Shown here: in pieces, positions 1 to 64,000 of the stretch | How positions within the stretch are numbered: the stretch's first letter is position 1 | Layout: each line of letters opens with the position of its first letter | Assembly: GCF_000325665.1 (NCBI RefSeq) | Contig: NC_019908.1 | Span: 2,480,001 to 2,544,000, forward strand | Length of the DNA stretch: 64,000 nucleotides | Direction of reading: 5' to 3' | DNA from: Brachyspira pilosicoli P43/6/78 | Lineage (GTDB): Bacteria > Spirochaetota > Brachyspiria > Brachyspirales > Brachyspiraceae | Notes under the pieces: generated by a model | The model's input: the letters and a program-made list of their open reading frames with translations, nothing else | Database searches by the model: none | What the model was told of the DNA's origin: nothing | Program-made: the position numbers and the translations under genes

Positions 1-402
1 AGACAATTAAAATGGGAAAACAGAGAGTATTTAGCTAATGTTCGCGACAGAGTATTAGTAAGAAAACCTCTTTATCCTAAAATGATTCCTTCTGTAAAAT
101 TAGACTCTTTAGGTTTCTATAGAACTAAAGATACTCAAGGCGGCGATTTCATTACTTATGTTAAAGATATAACTATGGAATATGACGTAGTAGTTGTTGA
201 TTTCGAAGAAGATATCGACGATGAAGCTACTTGGCAGTTATTAAAAACTGAAAACGAAAGAAAACAAGCTATTGAAAATGCTAGAGTTCGTGAAGCTGCT
301 GAATTACAACAATTAGAACAAAGAAGAATTAATGGCGGCGATGCTCAGCAAGATGCTGGTGCAGCTCAAAATACACAAACTCAAGAAACTGCTGCTCAAT
401 AA
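1..402 (+). CDS. flaA: Probable flagellar filament outer layer protein FlaA, C-terminal part
   Basis: The reading frame is open from the first base of the window, so this is the 3' end (about 133 codons) of a gene that starts outside. The visible part reads [19 protein letters not shown], then a segment around [19 protein letters not shown] that resembles the C-terminal region of spirochaete FlaA proteins, which sheath the periplasmic flagella. After that come an acidic stretch and a Gln/Ala-rich tail ending in QETAAQ. A strong terminator follows within 30 bp, so this is the last gene of its transcript. The N-terminal signal peptide cannot be seen. The FlaA call rests on recollection of the family pattern; another periplasmic protein is possible. 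Confidence 0.6.
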
Positions 403-428
403 TAATTAAGCGAGTTTTGAAAGTTTTT

Positions 429-470
429 AAGGGGAAGCAAATTTTATGTTGTTTCCCCTTATTTATGTTC
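429..470 (+). terminator. Rho-independent terminator after the FlaA-like gene
   Basis: A 12-bp stem (429-440 pairing with 449-460, one G-U pair, rich in G and C) with an 8-base loop is followed by a T-rich stretch. It lies 27 bp after the upstream stop codon. It also falls inside the 5' extension of the next reading frame, which supports the later start at 516 for that gene. Confidence 0.85.
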
Positions 471-515
471 TTTGTATTCTTTGATATTTATATAATCTTG
501 TTTAAGGATTTATTT

Positions 516-1079
516 ATGAAATTAATGAATGAACCTATTTTAGATAGAAATAATTCTTTATATATTTGTATAGATTTGCAAGGTAAATTATTGGCGGCAA
601 TAGATAATTTAGATACACTTATAAAAAAGTCTAATGTATTGCTTAAAACTTCTGAGATATACAATATACCTCTTTTAGTTACTGAGCAGTATCCTAAAGG
701 TTTAGGACCTACTGATGAGAGGGTAATACTTCCGAAACATCATAAATTATTTGCTAAGACTAATTTTAGTGTATTTGCTAGCGAAGATTTTGTTGAGGAG
801 TTTAATAATTTAAATAAAAAGAATATTATAGTATTTGGAGCTGAGACACATGTATGCGTATATTATAGTGTTTATCATTTGCTTCAAAATGGATATAATG
901 TTTATGTGGTTGCTGATGCTTGCGGTTCTAGAACTGATAATGATAAGCAAATTGGTTTAGAACAGATGAGGAAATTGGGGGCTAATATTATAAGTACAGA
1001 GATGGTTCTTTTTGGATTTATAGAGGGTTCAAAAGTGCCTAATTTTAAAGATTTAAGTAATTTATTAAAAAATCAGTAA
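516..1079 (+). CDS. Isochorismatase-family cysteine hydrolase
   Basis: A 187-residue protein of the isochorismatase-like fold, a family that includes nicotinamidases and ureido or amide hydrolases. The expected catalytic triad is visible: Asp20 in CIDLQGK, Lys81 in FAKTNFS and Cys114 in GAETHVCVYYS, the last being the family signature. The frame stays open further upstream, but that extension runs through the terminator hairpin. The start at 516 has an AAGGAT ribosome-binding site about 8 bases upstream. The substrate cannot be told from sequence. The protein looks cytoplasmic, with no signal peptide from this start. It lies 27 bp before tpiA and may be co-transcribed with it. Confidence 0.85.
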   Translation: MKLMNEPILDRNNSLYICIDLQGKLLAAIDNLDTLIKKSNVLLKTSEIYNIPLLVTEQYPKGLGPTDERVILPKHHKLFAKTNFSVFASEDFVEEFNNLNKKNIIVFGAETHVCVYYSVYHLLQNGYNVYVVADACGSRTDNDKQIGLEQMRKLGANIISTEMVLFGFIEGSKVPNFKDLSNLLKNQ

Positions 1080-1106
1080 TATTTTATAATAAGGAGAATA
1101 ATTATT

Positions 1107-1865
1107 ATGAGAAGAAAACTTATAGCTGGTAACTGGAAAATGAATAATACTAACAAAGAGGCTTTGGAGTTAGTAAATCAGTTAAAAGATTTAGTAAAAG
1201 ATGTTAAAGACAGAGATATTATGATAGCACCTACTTTTACTTGCTTGAGCGATGTTAATAATGCTATTAAAGGAAGCAATATAAAATTAGGAGCACAGAA
1301 TTTATATTTTGAAGAGAAGGGTGCTTTTACTGGTCAGATTTCTGCTGATATGCTTTTGTCTGTAGGCTGTGAATATGTTATAGTTGGTCACTCTGAATGC
1401 CGTGATATATTTGGTGAAAAAGATGAGCTTATAAACAAAAAAGTAAAAAGAGCTTTAGATAAAAACTTGGTACCTGTTTTATGTGTAGGCGAACATTTAG
1501 AAGAGAGAGAAAAAGGCATTACTTCTGATATAGTAAGCAGTCAAGTAAAAGAGGCTTTCAAGGGTTTAAGTGAAGCTGAGGCTAAAAAGGTTGTAATAGC
1601 TTATGAACCTGTTTGGGCTATTGGTACTGGTAAAACTGCTACTCCTCAAGATGCTGATGATGTACATAAAACTATAAGAGACACATTAAAGTCTATTTAT
1701 AATGAGAGTGTTTCTGAAGGCATGATTATACTTTACGGCGGAAGCGTTAATGAGAAAAATGCTGATGATTTGCTTAATATGCCTAATATAGATGGTGCTT
1801 TAGTTGGCGGTGCTTCATTAGTTGCTGACAAGTTCGCTAGAATAGTTAATTATATAGCTAAGTAA
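1107..1865 (+). CDS. tpiA: Triosephosphate isomerase
   Basis: A 252-residue TIM-barrel enzyme that interconverts dihydroxyacetone phosphate and glyceraldehyde 3-phosphate in glycolysis. All catalytic elements are present: Lys11 in GNWKMN, His95 in GHSECRD, the Glu in AYEPVWAIGTG, and the phosphate-gripping GTGKTATP loop and YGGSV segment. Length is normal for the family. An AAGGAG ribosome-binding site lies 11-12 bases before the ATG. A GC-rich terminator sits 26 bp after the stop. The upstream gene ends only 27 bp away, so the two may share a transcript. Confidence 0.97.
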   Translation: MRRKLIAGNWKMNNTNKEALELVNQLKDLVKDVKDRDIMIAPTFTCLSDVNNAIKGSNIKLGAQNLYFEEKGAFTGQISADMLLSVGCEYVIVGHSECRDIFGEKDELINKKVKRALDKNLVPVLCVGEHLEEREKGITSDIVSSQVKEAFKGLSEAEAKKVVIAYEPVWAIGTGKTATPQDADDVHKTIRDTLKSIYNESVSEGMIILYGGSVNEKNADDLLNMPNIDGALVGGASLVADKFARIVNYIAK

Positions 1866-1890
1866 ATTATTAAATAATTTTTATTTGCTT

Positions 1891-1920
1891 AGGGGGGATT
1901 AAGTCCCCCCTTGTTTTATT
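1891..1920 (+). terminator. Rho-independent terminator after tpiA
   Basis: A perfect 8-bp stem, AGGGGGGA (1891-1898) against TCCCCCCT (1904-1911), with a 5-base loop is followed by TGTTTTATTTTTTC. It is the strongest intrinsic terminator in the left part of the window. Confidence 0.93.
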
Positions 1921-1967
1921 TTTTCATTTGTATTATTATAGTGACAATATAATTTATGGGTTTATAA

Positions 1968-2999
1968 ATGAAAAAAGTTATTTATGTTTTTTTGTTATTT
2001 TCTTCTTTGCTCTTTTGTCAAAATATAGATATATCAAAAAAAGATTTTTATTTTCTTAAGGGAAATATCGGAAGTACTCCTATAAGTATGTATTTATATA
2101 TAGATAATAATAATAATCTTTCAGGTAAATATTATTATGATACTATAAAACAAATTATTAATATAAAGGGAAGTATTAACGGAAATAGTTTTCATCTTGA
2201 AGAGAGCATTAATGATAGAGTGATAGGTTCTTTAGACGGTGAAATTAGCGGTGAAATGGTTTTTACTGGTAATTGGGTTTCTGCTGACAAAAATAATACT
2301 TTTAGTTTTTCTTTTTATATAGACAATAATTATCCTATCAATAAAATTAGGTTTATAAATGCAAGCTTAAATGTTAAAGAAGATAATGGCACTTTTGAAG
2401 CAAGCAGAGATGCGGTTATTATAGCAAATGAGAAAAAAGTAAAAGCAATAAATAGAATATCTTTAGATGTTGATGAAACCAAATCGATAGATGAAGAAAA
2501 TATTACAACTACGCTTAATAATTTAATTTCATCTCAATATAATACTTGGAAAGAAGCCATTAATGATAAGTTTAATATGCAAAGAAATATTGAAGTATCA
2601 TTTATAGATGAGAATATTATATCATTTTCTCTATATAATTATTCTTATGCAGGCGGTGCTCATGGCATATATAATATTCAGCCTAATATATATTTAATAT
2701 CCAATGGAAAAAGAGTTGGTTTAAGTGTATCGGAACTAATAGAAGATGTAGCAGATATTGATTTAATTAATTTAATGCGTATAAAACTTACAGAGAATAT
2801 GTCAGAATCTGATTTCTTTGATTTTAATAGTATTACATTAAGCGATACATTTGATATTACTCCAACAGGTATAAAGTTTATATGGCCTGCTTATAAGATA
2901 TCCGATTATGCTCATGGTATTATTGAAATAGAGTTTAGATATTCTGAATTAAAGCCTTTTGTAAAAGAAGATTCTGTATTTATGTATTTATTTGAATAG
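1968..2999 (+). CDS. Secreted DUF3298/RsiV-type domain protein
   Basis: A 343-residue protein of unknown role. A Sec signal peptide covers about residues 1-18 (hydrophobic VIYVFLLFSSLLF), followed by an N-terminal beta-rich region to about 140. The C-terminal half carries the pattern of DUF3298, with YSYAGGAHG near residue 225 and a late WPAYKISDYAHGIIEIEFRYSEL segment. That domain is found in anti-sigma factor RsiV and in polysaccharide deacetylase-associated proteins, where it may bind a ligand such as lysozyme or glycan. No transmembrane anchor is seen beyond the signal. nth follows only 12 bp after the stop, suggesting co-transcription. The specific function is unknown. Confidence 0.7.
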   Translation: MKKVIYVFLLFSSLLFCQNIDISKKDFYFLKGNIGSTPISMYLYIDNNNNLSGKYYYDTIKQIINIKGSINGNSFHLEESINDRVIGSLDGEISGEMVFTGNWVSADKNNTFSFSFYIDNNYPINKIRFINASLNVKEDNGTFEASRDAVIIANEKKVKAINRISLDVDETKSIDEENITTTLNNLISSQYNTWKEAINDKFNMQRNIEVSFIDENIISFSLYNYSYAGGAHGIYNIQPNIYLISNGKRVGLSVSELIEDVADIDLINLMRIKLTENMSESDFFDFNSITLSDTFDITPTGIKFIWPAYKISDYAHGIIEIEFRYSELKPFVKEDSVFMYLFE

Positions 3000-3011
3000 T
3001 TGAGTTGTTTT

Positions 3012-3665
3012 ATGAATGATAAAGATATACACCCTATAATGAAAGAGCTTACAAAAGTTACCAAGTCTATGCCTATGCCTGTGGTAACAGAGATAAAGCT
3101 TATTACAAACAGAGATGCTTATAAAATATTAATTTCCACTATGCTTTCTCTTAGAACTAAAGACCCTACAACAAGAGATGCTTCAATGAGGCTGTTTGAA
3201 AAAGCAGGAAATGCCAAAGAGATGATAAAGCTTACAGAAGAAGAGATTGCTAAGCTTATTTACCCTGTGGGTTTTTATAATGTAAAGGCAAAAAATATAC
3301 TTGAAGTTTCTCATATGATTATTGATGATTATAATGGAGAAGTACCTGATGAGATAGATGAGCTTTTAAAACTCAAAGGGGTAGGCAGAAAGGTTGCGAA
3401 TTTAGTAGTTACAGAGGCTTTTGACAAAGACGGCATATGTGTTGACACGCATGTACATAGAATATCAAATAGATTCGGCTACGTTCACACAAAGACACCG
3501 GAAGAGACAGAGTTTGCATTGAGAGAAAAGCTTCCAAAAGAATATTGGCGTGTTTATAATGATACATTAGTTGTTTATGGTCAGAACTTGTGTAAGCCCA
3601 TTAGTCCTTTATGCAGTGAATGTACGGTTTCACAGTATTGCGACTATTTCAAGAACAAGAAATAA
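3012..3665 (+). CDS. nth: Endonuclease III (DNA glycosylase/AP lyase)
   Basis: A 217-residue base-excision repair enzyme that removes oxidised pyrimidines and cleaves the abasic site. The helix-hairpin-helix [12 protein letters not shown] holds the catalytic Lys. The catalytic Asp is in [14 protein letters not shown]. The four cysteines of the C-terminal iron-sulfur cluster fit C-x6-C-x2-C-x5-C ([17 protein letters not shown]). I start at the ATG at 3012; a TTG start at 3000 is also open but overlaps the stop of the upstream gene and is less likely. Length matches the bacterial family. Confidence 0.95.
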
Positions 3666-3714
3666 TTTTTTTAGTATATATTAAACAACTATAATTTATG
3701 TTTTTATTTTTATT

Positions 3715-3915
3715 CAACTTTTTCCCGCCGCAAAAAGTTGCAAAAAGTGCAAATAAGAAAATAATACTAAATAATATTAATTATGTATTTTAGCTAAAAG
3801 ATGCAGCCTTTTTGGTTCTTTGTGGCACGCCTCCGGCACTTCCTTCGGTCGCAAAAGAACTGGGGGTGTGTACCCTAAGGGCACGCTTCGCAGGGGGCAA
3901 AGCCACCACTAATAA
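3715..3915 (+). repeat. Interspersed composite palindromic repeat, copy 1
   Basis: Fills most of the gap between nth and the TonB receptor. Module A starts at 3715 (CAACTTTTTCCCGCCGCAAA, closing as AAAAAGTTG). Module B starts near 3801 with ATGCAGCCTTTTTGGTTC, contains a GGTCGCAAAAGAACTGGGGG block and ends with a GGGCACGCTTCGC/GGGGGCAAAGCC segment. It is locally much richer in G and C than its surroundings. The same modules recur many times between 38 and 61 kb. No coding function is apparent. Confidence 0.75.
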
Positions 3916-3950
3916 TAAAAAAAATACAAAACACAAGTATTCAATATAAA

Positions 3951-5900
3951 CTAAAAATTATATCCAACTTCAAATTCAAAGGTAAATGGCTTTGCTACTG
4001 AATAGGCTGATAATATAGGCGTCTTATTCAATATGTTCTTAAAATGCATAGAAAATATTAAATGCTTAAACCATATAGAATAAAATGATATATTCAAATT
4101 ATGAAACTCTTCTGAATAATAGATTGGATAATTTGATGTCATTGCTCTTGGGCTTGAATATATATAATAAATATTAAAAGATAATGAGCTTAATATTTTA
4201 CCATCTGAAACAAAATCATACCCAAGCAGTGCAGTTACAACATTATTAGGCAAACCTATTTTTGGAAGTTTTTCTTCGTTGAGATATGCAAGCTGATAAG
4301 AATATTCTATTTTTGCTTTTATTTTGTTGTAGGTTAAAAAGTAAATATCGTAGCCTATGCTCGAAGAGAATATATGAGATATAGCAGTGTCTGCATTTTC
4401 TGGAATACTGCTGTACCATATTATTTTATTTGTGTAGGTAGTGTATGTGTATGAGGATTCTATTTTTAAGTTTGTTATAGGCTCTAATGATATTTTTGTG
4501 AGTATTTGATTATATGTTTCTGGCTTTAAGTTTGGGTTACTAAAATTGCCGTAATACAAATCATTAAATGTTGGGCTTGTATAATCGCTCATATAGGCAA
4601 AATACAAACTATAGCCTTTATAAAAGTTTAGGTTAAATCCTGCATTATATGCTAAATAATTATTATGTTTTTGATTTGTAAAAAACTCATTTTGATATTC
4701 ATATTTTATGCTTGGCATGAGTGTGAATATTGGAGTATTATTATCCCAGTATCCGAAGGAAAGCTGCATTTCATATTTTATATTTAGAGAATGTCTTTGA
4801 GGGTTATGATTAAAATTAGTTTCTAAGGCATTTTTTTCTTCTGTAAGTATATCGTATCTATATTCGGGGGTTAGCTGATTGTATAATGTAATGGTATTTG
4901 GTATAAACTCGTCCATTCTTTTTAGTGTTGTATTTATTGCTAGTCCGTGAGATTTATAGTCTGATACAAATTTACCTTCTTTGAAATATGGTCTGTCTAC
5001 AAATGAGTCAAACAAATATGAGAGATTTATATTATAATCCAGCACTTCAGAAAATCCGTTGTATGATATAGATGAAGCTAAAGTTGTAAAATTAAACCAA
5101 GAATCTGTATAGCTTATTGGGGGGATTTGGTACTGTGAGGCTGAACTTGAATAAGATATATTTGCAAATGCATTTATATAATTTTTATTTTTAAATATAT
5201 ATTTATAGTTGGCAGAAGAGTTTATTATAAATTGTCTATTGTCTTCAATGTTTCCTTTAATCCATTTGCCTGCGAGGTTTGTGAAGTTATAATAATAATT
5301 AGCATCACTATAATAAGAATCTGCTGTAAAGGTAAATATTTGATTGTCGTCTATATTTTTTGAAAAGAGTATTGAAGGGGCTATTGTGTTGTATGAGCCG
5401 TATGATAATGATAAAAGTATAATATCTTCTTTTGGAGTTTTTGTTGTGATATAAATTGAAGAGCCTATAATTTCTATTTTTTCTATGAGGTTTGAAGGTA
5501 TTCTTCTTAAATCCACACCTGCATCGGCATTGCCTTTAGCAGTATTCATCAAAACACCATTAATATATATTTTTATATTGTCAGCACTTCCTCCTGCAGG
5601 GTCTACTACTTCATTACCCATATAATTACCCTTATTTACAAAGCCAGCCTGATTTTCCAATATTTCTTTAGCATTGTTGTAGCCCATTCTCTCTATTTCT
5701 TCAGAGGTGATGGTTTTGTTATTTACATTTATAGGGATTTTTTTTGATACATTTGGATACTCATTATTTGTTTGAGTATTATTTGTTATTTCTACCTTTG
5801 AAGTAACCCATATACCTCCTTTAAGCTCTCTTATAAGGTATGTTTGAGAATAAAGCATATTTATAGAAGCAAAAAGGAAATATATGATAAAACGTTTCAT
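3951..5900 (-). CDS. TonB-dependent outer-membrane receptor, probably for cobalamin (BtuB-like)
   Basis: A 649-residue protein. A signal peptide covers about residues 1-18, followed by a plug domain from about 60 to 150 (ITSEEIERMGYNNAKEILEN, then IKIYINGVLMN and RRIPSNLIEKIEII). The rest is a beta-barrel rich in alternating aromatic strands that ends in the typical terminal Phe (FEFEVGYNF). Such receptors import scarce ligands using TonB energy. The gene is the second of a two-gene unit, 6 bp after a lipoprotein gene, and the unit is led by a cobalamin riboswitch. That makes vitamin B12 or another corrinoid the likely ligand. The family call is firm from the architecture; the substrate is inferred from the riboswitch. 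Confidence 0.85.
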   Translation of the reverse strand: MKRFIIYFLFASINMLYSQTYLIRELKGGIWVTSKVEITNNTQTNNEYPNVSKKIPINVNNKTITSEEIERMGYNNAKEILENQAGFVNKGNYMGNEVVDPAGGSADNIKIYINGVLMNTAKGNADAGVDLRRIPSNLIEKIEIIGSSIYITTKTPKEDIILLSLSYGSYNTIAPSILFSKNIDDNQIFTFTADSYYSDANYYYNFTNLAGKWIKGNIEDNRQFIINSSANYKYIFKNKNYINAFANISYSSSASQYQIPPISYTDSWFNFTTLASSISYNGFSEVLDYNINLSYLFDSFVDRPYFKEGKFVSDYKSHGLAINTTLKRMDEFIPNTITLYNQLTPEYRYDILTEEKNALETNFNHNPQRHSLNIKYEMQLSFGYWDNNTPIFTLMPSIKYEYQNEFFTNQKHNNYLAYNAGFNLNFYKGYSLYFAYMSDYTSPTFNDLYYGNFSNPNLKPETYNQILTKISLEPITNLKIESSYTYTTYTNKIIWYSSIPENADTAISHIFSSSIGYDIYFLTYNKIKAKIEYSYQLAYLNEEKLPKIGLPNNVVTALLGYDFVSDGKILSSLSFNIYYIYSSPRAMTSNYPIYYSEEFHNLNISFYSIWFKHLIFSMHFKNILNKTPILSAYSVAKPFTFEFEVGYNF

Positions 5901-5906
5901 AATAAT

Positions 5907-6503
5907 TTATTGTTGTTGATTATAATTAAAATCTTTTATAGTTCCAGTTTTAAATGAGCCGTATCCGCCTTCTCCCATTAATTGTTTCCAATATTCTTCT
6001 GTAGGAGGCTCTTTACCTGTAGCACCTGAACCGAAAGCAGAACCAAGCATAAAGTTTCCATCTGTATCTATATGAAATAGCATCCATCTTGAATCTTGAC
6101 CTTGTCTTCTAGGGTCTTCATATAATGCTCCTATCCAGTTTGTGCCTTTCCATTCTATATTTGTAGCGTATATAAAATTACCTAACACTTCTCCATTTTC
6201 TAAATACGTGCCTTTTTCATCTGTTTCCCTTGTGGCAGTTGTTACTCCTGCAGGTACTATTATTTGGTTTGTGAATGTATTTAGCCAGTTTGTTCTAAAA
6301 TATTCTTGCTTGTTTTTATCGCTCCAGCTTAGGCTTAGAATATTTTTATCTGTGAGAAGTTTATATTCTCCTCTTTGTGATTGATTATTATTATTGTTAT
6401 TATTGTTATTGTTGTTGTTGTTTTGCTCATTTGGATTATTTGGGCTTGTACATGATAATAAAAAAATAATAAATGATAGTAATAGAATAAAATATTTTTG
6501 CAT
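5907..6503 (-). CDS. Asn-rich lipoprotein under cobalamin riboswitch control
   Basis: A 198-residue protein with a lipoprotein signal (FIIFLLSC, lipidated Cys at about residue 18). A low-complexity linker with a run of 13 Asn follows, then a globular domain of about 150 residues that I do not recognise (for example LSLSWSDKNKQEYFRTNWLN and WMLFHIDTDGNFMLGSAFG). It is the first gene behind the riboswitch and lies 6 bp before the receptor gene. By analogy with other receptor/lipoprotein pairs it could be a surface or periplasmic corrinoid-binding partner of the receptor; this is inference from context only. The AGGAG ribosome-binding site is 7 bases before the ATG. Confidence 0.75.
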   Translation of the reverse strand: MQKYFILLLSFIIFLLSCTSPNNPNEQNNNNNNNNNNNNNQSQRGEYKLLTDKNILSLSWSDKNKQEYFRTNWLNTFTNQIIVPAGVTTATRETDEKGTYLENGEVLGNFIYATNIEWKGTNWIGALYEDPRRQGQDSRWMLFHIDTDGNFMLGSAFGSGATGKEPPTEEYWKQLMGEGGYGSFKTGTIKDFNYNQQQ

Positions 6504-6510
6504 AAAAAAA

Positions 6511-6528
6511 CTCCTTTAAAATTAGGAG
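6511..6528 (-). promoter_or_regulatory. Ribosome-binding-site hairpin in the riboswitch expression platform
   Basis: On the minus strand a CTCCT box lies 8 bases before the AGGAG ribosome-binding site, so the two can pair and hide it. Together with the upstream aptamer this suggests translational control of the lipoprotein gene. The hairpin is short, so alternative pairings with the aptamer are possible. Confidence 0.5.
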
Positions 6529-6594
6529 CGAATACATAAAAAAGTTTATAAGTTTAAAAAAGAATAAAACTCATAATATAGTGCACTCGACTCA

Positions 6595-6713
6595 ATTGTT
6601 TTATTATTACAATAAGGCATTCCGACTTCGTTAGTTTTTTACAACTAAGCTTTACGGTTGCGGGCCAGCGTGGGATTTGCACCCTCATTCCCCTTATTGC
6701 ACCAAAAGTATAC
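6595..6713 (-). promoter_or_regulatory. Cobalamin riboswitch
   Basis: Read on the minus strand, the conserved blocks appear in order: GGTGC (6699-6703), AAGGGGAATGAGGGTGC with AAATCCC (6673-6696), the core CCCGCAACCGTAAAGC (6649-6664), and a B12-box-like GAAGTCGGAATGCC (6616-6629). An 8-bp closing stem pairs 6692-6699 with 6610-6617. This matches the cobalamin aptamer consensus. It precedes a lipoprotein and a TonB receptor, a typical context for B12 repression. Binding of adenosyl- or another cobalamin form is expected from the family but cannot be distinguished here. Confidence 0.92.
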
Positions 6714-6734
6714 AACAAAAAAAATATGTGTCAA
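6707..6734 (-). promoter_or_regulatory. Promoter of the riboswitch transcript
   Basis: The minus strand has a perfect TTGACA at 6734-6729 and TATACT at 6712-6707 with a 16-bp spacer. Transcription would start almost exactly at the first conserved base of the aptamer. Confidence 0.65.
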
Positions 6735-6776
6735 GAAATATTCTTTTTTTATCTTCTTTTACATAAATATTAATAC

Positions 6777-6805
6777 TTGACATACAGACGTTTTTTTATT
6801 ATCAT
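6777..6805 (+). promoter_or_regulatory. Promoter for the 6854-9295 gene group
   Basis: TTGACA (6777-6782), a 17-bp spacer and TATCAT (6800-6805) precede the gene at 6854 by about 50 bp. The promoter is divergent from that of the riboswitch transcript. Confidence 0.6.
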
Positions 6806-6853
6806 ATCACAAATATTTTTTATGCTTATTAGTTTTTATGGAGAGAGAATATT

Positions 6854-7897
6854 GTGATTAGCTATTTTCAAAAAAATAAGAAGAGAAAAAGTATATTAAA
6901 TAAAATTAAAGAAAAAAGAATAATTATAAATGATTTTTATGTTCCTTTAGGTATAGTGCCTATAGAATCTTCCAAACCTAAAGAGGGCGTGAGTATAGAA
7001 TTAAAAACTTCTGAGGACAGTGCTGATATGTATTCTTACAGTATTTCAATATCAGCAAATAGGCTTTCAGATTTATTTCTCAAATTAATAAAACTATTCC
7101 CATATTACGCTACTATGGTGATAGAAAGAAAAAGCGAGGATATAAACAGAGAGTTTGACGTGCTTATGAGCGACCCTGATATATCTTTGAGCGAGATTAG
7201 AAGAGTGTTTAAAAAATATAATGAGCTTTGGGTAGAATGCGGTTTTGTTGGTTTTGGGATTATTGATGAATATAATGATTTTGAGATTTTTATTAATTTA
7301 GATAAAGAAATCATTATAAACACACCTTTTAAAAATATTAAAAAGATTAACAGAATATTAGATTCTTTTAATCTTTTAGATGAGACTCCAGTTTTTATTA
7401 GTTCTGATGTTCACTGGCATTATTCTTTATCTTCTATAGTTTCTTATGAGAGCTATAGCGAAACTTATGAATATATATTTGATTATTATGATATTATTAA
7501 TAATTTAAAGCATAGTTTTGGTTTTGTGATGATTAATGATGATGAAAACATAAATAAAGAGCCTAAATGGTGGAATGTTACTGTTCGCTGTCTTGGAAAG
7601 TGTAAGACTGTATCTTTTGTTTCTACATATTATATAGTAGCAAACACAATAGAAGAGATGGAAACTGTAATAGAAGAAAAAATGAAAGAGCTTGATATAG
7701 AGTATTATTATATATACGACTATTACAATGTTGACCCTAACAATTATCATCATAAAAGCGTAAACTTATCAAACAAAGATAATTTATTTTTTAGGAAAGC
7801 ACCTTTTGGAATATGGGCAGAGTCTGACATATTTATAAGCAAGGTAAAAGATATTAGTTTGTTTTATATAAATAGAAGTTATGAAAGAGCATATTAA
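6854..7897 (+). CDS. Hypothetical protein, 347 residues
   Basis: I do not recognise this protein. It starts at a GTG with a GGAGAG ribosome-binding site about 8 bases upstream; no better ATG lies nearby. It is soluble-looking, with no signal peptide or membrane segment, and has a charged N-terminus (KKNKKRKSILNKIKEKR). Acidic and aromatic stretches such as YEYIFDYYDII and DIEYYYIYDYYNVD occur in the C-terminal half. The last 17 bases overlap the start of the NUDIX gene, and a DUF1848 gene follows, so the three are probably one operon driven from the promoter at 6777. No function is proposed. Confidence 0.7.
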   Translation: MISYFQKNKKRKSILNKIKEKRIIINDFYVPLGIVPIESSKPKEGVSIELKTSEDSADMYSYSISISANRLSDLFLKLIKLFPYYATMVIERKSEDINREFDVLMSDPDISLSEIRRVFKKYNELWVECGFVGFGIIDEYNDFEIFINLDKEIIINTPFKNIKKINRILDSFNLLDETPVFISSDVHWHYSLSSIVSYESYSETYEYIFDYYDIINNLKHSFGFVMINDDENINKEPKWWNVTVRCLGKCKTVSFVSTYYIVANTIEEMETVIEEKMKELDIEYYYIYDYYNVDPNNYHHKSVNLSNKDNLFFRKAPFGIWAESDIFISKVKDISLFYINRSYERAY

Positions 7898-8408
7898 AAA
7901 TCAATTTAAATACTGTCCCTATTGCGGAGAGAAAGATTCTTTTATATATAACGGCGTGAAAATATTTAACTGTTCAAAGTGCGGGAGGAGCTATTTTGTC
8001 AATCCCGCTTCTGCGGGCGGAATGGTTGTTGAAACACCTAAAGGCATTGTATTTGTTGAAAGAAAGTTTGAGCCTAAGAAGGGCTATATTGATTTGCCGG
8101 GCGGGTTTTGCGAGCCTTATGAGAGAATAGAAGATGCCGTTAGAAGGGAGCTTTTTGAAGAGACTAATATAAAAATAGATAATATACATTTTCTTATAAG
8201 CGGAAGTAATGAGTATATTTATGAGGGTATGATGTATGTTACTACTGATATGTTTTTTTATGCTAAAATAGATTATGTTCCTGATGTTAAACCTTCTGAT
8301 GATGCATCTGAAGTGGTATTTATAAAAAAAGAGAATATTGATTTTGACAAATTAGCTTTCAAATCATCAAAAGAAGCTTTAATAGAATATATTAAAATAA
8401 CTCAATAA
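7881..8408 (+). CDS. NUDIX hydrolase with N-terminal zinc ribbon
   Basis: A 175-residue protein. Residues about 10-35 form a zinc ribbon (YCPYCGEKD then CSKCGRSY, two CxxC knuckles). The NUDIX box GFCEPYERIEDAVRRELFEE follows near residues 76-96, with the REL and EE metal-binding glutamates intact. The layout resembles NudC-type pyrophosphatases and zinc-ribbon ADP-ribose or NADH hydrolases, which cleave nucleoside diphosphates linked to another group. The substrate is not determined. The start overlaps the upstream gene by 17 bases and the DUF1848 gene begins 5 bp downstream, indicating tight coupling. Confidence 0.88.
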   Translation: MKEHIKNQFKYCPYCGEKDSFIYNGVKIFNCSKCGRSYFVNPASAGGMVVETPKGIVFVERKFEPKKGYIDLPGGFCEPYERIEDAVRRELFEETNIKIDNIHFLISGSNEYIYEGMMYVTTDMFFYAKIDYVPDVKPSDDASEVVFIKKENIDFDKLAFKSSKEALIEYIKITQ

Positions 8409-8413
8409 TTATT

Positions 8414-9295
8414 ATGATAATAAGTGCAAGCAGAAGAACTGATATTCCTTGTTATTACTGTGATTGGTTTTTTGATAGAATAAAAGAGGGGTATTGTTTA
8501 GTAAGAAATCCTTTTAACAGTCATCAGGTAAGTAAGATAGATTTGTCGACTGATGTTGTTGATTGTATAGTGTTTTGGACTAAAGATGTCTCTCCTATGA
8601 TTGATAAATTATATTTGATTAAAGACTATAAATACTATTTTCAATTTACAATTAATGCATACGGTGAAGATATAGAAAATGTTATTTCAAAGAGAAAAGA
8701 GAAGATAATATATTCGTTTAAAAGACTTTCAGAGAAGATAGGAAAAGAAAAAGTTTTGTGGCGATATGACCCTATTATTTTAAGCGATAAATATAGCCTT
8801 GATTATCATAAAAAACATTTTGAATATTTAATAAAAGAGCTTCATAACTATACCAAAAAATGCATAATAAGTTTTGTTGATATCTATAAAAAAATAGAAA
8901 GCAAGATAAAAGATATAAATATTAAAAAAGATGATGAGCATATTTTTGAGTTATCTTCTTTTATTAGCGATATTGCTAAATATTATAATATAACTGTAGA
9001 GGCTTGTTGTGAGGATTTGCCTAATATTTCTAAAAGTAAATGCATTGATGAGAATCTCATATCAAAAATAGTAGGGTATAATATAAAAGCAAAGAAAGAT
9101 AAAAACCAAAGGCTTAATTGCGGTTGTATTGAAAGTATTGACATAGGGGCTTACAACACTTGCTTATCTGATTGCATTTACTGTTATGCTAATAGTAACA
9201 AAAAAAGTAATATTACAAACTCTCCTATTCTTGGAAGCAATGTAAACGATTTGGATATTGTTACAGAGAGAAAGTGCTATTCTTTAAAAGAGTAA
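8414..9295 (+). CDS. DUF1848 family protein with radical-SAM-like cysteine motif
   Basis: A 293-residue protein with the N-terminal hallmark of DUF1848, MIISASRRTDIPCYYCDWFF, followed by GYCLVRNPFNSHQVSKIDLS and VDCIVFWTKDVSPMI. The C-terminal part carries a cysteine cluster (LNCGCIES, then NTCLSDCIYCYAN) with CxxxCxxC spacing, which could bind an iron-sulfur cluster as in radical SAM enzymes. The family has no settled function that I can cite. It lies 5 bp after the NUDIX gene at the end of the likely three-gene unit. The ribosome-binding site is weak, consistent with translational coupling. Confidence 0.82.
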   Translation: MIISASRRTDIPCYYCDWFFDRIKEGYCLVRNPFNSHQVSKIDLSTDVVDCIVFWTKDVSPMIDKLYLIKDYKYYFQFTINAYGEDIENVISKRKEKIIYSFKRLSEKIGKEKVLWRYDPIILSDKYSLDYHKKHFEYLIKELHNYTKKCIISFVDIYKKIESKIKDINIKKDDEHIFELSSFISDIAKYYNITVEACCEDLPNISKSKCIDENLISKIVGYNIKAKKDKNQRLNCGCIESIDIGAYNTCLSDCIYCYANSNKKSNITNSPILGSNVNDLDIVTERKCYSLKE

Positions 9296-9369
9296 TTTAT
9301 AATTTTATATATTTTTTTATATTTTATAATTTTTTAAAATGTATATAATAAAAAATTATGGAGGATGCT

Positions 9370-12300
9370 ATGGACTTAGAAAAAAAACTTGCAATATATT
9401 ATCAAGGCTCTGCTATAGAAGATGATATGGCAAAATGTGAAGCTACAAATGATTTCAGTAAAATAAGAAGGAGTCCTTATGATTATTTTCATTATAAAAA
9501 TGAGTTTTTGAAAGATTATTTTTCTATAGAAGATGAGAAGTTAAAAAAAAGATACGAACATTTTATGAAGATACTTATTTATGGAAAAGATAAGGAAGGA
9601 GAAGGCGGAACTAGATATGTTATTTTTGATTATATAGTTAATAGAGATTTTGAAAAGTCGCTTAGATATCTTACCTATGAATATGATAAAAAATATAAAG
9701 AGTATTCAAGAACTCTAAATGGTGAAACTTTAATATATACAGTTTTTGAAGATTTTAATAAATACTTCAGTAAAGAGTTTTATGAATACACAGATAAATA
9801 TGTTGATATTATTAATAACAATGATAATAAAAAAATATTAAAAAAAATGGACAGAGATGCTGTAATACCATTGATTGCAATATGTTCTGTGATAAAAAAT
9901 AATAAAGACTGTGATAAAAAATATATTGATGCGGCTATAAAATCATTCGATGTTCTTCCTAATGTTTATGATACTCTAAATGTAATTGCTGCTCTTTTGG
10001 ATAAAAATGAAGATATAAAAAATAAATTTATAGAAGTGCTTAATAAAAATGAAGAATATATCATTGACATGAATATTATACTTGGATATTATTTAAGAAC
10101 ATTAGATTATACAAATCCTTATAAAGCTAAAGAGAAATTCTTTAATGCAATAAATTATCCCAATGATTTTGCCTTTATAGCACAGCATTTTGAAGATTAT
10201 TTTCATTATGAGTTTATTTATGGGGCAAGAGATTTATATTTGAATCATAAAGAAGATTTTTATAAAATTTATAATTTTGTAGGAAACAGTTTAAATAGTG
10301 ATAGGTATAATAAGAATAGAAATAATGATAGAAACAAAAGAATATTTTTAGTGCTTAGCGGTGTTTTATTAGAACATAATGATAAAAAAATAGACAATAA
10401 TAATTTAAAAAAAGCTTCAGCTGTATTACAAACAATAGTGAATCATTTTACAAAAGAGGATACTGACAGCTATAGGAAACTTCCTCTTTTTTCTACTACA
10501 GAAAATATTGAAGAGATATTTGATAAAGATAAAAATAAAAACTTTGATGAGCTTATTAAATATTATACAGATAAAAAAAATGCTTATGTGCTTTACAGCA
10601 GATGGGATACTGCTCCAGAAATAAGACTTAATTCAGAGCTTTGTTATATATATCCGTTATTTAATTATGACAGTGATGAAAACAAAAAAATACAAAAAGT
10701 TTGCTATTGATGTTTTGAAATATTTGCCTATTCATATTGGAATAAGAAAATATATAGAAGTTCAAGCCTCTATAGGAAATAAAACTCTAAAAGAAGTTAT
10801 TGACAGTTTATTAAACAACAAAGAATTAAATATTACATTAAAAGAAATTTTATTATCATATTATTTTGATTATGCGGGAGATGCTTCGGGATATTATTAT
10901 AATGATGGAAGAAGTTTGCCTACGCTTTATCATGAGCTTAGATGTTTAGATGAAAATAATAATGTTGTGATAAACAGTGTGAAAGATGAATTATTTAAAA
11001 GCTATTTTGATGAAGTGCTAAATATATTAAATGATGATAAGTTTATAAAAGATAATATAGCACCAAACAAAAATGCGGCATTAGATTTATTGAAGAGTAT
11101 ATATAATAAGATTAATGATTATAATATAGTTTACAAAGTTCTTGAAAACACAAATAGGGCAGAGGTTAAAAGATATTGTTTAAAACTTATTTCCAACAAT
11201 GAAGCTATTACAAGGGATTATGTTGAAAAGATGTCTGAAAAAGTAAAATCTTCAGAGCTTAAAGGAGCTTTAAAAAATATTATTAAGAATTGGAACTTAA
11301 AAAAATACGGCGACAATTTCAAAAGTATTGATGAGGCTTTGGAGTTTATTGACACTTACTACAATAAAAACTATGAGAAAAATATAAAGTTTTTAGATGA
11401 TGTTAAGTTTACAAAAGTTTTATACAAAAACGGCAAAGAGGCTGATGAGAGAGTATTTAAATATATTATTATGGAGTATATGAATTTAGTGGAGCCTGCA
11501 AGATTAAAGGACTGCGACATGCTTGTTGATATTCTTGATGATTCTTCATTTGCCGATGCTTTGGAGAGTCTTTATAGTTATTGGAGCGATTCTAACTATG
11601 AAGCTGCAAAGAAAAATATATTAATACCTTATTTGATATATTCTGATGATTTGAAAATAGATAAGGTTTATCCGCTTATAAAAGAGTTTGCAAAAGGCTC
11701 ACGTACTGTTATGGCAGGATTTATTATAAAGTGTATGGCATTAAACGGAAAAAACTATGCCTTAATATTGGTAGACGGGCTTACAAGAAAAGCTCCTACT
11801 GCAAAAATAAAAGAAGTAGCAATAGAGACAATGGAGAATGCTGCTTATATGCTTGATATGACCGCCGATGAGCTTTCAGATAGAATAATACCTAATTTTG
11901 GATTTAATCAAAAGGGTGAAAGAGTTTTAAACTACGGCGGAGAAGCTAAAAGAACATTCACATTATCAATAAACAATAATCTTGAACTTACAATTACAGA
12001 CAATGAGAAAGAAAAGATAATAAAATCACTTCCTGCCCCAAACAGCAAAGACGATAAAACAGAAGCAGACAGTGCCAAAAAAGAATATACTACCCTCAAA
12101 AAAGAAATAAAGACTTTGATACAGAATCAGAAAATAAGGCTTCAAAAAGTGTTATTAAACGGCAGAAAATGGACTTACAACAATTTCAAAACCGTATTTG
12201 TAGAAAACCCAATAATGAACATATTTGCTTTGAAACTTATTTGGGGTGCTTATGATGAAAACAACAATTTAATAGAAAGTTTTAGGTATATGGAAGACGG

Positions 12301-12820
12301 CACATTTAATACAGTCGATGAAGAAGAATACACTCTAAAAGAAGATAGCTTAATAACTTTAGTTCACCCTTTAGAATTAGATTCTAACACTATAGAGAAA
12401 TGGAAAACTCAATTATCCGATTATGAGATAGTTCAGCCGATAGAGCAGCTTAATTTAAAATATGAAGAGATTACAGAAAAAGACATTGCCGAAGATAGAA
12501 TTAATTCTCTTAATTCAAAAACAATAAAAGCAGGAGTGTTAATGTCATTAGCAAGCAAATACGATATGGCAAGAGGTGAGAGTATGGACGGAGGAAGTTT
12601 CTCTGAGTACATATTAAAAGACACTTACCTTAACATATCTGTTCATATTTCATTTGACTATATGTATTTTGGAATGGACGCTAATGAAGATGTTAGTTTT
12701 GGAGATATTGAGTTTTATGAGATTGATGACGGCATTGAGACTTTGATTAATCCTCTAAAAGTTAATAAAAGATTTGCTTCATCAATTTACAGCATAGTGA
12801 AAAGCATTTTTGGAGAGTAA
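9370..12820 (+). pseudogene. DUF4132 (MolR-like) protein, interrupted by a one-base frameshift
   Basis: Two overlapping frames make one protein. The first runs from ATG 9370 (GGAGG ribosome-binding site at 9360-9364; the ATG at 9358 overlaps that site) to a stop at 10710. The second continues one base out of phase to 12820. Removing one A from the seven-A run at 10684-10690 gives a continuous protein of about 1149 residues reading DENKKYKKFAIDV across the joint. The C-terminal part matches DUF4132, with QKVLLNGRKWTYNNFKTVF, LKLIWGAYDENNNL, YMEDGTFNTVDEEEY and LSDYEIVQPIEQLN. The N-terminal part is helical and repeat-like. MolR-type proteins are poorly characterised. A terminator follows at 12861. 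Confidence 0.8.
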
Positions 12821-12860
12821 ATTTATTTAATACGCACGGTAATTAGGTAAAAGAATATAG

Positions 12861-12905
12861 AGTAGTTAATAATTTATTTTATAGTTATTAACTACTTTTT
12901 TATTT
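12861..12905 (+). terminator. Rho-independent terminator after the DUF4132 gene
   Basis: A perfect 12-bp stem, AGTAGTTAATAA (12861-12872) against TTATTAACTACT (12885-12896), is followed by TTTTTTATTTTC. The stem is AT-rich but long. Confidence 0.8.
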
Positions 12906-12987
12906 TCTATTTTAAAAAATTTTTATTCATATTTACTTTAAATTTTTATTATGCTAGCCTTTTTAAAGTTAATTTTTTGGAGGCAGT

Positions 12988-13989
12988 ATGTATCATTCAA
13001 GATTTAAAGGAAGTCATTATGAGGCTGGCTTCAAATATGGAAATATACTTTCTAAAAATAATATAAACCCTTTAAGTAAAATAAAGATATCAAAAGAGTG
13101 TAAGGATTTTTCTGACAAATGCCTGCCAATATATAAAGAATTTTTTCCTGAAATAATAGAAGAAATAAAAGGAATAGCTGATGGATTAAGCTGCAATAAT
13201 ATAAAAACAAATTATAAAGATATAGCAGATTTTTTATTTACAATATATGCTTTTACATTTGAAAATAAATGTTCTTCTTTTGCTTTTAAAACTGATGATG
13301 ATATTATTTTAGCAAAAAACAGTGATTTTATAAAAAGCATAAAAAAATATTGTGATAGCGTATATTATAAATTAATTGACTCCTATTCATTTATAGCAAA
13401 CACAACAGCATTTATTGAAATGGAAGATGGTATTAATGAAAATGGTCTTGCCTGTGCTTTGACTTTTGTATATCCTGTAAAAATAAATTATGGTTTTAAT
13501 GCTGGTATGCTTGTGAGATATATATTAGAAAAATGCAATGATGTAAATGAAGCTTTGTCTTTTTTAGAAGAAGTGCCTATATCATCATCACAAAATATTA
13601 TTATAGCAGATAGAAATTATAATATAGCATTAGTTGAATGTAACTGTGATAAAAAGCATATAATAAAAAATGATTATGTATTTACTTCCAATCATTTTGC
13701 AAGTGAATGTATGAGAGTTTATCAAACAGATTTGGAAGATGATGTGCATTCTCATGAAAGATATAATACATTAGAAAATGCTTTTAAAAACTATAAATAT
13801 AATTTATATTTTTCAAAAGAATTATTATCCGGCAAATATGGTTTTATGTGTCAGTATGATAAGAAAGATGATATTGATACAATTTGGTCAAGTATATATT
13901 CTATAAGGGATAAAAAGATATATAGAGCGGAAGGCAATCCTTCAAGAAATAGTTTTAAAGAGGATAAAAGATTAAAATTTTCTTATTAA
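12988..13989 (+). CDS. C45-family acyltransferase/amide hydrolase (Ntn hydrolase)
   Basis: A 333-residue protein resembling the acyl-CoA:6-aminopenicillanate acyltransferase and linear-amide hydrolase group. It opens with FKGSHYEAGFKYG, typical of the group. The likely nucleophile is the Cys of NKCSSFAFKTDDDIILAKN near residue 95, which becomes N-terminal after self-cleavage in this family. ENGLACALTFVYP and a late SNHF segment also fit. There is no signal peptide, so it is probably cytoplasmic. The substrate is unknown; related enzymes act on acylated amines, peptides or bile-salt-like amides. A GGAGG ribosome-binding site precedes the ATG. It appears to be a single-gene unit between a terminator and the tandem repeat array. 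Confidence 0.8.
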   Translation: MYHSRFKGSHYEAGFKYGNILSKNNINPLSKIKISKECKDFSDKCLPIYKEFFPEIIEEIKGIADGLSCNNIKTNYKDIADFLFTIYAFTFENKCSSFAFKTDDDIILAKNSDFIKSIKKYCDSVYYKLIDSYSFIANTTAFIEMEDGINENGLACALTFVYPVKINYGFNAGMLVRYILEKCNDVNEALSFLEEVPISSSQNIIIADRNYNIALVECNCDKKHIIKNDYVFTSNHFASECMRVYQTDLEDDVHSHERYNTLENAFKNYKYNLYFSKELLSGKYGFMCQYDKKDDIDTIWSSIYSIRDKKIYRAEGNPSRNSFKEDKRLKFSY

Positions 13990-14244
13990 AATAATTTAAG
14001 TGTATTAATTAAAAAATAATTTAAAAATTCTTTTTACGCACGGTTAATGAAATTTTATATATAATTGAATTTAAATTATTAATTTATTTTAGGGTTAAAA
14101 ACTTATTTTGCGTGCGGTATATATACAATAATTTTAAACGATGCTAGGGTGGGGCTTTTGAATTCTGTTTAAGCAAATAAAAAATAAAAGTTAAAATTAT
14201 AAATAAAAACAATCAAAAATAATGGGTGGGGAATGTAATAAAAG
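13990..14244. other. Gene-free leader of the tandem array with scattered CGCACGG motifs
   Basis: No gene is visible. The stretch holds an ACGCACGGTTAAT motif at 14036-14048 and GCGTGCGGT near 14109. It also has two GGGTGGGG blocks, at about 14148 and 14224, flanking an A-rich tract that weakly resembles a reversed, decayed copy of the adjacent repeat unit. Confidence 0.4.
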
Positions 14245-15632
14245 TTTTAAAATTTAATTACACTTGCCCGCCCTTTAGGTTTTCTGTTTTTTCTTTTATT
14301 TATGTGTTGTTTTTCTTTTTTGTTTTCGCTTTAGTTTTAGCTGCCCGCCCAAGTTTTTTAAATTTGTAGTTTGCACAACGCACGCTAAACTAAGCAAGGT
14401 TTATAAACCAATTAATAATATAATTTTTGTTATGTTTAATAATAAGTTTACCGTGCGGAAAATGAAGCATTATTTAAAATAAAAATTTAATTACATTTTC
14501 CCGCCCTTTAGGCTTTTTGTCTTTTCTTTTATTTATGTGTTATTTTTCTTTTTTGTTTTCGCTTTAGTTTTAGCTCCCGCCCAAGTTTTTTTAAATTTGT
14601 AGTTTGCACAACGCACGCTAAACTAAGCAAGGTTTATAAACCAATTAATAATATAATTTTTGTTATGTTTAATAATAAGTTTAGCATGCGGAAAATGAAG
14701 CATTATTTAAAATAAAAATTTAATTAACTTTCCCCGCCCTTTAGGTTTTCTGTTTTTCTTCTATTTATGTGTTGATTTTCCTTTTTTGTTTACACTGTTG
14801 TTTTAGCTGCCCGCCCAAGTTTTTTTAAATTTGTAGTTTGCACAACGCACGCTAAACTAAGCAAAGTTTATAAACCAATTAATAATGCAGTTTTATTATA
14901 TTAAAAAATCTTTTCACCGTGCGGAAAATGAAGCATTATTTAAAATAAAAATTTAATTACACTTTCCCGCCCTTTAGGCGTTTTGTCTTTTCTTTTGTTT
15001 ATGTGTTGTTTTTCCTTTTTGTTTACTATGTTATTTTAGCTGCCCGCCCAAGATTTTTTAAATTTGTTGCTTACATAACGCACGCTAAACTAAGCAAGGT
15101 TTATAAACCAATTAATAATATAATTTTTGTTATGTTTAATAATAAGTTTACCGTGCGGAAAATGAACCATTATTTAAAATAAAAATTTAATTACACTTGC
15201 CCGCCCTTTAGGCTTTTTGCCTTTTCTTTTGTTTATGTGTTGTTTTTCCTTTTTTGTTTACACTGTTATTTTAGCTGCCCGCACAAGTTTTTTTAATTTA
15301 TAGTTCTCACAACGCACGCTAAACTAAGCAAGGTTTGTAAATCGATTAATAATGCAGTTTTTATCATATTTCAAAATCTTTTTACCGTGCGGAAAATTAA
15401 GCATTATTTAAAATAAAAATTTAATTACATTTTCCCGCCCTTTAGGCTTTTTGTCTTTTCTTTTGTTTATGTGTTGATTTTCCTTTTTTGTTTACACTGT
15501 TATTTTAGCTGCCCGCCCAAGTTTTTTTAAATTTGTAGTTTGCACAACGCACGCTAAGCTAAACAATGTTTTTAAATAAATTAATAATGCAGTTTTATTA
15601 TATTTTATAACCTCTACGCCGTGCGTGCGGTG
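14245..15632. repeat. Tandem array of six 233-234 bp units, non-coding
   Basis: The landmark CCCGCCCTTTAGG begins at 14267, 14500, 14733, 14966, 15200 and 15434, giving spacings of 233, 233, 233, 234 and 234 bp. Each unit runs in this order: the landmark; a T-rich pyrimidine tract of about 60 bases; GCCCGCCCAAG (its second C is an A in the 15200 unit, reading GCCCGCACAAG); a CACAACGCACGCTAA block; the palindrome GGTTTATAAACC (missing or altered in the last units); an AT-rich stretch; the CCGTGCGGAAAATG block; and ATTTAAAATAAAAATTTAAT. The last unit has diverged and ends in GCCGTGCGTGCGG. No conserved reading frame runs through the units on either strand. The array ends about 60 bp before the promoter of the STAS gene. 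Its function is unknown. Confidence 0.95.
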
Positions 15633-15695
15633 TTTTAAACATAATAAAATTTTACTTCTATTATAATAAATATTATTTAGCATTTTTATTAATTA

Positions 15696-15723
15696 TTGAC
15701 TTTAATATTATGTTTGTTATAAT
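15696..15723 (+). promoter_or_regulatory. Promoter of the STAS gene
   Basis: TTGACT (15696-15701), a 16-bp spacer and TATAAT (15718-15723) precede the STAS gene by 34 bp, with a GAAGGAG ribosome-binding site between. Confidence 0.75.
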
Positions 15724-15757
15724 ATTCTAATTAAGTCTTTGAAGGAGAAAATATATT

Positions 15758-16090
15758 ATGAGTTTAAATATAGAAGATAAAGGTAAAGCAAAAGTTGTAA
15801 AATTAGAAGGTAAATTAGATGTTAATTTATCTGTATCTATAGAAAGCGAATTAGATGCTCTTATAGAGTCTGGAAGTATTAATTTGATTTTAGAAATATC
15901 TAAAGTTGAATATTTAAGCTCAAGCGGAATTAGAGTATTCATTAATATGATGAGAAAGATAAAAGATAAAAACGGAAGACTTGTTTTAGCTTCAGTACCT
16001 GATGTAATAAAGAAAATATTAAAAACTGTAGATTTAGAAGATTTATTTGAAGTTTTTGACAGCGTTGATGATGCTTTAGCTACATTCTAA
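15758..16090 (+). CDS. STAS-domain anti-sigma factor antagonist
   Basis: A 110-residue single-domain protein of the SpoIIAA/RsbV type. The signature VEYLSSSGIRVFINMMR near residues 48-64 contains the serine that a partner kinase would phosphorylate. The dephosphorylated form normally binds an anti-sigma kinase and so frees a sigma factor or other client. No kinase or phosphatase gene lies nearby. The next gene is a giant lipoprotein 58 bp downstream; whether they share a transcript is unclear. The length is exactly that of the family. Confidence 0.93.
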   Translation: MSLNIEDKGKAKVVKLEGKLDVNLSVSIESELDALIESGSINLILEISKVEYLSSSGIRVFINMMRKIKDKNGRLVLASVPDVIKKILKTVDLEDLFEVFDSVDDALATF

Positions 16091-16148
16091 AATATTTTGA
16101 ATGTTTTGTTTGTAAAGTAGTAATTATTATTACTTATATAAAAGGTTT

Positions 16149-19100
16149 ATGAAATTAAAGCTATTATTATTACCATTATTTATTTTATTATCCTGTGCAT
16201 CCAGTCAAAAGAGTGCAGATTCTATTTTTAATAGCAGACCTTTCTTAAGAGAGTATAAAAGATACTCTCTAACTTCCGGAGAGGGTAACCCTGTTTTAGA
16301 TTCTGTTATAGACAGAGAAGGAACTTGGGTATACTATTCCAGAGAAAATGCAGGAAATACAGATATATTTGCTGTAGATTCTTATACGCTTGAAACTTTT
16401 AGACTCACAAGAAGCCCAGGAGTAGATTCTTCTGTTTCTGTGGATAGTAAATCAAAATATTTGGTATTCTCTTCTACTAGAGATGATGCTTTTTCTGATA
16501 TTTACTTATACAAGCTAGTTAATCTTGGTATTAGAACTTCAAAAAATAATTTAGAAAATCTAGAGCAAAGTGTAGTAAGAATAACAGATTATAAAGGCTA
16601 TGATACAGACCCAGAAATCTCTCATAATGCCGATATGATAGCTTTTGTTTCAGACAGAGAAGATAATATTAAAAAACTCTTCACAGTTAAGCCAAATGGT
16701 AAGGAAATAATTAAAAGAGCAGATATAGAAGCCGCTTCTCCTACATTCTCTTTTAATGATAGACATATTGCTTTTATTACTTCTAAAATAGGAGAGCCTT
16801 ATTCTCAATTAGCAGTAGTAGACTTGCAAGCTAACTCCTACATCACAAATGATATTCAAACCAATTTGATGATTTTAACTGATACTAAAACCTTTAAGTT
16901 TAATCCGTCATTCTACAACAATGACACTATAATTTATTTTGAAATAGCAAATGATACTGATAAAGACGGCAATTTAACATATAATGATAAAAGAAGATTA
17001 ATGTCTTATTCTTTGTCTACAGGACAATATTATGTATTAGAAGAAAATACAAGTTTAAGCACATTTAATGTAGCATATGAATCTGCTTTGGTAGGAAGCT
17101 ATGTATTAAGCACTTCAGGCACTAGTATAGTAACTATGGGCTCTACTAAAGAATATTTCATTAAAGATGCTAATGCCAATGATATGTATAATACCTTTGT
17201 TGCTTTGCCTTACAATAGAAAAGTTGAAGTAATAGAGAAGTTTTCAGAGTATTTCCCTTCAGATGAAGATAGGGGTAATGTATCAAAGGCTTATTTTGAT
17301 GTAATGTATCAGGCCTATACTAATAAAAACATAGATATTTACAATACTTCAAAAAATGTTCTAACAACAGAATATACTAACACTTTTTACGGATTTTTGG
17401 CTTTAAAGATAGATGAAAATTTTGACACTAATGATAATTGGCTTAGTGCTTCATATTATACTACAAATGAATCAATTATCACAAGCAATGAAAATATAGT
17501 AAATGCTTTATCTTGGGCAGGATACATATCTGCTAATGAAAAATATAATAAAAATAACACAAATGCTTCAACATTGGAAATTTTAAATAGTATAATAGAC
17601 TATGACAGCAGCAAAGATTTATATGTATTAATATCAAAATTATATTCTCATTCGCTTGAAGATAATAATTATAAATATCCTGCAGATGAGGACTTGTATA
17701 ATAAACCTTACAGAAGAAAAGATTTAATATTTGCAGACAGACTTGAAATAGCAAAAGATTTTATAAAAGATTCAAAGATTCCTTATCAAACTATAATAGA
17801 TAACTCTCACCCATATGCACCATTATCTGTAGCAAGCAGACTTATATATTTAGACGGACTTATACTTGCTAAAAATTATGATGAAGCTACAAATTTATTT
17901 CAGCCCTATATGGAATCAAAAAATGATATAATGCTTGCTTTGGGTTATTATGCTAATGCTAAAATATTATTAGACAAAAAAGATGATGCAGCTTATCAAT
18001 TATTAGTAAATGCCGTAAAAAGCGGAGGCAAAAACTTTGAGCCTACTTATGAAGCAAAAGAATCAAAAAGAATACTTGCCAACTATTATAGAACTTTAGC
18101 GGATAATGCTTATAATGAAGAGAGATACAATATTGCCTATGACAATTATCAAGAAGTTTTAGTTTATAATCCTAATGATGCCAATGCTTCTTCAAGAATT
18201 ATTGAAAGCGGACTTAGGGCATACAGCACTATAGAATCACTTGAACAAACCATAGCAGAGAGGGAGAGAACTCTTTTATCTACAAGATATTCAGAGCATG
18301 CAGCACATGCAGAGCTTGCTAATGCTTATTATTATTTGGCTAATAGATATTACGGCATAGCTATGTCTAAACAATATGACAGCGAAAGGTATGTGCTTAG
18401 CGAGAAAAAAAGAGAAGACGGATTTTATTTGTATTTGAATAAGTCTTTTAATACTATAGTAGATAAAGCAGTCTCTTATATGGATTTTGCTATATTCCTT
18501 TATCCTGATGAAGAGAATTATTATATAAAAAAGGCTGAAATGCTTACATTTGCAGAAGCTCTAAAGATGCAGGTTCTTCAAAGCGATAAAACATATAAAA
18601 GCATAATGGAATTAGTGCCAAGCTATAAAGACAATAATGTAAATAATGATAAATATATAGGATACAATCAATTAACTCTTCAAACACCAAATTTAGAAAG
18701 CGAAATAATTGATTCTCTTATAATGGCTAAAAGCAAGATAAAAACTAAGCCTAATGTTGTATCTATAATGCTTGCAAACTCTTACTTAATAAACGGCAGA
18801 TACTCTGATGCGGCTAATGAATATAAAGAAGCTGAAGTTTTATTAAACAGTGTAGGAAGCGATAAGAGTAAGGCTTGGTATCATTTCTTCTATGGATATT
18901 CTTTGTGGATGAACAATGATATTAATGGAGCTTATAGAGAATATAATAAAGCCAGAGAGATTTTTGAAAGACTTGGAGACAGTGAAGCAGTATACAAAAT
19001 AGTAGGCTATACTTCAGTTGCAGCCATTGAACAAAAAGACTACACTAAAGCTATAGAATCATTATTAGAAAGAAATACTATAATTACAAATAATGTAGAG

Positions 19101-22100
19101 CAAAATGAACTTAATGAACTTCTTATTGCTGCTTGCTACTTAAAACTTGAAGATTATAACAATGCATTAAAATACTGTGATAATGTGAAGGCAAAAATAG
19201 ATAGTTTGGATTCTTCTTCATATAATCCAAATTATGTAAGTATTACTTTATATGGTGCTAATATCAATGTTGTAAACTTAGGGTTAGCTTCTTTTGGAGG
19301 ATATATACCGGGTGAGCCTCTTAATGTTGATAAACAGCAGATGCTTTATTCTATATATCAAGAGCTTTATGAGAAGATGGGAAGATATTCAGAGTCAAGA
19401 GATGCTTTATCTTCTTATAGAAATTATATTATTAAAGATAAGCCTAAAAAATCAATACAGCCTTTAATGCTTGCTACCTACTACAACAATGAAGGTTATT
19501 TATATTATAGGCAGGGCTCTGTTTCTAATTCTATTATGTCTTTTAGAAAGTCTATAGAAGAATACAGAAAAACTATAAACTCTAATGCCCTTAATAATAA
19601 TCCTAGTTTAATATACGAAAATGCTCAAAATGATGCTAAAAACTATTTGAGCTTATCATCGCTTTATTTAAGATATTTATCTCAAAATGATTTAACTGCT
19701 ATAAGAAGAGAGTTTTTTATGGAGCTCTTTAACACTACAAAAACTCTTCAGGTGCTTTCTACAAATAACAGCGTAAGCTCTAAAGACAGATTATTATTAT
19801 ATTCACATATAGCAGCTTTTCAATATATAATGGCTTTGAAGCTTACTTCTGAAGCTAATGATTTAATGCTTAACAGAAAGAAAAATAATGACGGCTCTTT
19901 GGATATGAGCATGCATGATGTTAATGTTCAAAGACTTTATATGCTAAAAAATGCTATAGATAGATATAAATATATTCTCTCATCAAACTCAAACTTCCCT
20001 GTGGACTTAAAGACTGAAATTATTATTCGATACAATTTAGCTAAAGCCTATGAGCTTGCGGGAAATATTGAAGAGGCTGCGAGGGAATATATATCTGCTT
20101 TTTCTAAGGCTAAAGTTAATGCTTTTGCAGTTGAGGAGATTGCTATACTTACTACTTTAATAGATTTTAGTGAGAAGTATAGAGATATTTATCCTGACAG
20201 TCTTGATGAGCCTGTAATGTATGTGTTTAGAATATTACAGAGATTAAGAGAAAGTGTGTTTATGATTACTTTTGTAGAAGAAAATAATCTCATACTGCAA
20301 GAAGCAAGGTATAAAGTAATAGAGTTTTTGGAAGGCAATTATCCTGATGCGAGCATTAATATACTTGCTATGTTTGATGCAATAGACATGCGTAGGAAGT
20401 TTTTAGATAAAAGACTCTATACACTCGGAGAGAATAATTATTATCTTAGAGATTATTATAAACTATATGAAAAAGCTCTCTATGCTTATCAAAAATATTT
20501 GTCTGCAGTAACAGCTAATTATGACAAAAAGCTTGAAGAATCATCTCTAAAAGAAATTACAGAATATGAAAAAGAGGCTATTAAAACTTTTGAAAATACG
20601 CCTATAAAAAATATAGTAATTTGCGATGTGAAGGCTACTGATATAGATAAATCAATGCGTAGTGATGAAACTCTAATATGGGATACTTATTTGGGTTATA
20701 GATTTGTGAGGGAGAACAAAAAGACTTATTTCTATTATCAAACTAATGACTTAATAAAAACAAAAGATTATGTTACTCATATTGGTGAGAGTCCTATTGT
20801 TATGAGTAATAATAATGCCTTTGTACGCGAGCTTTATGATTCTACTGAATATATGCTTCCTCCAAAGGTTGCCTATGTTGATAACAGATTAATTTCTTTT
20901 TATAAGGTTAATAGAAATGACAGAAAAAATATAGATATGACTGCCTCTTCTGCAAGCAACACTCTTCTTACAAATAATGTAAACTATGCAGATAATGCAA
21001 ATGATTATAGAGAAAATGATTATATAAAAAATGATGTAAGAGTGATGCAGGTTAATTATGTAGATAATGAAGATGACACTAATATATATACCAATAATAT
21101 AATTACAAACAATGCAGCTACTAATACTCTTCAAGCTACTAACACTGTTCAAGCTACTAATAGAGTGAGAAAGTTTAGGTTTGTGCCTTTTAATGATTTA
21201 TTAACTAATGCCTATGTGCCTTTGGTTGTAGATATCACAGATGCTAAGGCTTCTGATATATCAAACTTAATGAAAAAGAATTTCTATATCCTTTATGCAG
21301 ACAAGAAAACTTTTGATGAAAATAAAGAAGTATTAAAAGAAGTTAATAATATAGCATTAGTAGTAGGAAATTCTAATACATATTCAAGAATAATGTTTTA
21401 TACTAATTATTTCCAAAGTCTTGTAAGCAATTCTTTGGAAGAGAGCATGAAAGGCTATGACAACAATCTATTTACAGTATACGGAAAGCCAGATAACAGC
21501 ATGACAACTCTTTCAAATGAAACTTATAATTTCAAAAGCCGTCTGCTTGCATCATACCAAAAAACGCCTTCTGTTAGCATGATTTCTAATATTATAAGCT
21601 ATTCACAGTCTCCTAATGAGGTTATGGACAATTATGCTTATTTTATAGAAGATAGATATAATGCAAAAGACACCAACACTGCATACAATCTCTCTGAAGA
21701 CGGATATAAATATTTTGCTTCCTCCTACAGTAATATAAGCGATTCTAATGCATACTACTTTATGAAGGCAATGCTTCCTGTTTATAGAAGACTTGGAGAT
21801 GAAGGGGCTGTTAAGGGTGCTAGAAGAGCTTTGCATTTTATGTATCTATACACAAATGAAAATTATCATTTAATAGATGAATACTTTACTCCTCGCACAT
21901 TATCAAGATTCTTAAAATCAGGCGAAACTGTAGAAAATAATGTAAGATACGTAAATTATATAGCACAGAGAACTACAGGCACAAATAAAAATAAAATATT
22001 AGAAATAGCAGTGCTTTATGATTTGATATATGCTAAAACTCCTTTAGATAAAGTAACAAACTTACTCACTCTAATGACAAATACAAATCAAATACTCACA

Positions 22101-23141
22101 GTTGCAAATACAATATTAGATAATAAAACTACAAATGAAGCTAATATATTCTTAACTATGGATTATATTTACGGCAATCAGTATATATTTGAAGCTAATA
22201 CTATTTCATCATTTGCTAATTTATTCTATTCGCTTTATAAGGATAAGCCAAGTTATATATACGGACTTCTAAATAAAATAAGAGTGCCTGAGAGCGATTT
22301 TAGAAAGAATATTTATAATGCATATAACATATTTAGTAATGAAAACACTAATACTATGTTTATATTCTATTCTTATGAAGATGATAAATACACTTCTTAT
22401 AGTTATGTTGTGGGTGATAATGAAGTAAAAAAATCTTCTCTTGTATCTATTGACAAATTAAGAGATAGTTTAACTGCATTTACAAATGCTCCTAATGCTA
22501 ATGAAAGAATGAAAGCATTAAAATCTATAGAGTCCCAAATGCTTCCTTCAGATGTATCCAAAAATGCATCAAGGGTGAATACTGTTTATATTACAGGCTC
22601 TTATCCTAATTTATTTACTATACCTTTTGCTTATTTTAATGACTTTAAGAATGCTGATGTTATAAAGATAAGAGAGTTAAAGTACGTGCCTATGGACGTT
22701 ATTAATGTAGGTAAGGCTAATATTAAATTAAACACTCAAACTAATTTTTACACATCATTAGAGAGTTTAGCTGTTGGTTATGCTGATGGAAAAAGAAAAG
22801 TGCCTCTCACTCACTATATAGGAATAGACACCAACTACAATAAGCCTTACAATAAAGAAGATATATTCCTCTCTCCTGCTAGAAATGCTGATATATTTAA
22901 GTATTTAAGCGACAGAAGCAACAATAAATTAATGTTTACATACAGCACAGATTTATCAGGCGATTATTATACAGCTATGAAGTATTTATATATGAACTTT
23001 GATAATGGCGTTATAGATTCTTACAGATATATTAAAAACAATGCTGTAAACCCTAATATAATAAATGCTTCAGATATGAATACTTTATTTAAAGGAAGCT
23101 ATACTTTATTTGACTATATACTTCCAGGAATACCAAAATAA
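16149..23141 (+). CDS. Giant (2330-residue) lipoprotein with propeller-like and TPR-like regions
   Basis: The signal LLLLPLFILLSCASS gives a lipidated Cys at about residue 16. Residues about 30-240 hold TolB/PD40-like beta-propeller repeats (WVYYSRENAGNTDIFAVDS, YLVFSSTRDDAFSDIYLYK, MIAFVSDREDNIKKLFTV). From about 440 to 1450 there are many helical TPR-like repeats (for example YNIAYDNYQEVLVYNPNDANA, INGAYREYNKAREIFERLGD). The C-terminal 900 residues are less regular; NTVYITGSYPNLFTIPFAYF near 2160 recalls the late part of CHAT protease-like domains, a weak resemblance. It is probably attached to an envelope membrane and acts as a large scaffold. The start has an AAAAGG ribosome-binding site. 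I do not know a characterised relative. Confidence 0.85.
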   Translation: MKLKLLLLPLFILLSCASSQKSADSIFNSRPFLREYKRYSLTSGEGNPVLDSVIDREGTWVYYSRENAGNTDIFAVDSYTLETFRLTRSPGVDSSVSVDSKSKYLVFSSTRDDAFSDIYLYKLVNLGIRTSKNNLENLEQSVVRITDYKGYDTDPEISHNADMIAFVSDREDNIKKLFTVKPNGKEIIKRADIEAASPTFSFNDRHIAFITSKIGEPYSQLAVVDLQANSYITNDIQTNLMILTDTKTFKFNPSFYNNDTIIYFEIANDTDKDGNLTYNDKRRLMSYSLSTGQYYVLEENTSLSTFNVAYESALVGSYVLSTSGTSIVTMGSTKEYFIKDANANDMYNTFVALPYNRKVEVIEKFSEYFPSDEDRGNVSKAYFDVMYQAYTNKNIDIYNTSKNVLTTEYTNTFYGFLALKIDENFDTNDNWLSASYYTTNESIITSNENIVNALSWAGYISANEKYNKNNTNASTLEILNSIIDYDSSKDLYVLISKLYSHSLEDNNYKYPADEDLYNKPYRRKDLIFADRLEIAKDFIKDSKIPYQTIIDNSHPYAPLSVASRLIYLDGLILAKNYDEATNLFQPYMESKNDIMLALGYYANAKILLDKKDDAAYQLLVNAVKSGGKNFEPTYEAKESKRILANYYRTLADNAYNEERYNIAYDNYQEVLVYNPNDANASSRIIESGLRAYSTIESLEQTIAERERTLLSTRYSEHAAHAELANAYYYLANRYYGIAMSKQYDSERYVLSEKKREDGFYLYLNKSFNTIVDKAVSYMDFAIFLYPDEENYYIKKAEMLTFAEALKMQVLQSDKTYKSIMELVPSYKDNNVNNDKYIGYNQLTLQTPNLESEIIDSLIMAKSKIKTKPNVVSIMLANSYLINGRYSDAANEYKEAEVLLNSVGSDKSKAWYHFFYGYSLWMNNDINGAYREYNKAREIFERLGDSEAVYKIVGYTSVAAIEQKDYTKAIESLLERNTIITNNVEQNELNELLIAACYLKLEDYNNALKYCDNVKAKIDSLDSSSYNPNYVSITLYGANINVVNLGLASFGGYIPGEPLNVDKQQMLYSIYQELYEKMGRYSESRDALSSYRNYIIKDKPKKSIQPLMLATYYNNEGYLYYRQGSVSNSIMSFRKSIEEYRKTINSNALNNNPSLIYENAQNDAKNYLSLSSLYLRYLSQNDLTAIRREFFMELFNTTKTLQVLSTNNSVSSKDRLLLYSHIAAFQYIMALKLTSEANDLMLNRKKNNDGSLDMSMHDVNVQRLYMLKNAIDRYKYILSSNSNFPVDLKTEIIIRYNLAKAYELAGNIEEAAREYISAFSKAKVNAFAVEEIAILTTLIDFSEKYRDIYPDSLDEPVMYVFRILQRLRESVFMITFVEENNLILQEARYKVIEFLEGNYPDASINILAMFDAIDMRRKFLDKRLYTLGENNYYLRDYYKLYEKALYAYQKYLSAVTANYDKKLEESSLKEITEYEKEAIKTFENTPIKNIVICDVKATDIDKSMRSDETLIWDTYLGYRFVRENKKTYFYYQTNDLIKTKDYVTHIGESPIVMSNNNAFVRELYDSTEYMLPPKVAYVDNRLISFYKVNRNDRKNIDMTASSASNTLLTNNVNYADNANDYRENDYIKNDVRVMQVNYVDNEDDTNIYTNNIITNNAATNTLQATNTVQATNRVRKFRFVPFNDLLTNAYVPLVVDITDAKASDISNLMKKNFYILYADKKTFDENKEVLKEVNNIALVVGNSNTYSRIMFYTNYFQSLVSNSLEESMKGYDNNLFTVYGKPDNSMTTLSNETYNFKSRLLASYQKTPSVSMISNIISYSQSPNEVMDNYAYFIEDRYNAKDTNTAYNLSEDGYKYFASSYSNISDSNAYYFMKAMLPVYRRLGDEGAVKGARRALHFMYLYTNENYHLIDEYFTPRTLSRFLKSGETVENNVRYVNYIAQRTTGTNKNKILEIAVLYDLIYAKTPLDKVTNLLTLMTNTNQILTVANTILDNKTTNEANIFLTMDYIYGNQYIFEANTISSFANLFYSLYKDKPSYIYGLLNKIRVPESDFRKNIYNAYNIFSNENTNTMFIFYSYEDDKYTSYSYVVGDNEVKKSSLVSIDKLRDSLTAFTNAPNANERMKALKSIESQMLPSDVSKNASRVNTVYITGSYPNLFTIPFAYFNDFKNADVIKIRELKYVPMDVINVGKANIKLNTQTNFYTSLESLAVGYADGKRKVPLTHYIGIDTNYNKPYNKEDIFLSPARNADIFKYLSDRSNNKLMFTYSTDLSGDYYTAMKYLYMNFDNGVIDSYRYIKNNAVNPNIINASDMNTLFKGSYTLFDYILPGIPK

Positions 23142-23175
23142 AAAGCATATTTTTAAGATAAAAACATAATTACAC

Positions 23176-23203
23176 TTGCAAAAAATTATATTTGTTCTAT
23201 ACT
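23176..23203 (+). promoter_or_regulatory. Possible promoter of the TrpR/YerC-type gene
   Basis: TTGCAA (23176-23181), a 16-bp spacer and TATACT (23198-23203) lie about 60 bp before the start codon. Confidence 0.4.
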
Positions 23204-23266
23204 TAACTATATATAAATATCATAAAAAGTAATATTATAATTAATAATATATATATAGGAGTATCA

Positions 23267-23563
23267 ATGGACTTATTAGCACATATTTTAGCAACAGAAA
23301 ATGATGAGAAGTTTATTAAAAGCTTACTTTCAGAACTTTTTACCAAAGATGAGCAGGATATGATTCAGCAAAGGCTAAGGATAGTCACCTTGCTCAGGAG
23401 GAAAATGCCTCAATATGAAATAGCAAAAAGTCTGAATGCTAGTCTCTGTTCCATTACAAGAGGGGCAAGAGAATTAAAAAAACAAGATAGTGCTTTGGCA
23501 GTTATAGTTGATAAATACCTAATGAACAATAAAGAGTTTCAAGAATCCTTAAACAAATCATAA
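23267..23563 (+). CDS. TrpR-like YerC/YecD family DNA-binding protein
   Basis: A 98-residue helical protein of the Trp-repressor fold. LFTKDEQDMIQQRLRIVTLL followed by the helix-turn-helix MPQYEIAKSLNASLCSITRGAREL fits the YerC/YecD group rather than classical TrpR. The ligand and target genes are unknown, and no tryptophan genes are nearby. AGGAG lies 8 bases before the ATG. The 3' end overlaps the convergent hemW gene by 6 bp. Confidence 0.85.
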   Translation: MDLLAHILATENDEKFIKSLLSELFTKDEQDMIQQRLRIVTLLRRKMPQYEIAKSLNASLCSITRGARELKKQDSALAVIVDKYLMNNKEFQESLNKS

Positions 23564-24685
23564 AAATAATAAACTAATCTCATCTGCATAATTAAAATAA
23601 TTTTCTTTTATAGATAAATATTCATCTGTTATAAGAAAATAATTTTTGTTGTTTTTTATAATTGATGAATATTTGTCTTTAAAGTCTTCTTTAAACATTT
23701 TATTATAATTATTTATATTTATGCCTTTTACTGTTCTTAGAGAGAGAAATATAAACTCTTTTTTTTGTGTTTCTCTGTCTATATATTCTATTTCTTTAAT
23801 AGGTTTTTTATTTTGTTTAATGTGTTCAATATATGTTTTTACATTTTTTATATTTTCGTATCTTTCTCTGTTGTAGTATCCTACAGCAGAAGCTCCTAAG
23901 CCTAAATAATTTTTTAGTTTCCAGTAGTTTGAGTTATGTATTGACTCATAATTATTAATAGAGTAGTTTGATATTTCGTATCTTATAAAGCCCAAATCTT
24001 TTAATGTGTTTGAAGATATTTCATAATATTCTACACTTTCATCTTCTTTAGGCAGATAATCTCTCCATTTCTCTTCAAGTGATTTTGTTAGCTCCAAATA
24101 GTAAAGAGATATATGTTTTGTTTTGGGGAGTAATTCTAATGCTTTTAGAATGTCTTTTTTTGTTTGAAGCTTATCATTTAGAGGGAGACCTGATATAAAG
24201 TCAAGGGATATATTTTCTATAGTAGAATTATTTATTATTTTTAGAGCATTTACTATTTCTTCTAACTCTGTATGTCTGTTTATAAGAGACAAAGATTTTT
24301 CATTGAATGTTTGAAGACCTAGAGATATTCTTATATTGTCTATACTTTCTAAAAAATTAATATATTCACTGTTTATATCATTAATGTTTGATTCTATTGT
24401 TATTTCTTTTATTAGTTTTATGTCTTGATAATTTTTAAGAATGTTTAATATGTTGTCTAATAAATATTTAAGTAAATTAGTGTTTAATACTGAAGGCGTG
24501 CCTCCTCCAAAGTATATTGTATTTATCTCTTCATTATAATCATCTATTCTTAATTTTAATTCTTCAATTAATGCATCAGCATAGTTTTTATATATTTCTT
24601 TTTCATTCATATTAACAACAGAAAAAAAATTGCAGTAGCTGCATTTGTATGTACAGAAGGGTATATGAATGTAGAGGCCTGACAT
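23558..24685 (-). CDS. hemW: HemW-type radical SAM protein (heme chaperone family)
   Basis: A 375-residue protein. Near the N-terminus, YIHIPFCTYKCSYCNFF provides the CxxxCxxC motif for the radical-SAM iron-sulfur cluster. TIYFGGGTPSVLN is the next family block, followed by SLGLQTFNEKSLSLINR and LDFISGLPL. Proteins with this layout were long labelled oxygen-independent coproporphyrinogen III oxidase, but HemW lacks that activity and delivers heme. The start codon overlaps the stop of the sigma factor gene (TAATG), so the two are translationally coupled. It is the last gene of the minus-strand operon REC-LpxC / sigma / hemW. Confidence 0.88.
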   Translation of the reverse strand: MSGLYIHIPFCTYKCSYCNFFSVVNMNEKEIYKNYADALIEELKLRIDDYNEEINTIYFGGGTPSVLNTNLLKYLLDNILNILKNYQDIKLIKEITIESNINDINSEYINFLESIDNIRISLGLQTFNEKSLSLINRHTELEEIVNALKIINNSTIENISLDFISGLPLNDKLQTKKDILKALELLPKTKHISLYYLELTKSLEEKWRDYLPKEDESVEYYEISSNTLKDLGFIRYEISNYSINNYESIHNSNYWKLKNYLGLGASAVGYYNRERYENIKNVKTYIEHIKQNKKPIKEIEYIDRETQKKEFIFLSLRTVKGININNYNKMFKEDFKDKYSSIIKNNKNYFLITDEYLSIKENYFNYADEISLLFL

Positions 24686-25539
24686 TAGTTTAAGAAATCT
24701 TTAAGAGAGCTATATCTTTTGGAATGCATTTTTTTAAGAGCCTTTTTTTCTATCTGCCTTATACGCTCTTTTGTAAATGAATACTTCTCTCCAACTTCTT
24801 TTAATGTTTTTTTCTCTTGGTCAAGACCGTATCTTGCATTGATTATTTCTTTTTCTATATCAGAAAGCTCTTCCATAGCGATTTTTAATTCTTCAGTAAG
24901 CTCTTTATCAGATAATATATCTTCTACAGTTTTGCTGTTTTTATCTTCAACTACATCAGCCAATCTATCTTTAACACCGTCCATATTAAAATCTTTTTCA
25001 AGCGACACATATTCATTATTCATAGACATAATATTTCTAATTTCTCTAGGCTCTTTTTTTAATATAGCCGCCAAATCCTCAACATCAGGCATATGACCAG
25101 TTTTGTAGTAGCATTGATGAACAGCCCTCTCCAAATCCACCAAATCCATAGCCTTATTCAAAGGAAGCCTTATTAGTCTTGATTTTTCATTTATAGCCCT
25201 TAATATGCTCTGCCTTATCCAATAAACAGCATAAGAAATAAAATGATATCCCTTGTCTGGGTCAAATCTGTCTGTAGCTATTATAAGACCTAAATTGCCT
25301 TCGCCTATCAAATCCTCTAAAAGTAAACCGCTGTTTTTATACTGCTTGGCAATGCTTATTACAAACCTTAAATTGCTTCTTATAAGTTTAGCCCTAGCTT
25401 GAGAATCGCCTTTTTTTAATCTTTGAGTTAATTCTATTTCCTCTTCTCTAGTAAGAAGTTTCTCTCTCTTGGCATCTGCAAAATATAAGGATATATTATT
25501 ATTTTCTTCTATATTACTCTTTGTTCTACTATTTGGCAT
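24685..25539 (-). CDS. Alternative sigma-70 factor of the RpoD/RpoS type
   Basis: A 284-residue sigma factor. Region 1.2 (REKLLTREEEIELTQRLKKGD) is followed by region 2 with LIRSNLRFVISIAKQY, EDLIGEGNLGLIIATDRFDP and YAVYWIRQSILRAI. A linker and region 3 come next, then region 4 with VGEKYSFTKERIRQIEKKAL. It lacks the long N-terminal region of primary sigma factors, so it is more likely an alternative RpoS/RpoH-like factor. The stop overlaps the hemW start. It lies 17 bp downstream of the REC-LpxC gene, an unusual pairing that links envelope lipid synthesis to a transcription programme. The target promoters are unknown. Confidence 0.9.
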   Translation of the reverse strand: MPNSRTKSNIEENNNISLYFADAKREKLLTREEEIELTQRLKKGDSQARAKLIRSNLRFVISIAKQYKNSGLLLEDLIGEGNLGLIIATDRFDPDKGYHFISYAVYWIRQSILRAINEKSRLIRLPLNKAMDLVDLERAVHQCYYKTGHMPDVEDLAAILKKEPREIRNIMSMNNEYVSLEKDFNMDGVKDRLADVVEDKNSKTVEDILSDKELTEELKIAMEELSDIEKEIINARYGLDQEKKTLKEVGEKYSFTKERIRQIEKKALKKMHSKRYSSLKDFLN

Positions 25540-25556
25540 TAATTTTATGCTGTCCT

Positions 25557-26837
25557 TTATAAATATCTATTAGCAAGGTCATGTACTACAGAATGGTTAA
25601 AGGAATGTGAAGATTTATTAGCCACAACCCTTCCTATTATAGGTCTTCCTAATATATACAAGTCTCCTATTATATCTAAAATCTTATGTCTTACAAACTC
25701 ATTATCGAAATGAAGTTTAGTATTAATAACCTTTCCGTCGCAAAGCAGTATATGGCTTCCTATCATACCGCTTCCAGCCATACCCATCTTCTGAGCATAA
25801 TCAATATTGTCTATAGTGTTAAAAGACCTAGCCCTTCCTACTTCCTCAGTAAACTGCTCGAAATTGTCAAACTTGTATGTATACTCCTGAACACCAATAG
25901 TGCCGGCAAAATCTATACGCAAGCTCACCTCAAGACCATTATATGGAGAAAGTATTATGTAAGTTTCATTATCATTAACATTGCCATAAGTAAGAGTTTC
26001 ATCTATCACTATAGGCTCTATATAATCATCTTGCTCAACAAAACCAGCCTCTTTCAAAGCATCGCAAAATACCAAAGCAGAACCATCAACATTAGGAACT
26101 TCTCCGTCGCATTTTACTATTAAATTTGTTATTCCCATCATATGAAGTGCCGCTAAGAAATGCTCAGTTGTTTTTATATATCTGTTTCCTGCCACCAATG
26201 CAGTAGAGTTTACCGCTCCTGATTTATCTTTTGAAAGTATATTTGTGTGGTCTAGTTTTATTTGAGTATTTGTATTGATATCAACAAAAACTATGCCTGT
26301 ATTTACTTCAGCAGGTACTAAAGTAAGAGCTGTTTTTCTTCCTTCCATTAGAGCAAAACCGCTTACTACTATACTTTTAGCAATAGTTCTTTGTTTTACT
26401 TTATATTTATTATTAGTTTTATGATGATGTGTATTGTTGTTGTTTGATGTATTATTTTCTATGCTGTTTTCATTCTTTTTAAATATTTCATCGCAAGAAG
26501 ATAATAATTTGCTTACACTAATAGGCTTTTCCAAAAAGTCATAAGCCCCCATTTTAGTAGCCCTTACAGCAGTTTCAACCCCCGCATGTCCGCTCATCAT
26601 TATCACAGCAGTATCAGGATATTTCTCTTTTATGTTTGATAATATATCCAAACCATCTACATTAGGAAGCCATACATCTAAAAATACTAAATCTACTTTT
26701 TTACTCTCAAATGTTTTTAAAGCTTCTTCGTAGTTTTTAGCAATATCAACATCATATCCTTCATCTTCTAATACATTCTTACAAGCATTTAAAATATCTT
26801 CTTCATCATCTATTATTAATATATTGTTTTTTATCAT
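25557..26837 (-). CDS. lpxC: Fusion of a response-regulator receiver domain to LpxC
   Basis: A 426-residue protein. Residues 1-120 are a complete receiver domain with Asp10/Asp11, phospho-acceptor Asp54 in FLDVWLP, Ser82 and Lys104 in EKPIS. Residues about 121-145 are an Asn/His-rich linker. From about 148 to 426 it is LpxC, the zinc deacetylase for the committed step of lipid A synthesis (VKQRTIAKSIVVSG, then TTEHFLAAL with Glu225 and His226, HKILDIIGD with zinc ligands His384 and Asp388, and catalytic His411 in KSSHSFNH). The usual GLHTG block near the LpxC start reads ALMEG here. It is the first gene of an operon with a sigma factor and hemW. No sensor kinase is nearby. Confidence 0.93.
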   Translation of the reverse strand: MIKNNILIIDDEEDILNACKNVLEDEGYDVDIAKNYEEALKTFESKKVDLVFLDVWLPNVDGLDILSNIKEKYPDTAVIMMSGHAGVETAVRATKMGAYDFLEKPISVSKLLSSCDEIFKKNENSIENNTSNNNNTHHHKTNNKYKVKQRTIAKSIVVSGFALMEGRKTALTLVPAEVNTGIVFVDINTNTQIKLDHTNILSKDKSGAVNSTALVAGNRYIKTTEHFLAALHMMGITNLIVKCDGEVPNVDGSALVFCDALKEAGFVEQDDYIEPIVIDETLTYGNVNDNETYIILSPYNGLEVSLRIDFAGTIGVQEYTYKFDNFEQFTEEVGRARSFNTIDNIDYAQKMGMAGSGMIGSHILLCDGKVINTKLHFDNEFVRHKILDIIGDLYILGRPIIGRVVANKSSHSFNHSVVHDLANRYL

Positions 26838-26955
26838 AATTCAATTTTCCTACTCCAAATATAATATTATATTAACCATATAAAATCAATATACTATATT
26901 TATAATTTATCGGAATTATGTTAATAATATATTATTTATAGTTTTTCAATATTTT

Positions 26956-27382
26956 TTATTTATTTGCTTTTCCTAGCTTTTTAAGTAAAATGATTAATTC
27001 TTCACTTTCTTTATCTGTTAAAGGATTTAATTTTTTCTAAGAAATCAGCATGAACAGGAAATACATTTTGCATAATTTTTTTACCGGTTTTTGTTAAAGA
27101 AATCTCTACAAATCTTTTATCTAATTCCCCTTCTTTTTTAGATATGAATCCTCTTTTTATGAGTTTGTCAATTGTATATGCTGTTGTTGCTGTAGTCAGC
27201 AATATTTTCTCGGATAGTTCTTGTACATTTACAACACTTTTTTTATTATATAAATATTCTAAAGCTCCGAACTCGCTTCCTGAAAAACCTAAAGATTTTA
27301 TATTAGCTTTTACTTTTTTTATGTATGAGTTATGAGCCTTAGATAAAATTACAACAAGTTTTAAACTATTACTAGTATTCAT
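26956..27382 (-). CDS. MarR-family transcriptional regulator (C-terminal tail shifted out of frame)
   Basis: A winged helix-turn-helix regulator. SEFGALEYLYNKKSVVNVQELSEKILLTT leads into the recognition region and the wing (SKKEGELDKRFVEISLTKTGKK). The start is ATG 27382 with AGGAAG upstream. As given, the frame stops at 27011 after KIKSFNR. Removing one base from the six-base run at 27031-27036 restores the usual C-terminal helix (LEKLNPLTDKESEELIILLKKLGKANK) and a length of about 141 residues, ending at 26956. It faces the acid-utilisation operon, whose promoter carries a 44-bp perfect palindrome, so it is the likely local repressor. Its ligand may be an acyl-CoA or carboxylate, by inference. 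Confidence 0.85.
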
Positions 27383-27498
27383 ATACAAACTTCCTAAAAT
27401 CTTTTTTTGAATTATATAAAAAATTATTTAATTTGTCAAAATAAATTTTTCTATAAATTAAAATTAATAAAAAATATTTTATGAAATTCAATATTTTA

Positions 27499-27527
27499 TT
27501 GACAATAGAATATTTTTTGACTATATT
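27499..27527 (+). promoter_or_regulatory. Promoter of the acid-utilisation operon
   Basis: TTGACA (27499-27504), a 17-bp spacer and TATATT (27522-27527) place the transcription start at about 27534, inside the 44-bp palindrome. A second TTGACT at 27517 has no convincing -10 partner. Confidence 0.7.
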
Positions 27528-27568
27528 ATATATAAATCAATTAGAATTCTAATTGATTTATATATAAT
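27525..27568. promoter_or_regulatory. 44-bp perfect palindrome, likely MarR operator
   Basis: The sequence from 27525 to 27568 equals its own reverse complement, centred on GAATTC at 27544-27549, with inner arms AAATCAATTA and TAATTGATTT. It overlaps the -10 box and transcription start of the operon, where a bound dimer would block RNA polymerase. It is the only strong dyad between the marR gene and the operon. Confidence 0.75.
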
Positions 27569-27595
27569 TATCCTTAAGTATATGTGAGGTATTTT

Positions 27596-29215
27596 ATGAT
27601 ATCCGGTGAATCATTTTGGGATGATAATATAAAAAGAGATATGGACTACATATCAATAGGCGATAGGAAAGTATATACATATAAAGAAGCTCCTAATAGT
27701 ATGTATGATATATTATTAGATAGCGCTGATAAGTATAGAGATAAAATAGCTATAGTTGATAGTTCTGGTAATGAATATTCTTATATTCAATTATTAAATC
27801 TTGTAGATGAGTTTGCTTGTTATTTAAATAAGAGTATTGGTATAGGCAGAGCAAATAAGGTTGGTATATTATTATCTAATAGGGTAGAGTTTTGTATTAG
27901 TATTATGGCATTATCTAAGTTATCATCTATTTCTGTGATATTTCCATCTAAATATAAGGCATCTGAAGTTAAGTCATTATATGAGAAGATTTGTATAGAT
28001 TGTTTAATTGTAGAGGATATATATTTAGATTATTTTTCTGACGAAGATAAATTGCAGAAAGTAGTATGCGGCAGTAATAATAATTATGGATTTAGTTATA
28101 TATATGAAGATAATTTTTCATTTTGTAATGAGGATATAATTTCAAGAGATTTATATAACGATGCTATTATAATGTTCACATCTGGAACTACTTCAAAGAG
28201 CAAGGCAGTATTATTAAAGAATTATAATTTAGTTCATGCGATTATCAGCTATAATAGGATTTTATCTATCACAGAAAATGACATATCTATAATAGCAACA
28301 CCTATCTATCATATAACAGGTATCATAGCATTATTTGGACTTTTTATTTATTCCGGCGGTCTTTTATTTTTGAAAAAAACATTCAATGCCAAAGAAGTAT
28401 TGGATACTGTATTGGAGAAAAAAATTACATTTATACATGCATCTCCTACTGTATTTGCCCTTCTTATAGAGTTAATGGATAGTTTTCCATCTCTTCCTAG
28501 CTTAAGAAGTTTTGCTTGCGGAAGCAGCAATATGACACCAAATAACATTTTAAAAATAAAAGAGTGGCTTCCTCAAGTAGATTTTCACACTGTATATGGT
28601 TTAACAGAGACATCTTCTCCAGGCACTATATTTCCTATAGGGGCAGCAGACAGTAAATATATAGGTTCATCTGGACTAGCTATACCTGGTTTTGATATAA
28701 AGATAACAGATGAAGATTTTAATGAATGTAATGTTGGTGAGATTGGTGAGATATGTGTTAGGGGAGCTGTTGTATTAGAGCGATATTACAATTTAGAGAG
28801 TGATAGTATAGTAGATGGCTGGTTAAAGACTGGGGATATAGGGTATTTAAATGATGATGGTTATTTATATGTTGTGGATAGGAAAAAAGATTTAATTAAT
28901 AAGGGCGGTGAGAAGATTTGTAGTTTTGATGTTGAAAATGAGATATCTAAGATTGAGGGGGTATTAGAATCAGCAGTAGTGGCAAGATTAGATGATAAAT
29001 ATGGGGAAGTTCCTGTTGCCATGGTAAAACTTATGTCTGGATATAGTTATAGTTATGAGGACTTTTATAATATTTTGATTAAGAATTTAGCTAAATATAA
29101 AGTTCCTGTTGATATTATATTTACAGATGAGTTGCCAAAAACTGCGAATGGTAAAGTAGACAAAAAAGAAATAAAAAAATTTTTAATAAATAAAAAGGAA
29201 AGGATTGTATGTTAA
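27596..29215 (+). CDS. AMP-forming acyl-CoA synthetase/ligase
   Basis: A 539-residue member of the ANL superfamily that activates a carboxylic acid with ATP and CoA. The motifs seen are the phosphate loop MFTSGTTSKSKAV (Ser replaces the usual Pro before the Lys), A5 YGLTETSSPG, A8 GWLKTGDIGYLNDDGYLYVVDRKKD, and the C-terminal catalytic lysine in LPKTANGKVDKKEI. The true start is ATG 27596 with GTGAGG as ribosome-binding site; an upstream GTG overlaps that site. It is the first gene of the operon under the palindromic operator. Its last 7 bases overlap the CoA-transferase start. The acid chain length is not determinable; context suggests a short-chain or hydroxy acid. Confidence 0.88.
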   Translation: MISGESFWDDNIKRDMDYISIGDRKVYTYKEAPNSMYDILLDSADKYRDKIAIVDSSGNEYSYIQLLNLVDEFACYLNKSIGIGRANKVGILLSNRVEFCISIMALSKLSSISVIFPSKYKASEVKSLYEKICIDCLIVEDIYLDYFSDEDKLQKVVCGSNNNYGFSYIYEDNFSFCNEDIISRDLYNDAIIMFTSGTTSKSKAVLLKNYNLVHAIISYNRILSITENDISIIATPIYHITGIIALFGLFIYSGGLLFLKKTFNAKEVLDTVLEKKITFIHASPTVFALLIELMDSFPSLPSLRSFACGSSNMTPNNILKIKEWLPQVDFHTVYGLTETSSPGTIFPIGAADSKYIGSSGLAIPGFDIKITDEDFNECNVGEIGEICVRGAVVLERYYNLESDSIVDGWLKTGDIGYLNDDGYLYVVDRKKDLINKGGEKICSFDVENEISKIEGVLESAVVARLDDKYGEVPVAMVKLMSGYSYSYEDFYNILIKNLAKYKVPVDIIFTDELPKTANGKVDKKEIKKFLINKKERIVC

Positions 29216-30810
29216 AAAATAATTTCATAACAGCACAAGAAGCGGCAGAAATAATTGAAGATAATAAAACTATATGTACTATAGGTATGACATTAGTAAG
29301 TGCGAGCGAATCTATATTAAAAGCTTTAGAAAAGAGATTTTTAGAGACTAAGCACCCTAGTAATCTTACTTTATTACATTCTTGTGGTCAGAGTGATAGG
29401 AAAGACGGTATACAACATTTTGCTCATGAAGGTTTTGTTACAAGAATTATTGGTTCACATTGGGGATTGCAGCCTAGATGGATGGAAATGATTGCTAACA
29501 ATAAAGTAGATGCTTATTGTATGCCTCAAGGACAGATAGCACAGCTTTATAGGAGTATGGCTTGTGGCTTGCCTGGTAAGATATCTAAGGTTGGTTTAAA
29601 GACATTTGTTGACCCTAGAGTTGAGGGCGGAAAAATGAATGACAGAACTAAAAAAATTGATAAAGAGATGTCTGAGATTATTATGATAGATAATGAAGAG
29701 TATATATTGTACAAATCTATACCTATAGACTATTGTATAATACGAGGAACTGTATGCGATGAAATGGGTAACTTGACAACAGATGAAGAGGCAATGAAGT
29801 TGGAAGTATTACCTGCTGTTTTAGCTACAAAGAGATTTGGAGGAAAGGTAATAGCACAAGTTAAGCATGTGGCAGAAACAGGAACATTAAATCCAAAGAG
29901 CGTTACAGTACCTGGAGTATTTATAGATAATGTAGTAGTTTGTGATAATCCTTTTGAAGATCATAGACAAACATCTTCTTGGTATTTTGATCCGTCTTAT
30001 TGCGGTCAATTGAGAACACCTCAAAGCAATATTCAGCCATTAGAGTTTAGTGTTAGGAAGTTTATAGGACGCAGGGCTTGTATGGAAATAAAGGCTGGAG
30101 ATATTATTAATTTAGGAACTGGAATACCTAATGATGTTGTAGGAAAGATATGTAATGAAGAGGGAGTTGCTGATGATATTATGATTACGGTAGAATCTGG
30201 AATATATGGCGGGGTACAAGCTAGCGGTATAGATTTTGGTATAGGAAAGAATTTATATGCAATGATTACGCATCATGAACAGATGGATTATTATAATGGA
30301 GCGGGTGTTGATGTTACATTTATGGGTGCTGGTGAATTGGATCAATATGGAAATGTTAATTCTACTAAGATGGGCGACAGATGTACTGGAGCTGGCGGAT
30401 TTATAGATATTACTCAAAATGCTAAGAAGGTAGTATTTTGTGCTACTTTTACTGCTTCTGGCTGTGAGTATTCATTTGAGAATAATAAATTAAAGATAGT
30501 AAAAGAGGGCAAGATTAGAAAGATGGTTTCTAAGGTTGGTCAGATATCTTTTAATGGAGAAATAGCTAGGGCTAAAGGACAGAAGGTTGTTTTTGTAACT
30601 GAGAGGGCTGTATTTGAGATTGTAAAAGAGGGGGTTGTACTTACAGAGATAGCTCCGGGTATAGATTTACAAAAGGATATATTGGATCTTATGGATTTTA
30701 AGCCTATTATTGCTGAGAATTTAAAAGTAATGGATTTAGATTTATTTAATATAGAAGGTAAATCTAATTTAAAAGATAAAATTATTAATAAAAAAATAGG
30801 GGGTAATTAG
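29209..30810 (+). CDS. Acetate/propionate CoA-transferase (YdiF family)
   Basis: A 533-residue single-chain family I CoA-transferase, with the alpha and beta halves fused. GMTLVSASESILKALEKRF and SHWGLQPRWMEMI are in the first half, and GTGIPNDVVGKI in the second. The catalytic glutamate lies in TVESGIYGGVQASG, where CoA is bound as a glutamyl thioester. Such enzymes move CoA from acetyl-CoA or another acyl-CoA to short-chain acids. It overlaps the ligase gene by 7 bases and precedes the SDR gene by 2 bp, so expression is tightly coupled. Having both a ligase and a transferase in one operon suggests two activation routes. Confidence 0.9.
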   Translation: MLKNNFITAQEAAEIIEDNKTICTIGMTLVSASESILKALEKRFLETKHPSNLTLLHSCGQSDRKDGIQHFAHEGFVTRIIGSHWGLQPRWMEMIANNKVDAYCMPQGQIAQLYRSMACGLPGKISKVGLKTFVDPRVEGGKMNDRTKKIDKEMSEIIMIDNEEYILYKSIPIDYCIIRGTVCDEMGNLTTDEEAMKLEVLPAVLATKRFGGKVIAQVKHVAETGTLNPKSVTVPGVFIDNVVVCDNPFEDHRQTSSWYFDPSYCGQLRTPQSNIQPLEFSVRKFIGRRACMEIKAGDIINLGTGIPNDVVGKICNEEGVADDIMITVESGIYGGVQASGIDFGIGKNLYAMITHHEQMDYYNGAGVDVTFMGAGELDQYGNVNSTKMGDRCTGAGGFIDITQNAKKVVFCATFTASGCEYSFENNKLKIVKEGKIRKMVSKVGQISFNGEIARAKGQKVVFVTERAVFEIVKEGVVLTEIAPGIDLQKDILDLMDFKPIIAENLKVMDLDLFNIEGKSNLKDKIINKKIGGN

Positions 30811-30812
30811 AT

Positions 30813-31556
30813 ATGTCTAAGATTTTAGAAGGTAAAGTTGCTATAGTTACAGGTTCTGGAAGAGGATTGGGAAAGGGAATAGCAAAGAAATTAGCAGAGA
30901 AAGGTGCTAAGGTTGTAGTTTCAGATGTAATTATAGATAATGCTAAAGAGTGTGTTGAAGAGATAAAAAGAGATGGAGGCGAGGCTTTATGTGTTGCTTG
31001 TAATATTGCAAAGCTAGAAGATGTTTGCAATATATATGCTGCTGCTATTAAAGAATATGGAAGTGTTGATATAGTAGTAAATAATGCGGGTATTAATAAA
31101 GATGCTATGCTTCATAAGATGACAGATGAACAATGGGATAATGTTATAGCAGTTAATTTGACAGGAACTTTTTATATGACTAGAGAGGCTGCTAAGATAA
31201 TGAGAGAGAAGGGATATGGAAGAATTATTAATATTTCTTCTATGAGTTGGCTTGGTAATATTGGTCAGGCTAATTATGCTGCTTCTAAGGCTGGAGTTAT
31301 TGGAGTTACTAAGACTGCTGCTAGAGAATTGGCTTCTAAGGGTATAACTTGCAATGCTATTTGTCCTGGTTTTATAGAGACAGATATGACAAGAGGCGTA
31401 CCAGAGAAAGTTTGGGATATAATGATTAGTAAGATACCTGCAGGAAGAGCTGGAAGTGCTGAAGATGTTGGCAATATGGTTGCTTTTTTGGCATCTGATG
31501 AGGCTTCTTATATAAATGGACAGATAATAGAAGTTAGCGGTGGAATGATATTATAA
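30813..31556 (+). CDS. Short-chain dehydrogenase, FabG/acetoacetyl-CoA reductase type
   Basis: A 247-residue SDR. The nucleotide-binding TGSGRGLGKGIA is at the N-terminus, followed by NNAGIN near residue 88. The catalytic Ser-Tyr-Lys set is NISSMSWLGNIGQANYAASKAG. IETDMTRGVP and the C-terminal YINGQIIEVSGGM are typical of FabG-like enzymes. In this operon it more likely interconverts acetoacetyl-CoA and (R)-3-hydroxybutyryl-CoA than serves fatty acid synthesis; that is inferred from neighbours. A GGGGG-type ribosome-binding site overlaps the end of the CoA-transferase gene. Confidence 0.88.
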   Translation: MSKILEGKVAIVTGSGRGLGKGIAKKLAEKGAKVVVSDVIIDNAKECVEEIKRDGGEALCVACNIAKLEDVCNIYAAAIKEYGSVDIVVNNAGINKDAMLHKMTDEQWDNVIAVNLTGTFYMTREAAKIMREKGYGRIINISSMSWLGNIGQANYAASKAGVIGVTKTAARELASKGITCNAICPGFIETDMTRGVPEKVWDIMISKIPAGRAGSAEDVGNMVAFLASDEASYINGQIIEVSGGMIL

Positions 31557-31586
31557 TTTTTATATAAATAAAAAGGAGTTATTATT

Positions 31587-32768
31587 ATGAATAAAAAGAT
31601 AGTATTAATTAGCGGGGTAAGAACTGCTATTGGTGAGTTTATGGGAGGCCTTAGCTCTATAAATCAAATAGATTTAGGGGGTATTGTTATTAAAGAGGCT
31701 GTAAATAGAGCTAAAATAGCTAAAGAAAAAGTAGATGAGGTTATAGTTGGTAATGTTGGACAGATAGCTGACAGCGGATTTATAGCAAGAGCTGCGATGT
31801 TTAAGGCTGGATTAGAAAAAGAAACTACTGCATATAGCGTTAATAGACAATGCGGAAGCGGATTGCAGGCTATAGTAGATGGTGCTTTAGAAATAATGAC
31901 TGGAAATTCTAATGTTGTAGTTGCATGCGGTACAGAGAATATGTCAAGACTTCCGTATTATATAACTAATGTTAGAGGCGGTTATAGAATGGGACATCAG
32001 CAATTAGAAGATGGACTTATAGATATATTAACTTGGCCTTTAGGACCTTTTCATAACGGTACTACTGCTGAGAATGTTGCTGATAAGTATTCAATAACAA
32101 GAGAGGATCAAGATAAGTTTGCTTTATCTAGTCAGGAAAAGATGATAAAAGCACAAGATGAAGGTAAGTTTAAAGAAGAAATAATACCTGTAGAAGTAAA
32201 GACAAAAAAAGAAACTATGATTATAGATACAGATGAGCACCCTAAGAGAGGTCTTACTCTAGAAAAGTTATCTAAATTAAAAGCTGCTTTTAGAGAGAAT
32301 GGTTCTGTTACAGCTGGTAATTCATCTGGTATAAATGACGGTGCTGCTGCTGTTGTATTAACTACTGAAGATATGGCTAAAGAATTGGGAGCTAAACCTT
32401 TGATGGAGTTTGTGGGGTATGCTGTAGCTGGTAATGAAGCTGAATTAATGGGTTTTGGTCCTGCTTTGTCTACTAAAAAATTATTGAAAAAACTTAATAT
32501 GAATATTAAAGATATTGATTTGGTAGAATTAAATGAGGCTTTTGCTTCTCAGAGTGTAGCAGTTATCAGAGACCTTGGTTTAGATGAAAGTATAGTTAAT
32601 GTTAATGGGGGAGCTATATCTCATGGACACCCTGTTGGTGCTACTGGATGTATATTAACTGTAAAAATGATGCATGAAATGAAGAGAAGAAAATCTGAGT
32701 TGGGTTTGGTAACTATGTGTATAGGCGGCGGTCAAGGAATTTCTGCTATATTTAGAAATTTACAATAA
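31587..32768 (+). CDS. Acetyl-CoA acetyltransferase (thiolase)
   Basis: A 393-residue thiolase II that splits acetoacetyl-CoA to two acetyl-CoA or runs the reverse. The nucleophile is Cys89 in NRQCGSGLQAI; the catalytic His lies in GGAISHGHPVGATG and the second Cys in MCIGGGQG near the C-terminus. Length is typical. AAGGAG lies just upstream of the ATG. It is placed between the SDR and the 3-hydroxybutyryl-CoA dehydrogenase, as expected for a four-carbon acid pathway. The organism could use it for degradation or for butyrate-type synthesis. Confidence 0.94.
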   Translation: MNKKIVLISGVRTAIGEFMGGLSSINQIDLGGIVIKEAVNRAKIAKEKVDEVIVGNVGQIADSGFIARAAMFKAGLEKETTAYSVNRQCGSGLQAIVDGALEIMTGNSNVVVACGTENMSRLPYYITNVRGGYRMGHQQLEDGLIDILTWPLGPFHNGTTAENVADKYSITREDQDKFALSSQEKMIKAQDEGKFKEEIIPVEVKTKKETMIIDTDEHPKRGLTLEKLSKLKAAFRENGSVTAGNSSGINDGAAAVVLTTEDMAKELGAKPLMEFVGYAVAGNEAELMGFGPALSTKKLLKKLNMNIKDIDLVELNEAFASQSVAVIRDLGLDESIVNVNGGAISHGHPVGATGCILTVKMMHEMKRRKSELGLVTMCIGGGQGISAIFRNLQ

Positions 32769-32792
32769 TAATACTTATTAGGAGTAGAAATA

Positions 32793-33639
32793 ATGGAAAA
32801 GAAAGTTTCTGTTATAGGTTCAGGATTAATGGGTAGCGGAATAGCTCAAGTGTTTGCATATTCTGGATTTAATACTGTTTTAATTGATATTAAAGAAAGT
32901 TTTGTAGAAAATGCTTTGAGTAATATAGAAAAACAATTAGAGCGTATGGTAAGAAAAAAATAAATGTTCTGCTGATGAAAAAAATGCTGCTTTATCAAGA
33001 ATTAAAATTTCTACTAATTATGATGATGCTATAGATAGTGATTTGGTTGTAGAGGCTGTAAATGAAAATATGGAGATAAAAAAAGAAGTTTTTAGAAAGT
33101 TAGATAGTATATGTAATGAAAAAACAATACTTGCTTCTAATACTTCTACTTTATCTATAGCTTCTTTAGCATCTGTAACTAATAGAGCAGATAAAGTTAT
33201 TGGTATGCATTTTTTTATTCCAGCACCTGTTATGAAATTGGTTGAGATAATACCTTCTATTAATACTTCATTGGAAACTTTAAATGTTATTAAAGAGGTG
33301 TCTGATAAGCTAAATAAAATTTCGGTAACGGCTAAAGATTTTCCAGGTTTTATTGTTAATAGAATATTTGTTCCTATGTGGAATGAAGCTATGTTTTTGG
33401 TTATGGAAGGGATAGACCCAAAAGATATAGATAATGCCATGAAATATGGAGCTAATTTACCTATGGGACCTTTAGAGTTAGCAGATTTTGCCGGGCTTGA
33501 TACAGTACTTTCTGTGATGAATACATTATATGATGGGTTTAAAGATTCTAAATTTAGACCATGTCCTCTTCTTGTGAAAAAAGTGGAATCTGGTAATTTG
33601 GGAAGAAAAACAGGGAAAGGATTTTATGATTATAAATAA
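32793..33639 (+). pseudogene. hbd: 3-hydroxybutyryl-CoA dehydrogenase, interrupted by a one-base frameshift
   Basis: The gene starts at ATG 32793 (AGGAG upstream) with the Rossmann motif VIGSGLMGSGIAQ. It meets a stop at 32961 directly after a seven-A run (32954-32960). Removing one A gives RKNKCSADEKNAALSRI and a continuous 281-residue protein, the normal length. Later motifs are ASNTSTLSI, GMHFFIPAPVMKLVEII with the catalytic His, and DFPGFIVNRIFVPMWNEA. The usual FFNP reads FFIP here. The enzyme oxidises (S)-3-hydroxybutyryl-CoA with NAD. As written, only 56 residues would be made from the start. The next gene begins 21 bp downstream. Confidence 0.88.
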
Positions 33640-33660
33640 ACATTATTCAAGGATATAATT

Positions 33661-33882
33661 ATGAAAAAAAGTACAAAAATATTGTTTATACTATTTAATA
33701 TTTGCTATTTTCTATTTGACTATGTAATAGTAACAATTATACCTAATCCTATATTATTTGGGTGGTTGCCGCTTCAGCTTTGTATATTGTTATTTTTACC
33801 TGTGCCTGCTTCTATAGTTTGGGGATTGTATTTTAATGCATTCTTCAAAACACAAGAGCATGTTAATTATTCAAAAAAATAA
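33661..33882 (+). CDS. DUF3311-type small membrane protein
   Basis: A 73-residue protein with two membrane segments (about residues 5-25 and 35-60) and a short charged tail. Small proteins of this type are often encoded directly before a sodium:solute symporter gene and may act as a small subunit; the family DUF3311 fits in size and position. AAGGA lies before the ATG. It is 21 bp after hbd and 21 bp before the symporter. Confidence 0.75.
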   Translation: MKKSTKILFILFNICYFLFDYVIVTIIPNPILFGWLPLQLCILLFLPVPASIVWGLYFNAFFKTQEHVNYSKK

Positions 33883-33903
33883 TAATTTGGGAGATAAAAA
33901 ACT

Positions 33904-35454
33904 ATGATAAATTCAATTCTTATTTCTATTGGTATATTAATATATTCTGTATTTATAGTTTTCCATGGATTTAGAACTTTTAAAACTACTAGCAAGTCTT
34001 CTGAAAGTTTCTTTACTGCTAATAGAGGATTAAATCCATTTATATTATTATGTACTACTTCTATATCTGTATTTTCTGCTTTAGCTTTTTATGGAGCTCC
34101 TGCTGGAATTTATAGAGACGGTATAGGGTTTTATTCTAATACTGGCGGAATGGTAGCTGGTTTAATGTTTGTAATACTTGGATATAGACTATGGATATTG
34201 GGTAAAGAGTATGGTTATAGTACTCCTGTTGATTTCTTGAGGTCTAGATTTTATTCTGAGTTTTATGGTATATTAATAGCTTTAGTATTAATAATATTTA
34301 TAGTTCCTTATGTAGCAATGCAATTAATAGCTATAGGTGATGCTGTAGTTGTAACTACTAATAGTTTAGTTCCTTATGTAATAGCTGTTGCTGTTGGTAC
34401 TATAGTAGTATCATTACATATTATAGGCGGCGGTATGGGCGGTGTAGCTTGGATGGATACTTTCCATATGATATTAGGATTTGGTACTTTAATAGTATTG
34501 ATTTCATATCTTACTATTAAACATTTCCCTGACGGAGGATTTGCTCAAGCTGTAAAAATTATAATGGAAAACCCTGAAACTGCTTCTATATTATCTATGC
34601 CTGGACCTAGAGGTGCTTTTAATTGGCAAGGTATGATAGGTAATGCTTTAACCGGAGCTATAGCTACTGTTGTATGGCCGCATATATTTATGAGAACTTT
34701 TGTAGCTGCTAATAAAGATAATTTTAGACAAATGTCTTGGGCTATGCCTTTATCATATGTTTTAGTTTATACTCCTATAGTTCTTATAGGTGCTATATTG
34801 GCTCCTGCTATATTAGGTCCTAATTTCCCTAAACCTGATAATGTTGTGGCTGTTTTATCTACACAGTATGCTCCGCCTCTTGTATCTTTCATATCTTTAT
34901 TATGTTTGTTTGCATTTGGTGTATCTACTGCTGACTCTTTATTGTTATCTGCTTCTGCTATTGCTTCTAGGGATATTTATTTACATAAATTTAAAAATGA
35001 TGTTACTACTTCTTCTAAAGATGTTGTAACTTTTGGAAGAATAGTATTATTTGGATTAATGATTATAACTTTAGTGATTGTAGCTATAAGACCTGCTTCT
35101 ATTACAGATTATGCTTATAAATTGTCTTCACCTTTCTTTGCTCAGATACTTCCAGAAACTGTAGGTGGTTTATTCTGGAGAAGAAGTACTAAAGAGGGTG
35201 CTATAATTGGTACTATAGGAGGATTAATAACTGCCATAGTATTTACATTCTTTGTAGCTCCGCCTTTAGGTTTCTCTGCTCTTATATGGGCTTTAGTTGT
35301 TAATACTATTTTATTTGTAATAGTTAGTCTTGTTACTAAATGTCCTGAGGAAGTTGTAGTGAAGTTCCATAATAGATTAGATTCTATTATATATTCTGGT
35401 GCTGAAACTTCTTCTATAACAGAAGATTCTTTATCTAATATAGTAAATAAATAA
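33904..35454 (+). CDS. Sodium:solute symporter (SSS family)
   Basis: A 516-residue integral membrane protein with about 13 hydrophobic helices. SSS-family features include SESFFTANRGLNPF after the first helix, TPVDFLRSRFYSEFYG, a Gly-rich HIIGGGMGGVAWMDTFHMILG segment and FAFGVSTADSLLLSASAIASRDIY in the late core. The family couples sodium entry to uptake of a small solute such as acetate, pantothenate, proline or sugars. In this operon a short-chain or hydroxy carboxylate is the likely cargo, by inference. It is the last gene of the operon; a perfect 12-bp terminator hairpin follows 14 bp after the stop. Confidence 0.92.
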   Translation: MINSILISIGILIYSVFIVFHGFRTFKTTSKSSESFFTANRGLNPFILLCTTSISVFSALAFYGAPAGIYRDGIGFYSNTGGMVAGLMFVILGYRLWILGKEYGYSTPVDFLRSRFYSEFYGILIALVLIIFIVPYVAMQLIAIGDAVVVTTNSLVPYVIAVAVGTIVVSLHIIGGGMGGVAWMDTFHMILGFGTLIVLISYLTIKHFPDGGFAQAVKIIMENPETASILSMPGPRGAFNWQGMIGNALTGAIATVVWPHIFMRTFVAANKDNFRQMSWAMPLSYVLVYTPIVLIGAILAPAILGPNFPKPDNVVAVLSTQYAPPLVSFISLLCLFAFGVSTADSLLLSASAIASRDIYLHKFKNDVTTSSKDVVTFGRIVLFGLMIITLVIVAIRPASITDYAYKLSSPFFAQILPETVGGLFWRRSTKEGAIIGTIGGLITAIVFTFFVAPPLGFSALIWALVVNTILFVIVSLVTKCPEEVVVKFHNRLDSIIYSGAETSSITEDSLSNIVNK

Positions 35455-35468
35455 TATGTAATTAAATT

Positions 35469-35512
35469 GAATAGATGCAAAAATATAAAAAAATTGCATC
35501 TATTCTTTAATT
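35469..35512 (+). terminator. Terminator of the acid-utilisation operon
   Basis: A perfect 12-bp stem, GAATAGATGCAA (35469-35480) against TTGCATCTATTC (35494-35505), with a 13-base loop is followed by TTTAATTAT. The T tail is modest. Confidence 0.75.
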
Positions 35513-35531
35513 ATAAACTTACGGTATATTT

Positions 35532-36044
35532 ATGAACAAAAATATTGAAAATACAATGACTTTTAGTGTTTATGGTATAAAAATTAAACATCCTAATAAT
35601 TGGGATATATTTATTAATAATCAGATGCCTTTTAAATTTGACAATGGTTTTGTAAAGATAGATTCTTCTGCCATAAAGAAAAATGATTCCAGTATGGTTT
35701 TAAGATGGATAAAAAGCTGTAAGATTAATTCTATTGATGACTATATAACTGAATATAAAAGGCAGTTTAATGTTAAAAATAAGAAGTATAAAAATGATTT
35801 ATACCAATTATTAGAATTAGAAAAAATAAATGATAATATGTATTTTTCTTGGTCAAGAATTACAGCAAATCATAGTATTTTTAGGATATTAAAAAATAAT
35901 GAAACTTTTGATTCTTTGCAATTATCATTTTTTGATTCTAATACTAACAGATTAGTAATACAAACTATAACTACGGATACAAATAATATAGACACAAAAT
36001 TTGAGTATTATAAAGATATGTTATTGCAATTACAATGTGAATAA
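35532..36044 (+). CDS. Hypothetical protein, 170 residues
   Basis: Not recognised. It is soluble and small, beginning MTFSVYGIKIKHPNNWDIFI, which suggests a compact beta-rich domain, with no signal peptide. The ribosome-binding site is weak. It lies between the operon terminator and the glycerate kinase gene, which starts 30 bp downstream, so it may be co-transcribed with that kinase. Confidence 0.6.
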   Translation: MNKNIENTMTFSVYGIKIKHPNNWDIFINNQMPFKFDNGFVKIDSSAIKKNDSSMVLRWIKSCKINSIDDYITEYKRQFNVKNKKYKNDLYQLLELEKINDNMYFSWSRITANHSIFRILKNNETFDSLQLSFFDSNTNRLVIQTITTDTNNIDTKFEYYKDMLLQLQCE

Positions 36045-36074
36045 TAAAAAAATTAATATTAGGATATTTTATTT

Positions 36075-37214
36075 ATGAAGAAGATAATAATAATACCAGA
36101 TTCATTTAAGGGAAGTGCGAGCAGTTTAGAAGTTGCTGAATGTATAGAGAGAGGGGTATTAAAGGCAGTTAAAGATGCTGTTATTAAAAAGATTCCTATA
36201 GCAGATGGCGGTGAGGGTACGGTTGAGAGTGTGATTTATGCTGCGGGCGGAGAGTTTATAAAAGTTGATGTAAAAAACCCTTTAGGAAAAACTGTAAGTG
36301 CTAAGTATGGATTAATTAACAGTAGTCAGGCGGTTATAGAGATGGCTGAGGCTTCGGGTATTACTTTGGTTGATGAGAAAGAGAGAAACCCATTAAAATC
36401 TTCTACTTATGGAACGGGAGAGCTTATAAGAGATGCTATTAATAGAGGAGTAAAAGAGATACTTATTGGAATTGGGGGCAGTGCTACTAATGATTGCGGT
36501 ATTGGTATGGCTAATGCTTTGGGGTATAGGTTTTTAGATGAGAAAGGAGAAGAACTTGAAAGTATTGCTGAGAATATGATAAGAGTAAAAAGCATAGATG
36601 ACAGTAATGTTGATAAAAGACTTTTTGATATAAAAATAAATGTAGCTTCTGATGTTAAGAATGTGCTTTATGGCGATGATGGAGCTACTGCTATATACGG
36701 CAAACAGAAGGGAGTTACTAAAGAGAGTTTTGATGTGCTTGACAATGGGCTTAAAAATATTGCAGGCTTAATAAAAGAAAAATACAAAAAAGAGATTGAC
36801 TTTATAGAGGGTGCTGGTGCTGCCGGAGGTTTAGGAGGCGGGCTTATTGGTTTTTGTAATGCTGAGATAAAAAGCGGAATTGATGCTATGCTTGATATAA
36901 TTAATTTTGAGAGAGAGCTAGAGGGTGCTTCTTTGGTTATTACAGGGGAAGGAGCTATTGACGGACAGACCAAAAAAGGAAAGGTGCCGGTTGGTGTTGC
37001 AAGGAGGGTTAAAAAATTAAATAAAGATATTCCTGTTATTGCTATAGTGGGAGATATAAGAGAGGGTGCTGAGGCGGTTTATGAGATGGGTATAGATTCC
37101 ATTATGCCTGCTTTAAAGAGGGCTATGCCGCTTGAGGAGGCAATTGCTAATTCTAAATATTTGATAGAAGATGCTTCCGAGAGGGCATTGAGGTTTATAA
37201 ATATTAATATGTAA
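36075..37214 (+). CDS. Glycerate kinase (GarK/GlxK family)
   Basis: A 379-residue enzyme that phosphorylates D-glycerate, giving 2-phosphoglycerate in most bacterial members. It shows the family start IIIPDSFKGSASSLEVAECI, followed by IADGGEGTVES, the phosphate-binding IGGSATNDCGIGMANALGY, and GAGAAGGLGGGLIGFC near residue 255. GEGAIDGQTKKGKVPVGVAR near the C-terminus is also characteristic. Length is normal. No glycolate or glucarate genes lie nearby, so the source of glycerate is unknown. A long hairpin lies just downstream. Confidence 0.95.
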   Translation: MKKIIIIPDSFKGSASSLEVAECIERGVLKAVKDAVIKKIPIADGGEGTVESVIYAAGGEFIKVDVKNPLGKTVSAKYGLINSSQAVIEMAEASGITLVDEKERNPLKSSTYGTGELIRDAINRGVKEILIGIGGSATNDCGIGMANALGYRFLDEKGEELESIAENMIRVKSIDDSNVDKRLFDIKINVASDVKNVLYGDDGATAIYGKQKGVTKESFDVLDNGLKNIAGLIKEKYKKEIDFIEGAGAAGGLGGGLIGFCNAEIKSGIDAMLDIINFERELEGASLVITGEGAIDGQTKKGKVPVGVARRVKKLNKDIPVIAIVGDIREGAEAVYEMGIDSIMPALKRAMPLEEAIANSKYLIEDASERALRFININM

Positions 37215-37226
37215 AACTTGTATTTG

Positions 37227-37274
37227 CCTATTGCATATAGGTTTTGTTGTAGATTTTTGCCTGTATGCAATAGG
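37227..37274 (+). terminator. Hairpin after glycerate kinase, possible terminator
   Basis: Arms CCTATTGCATA (37227-37237) and TATGCAATAGG (37264-37274) are perfectly complementary over 11 bp with a 26-base loop. No clear T tail follows, so it may instead protect mRNA ends. Confidence 0.4.
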
Positions 37275-37414
37275 TGATGCAATTAAAAAAAATTATTCTT
37301 TAAAAATCATTCTTTAAAAAATATTATTTAAGTAAAGTTAAATTAATTTCTCTAAAAATAGTATATTCAATATTGCTTCATAATAAAAAATAAGTTTCTA
37401 ATTTTATATAGCAA

Positions 37415-37443
37415 TTGATTTTATAGTTTATTAGGCTTATAAT
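37415..37443 (+). promoter_or_regulatory. Promoter of the DegT-type aminotransferase gene
   Basis: TTGATT (37415-37420), a 17-bp spacer and TATAAT (37438-37443) lie about 100 bp before the start codon. The rest of the 330-bp gap is extremely AT-rich and shows nothing else beyond the hairpin at 37227. Confidence 0.55.
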
Positions 37444-37544
37444 AGTAAACATAATTTAATTAACATATTTATTTGAAATTATATAATAAAATATAATAAA
37501 TTATAATAAAATAGTAATATAATAAATTAATAAGGAAAATCACA

Positions 37545-38753
37545 ATGAACAAAATTATACCTTTCTCGCCGCCTGATATTACAGACAATGAAATTGAGGC
37601 TGTAGTTAATGTTTTAAAATCCGGCTGGATTACTAGCGGACCTGTAAACAAAGAGCTTGAAGAGGAGCTTTGTAAATATATAAATGTTAAAAGGGTAAAG
37701 CTATTGTCTAGTGCTACTATGGCTATGGAGCTAGCTTTAAAAATATTCGGAGTTACTGAGGGTGATGAGGTGATAGTGCCTGCGTACACTTATGCTTCTA
37801 CTGCTAATGTGGCTATACATTTGGGGGCTAAGGTTGTGTTTATTGATGCGGCTGATAATGACTTTAATATAGATTTGGAGAAACTTGAAAAGGCTATTAC
37901 TAGTAAAACAAAAGCTGTTATTGCTGTTGATGTTGGCGGTAAGCCTTGCGATTATGACGGCATTATAAAAATACTAGAAAAGAAAAAAGATTTATTTACT
38001 GCATTAGAAACTAATAAATATCAAAAGCAATTAAACAGGGCTTTGTTTTTGCTTGATGCTGCTCATTCTATTGGTGCTTTTTATAAAGGAAATAGGGTAG
38101 GAAGTCAGGCTGATTTTTCTTCTTTCTCATTTCATGCTGTTAAGAATGTTACAACTGCTGAGGGCGGGGGATTGAGTTTTAATGATATTGGAAATATTAA
38201 CGCTGATGAGATTTATAGAGAAGTGTCTGTTTGGGCTTTGAATGGGCAGAACAAAAGTGCTTTAGATAAAACTAAATTAGGAAGCTGGAGATATGATATT
38301 GAGGTTGCAGGTTATAAATGCAATATGAGTGATATTCATGCGGCTATTGGTTTATCGCAATTAAAGAGATATGATGATATGCTTAAAAACAGAAAAAACA
38401 TTGTGAATATATATAACAGTGTTTTGAGTGCGAGCAAAAAAGTTATACTTCCTGTATTCAAAGACGATGAGGCTGAATCATCTTATCATTTGTATTTATT
38501 AAGAATTAAAGACTATGAGGAGGCTGATAGGGATTTGCTTATAGAGAAGATGGCAGAGCTTGGCATAGTGCTTAATGTGCATTATTTGCCTCTTCCTTTT
38601 CACAAAGTTTATAAAGATTATGTAAATGCTGATTATATAAATGCTTTTAATTTGTATAAGAATGAAGTAACTTTGCCATTATACAGCACACTTAAAGAGG
38701 AGGACGCTTTATATATTGCTAAGAATATTTTTAGGTATTTGGAGAGCAACTGA
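37545..38753 (+). CDS. DegT/DnrJ/EryC1/StrS family sugar aminotransferase
   Basis: A 402-residue PLP-dependent enzyme. Family features in order are ITDNEIEAVVNVLKSGWITSGP at the N-terminus, SSATMAMELALKIFG, YTYASTANVAIHLGAKVVFID and LLDAAHSIGAFYKG. The Schiff-base lysine is in SFHAVKNVTTAEGGGL, and the C-terminal part contains YHLYLLRI. Such enzymes transfer an amino group onto a nucleotide-linked keto sugar for surface polysaccharide. No other glycan genes flank it, so the exact sugar cannot be named. AAGGA lies before the ATG. It appears to be a single-gene unit. Confidence 0.93.
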   Translation: MNKIIPFSPPDITDNEIEAVVNVLKSGWITSGPVNKELEEELCKYINVKRVKLLSSATMAMELALKIFGVTEGDEVIVPAYTYASTANVAIHLGAKVVFIDAADNDFNIDLEKLEKAITSKTKAVIAVDVGGKPCDYDGIIKILEKKKDLFTALETNKYQKQLNRALFLLDAAHSIGAFYKGNRVGSQADFSSFSFHAVKNVTTAEGGGLSFNDIGNINADEIYREVSVWALNGQNKSALDKTKLGSWRYDIEVAGYKCNMSDIHAAIGLSQLKRYDDMLKNRKNIVNIYNSVLSASKKVILPVFKDDEAESSYHLYLLRIKDYEEADRDLLIEKMAELGIVLNVHYLPLPFHKVYKDYVNADYINAFNLYKNEVTLPLYSTLKEEDALYIAKNIFRYLESN

Positions 38754-38849
38754 GTTTAGGGATAAGCGGTTGTATGTTGTTTAATATGTGTAAATGAATG
38801 TAAGATAATATTTATATTTTGTTATAGATAAAAAGCTATATTTTATAAA

Positions 38850-38914
38850 ATGCAGTTCTTTTGCTTCTTTTATACCAATAAAAGAAGTGGGGTGCGGGGC
38901 AAAGCCCTGCAAAT
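38850..38914 (+). repeat. Interspersed repeat, short module B copy
   Basis: Runs from ATGCAGTTCTTTTGCTTC through the perfect 10-bp stem CTTCTTTTAT / ATAAAAGAAG (loop ACCA) to GCGGGGCAAAGCCCTGC. It is the most compact form of the repeat and sits in the gap before the GH3-like gene. Confidence 0.75.
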
Positions 38915-38950
38915 ATTTGACAATAAAAAAATTAAAATTGAGTAATCATA

Positions 38951-39865
38951 GTGTTTTATATTTTTGTTAGTTTGATTATTGTTATTATAGCTCTCCTTTT
39001 CTGCTATCTCTATTATGAAATAAAAATACATAACACTAAAAAAATAAATAATAATCTGCAAATAATGCTCGCTGTTAAAACTTATGATAATGACTTAATT
39101 AACATAATAAAAGATGATGATGTTAAAGGAATAATAATTAACATAGCTGACATTAATACAATTGAAAAACTAATAAAAAATATAAAAGAAAATCTAAACA
39201 AAAAAATATTCATAGCATTAGATGAAGATTATAAGCCTACGCATAATTTATTTTTTAACCAGCACTTTAAGGTTTATCAAAGCTATATTGGTGAGAGGCA
39301 AAGCGAAACTTATGCCTACAATATTGCTAAAAAAAGAGCGTCCACTCTTAAAGATATTGGCGTTAATATGTTTTTATCTCCTGTGGTAAATACTCTCTGT
39401 AATGAAAAATCTCATCTAAAAGAGCATATCTTCAGCGGCGATAAACAAATTGCTTCAAAGTTAATATCTCAAACAATTAAGGCGTATAAAGACAGTGGCG
39501 TTCTCACCGCCGCAAAATATTTTCCAAAATACTATAATGATGAGTTATATATAGAAGATAATATAAAAAATGTTGAAAATATAATCGACTCAAAACAAAC
39601 ATTTTTGTCGGCAATAGAAAGCGACTTTTTTGTGATGAGCCATATTAAAAATGAAAAATTATACAGAGATTATCTTTTTAATAGCCTTCATTTTAAAGGC
39701 GTTGTAATGAGTGATTATATTAATAAATATTCTCTTATAAATACTAATTTGCTTAATGTTATTGATTATAGGTTTTATAAAGCAAACAGGCTAAAGATAA
39801 AAAATATTAAAACAGAGGATAGTGAATTATGCGTAAAAATTTCAAAGTTGTTAAATCGATTATAA
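38951..39865 (+). CDS. Membrane-anchored, degenerate GH3/NagZ-like protein
   Basis: A 304-residue protein starting at GTG, with an N-terminal membrane segment at about residues 2-24. The rest follows the NagZ layout. AYNIAKKRASTLKDIGVNMFLSPVVNTL parallels the block of the next gene, and FKGVVMSDYINKYS parallels its nucleophile loop. The catalytic His/Asp loop KHFPGHGDT is replaced by KYFPKYYNDE, so glycosidase activity is doubtful. Its end overlaps the start of the NagZ gene by 37 bases, so the pair likely arose by duplication and is co-expressed. A role as a non-catalytic partner is possible but unproven. Confidence 0.7.
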   Translation: MFYIFVSLIIVIIALLFCYLYYEIKIHNTKKINNNLQIMLAVKTYDNDLINIIKDDDVKGIIINIADINTIEKLIKNIKENLNKKIFIALDEDYKPTHNLFFNQHFKVYQSYIGERQSETYAYNIAKKRASTLKDIGVNMFLSPVVNTLCNEKSHLKEHIFSGDKQIASKLISQTIKAYKDSGVLTAAKYFPKYYNDELYIEDNIKNVENIIDSKQTFLSAIESDFFVMSHIKNEKLYRDYLFNSLHFKGVVMSDYINKYSLINTNLLNVIDYRFYKANRLKIKNIKTEDSELCVKISKLLNRL

Positions 39866-40915
39866 TTTTATTTAGTGTTATGATTATTGGCTTACTTATT
39901 AATTCTTGCACAAAAAAAAGACAGCATCACAGAAGATGAAAAATATATTTTGGAATTGAAAAAAAAATATTCTTATTTGTCTAACTATATAGATGAAGTT
40001 AATAGTATGAGCATTGAAGAGAGGAGAGGGCTTCTTACTATGGTGGGCATCACTGACACAGTATTAAGCAAAGAGACCATAAAGACATTAAAAGATAATC
40101 ATGTTTCTGGAGTTATACTTTTTAATTACAACATAGTAGACGAGGAACAATTAAAAAAACTCACATCAGATTTAAAGAAATATGTTAACAAAAATATGTT
40201 AATTTCTATAGACGAAGAAGGAGGCGAAGTCTTTAGAATACCTTTCGACAAATACAAAGACATTTCAGCCAAAATGATAGGCGACAGCAACAGCATTGAA
40301 TATGCATACAACATAGCATATAACAAAGCAAAGTTTCTAAAAGATATGGGTATTAATATGATACTTGGTCCGTTATGCGATGTGCCAAGCAACAAAGATT
40401 CTTATATATACAATAGAAGCTTTTCTACAAATGTTGAGATGGTTTCAAAGATGGTGGAAGCTACAATAAAAGCTCAGAAAGATGCCGGTATTATAAGCGT
40501 TGTTAAGCATTTTCCTGGTCATGGGGACACTGCTGTTAATTCGCATAGTGAGTTTCCTATTATAGATAAAACTTTAGAAGAGCTTAAAAATAAAGAATTA
40601 ATACCTTTTCAAAAGGCTATAGATTTGGGTGCTGAGATGGTTTTAGTTTCGCATATAAAAAATAAATATATAGATGATACACTTCCTGCTAGCATGTCAG
40701 AAAAGTATAGAAAGTTACTTGAGGAAGATATGGGTTTTAAAGGGGTGATTATTACAGATGACCTCGTTATGACAGGAAAGATTGAGAGCACTATCAATTA
40801 CGGTATAAATCTTACAAGCAATATTTATAAGAATGTAAAAGAGATGTTTAGAAATATAGAACCAGATATAATTTCATGTGCTAAGGTATTAAAGATAATG
40901 AGAGAAAATACCTAA
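39829..40915 (+). pseudogene. nagZ: NagZ-like beta-N-acetylhexosaminidase lipoprotein, interrupted by a one-base frameshift
   Basis: The natural start is ATG 39829, which gives a lipoprotein signal ending LLINSC (Cys27). An eight-A run (39912-39919) then throws the frame off, and a stop follows after KKRQHHRR. Removing one A gives CTKKDSITEDEKYI and a continuous 361-residue GH3 enzyme. Motifs are GVILFNYNI, ISIDEEGGEVFRI, the His/Asp loop KHFPGHGDTAVNSHSEFP and the nucleophile Asp in GVIITDDLVMTG. NagZ-type enzymes remove N-acetylglucosamine from muropeptides. The predicted lipid anchor puts this enzyme in the periplasm, unlike the cytosolic NagZ of enteric bacteria. The gene overlaps its degenerate paralogue upstream. 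Confidence 0.83.
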
Positions 40916-40938
40916 CACACAAAATTATTATTTAGTTA

Positions 40939-41235
40939 TTAATTAGCTTTTTTCTTTTTTCTGTTGCTGTTTGGATTTCTTTTATAAGTAAGAGTAGAAT
41001 CTAATCCTTTAGCAACGAATTCATTTATTATGTTTACTACGGTATGATATGTTACATTATATTGTTTAGCGATATCAGTATGTGTAAGCCCAGTGTTTTT
41101 TTTATCATCTAAAGCTAATATAATGTTTGCTCTTGATATCAACCTTTTAGATTTACCTTCATTTTTAATAAAGTCTTTAATCTTTTGTTTTTCTTCCTCT
41201 TTTAAAGATATTATGTGTTTAGTAGTTATACTCAT
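40939..41235 (-). CDS. IS630-type transposase N-terminal HTH domain, stand-alone
   Basis: A 98-residue protein matching only the N-terminal part of IS630/Tc1-like transposases: LKEEEKQKIKDFI, then SRANIILALDDKKNTGLTHTDIAKQYNVTYHTVVNIINEF and GLDSTLTYKRNP. It ends in a Lys-rich tail (RKKKKAN). No DDE catalytic domain follows downstream and no terminal repeats are evident. It is either a remnant of an insertion or a small domesticated DNA-binding protein. The ATG has an upstream GGAGG ribosome-binding site, so it can be expressed. Confidence 0.65.
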   Translation of the reverse strand: MSITTKHIISLKEEEKQKIKDFIKNEGKSKRLISRANIILALDDKKNTGLTHTDIAKQYNVTYHTVVNIINEFVAKGLDSTLTYKRNPNSNRKKKKAN

Positions 41236-41461
41236 TTTTTAAACCTCCAATTTTAATACTAAAACAGCTAATTTTAAAAAAGATATTGTTTAAGCTAAAA
41301 ATTATTTTTTAACTTAAATACATATAACATAAAAACACAAAGAAAAATATAAAAATACCATTTAATTCATATCATATTTTAAGGGGACAATATAACACAT
41401 TATAAAAAAATATCAATATGAAAAAGAATTAGTTCCCTAATATATGAAATATTATTCTATT

Positions 41462-42106
41462 TTATATGTCCAATAATGCAAAATTTACCTCCTTATATGT
41501 TTTTTTCATACCCCTCAAATAATATAAACATGTATTTTTGGTATTATGTAAAAAGTTTTCATCGTTTATAGAAGATAAATTTATATTAATATTTACTATA
41601 GAACATTTTGCCGCAGCATATAGTATTGTATATGCACATACTATATCGCTTATAACGCCCTCATTGCCATATTTGTGAATTATCTCAAAATGCTCTAATA
41701 ACTCATAACAGCTTTTAAGCGTTTGAAGAGGAGGCTCTAATGCTTTTTTTGCTGCCTCAGAGATAGCATTTTTTCTTATTTCTTTTTGTTCATCGGTATC
41801 TTTAGGCAATTTGTATGCGTCCATAATTAATTGAAACATATCAGCATCTTTATCTACAATTTCTATTAACTGAGATTTTATTTGTTTTATATTTTCTACA
41901 GCATTATTGAAAGCAATTTGTTTTTCTGTTTCTAATTCTTTAAACTTTTTTTTGTTTACGGTGAGATGAGCGACCATTCCAGCCAAAGCACAAGCCAAGC
42001 TAGCAACAACAGCAGTAACGCTTCCGCCACCAGGAGCAGGCAATGATGAATCTACATCATTAATATAATCTAACACGCTTTTGTTTATGAGCTTTTCCAT
42101 TTTCAA
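41462..42106 (-). CDS. Cyclodeaminase/cyclohydrolase (FchA/FTCD) family protein
   Basis: A 214-residue helical protein. Its N-terminal block SSLPAPGGGSVTAVVASLACALAGMV is the hallmark of formiminotetrahydrofolate cyclodeaminase and methenyl-THF cyclohydrolase FchA. The middle contains VDKDADMFQLIMDAYKLPK, also typical. It would act in folate one-carbon metabolism in the cytoplasm. Stand-alone proteins of this size are common in anaerobes. AAGGAG lies before the ATG. The neighbours do not add information on its substrate. Confidence 0.9.
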   Translation of the reverse strand: MKMEKLINKSVLDYINDVDSSLPAPGGGSVTAVVASLACALAGMVAHLTVNKKKFKELETEKQIAFNNAVENIKQIKSQLIEIVDKDADMFQLIMDAYKLPKDTDEQKEIRKNAISEAAKKALEPPLQTLKSCYELLEHFEIIHKYGNEGVISDIVCAYTILYAAAKCSIVNININLSSINDENFLHNTKNTCLYYLRGMKKTYKEVNFALLDI

Positions 42107-42221
42107 AAATCTCCTTAAAAGTTTTTTAATGTTTTTTTGTGATGCGGTTAATAATTTATTAGAGAGTTCAATATACTAAAGATTTTATATTTTGTCAAAA
42201 ATATTTTTTAAGTTTTCTATT

Positions 42222-42325
42222 CAACTTTTTCCCGCCTTCGCACCAAAGGCACTTCCTACGGTCGCTTTGCGGACTTCGTCAAAGTTTTTACCCTTCGGGC
42301 ACGCTTCGCGAAAGTGCATATACTA
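42222..42325 (+). repeat. Interspersed repeat, module A copy
   Basis: Begins CAACTTTTTCCCGCCTTCGC and contains CTTCCTACGGTCGC, GCGGACTTCGTCAAAG and the CTTCGGGCACGCTTCGCG block ending AAAGTGCATA. It lies within the 867-bp gene-free stretch 42107-42973, which holds three repeat segments and no gene. Confidence 0.7.
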
Positions 42326-42406
42326 TAGCTAATATTTTTTTGAATATATAAATCTGAAATAATGTTTATATTTTTCTATCTACCTAAAAAGATATATTTT
42401 ATTAAA

Positions 42407-42545
42407 TTGCAGTCTTTTTGGTTCTTTGTGCCAATACCGAAGGTACTTCCTACGGTCGCCCTGAAGGACTCCCTTCGGTCGCAAAAGAACTGGGGGTACT
42501 GCACGGTGTGTGCTTCGCAAGGGGCTAGTCTCCGCAAACAATAAA
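42407..42545 (+). repeat. Interspersed repeat, module B copy
   Basis: Runs from TTGCAGTCTTTTTGGTTC through ACTTCCTACGGTCGCCCTG and GGTCGCAAAAGAACTGGGGG to GGGGCTAGTC near 42530. Two antiparallel reading frames inside it are accidental. Confidence 0.75.
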
Positions 42546-42637
42546 AAATCTAAAAAATATTTTGACAAATTTCAATTTTTTAATATACACTAAAACAAAT
42601 GTATTTTATTAACTTATGTATATTATATAAATGTTAT

Positions 42638-42905
42638 CAACTTTTTTGTCGCTCTCGCTGTGCGGACTTCGTCAAAAAGTTGCAAAAAACGCAAGTGTTT
42701 TAGCTTTATATTTTGGAATATATAAAACAATATTTATATTTTGTCTATACATAAAAAGTTAGGCTTCATTAAATGCAGTTCTTCGCGAAGCGTATCCGAA
42801 GGATATAAGGTTCTTTTATACCAATACCGAAAGGTACCTACTTGGTAAAAGAAGTGGGGTGCGTACCCTAAGGGTACGCTTCGCAGGGGCAAAGCCCTGC
42901 AAATA
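42638..42905 (+). repeat. Interspersed repeat, full A+B copy
   Basis: Module A (CAACTTTTTTGTCGC, closing AAAAAGTTGCAAAAAACGC) leads through the linker GTGTTTTAGCTTTATATTTT and TACATAAAAAGTTAGGC to module B (AAATGCAGTTCTTCGCGAAG through GGGGCAAAGCCCTGCAAATA). This is one of the most complete copies and shows the order of the parts. Confidence 0.8.
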
Positions 42906-42973
42906 ATTTATAATTAAAAACTAGAATTTTAGACAATATAAAAATCTTTAGTATATAATAAATACAATAACTC

Positions 42974-44101
42974 TCACTTCCTCTTTAAGTGCTTAAACTG
43001 CTCCTTGGTTGCTTCTATTATCTCGTCTAATGTCATGTTTTCTCTGCCTAACTCTCTTTCTAATTCCTCCATCTTTTTACTCTCTTCAAGCAATGCTTTT
43101 TCTCTCTCCCTTTTTTGTTTCTGTAGTATTCTTGCTCTTTCTAATAATTGCTCTTCTGTATAATAGGGCTTTATGAGTTTTTCTTTGTCTCCCTCTCTTA
43201 AATAGATTTTTAAAAAACTTAAAAAATCAAGCCATAATGTTGGTATGTTGTTTTTATCTTTTGCTTTTAATTTGGCATATTTAATACACTCTCTCCAATC
43301 ATACTTTCTCTCGTTAAAAATCTTTAATAATAGCTCTTGTTTTTCTTTACTCTTAAAACCGTATAACTCAGAGATTTTGGAAGCATTGTTGTAAGTAAAA
43401 TTATTAAATACTTGGCATAATTCTAATACAAAAGAATCAAACTCTGAGAGAAGAAAATTACTATTAATTATATTATTATTTGTATTATTAATTATATTAT
43501 TATATTTAACTTTTTCTTTAATACCATCTAAGCAATTTTGATTATACTCTTTTATATTATTTGATAAATCTGTATCATCATTTAATTTAATTCTATTAAC
43601 TAATTTTATTTTTGCTAATGAGAAAGCATCATCATTTTTATTAGTATTATTATTTTTATTAATATCTTCTTTATACTCTTGAATGTTTATATTAATTTCT
43701 TCATTGTTAGTGATTTCTTCATTGTTTTTTAATTCTTCATTTTCTAACTTTTCATTCTTTTTATTTAATTCTTCGCTTTCTAATTTTTTATTTTCAAGAT
43801 TATTTATATATATCTTTCTCTTGTCTACGTTCTTCTCTTTTATATCATAAACAACCCTTATATAATTATGCTCTTTTAGTTCTGATATGCATCTCGATAT
43901 GCTTACATTGCTCATAGAATACAAATTAGCAAAATAGGCATTTGTGGCAAAACAGTAGCCTTTCTCATTGCTGAGGGCTGTAATCTCTCCGTATATTAGT
44001 CTTGTGAGAGGGCTTAATCTTTTATCGTATCTAACGTTTGCGGGTATTATGGCATAATAATTTTTTTTGTCTTTATTATTATTATTATTATTATTATTCA
44101 T
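42974..44101 (-). CDS. Replication-initiator-type helix-turn-helix protein
   Basis: A 375-residue protein. A run of Asn at residues 2-9 leads into a winged-helix domain at about 15-100 (YYAIIPANVRYDKRLSPLTRLIYGEITALSNEKGY, then FANLYSMSNVSISRCISELKEHNYIRVVYD). This pattern is seen in replication proteins of plasmids and phages. The middle is low-complexity and Asn/Glu-rich, and the C-terminus is a charged helical region (EQLLERARILQKQKREREKALLEES) that may form a coiled coil. It stands alone among repeats with no phage or plasmid genes, so it may be a relic of a mobile element. The exact function is unknown. Confidence 0.7.
   Translation of the reverse strand: MNNNNNNNNKDKKNYYAIIPANVRYDKRLSPLTRLIYGEITALSNEKGYCFATNAYFANLYSMSNVSISRCISELKEHNYIRVVYDIKEKNVDKRKIYINNLENKKLESEELNKKNEKLENEELKNNEEITNNEEININIQEYKEDINKNNNTNKNDDAFSLAKIKLVNRIKLNDDTDLSNNIKEYNQNCLDGIKEKVKYNNIINNTNNNIINSNFLLSEFDSFVLELCQVFNNFTYNNASKISELYGFKSKEKQELLLKIFNERKYDWRECIKYAKLKAKDKNNIPTLWLDFLSFLKIYLREGDKEKLIKPYYTEEQLLERARILQKQKREREKALLEESKKMEELERELGRENMTLDEIIEATKEQFKHLKRK
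44073..44099. repeat. ATT trinucleotide microsatellite
   Basis: About eight to nine ATT units at the very start of the minus-strand HTH gene encode its poly-Asn run. Changes of whole units would lengthen or shorten the N-terminus without shifting the frame. Confidence 0.8.
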
Positions 44102-44315
44102 TATAAAAACACCTCTAATAAATTTTCTTTATACTAAATTCAATTTTTATAATGATTTATAAGCTTAATTTGCTGGATTTTATGATTTTTTGTAAATTTT
44201 TTTCTAATTTTTATTATAATTAATATGGTTTTATTACGATTTTTAATTGTTAAGTATAAAAAGTATAGTTTATAGAGTAAACTGTAAACAAATAGTAAAA
44301 AAATGTAAATAAATA

Positions 44316-44344
44316 TTGACATTTCTTGATAATTTTTGTATATT
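44316..44344 (+). promoter_or_regulatory. Promoter of the PepSY-like gene
   Basis: TTGACA (44316-44321), a 17-bp spacer and TATATT (44339-44344) are followed within 7 bp by the AGGGAG ribosome-binding site, so the leader is very short. Confidence 0.7.
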
Positions 44345-44366
44345 ATAGTTAGGGAGTTTATTATTG

Positions 44367-44798
44367 ATGGCTAAAAGATATTCACTTCTAATTATCGTTT
44401 TTGTAATGCTATCTTCTGTATTATTTGCCGATGATTGGATGCTTCCTGCTTCTGCATTGCCAAAAAAAGCACAGGACTTTATTGCTTCAGCCTATCCGGG
44501 TGTTACAATATGGAAGGTTGAGCGTGATGACGGAAAGTTTGAGGTGGATTTATCTAATGGTGTTTCTATAGACTTTTTTATGAATGGCGATTGGAAGAGC
44601 ATTGACGGTGAATATATGGGAGTTCCTAAAAGTGTGCTTCCTGCCAATATAGCGAATGTAGTTGAGAAGACTTATCCTTCATCTATAATCATAGAAATAG
44701 AGAAAGAGTGGGGTAATTACAAAGTAAAGCTCAATAATATGATGGAATTATATATTTCAGCAGATGGTCAATTAATGGGTCAGAAATTCGACGACTAA
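44367..44798 (+). CDS. Secreted PepSY-like (DUF2874-type) protein
   Basis: A 143-residue protein with a Sec signal peptide (LLIIVFVMLSSVLFA, cleavage near residue 20). Two similar copies of a PepSY-like repeat follow: ALPKKAQDFIASAYPGVTIW with VERDDGKFEVDLSNG, and VLPANIANVVEKTYPSSIII with EIEKEWGNYKVKLNN. The domain is found in periplasmic proteins thought to inhibit or bind partners, but the role is unsettled. I start at ATG 44367 rather than the TTG one codon earlier because of the AGGGAG position. It has its own promoter and appears monocistronic. Confidence 0.83.
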   Translation: MAKRYSLLIIVFVMLSSVLFADDWMLPASALPKKAQDFIASAYPGVTIWKVERDDGKFEVDLSNGVSIDFFMNGDWKSIDGEYMGVPKSVLPANIANVVEKTYPSSIIIEIEKEWGNYKVKLNNMMELYISADGQLMGQKFDD

Positions 44799-44819
44799 AA
44801 AAATTATTATTAAATAAAA

Positions 44820-45027
44820 TGTAAGTGTTCTAACTTTATCTTTTTGAATATATAAAATAATATATATTTTGTTATATGTAAAAAGCTATAATTTATTAAA
44901 TGCAGTTATTTTGGTTCTTTTATACCAATACCGAGTAGGTGCCTTGCCTACGGCACGCAGAGCGTCGGCAAAAGAACTTGGGTGCTGCACGGTGTCTGCT
45001 TCGTTAAGGGCAAAGCCCTGCAAATAA
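44820..45027 (+). repeat. Interspersed repeat, linker plus module B
   Basis: The AAGTGTTCTAACTTTATC linker is followed by AAAAAGCTATAATTTATTAA and then ATGCAGTTATTTTGGTTC, ending in AAGGGCAAAGCCCTGCAAAT. The middle contains GTGCCTTGCCTACGGCACGC, a local inverted repeat. Confidence 0.75.
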
Positions 45028-45067
45028 AAAACATAAAAATTTTTAGTATACATCAAAAAATATAACT

Positions 45068-46354
45068 TCACCCATCTTGCGAAATTATATAGTCGCTAGC
45101 ACTGTAAAGAGAACCTATCACCAATGCTGGTATATTCTTCTCCTTAGATATCTTTTTCATCTCTTCTACTGCCAAGTCAAAACTCTCTATATGATACACA
45201 TTCTCTTTTTCTCTTAAATATTCATAAGTCTTAAAACTGTCAGAATCTTTATACTTTGTCTTAGCAGAACTTATTATAATAATATCTTTGTTTTCTTTTA
45301 ATACCTCGCACATTCCGCCTACATCTTTTTCGCTTATAGGAGCAAATAATATCACAACACTATCATACCATTTATAAATAGTCTTTAATATTCTGCTTAA
45401 TGATTTAGCATTATGAGCACCATCTACTATAATGTCTGGATTTCTCTCTATAAAAGTTAATCTCGCCTTTATATTAAAATTACGAAGTGAGTCTATTGCT
45501 TTTTTTATATTTTCTTTTTTGCTTTCTAATAGTGTAAAAGCTTTGAATGATAATGCTATATTTTCGCTTTGATGTTCTCCTAAAAGTGTGGTTGTAAAAT
45601 GATATTTATTTTCTTTTTCTATATAATCAAACTCTAATATTTCACTTGTGTTTTTTATGATATTAGAATAAAAATCTTTACCAAATGTATATAGTGTGCT
45701 ATTTTTTTCTTTTGACACATTTTCTATTATTTCAATAGAGTTTTTCTCTTGCATTGCTGATATTACTATAGAATTATTTTTTATAATGCCAGCCTTTTGA
45801 TAAGTTATCTCTTCTATGGTGTTTCCTAATATATCAACATGGTCATAAGAGATAGAAGTTAATATACTAATAGAAGAGTTTACAATATTAGTACAGTCAA
45901 ACCTCCCCCCGATGCCAACCTCTATACAAGCATAATCTACTTTGTTAATAAAAAAGTAATAAAGCCCTATTATAGTAAAAAACTCAAAAACGGTTATACT
46001 CTCATCAAGTTTATTTTCTTCTATTACATTCTTTATCTTTTTTACTATAGAAATAAAATCATTCTCGCTAATCCATTCATCATTAATAGATATTCTCTCT
46101 CTTTCGTTTATGATGTGCGGAGATATAAAAGCACCTGTTTTGTAATTGCACGCACTAAGCATATGAGCCAAACTCAAAGTAGCAGAGCCTTTTCCTTTTG
46201 TGCCTGTAATGTGTATTATTTTGAAGTTTTGTTTATAGCCTAATATATTTAAGATATTTTCTACATTGCTTATATGATTATTATTTTTTTTATGAAGATT
46301 TTTTTTATTCATAAAAGAGTATAGATAATCTAAAGCGTCATTAATATTTTCCAT
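45068..46354 (-). CDS. folC: Folylpolyglutamate/dihydrofolate synthase
   Basis: A 428-residue Mur-ligase-family enzyme that adds glutamate to folates. The motifs seen are the ATP loop ITGTKGKGSATLSLAHML, SPHIINERERISIN, GVGIGGRFDCTNIVN-like IEVGIGGRFDCTNI, ISYDHVDILGNTIEEIT and the C-terminal VDGAHNAKSLSR. The frame is open further upstream, but the start at 46354 (MENINDALDYLYSF) fits family alignments. The longer form would begin inside repeated non-coding DNA. The gene is flanked on both sides by interspersed repeats and has no operon partner. Confidence 0.93.
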   Translation of the reverse strand: MENINDALDYLYSFMNKKNLHKKNNNHISNVENILNILGYKQNFKIIHITGTKGKGSATLSLAHMLSACNYKTGAFISPHIINERERISINDEWISENDFISIVKKIKNVIEENKLDESITVFEFFTIIGLYYFFINKVDYACIEVGIGGRFDCTNIVNSSISILTSISYDHVDILGNTIEEITYQKAGIIKNNSIVISAMQEKNSIEIIENVSKEKNSTLYTFGKDFYSNIIKNTSEILEFDYIEKENKYHFTTTLLGEHQSENIALSFKAFTLLESKKENIKKAIDSLRNFNIKARLTFIERNPDIIVDGAHNAKSLSRILKTIYKWYDSVVILFAPISEKDVGGMCEVLKENKDIIIISSAKTKYKDSDSFKTYEYLREKENVYHIESFDLAVEEMKKISKEKNIPALVIGSLYSASDYIISQDG

Positions 46355-46398
46355 ATTGAAGTTTTCCGTTTTGTCATAAAAATATGCTATATATATAC

Positions 46399-46592
46399 TG
46401 AAAAAATTGAAGTTTGTCAACTGCGAGCCTTACCCTTCTGGTACGCTTCGCGAAGAACTGCATTTAATTCAATCAACCTTTAGGTATAAACAAAAAATAT
46501 TATTTTATATTTTATAGATATTCATACATATAAAGTAAAAAACATTTGCACTTTTTGCAACTTTGACGAAGTCCGCAAAGCGAAGGCGGGAA
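46399..46592 (-). repeat. Interspersed repeat, inverted copy upstream of folC
   Basis: Starts with a 57-bp stretch that recurs at 46930 (AATTGAAGTTTGTCAACTGC and on to GGTACGCTTCGCGAA). It then runs through GAACTGCATTTAATTCAATC to module A in reverse orientation (CACTTTTTGCAACTTTGACG to GGCGGGAAAAAGTTGA). Confidence 0.7.
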
Positions 46593-46672
46593 AAAGTTGA
46601 AAAAAAATTACATAACAAAATATAGTTATTTAACTACATACTAAAAATTTTTAAGCTTTTAAAAGTATTTTT

Positions 46673-46892
46673 ATTTTGCAGGGCTTTGCCCCGCACCCCA
46701 GTTCTTTTACCAAGTAGGTACCTTTCGGTATTGGTATAAAAGAACCAAAAGAACTGCATTTAATAAAACATAGCTTTTTATGTATACGAAAACATAGATA
46801 TTATTTTATATATTCCAAATATAAAGCTAAAAACGCTCGCACTTTTTGGTTCTTTGACGAAGTCCGCACCGCGTAAGCTGCGGGAAAAAGAA
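46673..46892 (-). repeat. Interspersed repeat, full inverted copy
   Basis: Reverse orientation of the A+B form: TTGCAGGGCTTTGCCCCGCA, AGTTCTTTTACCAAG, AAGAACTGCATTTAATAAAA, AGCTTTTTATGTATAC, the AAATATAAAGCTAAAAACGC linker, and module A ending GCTGCGGGAAAAAGAAC. Confidence 0.8.
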
Positions 46893-46929
46893 CAATAAAA
46901 AAATTAATAAAATATAATCACTAATATAT

Positions 46930-47040
46930 ACTAAAAAAATTGAAGTTTGTCAACTGCGAGCCTTACCCTTCGGGTACGCTTCGCGAAAGTGCTAGTGTTT
47001 TAGCTTTTTGGAATATATAAAATAATATCTATATTTTATT
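46930..47040 (+). repeat. Interspersed repeat, chimeric fragment
   Basis: The first 57 bases duplicate 46399-46455 with few changes, including AATTGAAGTTTGTCAACTGC. From there it continues with AAAGTGCTAGTGTTTTAGCT and the TTTTGGAATATATAAAATAA linker of the plus-orientation repeat. It appears to be a recombination product of two copies. Confidence 0.65.
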
Positions 47041-47067
47041 ACAACTAAAAAAGATATACTCCTCCAT

Positions 47068-47111
47068 GCCTTTTGGTTATAAATAATTATAAAACATAAG
47101 TATTTGATATA
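47068..47111. repeat. 44-bp AT-rich motif, first of three
   Basis: GGTTATAAATAATTATAA followed by ACATAAGTATTTGATATA. Near-identical motifs lie at 54109 and 54998. This one ends 32 bp before the merR promoter. Confidence 0.6.
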
Positions 47112-47142
47112 ATTCTATAATAATTTAAACTACTAATAAGTC

Positions 47143-47173
47143 TTGACATTGGAGCATACTCTAATGCTATAAT
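47143..47173 (+). promoter_or_regulatory. MerR-type promoter/operator of the merR gene
   Basis: TTGACA (47143-47148) and TATAAT (47168-47173) are both perfect but separated by 19 bp, the overlong spacing typical of MerR-controlled promoters. The spacer holds the dyad TTGGAG-CATA-CTCTAA, similar to operators of aldehyde-responsive MerR proteins. An identical 31-bp copy lies at 54889-54919 on the other strand. Confidence 0.9.
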
Positions 47174-47202
47174 TAAAACAAAAAAGACTAGGGGCTTAAA
47201 TT

Positions 47203-47583
47203 ATGACAATAGCTGAAGTAAGCAAAAAGACAGATTTATCAACCGACACTTTGAGGTATTATGAGAGAATAGGGCTTATACCAGAAGTGGAGAGAACCGA
47301 AAGCGGTATACGAAATTATACTGATTATGATATAGGCTGGATAGAGTTTGCTAAATGTATGCGAAGTGCCGGCATGGGTATAGAGTCATTGATAGAATAT
47401 ATAAAACTCTACAACAAAGGCGATGCTACAATAGAGGCTAGAAAGCAATTATTATTAGACCAAAGAGATATAATAGAAAGTAAAATTAATGAGCTTAAAG
47501 AGACTTTAGAAAAATTAAATTACAAAATAAATAATTATGATACAAAGATGAGAGAGTGTGAAATAAAATTATCAAAGAGATGA
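47203..47583 (+). CDS. MerR-family regulator, AdhR/NmlR-like
   Basis: A 126-residue activator-type regulator. The helix-turn-helix MTIAEVSKKTDLSTDTLRYYERIGLIP is followed by RTESGIRNYTDYDIGWIEFAKCMRSAGMGIESLIEYI and a C-terminal coiled coil (ESKINELKETLEKLNYKI). Cys52 sits where B. subtilis AdhR has its aldehyde-reactive cysteine, so electrophile or aldehyde sensing is plausible. It is preceded by a 19-bp-spacer promoter containing its probable operator, so it likely controls itself as well as nearby reductases. The next gene starts 18 bp downstream. Confidence 0.92.
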   Translation: MTIAEVSKKTDLSTDTLRYYERIGLIPEVERTESGIRNYTDYDIGWIEFAKCMRSAGMGIESLIEYIKLYNKGDATIEARKQLLLDQRDIIESKINELKETLEKLNYKINNYDTKMRECEIKLSKR

Positions 47584-47601
47584 TAAATAAAGAGGATAAA
47601 A

Positions 47602-48039
47602 ATGAAAATACTATTAAGCTTTTTAATTTTTATAATGACAGCATGCAATTCTATTTATGGAGATAGTTCTGCTATGATGAACACTTTAAATAATTATGTT
47701 AATTTAAAAATAAACAACAAAGAATACAAGTTAATATTGTATGATAATGACACGGCAAGAGATTTTCTAAAAATGCTTCCATTAACTATTACAATGAATG
47801 ATTTAAACAGCAATGAAAAATATTATAATTTAAGTTCAGCACTTACAACAAAAAGTGAAAGGGTAGGCAGTATAAAAAGAGGCGACTTTATGTTATACGG
47901 CAATAATTGTTTGGTTTTGTTTTATGAAAGCTTTTCAACATCATACAGCTACACTAAAATTGGATATATAGAAAATACAGACGGCTTAAAAGATTCACTT
48001 GGAAGGGGAAGCATAGAAATAACTTTTAGTGCGAACTAG
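47602..48039 (+). CDS. Cyclophilin-like fold lipoprotein
   Basis: A 145-residue protein with lipobox IFIMTAC (Cys at residue 15). The domain pattern NLKINNKEYKLILYDNDTARDFLKMLPLTITMNDLNSNEKYY and then GSIKRGDFMLYGNNCLVLFYESF belongs to the small cyclophilin-like group. These lack the classical isomerase residues and often accompany flavodoxins and reductases in anaerobes. It is 18 bp after merR and 79 bp before the first aldo/keto reductase, so it belongs to the same likely transcript. A paralogue with a cleavable signal is encoded at 55098. Confidence 0.78.
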   Translation: MKILLSFLIFIMTACNSIYGDSSAMMNTLNNYVNLKINNKEYKLILYDNDTARDFLKMLPLTITMNDLNSNEKYYNLSSALTTKSERVGSIKRGDFMLYGNNCLVLFYESFSTSYSYTKIGYIENTDGLKDSLGRGSIEITFSAN

Positions 48040-48118
48040 TTTTTGAAACTTAATTTAAAAAAAATTAAGTTCATAAAATAAGTTCATGCATAAAAGAGGA
48101 TTTTTCAAGGAGTTTTAT

Positions 48119-48964
48119 ATGAAAAAAGTAAAATTAAGTAATGGGCTTGAAATGCCTATACTAGGTTTTGGTGTTTTTCAAATACCAGATTATGAGGAAT
48201 GTAAGAAGTCGGTACTGGATGCAATTGAGGCAGGATACAGATTAATAGACACAGCATCAGCATATAACAATGAAAAGGCAGTTGGAGACGCCATAAAAGA
48301 AAGCGGAATTGATAGAAAAGAATTATTCATCACTACAAAATTATGGATAAGCGACAGCGGTTATGATAATGCTAAAAAGGCTTTTGAAGTTTCTATGAAT
48401 AAGCTTAATTTAGATTATTTGGATTTATATTTGATACATCAGCCTTTTGGGGATTATTACGGCTCTTGGAGGGCTATGGAAGATTTGTATAACGAAGGAA
48501 AGATTAAAGCTATAGGGGTTTGCAATTTTTATCCTGATAGATTATTAGATTTTGTTATGCATAATAAAACAGCTCCTATGGTTAATCAAATTGAAACGCA
48601 TCCATTCTTTCAAAGGGAAGAGGACAATAAACTTATGAAAGAGTATAATATTCAAATAGAGTCTTGGGGACCATTTGCTGAGGGCAGGAATAATATGTTT
48701 ACTAATGAGGTTCTTAAAAAAATAGCAAGTAAACATAATAAAACAGTTGCTCAGGTTATATTAAATTGGCTTATAAAGAGAGATGTTGTTGTGATACCTA
48801 AGAGCGTACACAAAGAGAGGATTGTAGAAAACTTTAATGTGTTTGATTTTGAGTTGGACGATAATGACATGAAAGAAATTTCCAAACTAGACACTAAGCA
48901 GAGTTTATTTTTATCGCACACAGATATTGAGACAGTGAAATATTTATGCAATTATAAGATTTAG
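48119..48964 (+). CDS. Aldo/keto reductase (AKR5-like)
   Basis: A 281-residue NADPH-dependent carbonyl reductase. The catalytic tetrad is complete: Asp44 and Tyr49 in [14 protein letters not shown], Lys74 in ITTKLWI and His107 in LIHQPFG. The cofactor end shows [17 protein letters not shown] start at ATG 48119 with AAGGAG 7 bases upstream; an earlier in-frame ATG at 48086 lacks a ribosome-binding site. It is very similar to the reductase at 56148, and the two share [13 protein letters not shown]. It probably acts on toxic aldehydes or other small carbonyls under the MerR regulator. Confidence 0.93.
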
Positions 48965-49065
48965 TATTTTTTATTATTATATTGATTTCATTCTTGAATA
49001 GCTTCAGTAAAAGTATTAAATCATACTAATTATTTTAATATAGAATAAATTATTTTAAATAAAAA

Positions 49066-49128
49066 AATAGCCTTTTTGCTTCTTTGTGGCAACAAAAGAA
49101 GTGGGGTCTGGGGCAAAGCCCCAGATAT
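49066..49128 (+). repeat. Interspersed repeat, minimal module B
   Basis: ATAGCCTTTTTGCTTCTTTG followed by GGCAACAAAAGAAGTGGGGT and the stem GGGGCAAAGCCCC. It lies between two reductase genes. Confidence 0.7.
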
Positions 49129-49189
49129 AAAATATAACTGTATCTTATTTTTATGCATGATAAGTGCATTGTTTATAAAAGGACTAATA

Positions 49190-50077
49190 ATGAAAAATAC
49201 TTTTATAACTTTATTACTAATCTTTATAACATCAATAAACATAAAAGCAGAGGCTAATAATATGAAAGGCAATTTTAACTTCAATACAAAAACTGTTACA
49301 CTAAATAATGGTTATGAAATACCTCTAAATGGAATAGGCACATACAGCTTATTAAATGAGGTTTGCTACAACTCTGTGCTTTATGCTTTACAAAATGGGG
49401 TAAGATTAATTGACACGGCTTATATATACCGCAATGAAGAGGAGGTTGCAAGAGCTGTGAGAGATTCTAAGATTGATAGAAAAGATATTTTTGTTATTAC
49501 AAAGCTATATCCTAATCAGTATAATGATGCAGAAAATGCCATAAATGAAGCGTTAAAAAAATTAGGCTATATTGATATGATGCTTCTTCATCACCCGGGA
49601 AATAATGATGTTGAAGCGTATAAGGCAATAGAGAAAGCTGTAAAAGAAGGAAAGATAAAATCTATTGGTCTTTCTAATTGGTATATAAAAGAATTAAAAG
49701 AGTTCTTGCCAAAAATAAATATTATGCCTGCTTTGGTTCAAAATGAGATACACCCATATTATCAGGATACTGAAGTTGTAGAATATATTCAAAGTTTGGG
49801 GATAGCTGTTCAAGCATGGTATCCATTGGGGGGAAGAGGTCATCAAAGAGAGCTTTTAAATGATAGTGTATTAAAAGAGATAGCTAAAAAGCATAATAAG
49901 TCAGTTGCTCAAATTATATTAAGATGGCATTTACAGAGGGGAGTTATTGTAATACCCGGTTCAAGCAATAGGGCTCATATAATAGAAAATACAGAATTAT
50001 ATGATTTTGAATTGAGCGATGATGAGATGAGAAAAATATCAAAACTTAACCGCAATGAAAAGTATGATTGGTATTAA
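49190..50077 (+). CDS. Aldo/keto reductase with an N-terminal signal peptide
   Basis: A 295-residue reductase. Residues 1-20 look like a Sec signal (NTFITLLLIFITSINIKA). The reductase starts around 33 with KTVTLNNGYEIPLNGIGTYSL. Tetrad residues lie in LIDTAYIYRNEEEV, ITKLYP and LLHHPGN, and GVIVIPGSSNRAHIIEN is near the C-terminus. Export would be odd for an enzyme that needs NADPH. An internal ATG at 49262, with AGAGG upstream, could give a cytosolic form. AAAGGA precedes the ATG at 49190. It stands between two other reductase genes. Confidence 0.88.
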   Translation: MKNTFITLLLIFITSINIKAEANNMKGNFNFNTKTVTLNNGYEIPLNGIGTYSLLNEVCYNSVLYALQNGVRLIDTAYIYRNEEEVARAVRDSKIDRKDIFVITKLYPNQYNDAENAINEALKKLGYIDMMLLHHPGNNDVEAYKAIEKAVKEGKIKSIGLSNWYIKELKEFLPKINIMPALVQNEIHPYYQDTEVVEYIQSLGIAVQAWYPLGGRGHQRELLNDSVLKEIAKKHNKSVAQIILRWHLQRGVIVIPGSSNRAHIIENTELYDFELSDDEMRKISKLNRNEKYDWY

Positions 50078-50120
50078 TAAAAATTATGTAAACAAATAAT
50101 AATAATAAGGAGTTATTAAT

Positions 50121-51093
<973 letters not shown>

Positions 51094-51120
51094 TTTTATA
51101 AGTTTTAGATTTATTTGAAA

Positions 51121-51316
51121 ACAGATTAATAAATATTTATATTTTGTATATACATAAAAAGCTATACTTTATTAAATGCAGTCCTTTTGCTTCTTTGGGT
51201 CACCAAAAGAAGTGGGGGTGTGGGGGCAACGCCACCACAAATAACAAAAAATTATTGTTCTTTTCCTTCAACTACGCTTTACGGATTTTGTCAAAGAACC
51301 AAAAAGGCTGCATGTT
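51121..51316 (+). repeat. Interspersed repeat, linker plus B and a reversed tail
   Basis: TACATAAAAAGCTATACTTT leads to AAATGCAGTCCTTTTGCTTC, CACCAAAAGAAGTGGGGGTG and GGGGGCAACGCC. It then ends with AAAGAACCAAAAAGGCTGCA, which is the start of module B in reverse. It fills the 318-bp gap before the flavodoxin gene. Confidence 0.7.
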
Positions 51317-51411
51317 TATTATAATTAATTATACACTTTTTGAATATTAAATAATTTTATCAAGCAGTTTTGAAGTAAGTCTATTAAATAAAAAAATAAC
51401 AGGAGCTCATG

Positions 51412-51921
51412 ATGAAAATATTGATAGCTTATTATTCGCATTCAGCAAACACTAAAAAACTTGCTGATACAATAGCAAAAATTATAAAAGAAGAATCACA
51501 AAATGTACAAATAGACTTTTTTAATACAGAGCCTGAAAAAGCATATTCGCCAAACTACAGCACCGTATTAAACGAAGCTAAAAGAGATATAAACAGCGGT
51601 TACAAACCAAAATTAAAAAACACCATAAAGAGCATAGATGATTATGATATTATATTTGCAGGAAGTCCTAATTGGTGGAACACAATGGCTCCTCCGTTAA
51701 ATACGTTTTTGAACAGTTTTGACTTTTCTAATAAAATAATAATGCCTTTCTGTACGCATGGAGGCGGAGGGTGTGGAAGCATTAAAAGAGATATAGAAAA
51801 AGAATCAAAGTCTAAACAAGTAGGTAAAATATTAAGCGTATATGGAAGCTCTGCGTCAAGTTCTGAGAGTGAAATAAGAAAATGGATTAAGGATATATTT
51901 GTAAAAATAAAATATACCTAA
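51412..51921 (+). CDS. Flavodoxin (cytoplasmic)
   Basis: A 169-residue flavodoxin beginning MKILIAYYSHSANTKKLADTIA, where the SHSANTKK loop binds FMN phosphate. IIFAGSPNWWNTMAPPLNTFLNSFDF and MPFCTHGGGGCGSIKRDI complete the family pattern. It carries low-potential electrons between reductases. AGGAG at 51401 suits the second of two adjacent ATG codons. Two more flavodoxins with export signals lie at 58278 and 59725; this one has no signal. Confidence 0.93.
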   Translation: MKILIAYYSHSANTKKLADTIAKIIKEESQNVQIDFFNTEPEKAYSPNYSTVLNEAKRDINSGYKPKLKNTIKSIDDYDIIFAGSPNWWNTMAPPLNTFLNSFDFSNKIIMPFCTHGGGGCGSIKRDIEKESKSKQVGKILSVYGSSASSSESEIRKWIKDIFVKIKYT

Positions 51922-51963
51922 ACAATTATAATTTGTTAAAAATTAAAGTTATATTTTATTTTG

Positions 51964-52162
51964 ATAACTGGGGCTTTGCCCCAGACCCCACTTCTTTTGC
52001 GACCGTAGGAAGTGCCTTCGGTATTGCCACAAAGAAGCAAAAAGGCTATTTTTTAGCTAAAATATATAGTTTTATTCTATATTTTGAACATTATTAGTAC
52101 AGTTTAATACTAATTTTATATTTGCACTTTTTGGTTCTTTTTGCGGCGGGAAAAAGAACAAG
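51964..52162 (-). repeat. Interspersed repeat, inverted copy
   Basis: GGGGCTTTGCCCCAGACCCC, CTTCTTTTGCGACCGTAGGA, CACAAAGAAGCAAAAAGGCT and the terminal TTTTTGCGGCGGGAAAAAGA show the A+B repeat in reverse orientation. It ends 54 bp before the cupin gene. Confidence 0.75.
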
Positions 52163-52215
52163 AAAAAGATTGAAAAAGTTAAAAATTTTTAGTATAACAA
52201 AAAGGAGAAAATAAA

Positions 52216-52662
52216 ATGCCAGATTATAAATATCAAAAATCACCAGAAAAAACTATATTCATAAAAAATGGAGAAGGCAAAAAGTTTAAAGGAGCCAAAG
52301 AATATTTTACAGGCGATGTTGAAGTAGAGATTCTCACAGAGCCTAATGAAGACTCGCATTTTTCTGTAGCCTATGTAACATTTGAGCCAGGTGCAAGAAC
52401 AGCATGGCATACACACCCTTGCGGTCAGCACTTAATAGTAGTTGAAGGAATAGGGCTCACACAAGAAGAGGGTGGAGAAGTTTTAGAGTTTCACAAAGGA
52501 GAGGCATTATACTGCCCTAAAGATAAAAAGCATTGGCATGGAGCTTCACCGGATTGCAAAATGAAGCATATTGCTATAACAGGCGATAAAGACGGAAATA
52601 ATGTAACTTGGTTAGAGCATGTTACAGATGAAGAATATAATGCTTATAAAAAGAATAGATAA
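52216..52662 (+). CDS. Cupin-domain protein
   Basis: A 148-residue single-domain cupin. The first motif, ARTAWHTHPCGQHLIVVEG, and the second, EALYCPKDKKHWHGASPD, provide the His/Glu metal ligands. Proteins of this type, often near carboxymuconolactone-decarboxylase-like and flavodoxin genes, include small metal-dependent lyases and dioxygenases; the reaction here is unknown. There is no signal peptide. AAAGGAG precedes the ATG, and the gene appears monocistronic between two repeats. Confidence 0.88.
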   Translation: MPDYKYQKSPEKTIFIKNGEGKKFKGAKEYFTGDVEVEILTEPNEDSHFSVAYVTFEPGARTAWHTHPCGQHLIVVEGIGLTQEEGGEVLEFHKGEALYCPKDKKHWHGASPDCKMKHIAITGDKDGNNVTWLEHVTDEEYNAYKKNR

Positions 52663-52694
52663 GTTTTTATATTTATAAGATTTTTTATTTTATT

Positions 52695-52900
52695 GTTTGT
52701 GGGGGCTAGTCCCTGCAAATAATAAAAATAAATAAAGTTGAAATTTTAAGTATATTCTTAAATAACTATTTTTATATGAGTTTTTTATTCAACTTTTTCC
52801 AGCAGCTCGCACCTAAAGGTACTCCTTTCAGTCGCTGTGCGGACTTCGTCAAAAGAACCAAAAAGTGCAAATGTGATATTGGGTAAAGCCTAACAAATAT
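52695..52900 (+). repeat. Interspersed repeat, module A with flanking B end
   Basis: Starts with a B tail (GGGGGCTAGTCCCTGCAAAT), passes ATAAATAAAGTTGAAATTTT, and contains module A (TCAACTTTTTCCAGCAGC, GCGGACTTCGTCAAAAGAAC, AAAAAGTGCAAATG). It fills the gap between the convergent cupin and lysR genes. Confidence 0.7.
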
Positions 52901-52921
52901 TCTATTTTTAAATAAATTAAA

Positions 52922-53803
52922 TTATAATCTATTTCTTAGCTTGCCCAAAAACACTTTTGATGCCTCTGAAAATATTTGGTTTTTCTTCCATATCACCCTT
53001 GATTCTATTTCCAATTTCGGCTTTAATGGAACAAAACAAAATCTTTCCGAATTGTTTACTAGTTTATCCATAGTTAAAATATATCCAATATCTGCTTCAG
53101 CCATAATGGCAGCATTGTAAATAAGATTGTAGGTTAATATAATATTTAATTTGTCAAAGTCTTTTCCTATCCATTCATCGAACTTTGAAGTTTGTATTTT
53201 ATTGTTAAAAAATATCTTAGGGCACATTATAGGTATATTAAGCAAATCTTTTTTTTCTATAAATTTCTTTTTCGATAGAGGTGAAGTTTTTTTCATTAGT
53301 ATACCGTAAACTTCTTTGTATGGTATATCCAAGCATTCATATTTGGAAGAGTCAAAATTGCCTATCACAACTCCGAAATCTAAAAGCCCTTTATCGAGTT
53401 TTTCTGTAATCTCTGAATATGCACCGCTATGTATATGATAAATTATATTAGGGTATTCATCTCTCATATTTTTTATAACATCAGCAATAAGTTTAACATA
53501 ATAAGTTTCAGCACTTCCTATATGAATGTCGCCTGCTATAACATCATCAGAAGATTTAAACTCTTTTTTAGTTTTCTCCATCAAGTCAATAATCTCTTCT
53601 GCTCTTTTTTTTAGAAGCATTCCGTCGGTTGTAAGTTTTATGGTGTAGTTGCTTCTAATAAACAATTTCTTTCCTATTTCTTTTTCTAAGTTGGATATTT
53701 GTCTTGATAGGTTAGGCTGGGTAAGATTAAGAGAGTTTGCGGCTTTAGTGATGCTACCTTCTCTTGCCGAAATTAGAAAATATTTCAAAGCTTTTATGTC
53801 CAT
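52922..53803 (-). CDS. LysR-family transcriptional regulator
   Basis: A 293-residue regulator. The N-terminal helix-turn-helix, MDIKALKYFLISAREGSITKAANSLNLTQPNLSRQISNLEKEIGKKLF, is typical. The periplasmic-binding-like effector domain follows from about residue 90 (GDIHIGSAETYYVKLIADVI). LysR proteins usually regulate a nearby gene in response to a small molecule. The FMN reductase gene on the same strand and the redox genes around it are candidates. About 500 bp of gene-free DNA lies upstream. Confidence 0.92.
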   Translation of the reverse strand: MDIKALKYFLISAREGSITKAANSLNLTQPNLSRQISNLEKEIGKKLFIRSNYTIKLTTDGMLLKKRAEEIIDLMEKTKKEFKSSDDVIAGDIHIGSAETYYVKLIADVIKNMRDEYPNIIYHIHSGAYSEITEKLDKGLLDFGVVIGNFDSSKYECLDIPYKEVYGILMKKTSPLSKKKFIEKKDLLNIPIMCPKIFFNNKIQTSKFDEWIGKDFDKLNIILTYNLIYNAAIMAEADIGYILTMDKLVNNSERFCFVPLKPKLEIESRVIWKKNQIFSEASKVFLGKLRNRL

Positions 53804-53845
53804 TATAGTACCTCATAGATTTATAGATGTATTTTTAAGTTTTTT

Positions 53846-54028
53846 ATTTGTGGTGGCTTTGCCCCCACGCCCCCAGTTCTTTTGCTGCCGCAAAGAACCA
53901 AAAAGGCTGCATTTTTATAAATCAATTTTTAAATATAGCCGAATTTTTATGAATTGTACTATATTTAAAAAATATAATGTAGTAGTATTTGCGTTTTTTG
54001 CAACTTTTTTGAGCGGCAAAAAAGTTGA
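53846..54028 (-). repeat. Interspersed repeat, inverted copy
   Basis: GTGGCTTTGCCCCCACGCCC, AGTTCTTTTGCTGCCGCAAA, GAACCAAAAAGGCTGCATTT and the closing CAACTTTTTTGAGCGGCAAA. It occupies the first part of the 513-bp gap 53804-54316; the remainder holds one 44-bp motif and otherwise nothing recognisable. Confidence 0.7.
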
Positions 54029-54108
54029 TAATACATCTATAAAAATAGATAAATTTATAAAATATATTTACCTTACTTTTATACTAACATACTATATATT
54101 TTTATCAA

Positions 54109-54153
54109 TGCTTTTTAGTTATAATTTATTATAAGACATAAATATTTAATATA
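54109..54153. repeat. 44-bp AT-rich motif, second of three
   Basis: GCTTTTTAGTTATAATTTAT followed by TATAAGACATAAATATTTAA. It matches the motif at 54998 with a few changes. Confidence 0.6.
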
Positions 54154-54316
54154 GTTGCGTTAAATATTTATCAGTATAACTTTTAATGAATGGAGAATTG
54201 AATATAAAAATTAATAAACTTAAAAAATATATTAAAAAAATAAATTGGCATACCTTTTTTAAGTATATACCAATTTTTATATTGAAATTGTTTATGATTT
54301 TATAAAATTAAAATAA

Positions 54317-54856
54317 TCAGACATTTAAACCCATATTGTATGCATCTTGCATAAATTTTTTATCATTAATTTCGCCTTTATTCCAAACACTATGTGCTAA
54401 TATAATTCCTTTCTCTCTCACATCTTCTAAACAATCCAAAAATCCTCTAAAGCCGTCAATAGTTCTAACCATTTCTTTTTCATCTTCAGTAGCAGCAGTC
54501 GCAATAAAATAAAAATCTTTGTTTTTAATCTCTAAATATTTAGTAACGCATCTGTCTATAAAAGTTTTCATCTGGGCATTCATTGTATAAAAGTAAACAG
54601 GTGTAGCCATTACTATTACATCAGCCTCAAGCATTTTGTCTAAAATGTCTTTCATATCATCTTTTTGTACGCAAGGCTTATTATTTTTGTAGCAAGTTCC
54701 GCAGTCTTCGCAGTAATTAATTTTTTTGTCTTTTAAAAATATCTTTTCTCCATTATGTCCAGCTTCTTTAGCACCTTTCAAAAACTCATCGCATAATGTA
54801 TCAGAATTGCCTCCTCTTCTTGGGCTAGATGATATTATTAATACTTTTTTACTCAT
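54317..54856 (-). CDS. Flavodoxin-fold NAD(P)H-dependent FMN reductase / iron-sulfur flavoprotein type
   Basis: A 179-residue protein. KKVLIISSSPRRGGNSDTLCDEFLKGA is the FMN phosphate loop of the FMN-reductase family. INYCEDCGTCYKNNKPC is the compact cysteine cluster of iron-sulfur flavoproteins, and VIMATPVYFYTMNAQMKTFIDR the next FMN-contact block. It would pass electrons from NAD(P)H or ferredoxin to acceptors such as quinones. Its promoter at 54889-54919 is identical over 31 bp to that of merR, so it is a likely target of the AdhR-like regulator. Confidence 0.92.
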   Translation of the reverse strand: MSKKVLIISSSPRRGGNSDTLCDEFLKGAKEAGHNGEKIFLKDKKINYCEDCGTCYKNNKPCVQKDDMKDILDKMLEADVIVMATPVYFYTMNAQMKTFIDRCVTKYLEIKNKDFYFIATAATEDEKEMVRTIDGFRGFLDCLEDVREKGIILAHSVWNKGEINDKKFMQDAYNMGLNV

Positions 54857-54888
54857 TTTATAACCTCTTATTTATTTTTATTAATTAT

Positions 54889-54919
54889 ATTATAGCATTA
54901 GAGTATGCTCCAATGTCAA
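54889..54919 (-). promoter_or_regulatory. MerR-type promoter/operator of the FMN reductase gene
   Basis: On the minus strand TTGACA (54919-54914), a 19-bp spacer and TATAAT (54894-54889), identical base for base to 47143-47173 and including the TTGGAG-CATA-CTCTAA dyad. It lies 33 bp upstream of the gene's ATG. Confidence 0.9.
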
Positions 54920-54997
54920 ATGATTTAGAAAGTTTTTTATATTTTTTATTTAATAGAATACTTATATTTTGATTAATTATTAAAAAATCTATATTAT

Positions 54998-55041
54998 GCT
55001 TTTTAGTTATAATTAATTATAAGACATAAGTATTTGATATA
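54998..55041. repeat. 44-bp AT-rich motif, third of three
   Basis: CTTTTTAGTTATAATTAATT followed by ATAAGACATAAGTATTTGAT. The core TTATAATTAATTATAA is a perfect 16-bp palindrome. It lies between the MerR-type operator and the cyclophilin-like gene at 55098. Confidence 0.6.
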
Positions 55042-55097
55042 TTTCTCTTTCTAATTAAAATAAAATCAATCATGATGGTTATATAGGAGGCTAGAAT

Positions 55098-55520
55098 ATG
55101 AGAAAAATTATTATAACTTTTTTTATAGGATTATTCGCTATGAATGCATTTGCTCAAAACACAAGAATAAAATTAACTTTTGAAGGCAATGAAATATATG
55201 CAGTAATAACAAATTCAAAAGCAGGAAATGATTTTTTATCTCTTCTTCCTTTAAGCGTTAAAGCAGAAGATTTTAACAGCACAGAAAAAATATTTTATTT
55301 AAGCAAGAAATTAAATATAGAAAATGAACCAGACGGCATAAACCCTAAAGCAGGCGATATCACCTATTATGCTCCTTGGGGAAACATTGCTATATTTTAT
55401 AAAAATTTTAGATACTCAAATAATTTAATTTATTTAGGCAAGTTTGAAAATACTTCAGATGTAGAAAAGCTTTCAAATATAAAAGGCAATTTTGATATAC
55501 GCATTGAAAGGGTTAATTAA
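55098..55520 (+). CDS. Exported cyclophilin-like protein
   Basis: A 140-residue protein with a cleavable signal peptide (IIITFFIGLFAMNAFA, cut near residue 19). A cyclophilin-like domain follows: IKLTFEGNEIYAVITNSKAGNDFLSLLPLSVKAEDFNSTEKIF, then NPKAGDITYYAPWGNIAIFYKNF. It is a paralogue of the lipoprotein at 47602. AGGAGG precedes the ATG. It leads a likely operon with the acetyltransferase, aldo/keto reductase and carboxymuconolactone-decarboxylase-type genes, with gaps of 19-35 bp. Confidence 0.8.
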   Translation: MRKIIITFFIGLFAMNAFAQNTRIKLTFEGNEIYAVITNSKAGNDFLSLLPLSVKAEDFNSTEKIFYLSKKLNIENEPDGINPKAGDITYYAPWGNIAIFYKNFRYSNNLIYLGKFENTSDVEKLSNIKGNFDIRIERVN

Positions 55521-55555
55521 ATGAATTGAAAAAATAAAAAGGAGAATAATAACTT

Positions 55556-56113
55556 ATGAACGTTAAAGAGTTTTTAGAAAATTATAAAAATGGAAAAGAG
55601 ATAAATATGTTTTCTGAAGAGTTTCAGATTATATATAACAAAATGCAAGAGACAGAAAAATTATTATGGCAGTATAACAACACTTTTCAAAGCTACAAAA
55701 ATAACAAAGATATATTAAACAAAATATTTGAAACTAATTTAGATGAATCTGTAATTATAATGCCAAGCTTTCATATAGATATAGGAAATGTTGAGTTTGG
55801 AAAGAATGTATTTATAAATAAGAATTGCACCATTATGGATATTGGAGGGGTAGTTATAGAAGACAATGTACAGATAGCACATAATGTAAGCATAATAACT
55901 CCTAATCATGATTATAATAACAGAAATATATTGATTCCAAAACAAATCACAATAAAGAAAAATGTATGGATAGGAACAGCTGCTATTATACTTCCTGGAG
56001 TTACTATAGGAGAAAACTCAATAGTTGCTGCCGGTGCTGTTGTAAATAAGGATGTGCCAAGTGGTACAATTGTAGGAGGCAATCCTGCCAAAGTGATAAA
56101 GGAAATAAAATAA
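55556..56113 (+). CDS. Maltose/galactoside O-acetyltransferase-type enzyme
   Basis: A 185-residue left-handed beta-helix acetyltransferase. An N-terminal helical region of about 60 residues leads to hexapeptide repeats (VEFGKNVFINKNCTIMDIGGVVIEDNVQIAHNVSII). The catalytic His is in TPNHDYNNR and the end is GGNPAKVIKEI. The family transfers acetyl groups from acetyl-CoA to sugars. AAGGAG precedes the ATG. It is an odd partner for reductases, but the spacing suggests co-transcription. Confidence 0.9.
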   Translation: MNVKEFLENYKNGKEINMFSEEFQIIYNKMQETEKLLWQYNNTFQSYKNNKDILNKIFETNLDESVIIMPSFHIDIGNVEFGKNVFINKNCTIMDIGGVVIEDNVQIAHNVSIITPNHDYNNRNILIPKQITIKKNVWIGTAAIILPGVTIGENSIVAAGAVVNKDVPSGTIVGGNPAKVIKEIK

Positions 56114-56147
56114 TAACAGAATAATATTTATAAAAAATGGAGACATT

Positions 56148-56993
56148 ATGAATTGTATAAAGTTAAATAATAATGTTGAAATGCCTATTCTAGGGTTTGG
56201 AGTATACAGAGTAGAAGATTATGAGGAATGCAAAAAAGCAGTACTAAATGCAATTGAAGCAGGATACAGACATATAGACACTGCATCAATATATCTTAAT
56301 GAAAAAGCTGTAGGAGATGCTATAAAAGAAAGCGGAATCAACAGAAAAGAAATGTTTATCACTACCAAATTATGGATACAGGATGCAGATTATGATAAGG
56401 CAAAGAAAGCATTTGAAATGTCTATGGAAAAATTAGGATTAGATTATTTAGATTTATATTTACTACATATGCCTTTTGGTAATTATTATGCAGCTTGGAA
56501 GGCAATGGAAGAATTGTATGAAGCTGGATATATAAGAGCTATAGGCTGCTGCAACTTCTATAAAGATAGATTAATTGATTTTGCATCACATACTAAAATA
56601 ACACCTGCAATTAATCAAATAGAAACTCATGCATTTTTTCAAAGATGGGAAGAGCAAAACTTAATGAAAGAATATAATATTACATTAGAATCTTGGGGAC
56701 CTTTGGCAGAAGGAAAAAATAATATTTTCAATAATGAAATATTAAAAACTATAGGCAAAAAATATAATAAGACTATAGCTCAAGTTATTTTAAGGTGGCT
56801 TACTCAAAGAAATATACCAATTATTCCAAAGAGTGTAAACAAAGATAGAATAATAGAAAACTCAAAAATATTCGATTTCACATTAGATGATAATGATATG
56901 AATATTATAAAAACTTTGGATAATAATAAAAACATCATATTTCTTAATGATGATGCTGACTTTATAAAGCAATTATTAAAATTGAAATATTAA
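56148..56993 (+). CDS. Aldo/keto reductase (AKR5-like)
   Basis: A 281-residue NADPH-dependent carbonyl reductase with a complete tetrad: Asp44 and Tyr49 in IDTASIYLNEKAVG, Lys74 in ITTKLWI and His107 in LLHMPFG. IPIIPKSVNKDRIIEN forms part of the cofactor site. It is a close paralogue of the protein at 48119, with the same length and the shared [13 protein letters not shown]. It sits third in the operon that starts at 55098, 34 bp after the acetyltransferase gene. Confidence 0.93.
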   Translation: MNCIKLNNNVEMPILGFGVYRVEDYEECKKAVLNAIEAGYRHIDTASIYLNEKAVGDAIKESGINRKEMFITTKLWIQDADYDKAKKAFEMSMEKLGLDYLDLYLLHMPFGNYYAAWKAMEELYEAGYIRAIGCCNFYKDRLIDFASHTKITPAINQIETHAFFQRWEEQNLMKEYNITLESWGPLAEGKNNIFNNEILKTIGKKYNKTIAQVILRWLTQRNIPIIPKSVNKDRIIENSKIFDFTLDDNDMNIIKTLDNNKNIIFLNDDADFIKQLLKLKY

Positions 56994-57012
56994 AAAATTA
57001 AGGAGGTCATTA

Positions 57013-57849
57013 ATGAAAAAAACATTAAAAATTATTTTATCTTTATCTATTCTAGTAATAGTATTTTCATGCATAGCAAATTCACAAAACAAAGGAGAAA
57101 GTTTAACTATGACAGAAAAAGCAAAAACTAAATACAATGAATTACTCAAAAGAGATGCATCTATAACTAAAACTAATGATGCAGATTTAGAAAGTATATT
57201 TAATAATTTTGTTTATGGAGAAGTTTATAATCATGGAACATTAGATCCTAAATTAAGAGAGCTTGTAACATTAGTATCTTTAACAGCATCACAAGGTACT
57301 GATATGATAAAACCTCATGTAGAAACAGCTTTAAATATTGGAGTTAGTCCTATAGAGATAAAAGAAGCATTATATCAATGTTCTCCTTATGTAGGATTTC
57401 CGAGAGTGTTTGCTGCATTAGAAAAAGCAAATGAAGTATTTAAAGAAAAAAATATTTCACTTCCTATAGAATCTCAATCAACAGTTACAGAAAGTACAAG
57501 ATTTGATAAGGGGTTAGAAACACAGGTAAGCATATTCGGAGATGCGATACTTGCTGCACATTCAAATGCCGCACCTAATCAGAAGCATATACAGAATTTT
57601 TTATCGGCTAATTGTTTTGGAGATTTCTATACAAGAACAGGTTTAGACTTAAAAACAAGAGAGTTATTAACATTTATAATGATAATATCTTTAGGCGGAG
57701 CAGAACCTCAAGCTATAGCACATGCGAATGCGAATATTAAGATGGGCAACAGTAAAGATATGATGCTTGAAGCAGTAACTCAATGTTTGCCTTATATAGG
57801 ATATCCAAGAACATTGAACGCCATAACAATAATTAATAATATAGAATAA
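57013..57849 (+). CDS. Carboxymuconolactone-decarboxylase-type lipoprotein, two domains
   Basis: A 278-residue protein with lipobox SILVIVFSC (Cys at about residue 20). Two CMD-like domains follow: HGTLDPKLRELVTLVSLTASQGTDMIKPHVETALNIG near residues 75-110, and TGLDLKTRELLTFIMIISLGGAEPQAIAHANANIKMG near 215-250. The AhpD-type CxxC pair is absent from both, so thiol peroxidase-like activity is unlikely. Such proteins accompany cupins and flavodoxins in redox clusters. GGAGG precedes the ATG. It is the last gene of the operon that starts at 55098, and its envelope location matches the other exported proteins in this region. Confidence 0.88.
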   Translation: MKKTLKIILSLSILVIVFSCIANSQNKGESLTMTEKAKTKYNELLKRDASITKTNDADLESIFNNFVYGEVYNHGTLDPKLRELVTLVSLTASQGTDMIKPHVETALNIGVSPIEIKEALYQCSPYVGFPRVFAALEKANEVFKEKNISLPIESQSTVTESTRFDKGLETQVSIFGDAILAAHSNAAPNQKHIQNFLSANCFGDFYTRTGLDLKTRELLTFIMIISLGGAEPQAIAHANANIKMGNSKDMMLEAVTQCLPYIGYPRTLNAITIINNIE

Positions 57850-57907
57850 TTATAATATTGTATTTGCTTTATAATTGGTGATAATAAATCAGAGACATTT
57901 TAATATA

Positions 57908-58240
57908 TAAATGCAGTTCTTTTGCTTCTTTTATACCAATAAAAGAAGTGGGGGTGCGGGGGCTAGTCCCCGCAAATAACAAAAAGTTGTTGTTCTTTTT
58001 CCCGCAGCAAAAAGAACCAAAAAGTGCGAGTGTTTTAGCTTTATATTTTGGAATGTATATGTATATACCTAAAAAGCTAGACTTTATAAATGCAGTCCTT
58101 TTGCTTCTTTGGGTCATACCCATACCTAAAGGTACTTCCTACGGTCGTCCTGAAGGACTCCCTTTGGTCGCAGGACTTCCTACGGTCGCAAAAGAACTGG
58201 GGTTTTACCCTACGGGCACGCTTCGCAGGGGGCAAAGCCC
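57908..58240 (+). repeat. Interspersed repeat, double copy (B-A-B)
   Basis: A compact B copy (AAATGCAGTTCTTTTGCTTC to GGGGGCTAGTCCCCGC) is followed by module A (TTCTTTTTCCCGCAGCAAAA) and the GTGTTTTAGCTTTATATTTT linker. A long B copy ending GGGGGCAAAGCCCCAG completes it. Open frames here are by-products of the repeat. Confidence 0.8.
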
Positions 58241-58277
58241 CAGATATCAAAAATAAAATATTACAAGGAGAACTTAA

Positions 58278-58820
58278 ATGAAAAAAATAATATTAATGTC
58301 TTTATTTCTTTTTAATACATTATTAATCGGAGGTTTAAACGCTCAAAGCTCAAAAACTTTAATAGTGTATTTTTCTTGGGGCGGAAATACCAGAACCGCT
58401 GCTAACATTATTAAAAACCTCACTCAAGCAGATATGTTTGAAATAAAAACAGTTGAACCATATCCAAGTTCTTATAATGACACTGTAAATCAGGCAAGAA
58501 AAGAACAAAATGATGATTTTTTACCAAAGTTGAGTGCTAATATAAATAATTTGTCAAGCTACGACACTATAATATTATGTTACCCTAATTGGTGGGGTAC
58601 TATTCCGCAGGCTGTAAAACAATTATTATTAACTCATGACTTCAGCGGTAAAAAAATTGCTCCTTTATGTACTCATGGTGGAAGCAGAATGGGAAGAAGC
58701 GTTACTGATATAAAAAAATTATGTGCTAATTCTACTATATTAGAAGGTTTGAGTATATCTGGAGGAAGCGTTAATAGCTCAGAAAACAGCATTAGAGAGT
58801 GGCTAAGAAACATTAATTAA
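58278..58820 (+). CDS. Exported flavodoxin
   Basis: A 180-residue protein with a signal peptide (IILMSLFLFNTLLIGGLNA, cleavage near residue 22). A complete flavodoxin domain follows: KTLIVYFSWGGNTRTAANII with the FMN phosphate loop, IILCYPNWWGTIPQAVKQLLL, and IAPLCTHGGSRMGRSVTDI. Flavodoxins normally work in the cytoplasm, so an exported form suggests electron transfer in the periplasm, perhaps from a membrane cytochrome. AAGGAG precedes the ATG. The SDR gene follows 35 bp downstream and the lipoprotein flavodoxin after that. Confidence 0.9.
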   Translation: MKKIILMSLFLFNTLLIGGLNAQSSKTLIVYFSWGGNTRTAANIIKNLTQADMFEIKTVEPYPSSYNDTVNQARKEQNDDFLPKLSANINNLSSYDTIILCYPNWWGTIPQAVKQLLLTHDFSGKKIAPLCTHGGSRMGRSVTDIKKLCANSTILEGLSISGGSVNSSENSIREWLRNIN

Positions 58821-58855
58821 AAGATTAGAAGAATTTAATTATAGGAGAATGTATA

Positions 58856-59683
58856 ATGAAAAAAGATGTTTTTGTTTTAACAGGGGCAGGCTCTATTGGA
58901 ATTGCTATAGCAAGAAGAGTAGGAATTGGTAAGCATATTGTACTTGCCGATTTCAATATAAAAAATGCTGAAAGGGAATCTAAAACATTATACAATGCAG
59001 GGTTTGAAACTTCTGTATTTGAAACGGATATTTCTTCAAGAGAATCAATTTTAAAACTAATAGATTTTTCAAAGGGTTTAGGAAAAATAAAATATTTTGT
59101 TAATGCTGCAGGCGTTTCACCATCTCAGGCATCTATTAAAGATATTTTAAAAGTTGATTTATATGGAACAGCGGTATTGCTTGAAGAGTTCGGCAAGGTG
59201 ATAGAAGAGGGCGGAAACGGAGTAATAATATCTTCACAGTCTGGTTATCGTTTGGGCTCTCTCACAGATGAAGAAAATAAAATAATTGCTACCACTCCAA
59301 CAGAAGAATTGTTATCTTTGCCAATACTTGAAAAAGCTTCAGACACATTAAAAGCCTATCAATTATCAAAAAGATGCAACTGTCTTAGAGTTATGTATGA
59401 ATCTGGAAATTGGGGCAAGAGAGGGGCAAGATTAAACTCAATAAGCCCTGGCATAATAATAACACCATTAGCGAACGATGAATTAAACGGCCCAAGGGGA
59501 GCAATGTATAAAAGAATGCTAGAGCTTTGTCCTTCAAAAAGGGCAGGCACTCCTGACGATGTTGCTAATGTTGCTGAGCTATTAATGACAGAGAGAGGCT
59601 CATTTATTTCTGGAAGCGATTTTCTTATGGACGGAGGCGTAACTGCATCTTGGTGGTATGGAGAATTATCAGAGGGTAAATAA
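58856..59683 (+). CDS. Short-chain dehydrogenase/reductase
   Basis: A 275-residue classical SDR. The cofactor loop VFVLTGAGSIGIAIARRVG is followed by NAAGVSPSQ near residue 83. The Ser block is VIISSQSGYRLGS, and the Tyr-Lys pair lies after an insertion in AYQLSKRCN. ISPGIIITPLANDEL and GSDFLMDGGVTASWW complete the fold. The substrate is unknown; enzymes of this layout, usually labelled 3-oxoacyl reductase-like, often flank flavodoxin and CMD genes. AGGAG precedes the ATG. It is placed between two exported flavodoxin genes. Confidence 0.88.
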   Translation: MKKDVFVLTGAGSIGIAIARRVGIGKHIVLADFNIKNAERESKTLYNAGFETSVFETDISSRESILKLIDFSKGLGKIKYFVNAAGVSPSQASIKDILKVDLYGTAVLLEEFGKVIEEGGNGVIISSQSGYRLGSLTDEENKIIATTPTEELLSLPILEKASDTLKAYQLSKRCNCLRVMYESGNWGKRGARLNSISPGIIITPLANDELNGPRGAMYKRMLELCPSKRAGTPDDVANVAELLMTERGSFISGSDFLMDGGVTASWWYGELSEGK

Positions 59684-59724
59684 AGTTTTTTAATGTAAAC
59701 TAAAAGTTATTAAGGAGTGTGTTG

Positions 59725-60423
59725 ATGAATGTGTTTATAAAAAAAATAATATTTGTGCTTTTATCAATAATTATGTTATCTTGCACTAATAATGATACTC
59801 AAAAAAAAGATTATATAGTTGATAGTTTAGAAACTTCACAAAACATTAATGCTTTAAATATTAGTAACACTCAAAACAAAATATTAATAGCATATTTCAC
59901 TTGGTCAGACAATACAGTAGTAGAAAATCCTAATTCTATTGACGTAGATGCTGAAACTTCTGCAAGCGTGTTATCTCCTGGTAATGCTGAGTTAATTGCT
60001 AATTGGATAGCTGAAGAGACAGGAGGAGATTTATTTAGCATAAAGACACAAAACAAATATTCAAGCGATTATGATGAATGTTTGAACCAGGCAAGAAAAG
60101 AAAGGGACAATAATGAAAGACCAGCATTAGTAGGGAGAGTGAACAACATTGATGATTATGATGTTATATTTTTAGGCTTTCCAAACTGGTGGTATACATG
60201 CCCAATGGCAGTTTTTACATTTGTTGAAAGCTATGATTTAGAGGGCAAAACAATAATACCATTTTGTACACATGGCACAGGAGGACTTTCAAGAACGATA
60301 AGAGATTTAAAAAACTTACTTCCAGCAAACTGCGAAGTGTTAGAGCCTATAGGGGTGTATAGACCAGAAGTAAAAAATTCAAAGAGCAAAGTTTTGGATT
60401 GGCTAAGGAAGCTTGGCTATTAA
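59725..60423 (+). CDS. Flavodoxin lipoprotein
   Basis: A 232-residue protein with lipobox LLSIIMLSC (Cys at about residue 19). A linker of about 30 residues leads to a flavodoxin domain: KILIAYFTWSDNTVVENPNS with an insertion before PGNAELIANWIAEETGGDLF, then VIFLGFPNWWYTCPMAVFTFVE and IIPFCTHGTGGLSRTIRDL. I start at ATG 59725, since AAGGAG at 59712 fits it and the upstream GTG/TTG codons are less likely. Lipid anchoring would hold it at an envelope membrane. It is the last of three genes beginning at 58278. Confidence 0.9.
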   Translation: MNVFIKKIIFVLLSIIMLSCTNNDTQKKDYIVDSLETSQNINALNISNTQNKILIAYFTWSDNTVVENPNSIDVDAETSASVLSPGNAELIANWIAEETGGDLFSIKTQNKYSSDYDECLNQARKERDNNERPALVGRVNNIDDYDVIFLGFPNWWYTCPMAVFTFVESYDLEGKTIIPFCTHGTGGLSRTIRDLKNLLPANCEVLEPIGVYRPEVKNSKSKVLDWLRKLGY

Positions 60424-60483
60424 AGTTGATAGATGTTTTTATATTATAAAATATAATAGATGTAAAATAATACTTAGACTTAA

Positions 60484-60975
60484 AAATGCAGCCTTTTTGG
60501 TTCTTTGTGGCGATACCACAGGCACTTCCTTAGGTCGCCCTGAATGACTCCCTTCGGTCGCAAAAGAACTGGGGTGCTACCCTACGGGCACGCTTCGCAG
60601 GGGGCAAAGCCCTGCAAATAATTAAAATAAATAAAGTTGAAATTTTTTAGTATATTATAAAATAACTATCTCTTTTATATGAGTTTTTTATTCAACTTTT
60701 TCCCGCAGCAAAAAGTTTTTGCCCTCCGGGCACGCTTCGCGAAAGTGCAAGTGTTTTGGCTTTATATTTTGGAATATGTAAAAATAGTGTCTATATTTTG
60801 TATATACATAAAAAGCTATACTTTATTAAATGCAGCCTTTTTGCTTCTTTGTGGCAATACCATACCTAAAGGTACTTCCTTAGGTCGCCCTGAATGACTC
60901 TCTACGGTCGCAAAAGAACTGTGGGTGCGTACCCTTAATGGCACGCTTCGCAGGGGGACTAGTCCCCAAAAAGCA
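60484..60975 (+). repeat. Interspersed repeat, double copy (B-A-B)
   Basis: A long B copy (AAATGCAGCCTTTTTGGTTC to GGGGGCAAAGCCCTGCAAAT) is followed by module A (TTCAACTTTTTCCCGCAGCA) and the GCAAGTGTTTTGGCTTTATA linker. A second B copy ends GGGGGACTAGTCCCC. It takes up most of the 623-bp gap before the DUF4405 gene; I see nothing else in that gap. Confidence 0.8.
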
Positions 60976-61046
60976 ATGAATTATGTAATGTTAAAATATT
61001 ATTAACAAAACTATAAAACAGCAAACTCGTTTAAGGAGAAGCTTCG

Positions 61047-61676
61047 ATGAAAAGAATAATTAAAATTACAGTAGACATAATAATGACGCTGCTATTTTTT
61101 GTTTTAATGGCATATCACTTTACAGGTGATGCTATACATGAATATTTAGGTTTCTCACTTTTTATATTTTTTATACTTCATCATATACTCAATTTTAATT
61201 GGTATAAAAATATTTATAAAGGCAAATATAATTTTAACAGAATATTAAACACATTTATTAACACTATGCTTTTTTTGTGTATGTTAGGACTCATGATTAG
61301 CGGAATACTGTTTTCTCAAAGAGTGTTAGGTTTTCTTAATATTCACAACAGTGGAATGTTTACAAGACGCCTTCATATGATTTCAAACTCTTGGGCTTTT
61401 GTATTTATGTCGGCACATTTGGGAATGCATTGGGGTATGTTTATAAATAGAAAGTTTATTAAAAAACAAATTTCTATAATAATAGCTTTGTTTGTTTCTA
61501 TATATGGGGTTGTTTCATTTATTAAAAGAGGATTATATAATAAAATGTTTCTGCTTGTGGAGTTTGCTTTTTTTGATTATGAAGAGCCTGTAATATTTTT
61601 CTTTATGGATTATCTGTCTATAATGGGGCTATTTATATTTATAACATATTGCTTAAAAAAAATATCAAAAGGATAA
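61047..61676 (+). CDS. DUF4405-type membrane protein, possible b-type cytochrome
   Basis: A 209-residue membrane protein with about five hydrophobic helices. Histidines in or beside helices could ligate heme: YHFTGDAIHEYLG, FILHHILNFNW, RRLHMISN and SAHLGMHWGMF. DUF4405 proteins resemble the membrane subunit of formate dehydrogenase or nickel hydrogenase cytochrome b. Given the exported flavodoxins just upstream, it may pass electrons across the membrane to them, which is inference. AAGGAG precedes the ATG. It converges on the PfkB-type gene with a 6-bp gap. Confidence 0.82.
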   Translation: MKRIIKITVDIIMTLLFFVLMAYHFTGDAIHEYLGFSLFIFFILHHILNFNWYKNIYKGKYNFNRILNTFINTMLFLCMLGLMISGILFSQRVLGFLNIHNSGMFTRRLHMISNSWAFVFMSAHLGMHWGMFINRKFIKKQISIIIALFVSIYGVVSFIKRGLYNKMFLLVEFAFFDYEEPVIFFFMDYLSIMGLFIFITYCLKKISKG

Positions 61677-61682
61677 TTGGTT

Positions 61683-62612
61683 TTAATTAAATATTAGTTT
61701 TAGTCTTTGCTGAACATTTTCTAAACTTATATTGTTATTAATAGTCTCTTCGCTTTCTAATGCGAGCATAGACATAATTGCAGCAAACTTTACTTTGTAG
61801 TCCAAATCAAAATTGTTGTATATAGAATAGATTATACCAGCCATAAATGCATCTCCTGCCCCTGAAGCATTTAGTATATTTACTTTGGGTGCATTTAAAT
61901 GTGCGGGCTTTGTTTTAGTAGAGGCGTAGCATATTCCTTTTTCTGCAAACGTAATATATATTTCTGATACTCCTATATCTATAAATCTACTTACCGCCTC
62001 CAAGCCTTCTTCTATAGTGCTAATGTCTTTGTCTAAAAGAAATGAAGCTTCGTTTGAATTAAGCTTTAGAGCATATATATGTTTTTCTAATCCTTTTATA
62101 TTTTCTGCTTTTTTTACAGATACAGCATCGCATAATAATTTTTTGTCTGGAAAGTTTTTTATTAAATATTCAAAAATCTCTCTTTTTATTACGGCATCTA
62201 TTGTGATGAGTTTTGCATTTTTTATTATATCTTTTATACTATCTAAATATTCTATTGTAATGTTTTTGTCTAAATCGTCCATATCAGAAACGGCTAAATA
62301 CATATCTTTATCACTATTCATTATAGCCATATATGTTGTTGAAGAGCCTTTTTTTATGATGTATGAAGTATCTATATTAAGCGATTTTATATTATTTAAA
62401 AGAATATCACCGAATATATCATTTCCTATTGATGTTATAAACTTGATATTGTAAAGACCTAAGTTTGATAGATTATGAACAATGTTTCTTTCTACTCCTC
62501 CTGCACATATATTTATTTTTGCAGGGTTTGATTCTCTTAATAAAATATTTTCTTTGGAGAAGCCTTGTATATCTATATTAGAACCGCCTATAGAAACTAT
62601 ATATTCATTCAT
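61683..62612 (-). CDS. PfkB-family sugar/nucleoside kinase (pseudouridine-kinase-like)
   Basis: A 309-residue kinase. The N-terminal IVSIGGSNIDIQGFSKENILLRESNPAKI and the glycine-rich GGVERNIVHNLSNLGL fit the PfkB fold. The C-terminal signature VNILNASGAGDAFMAGIIYS contains the catalytic Asp. The NPAKI...GGVERN pattern resembles pseudouridine kinases more than ribokinase, but the substrate is not proven. It appears monocistronic and convergent with the DUF4405 gene. Confidence 0.88.
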   Translation of the reverse strand: MNEYIVSIGGSNIDIQGFSKENILLRESNPAKINICAGGVERNIVHNLSNLGLYNIKFITSIGNDIFGDILLNNIKSLNIDTSYIIKKGSSTTYMAIMNSDKDMYLAVSDMDDLDKNITIEYLDSIKDIIKNAKLITIDAVIKREIFEYLIKNFPDKKLLCDAVSVKKAENIKGLEKHIYALKLNSNEASFLLDKDISTIEEGLEAVSRFIDIGVSEIYITFAEKGICYASTKTKPAHLNAPKVNILNASGAGDAFMAGIIYSIYNNFDLDYKVKFAAIMSMLALESEETINNNISLENVQQRLKLIFN

Positions 62613-62725
62613 AAACTGTTTTTTCCTTTTTTAATTTTTTTATGTTATATTAAAAGACATTATTTGACAATATGTTTTATGTATTTTTTGTTTTATATTT
62701 ATAATATTTATATGGATTTTGGTTT

Positions 62726-63271
62726 ATGAGCTTAATAAATAAATTGGATAGTTCTGCAATAGAGTTTGCACACAGTTTACATAATAATTTTAATTTTTTG
62801 GATTATTTTTTCTCAGTAATTACAAATATGGGAGATGCTATATTTTTAATTGCTGTAATAATAGGTTTTTTGATATTTAAAAAAACAAGGATTTGCGGTA
62901 TCAATATGGCTGTTAGCTGTTTTATAGCATTTATTATTACTGCTGTTATATTAAAACCTTTGATAGCAAGAGAGCGTCCTATTACAGACTATTATGATTA
63001 TTGGGTTGCTGTAGGAAGTCATATTGAAACATCATTTTCCTGCCCGTCTTCGCATGCTACAGTTTCTTTTGCTGTTTATTTGCCTATATTTCTTTACTTT
63101 AATAAAAGATATAGCTTTTTGGCAGTAATTCTTGCTTCGATTATAAGTTTTTCAAGGGTTTATTTGATGGTTCATTATGCAAGCGATGTTATTTTTGGAG
63201 CATTTGTGGGTATTATTGTTTCATTTGTTGTATATACTGTTATGAATAAAAAAATATTTATTACATCATAA
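62726..63271 (+). CDS. PAP2-family membrane phosphatase
   Basis: A 181-residue membrane protein with five or six helices. The three phosphatase motifs are KPLIARERP, CPSSHATVSF (PSSH in place of the common PSGH) and SRVYLMVHYASDVIFG, giving the Arg, His and Asp active-site set on the outer face. Such enzymes remove phosphate from undecaprenyl pyrophosphate, phosphatidate or lipid A. The exact lipid cannot be told. It has no operon partner in view. Confidence 0.92.
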   Translation: MSLINKLDSSAIEFAHSLHNNFNFLDYFFSVITNMGDAIFLIAVIIGFLIFKKTRICGINMAVSCFIAFIITAVILKPLIARERPITDYYDYWVAVGSHIETSFSCPSSHATVSFAVYLPIFLYFNKRYSFLAVILASIISFSRVYLMVHYASDVIFGAFVGIIVSFVVYTVMNKKIFITS

Positions 63272-63443
63272 ATTCATATATTTTCCATTTTTAAGTACTT
63301 TTTTTGTGTTTTTTTAAATATTAATTCAATAATATAATAATTTATACTTGCTTTTATATTTTTAAAAAGTAAAATATTTGTAAAGAATATTTATTAGTAT
63401 TATTTATTAATATCATTTATTATTAAGAAGAGGTTTATATATC

Positions 63444-64000
63444 ATGAAAAAAATAAGTCTTCGATTAAAAATAAGTTTTTCTATTTTAATACCATTGGTA
63501 ATAATGCTTGTATTTGCCAATGTAGTAAATATTGTTTATGTGAGAACTGCTAGTAAAGGGTTCGTATATCAGATATTAAATCAAAGTGCTGCTATGGAAG
63601 TTGAAAGTTTAAAATCTATTATTAATGATGAGGCTGATATAACAGTAGGATTTGCTAATACTGTAGCAGGTTTTTATAAAGACGGTGTATCAAACAGAAA
63701 TTTTTATGAAGCAGCAGCTTACAATTTTTTTGGTACTCTTCCAAAAGAAGTAAATAAATTATTAATAGCTTTTGAGCCTAATGTATTTAATGATGATAAT
63801 AATTATTTAACATCAGAAAAATATATGCAAGCTAATGGACGTTTTAATTATTATGTAACAAGAGATGGAGATAACTTAATAGACGGATATTCAGATAATA
63901 CTATTTTTCAAAGCGATTATTATACATCTGCTGTAGCCAGCAAAGAGAATTATATAACAGATATTTATACTTCCTCTTCAAATAATAATAAAGCTATGAA
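63444..64000 (+). CDS. Methyl-accepting chemotaxis protein, N-terminal part
   Basis: The gene runs off the right edge; about 185 codons are visible. A cytoplasmic start (KKISLRLKISF) leads into a membrane helix at about residues 12-32 (SILIPLVIMLVFANVVNIVYV). A periplasmic sensory region resembling a dCache domain follows, with FYEAAAYNFFGTLPKEVNKLLIAFEPNVF and GRFNYYVTRDGDNLI. HAMP and signalling domains would lie beyond the window. AAGAGG precedes the ATG. The ligand is unknown. Confidence 0.88.
   Translation, partial: MKKISLRLKISFSILIPLVIMLVFANVVNIVYVRTASKGFVYQILNQSAAMEVESLKSIINDEADITVGFANTVAGFYKDGVSNRNFYEAAAYNFFGTLPKEVNKLLIAFEPNVFNDDNNYLTSEKYMQANGRFNYYVTRDGDNLIDGYSDNTIFQSDYYTSAVASKENYITDIYTSSSNNNKAM

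Follow-up and report, generated by a model that had tools for sequence, protein, structure and literature searches.

A genus-wide family of BIME-like intergenic elements in Brachyspira with short boxes conserved in place

A tandem array of six non-coding units in the chromosome of Brachyspira pilosicoli P43/6/78 is part of an intergenic element family that is real, genus-wide and selected, and whose layout resembles both BIMEs and MITEs. Comparison of the copies indicates, with a probability of roughly 0.6, that the family is a BIME-like mosaic of paired sites for protein binding, of which the array would be a tandem expansion. The window, that is, the whole stretch of DNA analysed here, comprises 64,000 nucleotides (positions 2,480,001 to 2,544,000 of contig NC_019908.1), and coordinates refer to it unless otherwise indicated.

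Results

The array consists of six direct tandem units of about 233 bp at 14249-15634. Tandem Repeats Finder reported a repeat at 14249-15588 with a period of 233, 5.7 copies, 88% matches and a score of 2059; a separate repeat finder placed the copies 232-235 bp apart, and the units are 82-97% identical to one another. No coding sequence of at least 80 amino acids was found within the array, which, together with the output of the repeat finders, bears out the preliminary description of this DNA as six non-coding tandem units of near-constant period.

Two kinds of module make up these units. In the G module, two boxes form an inverted pair (CGCACG...CGTGCG) whose starts lie about 74 bp apart, and the box has the fuller form (A/C)CGCACG[G/C]T, followed by the inverted copy; in the C module, CCCRCCC occurs twice as a direct repeat, with about 77 bp from start to start. 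Each array unit has the layout C-C-G-G plus a linker. On the forward strand, unit 1 (14249-14481) carries C boxes at 14267 and 14344 and G boxes at 14379 and 14452, unit 2 (14482-14714) carries C boxes at 14500 and 14576 and a G box at 14612, its second G box having become CATGCG, and unit 3 (14715-14947) carries C boxes at 14733 and 14810 and G boxes at 14846 and 14918. Unit 4 (14948-15182) has C boxes at 14966 and 15043 and G boxes at 15079 and 15152, unit 5 (15183-15415) has a C box at 15200, a second C box altered to CCCGCAC, and G boxes at 15313 and 15386, and unit 6 (15416-15634) has C boxes at 15434 and 15512 and G boxes at 15548 and 15620/15624 (CGTGCGTGCGG), all likewise on the forward strand. 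In the window CCCGCCC was counted 13 times, compared with 0.27 expected from shuffles, and CGCACGST 12 times, compared with 0.18. Upstream of the array we found a G module (14037-14116; CGCACG at 14037 and CGTGCG at 14111) and, on the reverse strand, a C module (14147-14230; CCCACCC at 14147 and 14224, 77 bp apart). Together these form a degraded inverted unit at 14037-14230, head-to-head with unit 1 and outside the stretch described previously.

Within the array, deviation from the majority base was observed in 2 of 144 cells (1.4%) for the G/C bases of the boxes and in 37 of 248 (15%) for other G/C bases. The distinction between conserved and drifting blocks made in the preliminary description therefore stands for CCCGCCC, CGCACG and CGTGCG. 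It does not extend to the palindrome GGTTTATAAACC, of which only units 1, 2 and 4 have an exact copy and which is no conserved part of the family elsewhere.

Inspection of the copies matched by array units in the B. pilosicoli P43/6/78 genome showed the modules to be joined at fixed distances, with a gap of 36-38 bp between C and G modules and about 42 bp between opposed C modules (C- to C+). The largest common form, G-CC-CC-G, is mirror symmetric, and its successive G modules lie about 345 bp apart. The two C boxes differ in their flanks: CCCRCCCTWTA is the left-hand sequence, and the right-hand box reads CCCRCCCAAG before running into a T tract. G modules vary little in length: 275 of them measured 77-83 bp, and a genus-wide search with spacers of 36-65 bp between G boxes returned 46 matches, compared with more than 1,700 for 55-75 bp. 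Small indels do occur, and G modules are also found alone, without the other parts. Strict helical phasing of the G boxes was considered and found unsupported, since counts of off-length G modules across the genus fall off smoothly, with no peak at one turn shorter.

Two further sequence features were noted near these modules. A probable half-decayed G module at 12833-12910 on the forward strand retains one CGCACGGT box and encloses a hairpin (AGTAGTTAATAA...TTATTAACTACT) with a run of T behind it; this hairpin with its T run resembles an intrinsic terminator, lies inside some G modules, and has similar counterparts in genomes G002 and G021. Separately, a GC-rich short repeat (containing CTTCCTTCGGTCGC, with an 18-bp tandem AGGACTCCCTACGGTCGC) was seen in Brachyspira intergenic DNA, including 58154-58190 of the window and positions 9320-9640 of a sister-species locus (L094), and in one case it lay directly upstream of a single C/G unit.

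A search with two array units against the B. pilosicoli P43/6/78 genome yielded 23 DNA matches, many of them distant from the array. Using an exact G-module pattern (CGCACG, 55-75 bases, CGTGCG), we counted 52 modules in this genome. Of 25 other Brachyspira genomes, 22 contained 28-147 each, one contained two and two contained none; the reversed pattern, used as a control, gave zero matches in Brachyspira. The unit, which the preliminary description had proposed to look for in related genomes, is thus genus-wide rather than restricted to the array. In genomes G001, G003 and G019 the family is nearly or wholly absent, through loss or ancestral absence. Sister genera, represented by three genomes, had no exact G module; two genomes from more distant members of the order gave 18-22 matches, which are at least partly background because the control pattern also matched there (7 and 22 times). 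The copies in the B. pilosicoli P43/6/78 genome form about 45 separate loci, and the approximately 45 sites sampled there were all intergenic, with about 13 between convergent, 18 between tandem and 9 between divergent genes by hand count. Their positions along this chromosome were not graded between origin and terminus (KS p 0.99). Among the matches listed for another species (G004), no exact G module lay within the initial 607 kb, and the terminus region (1.1-1.7 Mb) contained 44 loci (7.3 per 100 kb), a dense stretch. Phage and plasmid collections contained no DNA similar to the element, so an origin from either was rejected. In the open Brachyspira genome papers and other open literature searched, we found no description of these elements.

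To avoid choosing copies by their boxes, orthologous intergenic DNA was picked through the flanking genes and not by motif. The element was present in the same position behind a quinone-oxidoreductase-like gene in 10 species, in place at the 1752155 locus in 13 of 13 species, and kept in four or five species at three further loci. When the five loci were pooled, 26 of 1084 cells (2.4%) deviated from majority G/C in the boxes, compared with 261 of 1071 (24%) in the interior. Taken individually (n = 5), the loci gave 1.7-3.4% for box and 21-29% for interior G/C, a six- to seventeen-fold difference at each alone; the pooled Fisher value of 2e-57 is overstated, as the cells share ancestry. At a sixth locus, behind lepA, the values were 9% and 31%, the former raised by one species without the C module. 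Deviation at G/C third codon positions in two flanking genes was 27-28%, a level similar to that of the interior, which by this comparison appears to evolve at a near-neutral rate. Similarity of the interior was 0.81 between species at one locus and 0.77 between loci of one genome (best strand). The rate of change in the boxes is thus about one tenth of that in the intervening DNA, demonstrating that the boxes are held in place by selection: they alone are under strong purifying selection, and the remainder drifts.

Conservation of the boxes is not uniform. Genome G025 carries several damaged boxes at two orthologous loci (L146 and L201), more than its close relatives, as if selection were relaxed there, and a natural loss of the putative binding protein is possible. 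Box decay was also observed at one module each in G016 and G021, and various species have lost entire modules. Individual copies are therefore dispensable.

The array ends upstream of a gene for a STAS-domain protein (15758-16090, forward strand; Pfam PF01740, E 5e-19), a neighbour outside the element, and a putative promoter for this gene was read by eye at 15696-15723 on the same strand (TTGACT at 15696-15701, TATAAT at 15718-15723). In B. alvinipulli and a related MAG, no element lies upstream of the STAS gene, and B. alvinipulli nevertheless has a TTGACT/TATAAT-like promoter sequence there. Because this promoter exists without the element, and because other copies adjoin genes of all orientations, the link of the array to the STAS regulator gene, whose promoter the preliminary description places just after it, is incidental.

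Discussion

Function as paired protein-binding sites is likely, judging from how the copies have diverged. The elements display purifying selection on sequence-specific sites, as expected of a protein-binding array, and short sequences conserved without conserved pairing point to protein recognition of double-stranded DNA, so that we infer the boxes to be double-stranded sites for a putative protein. The preference expressed at the outset for protein-binding sites over neutral duplication accordingly gains support from the genus-wide occurrence of the unit and from conservation limited to the boxes. Counting against binding are the decay of boxes at some loci and the existence of two Brachyspira genomes without the family and one with two copies. 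In the mechanism we propose, one or two putative sequence-specific Brachyspira proteins would bind the boxes, the fixed distances would bring the bound proteins into contact, and the AT-rich DNA between them would be looped, wrapped or bridged, while copies would arise and grow via duplication and recombination between modules. As the sites adjoin genes of every orientation, chromosome organisation or insulation is the best-fitting role, and the lack of an origin-terminus trend in the B. pilosicoli P43/6/78 genome weakens a macrodomain role. A more specific version can be put forward only tentatively: a genus-specific organising or insulating system in which one or two putative proteins act on paired CCCRCCC and CGCACG boxes at about 30-150 intergenic sites per genome, bridging or wrapping the intervening AT-rich DNA with a fixed geometry. 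Short non-coding sites that recur and are under selection are also known from multi-site architectures such as parS, matS and regulator arrays; the Brachyspira elements differ from these in combining two box types in a fixed composite geometry and in having no origin or terminus placement in the B. pilosicoli P43/6/78 genome.

Among the closest known parallels are the REP/BIME sequences of enterobacteria and Pseudomonas (REP is described in PMC2817692). In both, short modules that alternate in orientation at fixed spacing make up intergenic mosaics present in many copies, with tandem expansion and suspected protein-binding sites. However, the Brachyspira modules are box pairs of about 80 bp, whereas REPs are hairpins of 20-40 nt; no imperfect hairpin of that length with a conserved stem was found in the family, whose conserved parts are boxes of 6-7 bp, kept in place between species. 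The Y1 transposase of the RAYT type (PF01797) was detected in 0 of 26 Brachyspira genomes and in 5 control genomes, and a link to REP/RAYT was rejected on this basis.

An unlikely alternative, though the strongest of those weighed here, is that the elements are non-autonomous and MITE-like, the boxes being sites recognised by a transposase that is supplied from another source, the copies relics of transposition. Bacterial MITEs and small mobile sequences such as ERIC/RU and Correia are non-coding and intergenic, with inverted terminal motifs and tens to hundreds of copies (PMC10969869), and the Brachyspira elements share all of these properties. Their related copies are dispersed (65-80% identity) and symmetric, with inverted terminal boxes, the copy number ranges from 28 to 147 between species, two loci 18 kb apart (L160 and L161) carry a 92% identical element with no similarity reported outside it, and some loci show decay and deletion. 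Nevertheless, relics should decay evenly, whereas conservation at fixed sites, in up to 13 species, is about ten times stronger for these boxes than for the interior, and G modules can stand by themselves. Neither a target-site duplication nor a clean empty site was seen in the orthologous regions that lack the element, which were rearranged or too divergent, and no transposase or parental transposon was noticed in or near the copies inspected.

It is less probable still that the modules act at the RNA level, being transcribed, often as mRNA 3' ends, and serving as hairpins or processing signals. Several elements begin 25-40 bp past a stop codon, and the mutually complementary G boxes could close a stem. 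By contrast, the C boxes, as direct repeats on the same strand, cannot pair inside their module, and sites are also located between divergent genes. The arms of the G module did not covary: observed complementarity was 15.5, compared with 16.3 in shuffled pairings, the slight deficit arising because the two ends differ (often GT versus CAGA). No compensatory box changes were seen, the exact sequence rather than the pairing being kept; fold energy was ordinary for the composition on both strands (z about -1.3), and Rfam returned no match. Membership of a structured RNA family was rejected on these grounds, leaving the repeated small RNA, the other candidate of the preliminary description, which had itself suggested a covariation analysis, unsupported.

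As to the array itself, a sister species carries one single unit at the corresponding place (L094), so the six units are most likely a recent tandem expansion, probably from one unit. In a B. pilosicoli assembly (L093) the sequence ends within a unit at this place, and unit 6 is the closest of the six to the units at both loci; a different species has a tandem duplication with a 345-bp period and 94% identity. When the unit was originally described, it had been overlooked that a dispersed element with two modules had expanded here in tandem. Neutral tandem duplication without function, the null model for the array, is highly improbable: the six copies against one in the sister species and the pattern of units 1/2/4 versus 3/5/6 resemble unequal recombination, and the extra copies themselves may lack a selected role, but the unit is genus-wide, its boxes are conserved and those in the array deviate far less than its other G/C bases. 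For the unit itself such an account is already unlikely, since the unit is not confined to this locus and its divergence is not random across blocks, the two features that the preliminary description had named in advance as favouring it being absent.

Bacterial intergenic repeats are usually taken as selfish relics. Here, boxes of a repeat family kept at fixed places in up to 13 species provide direct evidence of host-level function, and they pinpoint the exact bases for testing. From the family one can predict at least one new DNA-binding protein in this little-studied genus of spirochetes, and the genomes in which it is nearly or wholly absent (G001, G003 and G019) or decaying (G025) offer natural cases for finding the gene of the putative binding protein.

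Follow-up and report, generated by a model that had tools for sequence, protein, structure and literature searches.

The rec-lpxC Locus of Brachyspira pilosicoli

The window (the whole stretch of 64,000 nucleotides of the chromosome of the intestinal spirochaete Brachyspira pilosicoli P43/6/78 that was analysed) carries on its minus strand one clean open reading frame, rec-lpxC, in which an N-terminal response-regulator receiver is joined through a linker to the deacetylase LpxC, and which is followed by the genes for a sigma-70 family factor and a radical-SAM HemW-like protein (Table 1). Lying on the same strand, rec-lpxC and the sigma-70 family gene are probably co-transcribed. The sigma-70 family gene adjoins rec-lpxC in all the Brachyspira loci read and in the loci L037 and L038, though not in L039, L032 and L033, and the HemW-like gene is kept at the same loci as the sigma-70 gene. 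Sigma-factor genes also adjoin rec-lpxC at four loci of another phylum (L052, L272, L274 and L281). The window further contains, at 16149-23141 on the plus strand, a large open reading frame of 2330 aa with a lipoprotein-like signal at its start.

Table 1. Features of rec-lpxC and its surroundings, with the candidate partner kinase (window positions unless the chromosome is named)
Feature	Position	Strand	Evidence or remark
rec-lpxC	25557..26837	minus	426 aa; one clean ORF; Pfam
AGGA, Shine-Dalgarno-like	26848..26851	minus	10 nt 5' of ATG; predicted, by consensus only
NtrX-type receiver, aa 6-113	26499..26822	minus	Pfam PF00072 Response_reg, E 1.4e-32
Phospho-acceptor Asp54 codon	26676..26678	minus	invariant, 50 fused proteins
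Linker, aa 114-148	26394..26498	minus	aa 122-142 predicted disordered, pLDDT <50
LpxC catalytic domain, aa 149-422	25572..26393	minus	Pfam PF03331, E 1.2e-69; Foldseek vs E. coli LpxC 4is9, E 6.3e-31
Glu225-His226, general base and zinc ligand	26160..26165	minus	invariant, 50 fused proteins
His384-Lys385-x-x-Asp388 zinc motif	25674..25688	minus	invariant, 50 fused proteins
His411, catalytic	25605..25607	minus	invariant, 50 fused proteins
Sigma-70 family factor gene	24685..25539	minus	17 nt 3' of rec-lpxC; Pfam
Radical-SAM HemW-like gene	23558..24685	minus	overlaps sigma-70 family gene; Pfam
NtrY-type membrane kinase L133	chromosome 1716457-1718223		HisKA + HATPase

The first-pass annotation had described one protein joining a complete receiver (Asp54, Ser82, Lys104) to an LpxC with its zinc and catalytic residues intact (His226, His384, Asp388, His411), and both parts of this description are borne out by the Pfam matches to the two domains and by the residues themselves. 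The end points that it gave for the gene are correct, and the minus strand is an addition to them. The fused protein scored 235.3 bits against PF03331 (cut-off 27) and 203.6 bits against the NCBIfam model TIGR00325 lpxC (cut-off 187.25), and its best NCBIfam receiver match was NtrX, far below the own cut-off of that family. The Pfam scan returned no FabZ domain; apart from the receiver and LpxC it gave just one further match, to PDE8A_N, which overlaps the receiver and is below threshold. In the alignment of 50 fused proteins, the receiver residues (the acidic pair D10/D11, D54, S82 and K104) are all invariant, as are E225 (E. coli E78), H226, H384, K385, D388 and H411 of the LpxC part, where the zinc ligands H226, H384 and D388 are the equivalents of E. 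coli H79, H238 and D242. Both domains were folded with confidence by AlphaFold2, with the disordered segment of the linker between them, and the LpxC part of the model superposes on the E. coli and P. aeruginosa enzymes with an rmsd of about 2 A. By its full-length family matches and intact catalytic residues the fused protein is an LpxC deacetylase, of predicted activity. An annotation or frame artefact is ruled out by the clean single frame kept order-wide, and chance read-through is excluded because the fusion is kept in all members of the order read and in other phyla.

Lipid A is the anchor of the outer-membrane glycolipid, and LpxC is the committing enzyme of its synthesis. The 2,555,556-bp chromosome contains one copy of lpxC, the fused gene, and the genome search recovered no second, stand-alone lpxC; LpxB is encoded in the same genome. 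The genome paper of the sister species B. hyodysenteriae lists lpxA, B, C, D, kdtA and lpxL, and LOS production is reported for Brachyspira (PMC2650404). Being the sole LpxC, with LpxB present and with the lipid A genes of B. hyodysenteriae as a parallel, the fused protein very probably acts as the housekeeping deacetylase.

Distribution of the Fusion

LpxC was found in 110 of 393 Spirochaetota genomes. Each member of Brachyspirales has a single LpxC, encoded in a frame of 427-458 aa (a range that leaves out the genome G147, where the match is incomplete), and the receiver is present in all that were fetched and read. Separate receiver and LpxC genes were sought in these close relatives and none were found; the fusion is order-wide and constitutes the sole LpxC. 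Identity of the fused proteins falls to about 46% within the order and to 33-42% in other phyla. The LpxC of other spirochaetes is for the most part encoded in frames of roughly 275-405 aa, with no receiver in those read, except for three genomes outside Brachyspirales, of the families f12 and f22, in which LpxC is fused. In Nitrospinota (65 genomes), nearly all LpxC lie in frames of 460-800 aa, and the listed loci are mostly of the REC-AAA-LpxC form. The fusion was also found in Nitrospirota, in Acidobacteriota, and in a group of Thermodesulfobacteriota/Myxococcota-like MAGs reached through the locus L052, so that REC-LpxC spans at least five phylum-level groups. Accordingly, the earlier statement that LpxC is normally a stand-alone enzyme has to be loosened, in that fusions with FabZ are known as well (PMC3087551). 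In plasmid records, the matches were to ordinary LpxC or to receivers, and no match covered 80% of the query.

Apparent single proteins joining a histidine kinase, a receiver and LpxC (frames of 1007-1423 aa) were rejected: in the cases with a kinase, the long frame proved to be made of overlapping reading frames surrounding a distinct kinase gene, and one such candidate, L242, has the domains REC and LpxC only. In the family f31 (G137, G175, G186, G192 and G198), LpxC-like open reading frames of 353-439 aa give weak PF03331 matches (E 1e-10 to 1e-18), and in most of those genomes they accompany a normal LpxC.

One Fused Family and Its NtrX Ancestry

In the tree of 121 LpxC domains (66 fused, 55 plain), all 66 fused domains, which come from at least five phylum-level groups, lie on one side of one branch. 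In a careful tree of 85 domains the fused branch has a support of 100/100, with one change between the plain and fused states in 200 of 200 bootstrap trees. The fused LpxC domains are thus of single origin and form one old family, and independent repeated fusions of LpxC are ruled out. The receiver tree does not confirm a single origin because it has too few columns (117; AU p 0.13 and 0.07). Brachyspirales are sister to the fused copies of Nitrospirota in the LpxC tree (100/100) and stand apart from the remaining Spirochaetota with a fusion (AU p 0.003), by which a spirochaete-wide inheritance of the fusion is ruled out; these two placements together point to a horizontal transfer of the fused lpxC. 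As for the receivers, those of Brachyspirales (L001, L032, L033, L037-L039 and L046) are not grouped with the fused receivers of Nitrospirota (AU p 0.045) and stand beside spirochaete NtrX in one tree, which weakly suggests a possible receiver replacement in Brachyspirales.

The kind of receiver is marked by a tryptophan two residues after the phospho-acceptor aspartate, present in 92 of 92 motif-matching fused receivers and in 10 of 10 NtrX-like ones, and in none of the other B. pilosicoli receivers inspected. A sigma-54-type AAA+ domain lies between the receiver and LpxC in 40 fused proteins (Pfam). The GAFTGA motif is needed for the contact with sigma-54. Among these 40 AAA+ domains, Walker A is kept in 37, and GAFTGA and the Walker B DE in none, compared with 14, 11 and 13, respectively, of 14 NtrX-like AAA+ domains; judged by these motifs, the AAA+ of REC-AAA-LpxC is dead as a sigma-54 activator. 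Forms with the receiver only (L262-L265) nest among the AAA+ forms in the LpxC trees, a pattern showing that the AAA+ domain was lost repeatedly to give REC-LpxC. Neither the sigma-54 AAA+ domain nor a Fis-type HTH was found by Pfam in the B. pilosicoli fused protein, and, lacking the HTH and an AAA+ with GAFTGA, it was not filed as an NtrX. Since the receiver is NtrX-type and the dead AAA+ is still present in Nitrospinota, it seems that an NtrX regulator exchanged its DNA-binding end for LpxC. Among 76 loci of other phyla with an unfused lpxC, 9 have this gene upstream of one for an NtrY-type kinase, and at 7 of the 9 an NtrX-type regulator comes next; such an lpxC-NtrY-NtrX gene order is what one would expect as the point of departure for the fusion.

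The C-Terminal Tail and the Linker

The number of residues past the end of the LpxC model has a median of 0 in the fused proteins and of 22-24 in plain LpxC, though a few unfused LpxC have short C-terminal tails too. The C-terminal end of the E. coli enzyme is needed for its degradation by FtsH (cited in PMC3333781; reviewed in PMC12444477). Because the fused branch has one origin, the tail loss counts as one event, not many; the absence of the tail is in keeping with a shift from control by proteolysis to control by the receiver. The linker varies in length across the fused family and, being also predicted to be disordered, argues against a rigid relay between the receiver and LpxC, whereas a dimer-driven, tethering or steric control would be compatible with it.

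Candidate Partner Kinase

Of the 44 fused loci outside the order with enough sequence 5' of the fused gene to judge, 10 have a gene for an NtrY-type kinase immediately upstream; at the other 34 no NtrY adjoins it. All nine of the upstream kinases scanned have PF19312 NtrY_N, HAMP, PAS, HisKA and HATPase domains. At the locus L277 of the Acidobacteriota group (2593-8381, minus strand), a REC-AAA regulator and a kinase, each encoded separately, lie near a fused REC-LpxC.

B. pilosicoli encodes five HisKA kinases, of which one is near an OmpR-type regulator, one is paired with an NtrC-type regulator, and three have no assigned partner, among them the membrane kinase L133. Eleven NtrYs, nine of which adjoin a fused lpxC, were matched against B. 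pilosicoli, and the best hit of all 11 was L133. Profile alignment (hhalign) of L133 with the spirochaete kinases directly upstream of NtrX gave a probability of 100% and E 4.3e-82 over 532 columns covering the sensor and catalytic halves; for the NtrYs found at lpxC loci, the E value was 1.2e-65. It is called NtrY-type and not NtrY because Pfam (E 1e-3) detected in it HisKA and HATPase only, without NtrY_N, HAMP and PAS. A homologue of L133 is present in 18 of 18 Brachyspirales tested, with no NtrX beside the kinase in the stretches examined, while at nine other spirochaete loci NtrX does lie beside a kinase of this family. Brachyspira thus has an NtrY-type kinase without NtrX, plus an NtrX-type receiver without an adjacent kinase, and from this we infer that L133 is paired with the receiver of rec-lpxC. 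The co-occurrence of the kinase and the fused LpxC across spirochaetes was set aside as uninformative on the pairing: it is no proof, because the two genes are far apart in Brachyspira and the L133 family is found also in spirochaetes without LpxC.

In several Brachyspira, a conserved receiver-like open reading frame of 122-126 aa is convergent with the NtrY-type kinase gene (L282 1121-1492, plus strand, near 1716.1 kb of the chromosome); as a kinase partner this 123-aa product is disfavoured, since it has Asn at the phospho-Asp site and is a pseudo-receiver. An unusual sensor arrangement was observed in a further histidine kinase, L135 (385-1923, plus strand, near 793 kb of the chromosome), which has an N-terminal NUDIX-like domain (TIGR00052).

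Proposed Mechanism and Its Rivals

The conserved phosphorylation and catalytic residues, the adjacent NtrY-type kinases and the tail loss all fit phospho-control of LpxC, which is likely and would change the activity in one direction or the other. They lend partial support to the first-pass suggestion that lipid A synthesis is switched directly by phosphorylation. As a whole, the best explanation, to which a probability of about 0.6 may be given, is an ancient NtrX-derived fusion in which L133 would provide the input and phosphorylation of Asp54 would set the LpxC output. The domain architecture and the ancestry are well supported: LpxC was joined to an NtrX-type regulator in exchange for its DNA-binding end, giving REC-AAA+-LpxC, and later repeated losses of AAA+ gave REC-LpxC. 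In Brachyspira, the orphan NtrY-type membrane kinase would autophosphorylate and hand the phosphate to Asp54 of the fused receiver, whose state would set the deacetylase output via the flexible linker, the receiver standing in for control through the C-terminal degradation tail. Outer-membrane synthesis may in this way be controlled directly by a sensor.

The most probable of the alternatives, although it is itself unlikely, changes only the phosphate donor: in Brachyspira the receiver would be phosphorylated by the NUDIX-like kinase L135, by the GAF-domain kinase L138, through cross-talk from the NtrC-paired L134, or by acetyl phosphate. L135 and L138 are likewise without an assigned response regulator, but it is L133 that every NtrY tried matches best, and L134 is already partnered with the NtrC-type L146. 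Somewhat less probable again is that phosphorylation controls the amount or the place of LpxC and not its catalysis, by docking the protein on the membrane kinase or by handing it over to a protease in the manner of RssB with RpoS. The flexible, disordered linker would suit such a role, as would the N-terminal membrane regions of NtrY, given that lipid A synthesis takes place at the inner membrane. It would be in keeping, too, with the lack in the fused proteins of the C-terminal tail used for the proteolysis of E. coli LpxC (PMC12444477). However, no adaptor or protease gene was recognised beside the fused genes in the loci read, where the neighbours are partly annotated, and nothing favours this reading over direct control.

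It is improbable that the receiver works independently of phosphorylation, kept for folding or oligomer formation with its signalling role a relic. Receivers can serve as dimerisation modules, and many fused genes have no neighbouring kinase; yet the acidic pair, the phospho-acceptor Asp, the Ser and the Lys show no exception in the 50 aligned proteins, even where identity between phyla drops to about 33%, NtrY is kept next door in ten loci, and a relic would be expected to lose its Asp, as the small receiver-like frame beside the Brachyspira kinase has done. By far the least probable is that the fused protein is a specialised or decoy copy other than the housekeeping deacetylase. The coexistence of plain and longer-frame, fused-type LpxC in five Nitrospirota genomes (read and confirmed in three of the five) gives this idea some ground, against which stand the lack of any LpxC besides the fused one in Brachyspira, in every order member searched and in Nitrospinota, the intact catalytic residues of the fused LpxC, and the LOS that Brachyspira is reported to make (PMC2650404).

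Comparison with Known Systems

In LPS and LOS synthesis, LpxC is the main control point and a drug target, and it is known to be controlled by proteolysis (FtsH, LapB, YejM; Lon) and at the level of transcription. If direct phospho-control holds, the two-component receiver would be a third, post-translational mode of LpxC control, and an envelope sensor would be linked directly to outer-membrane synthesis. The route from a transcription factor to an enzyme can be read in its stages (gene neighbour, REC-AAA-enzyme, REC-enzyme), and one protein opens two questions to study, namely what NtrY senses at the envelope and whether the flux through LpxC can be set allosterically. The REC-LpxC family is apparently undescribed so far: a search of open-access literature, with domain databases and subscription journals outside its scope, brought up no account of a receiver joined to LpxC, and a 2025 review of lipid A regulation mentions neither a receiver nor a fusion (PMC12444477).

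With the stand-alone LpxC of E. coli, P. aeruginosa and Aquifex, the fused protein shares the fold and the zinc and catalytic residues, at 29-35% identity to the solved LpxC structures, and it differs from them by the N-terminal receiver, the missing C-terminal tail and a separate, more divergent tree branch. With NtrX (NF051870), the partner of NtrY, the fused family shares the receiver type, the Trp at Asp+2, the upstream NtrY-type kinase in ten loci and, in part of the family, an AAA+ remnant; unlike NtrX, it has no working AAA+ and no HTH, and its output is an enzyme. CheB, RpfG and PleD are response regulators with enzymatic output and are likewise receivers fused to an enzyme, but they act in protein methylation or on cyclic-di-GMP, whereas the fused LpxC acts on the committed step of envelope biosynthesis.

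Two-component systems that also target lpxC are the NtrYX of R. sphaeroides and Caulobacter and DVU2934 of Desulfovibrio vulgaris (PMC7240162, PMC12444477, PMC3333781). In the R. sphaeroides NtrYX mutant, the lpxC transcript changed 8.8-fold and LPS about two-fold, an effect considered indirect by its authors (PMC7240162). NtrYX and DVU2934, which targets lpxC in D. vulgaris (PMC3333781), work on the level of the transcript, whereas here the receiver and the enzyme are one chain. LpxC-FabZ (PMC3087551) is likewise LpxC fused to another domain, but its partner is metabolic and C-terminal and it has no receiver, unlike REC-LpxC.
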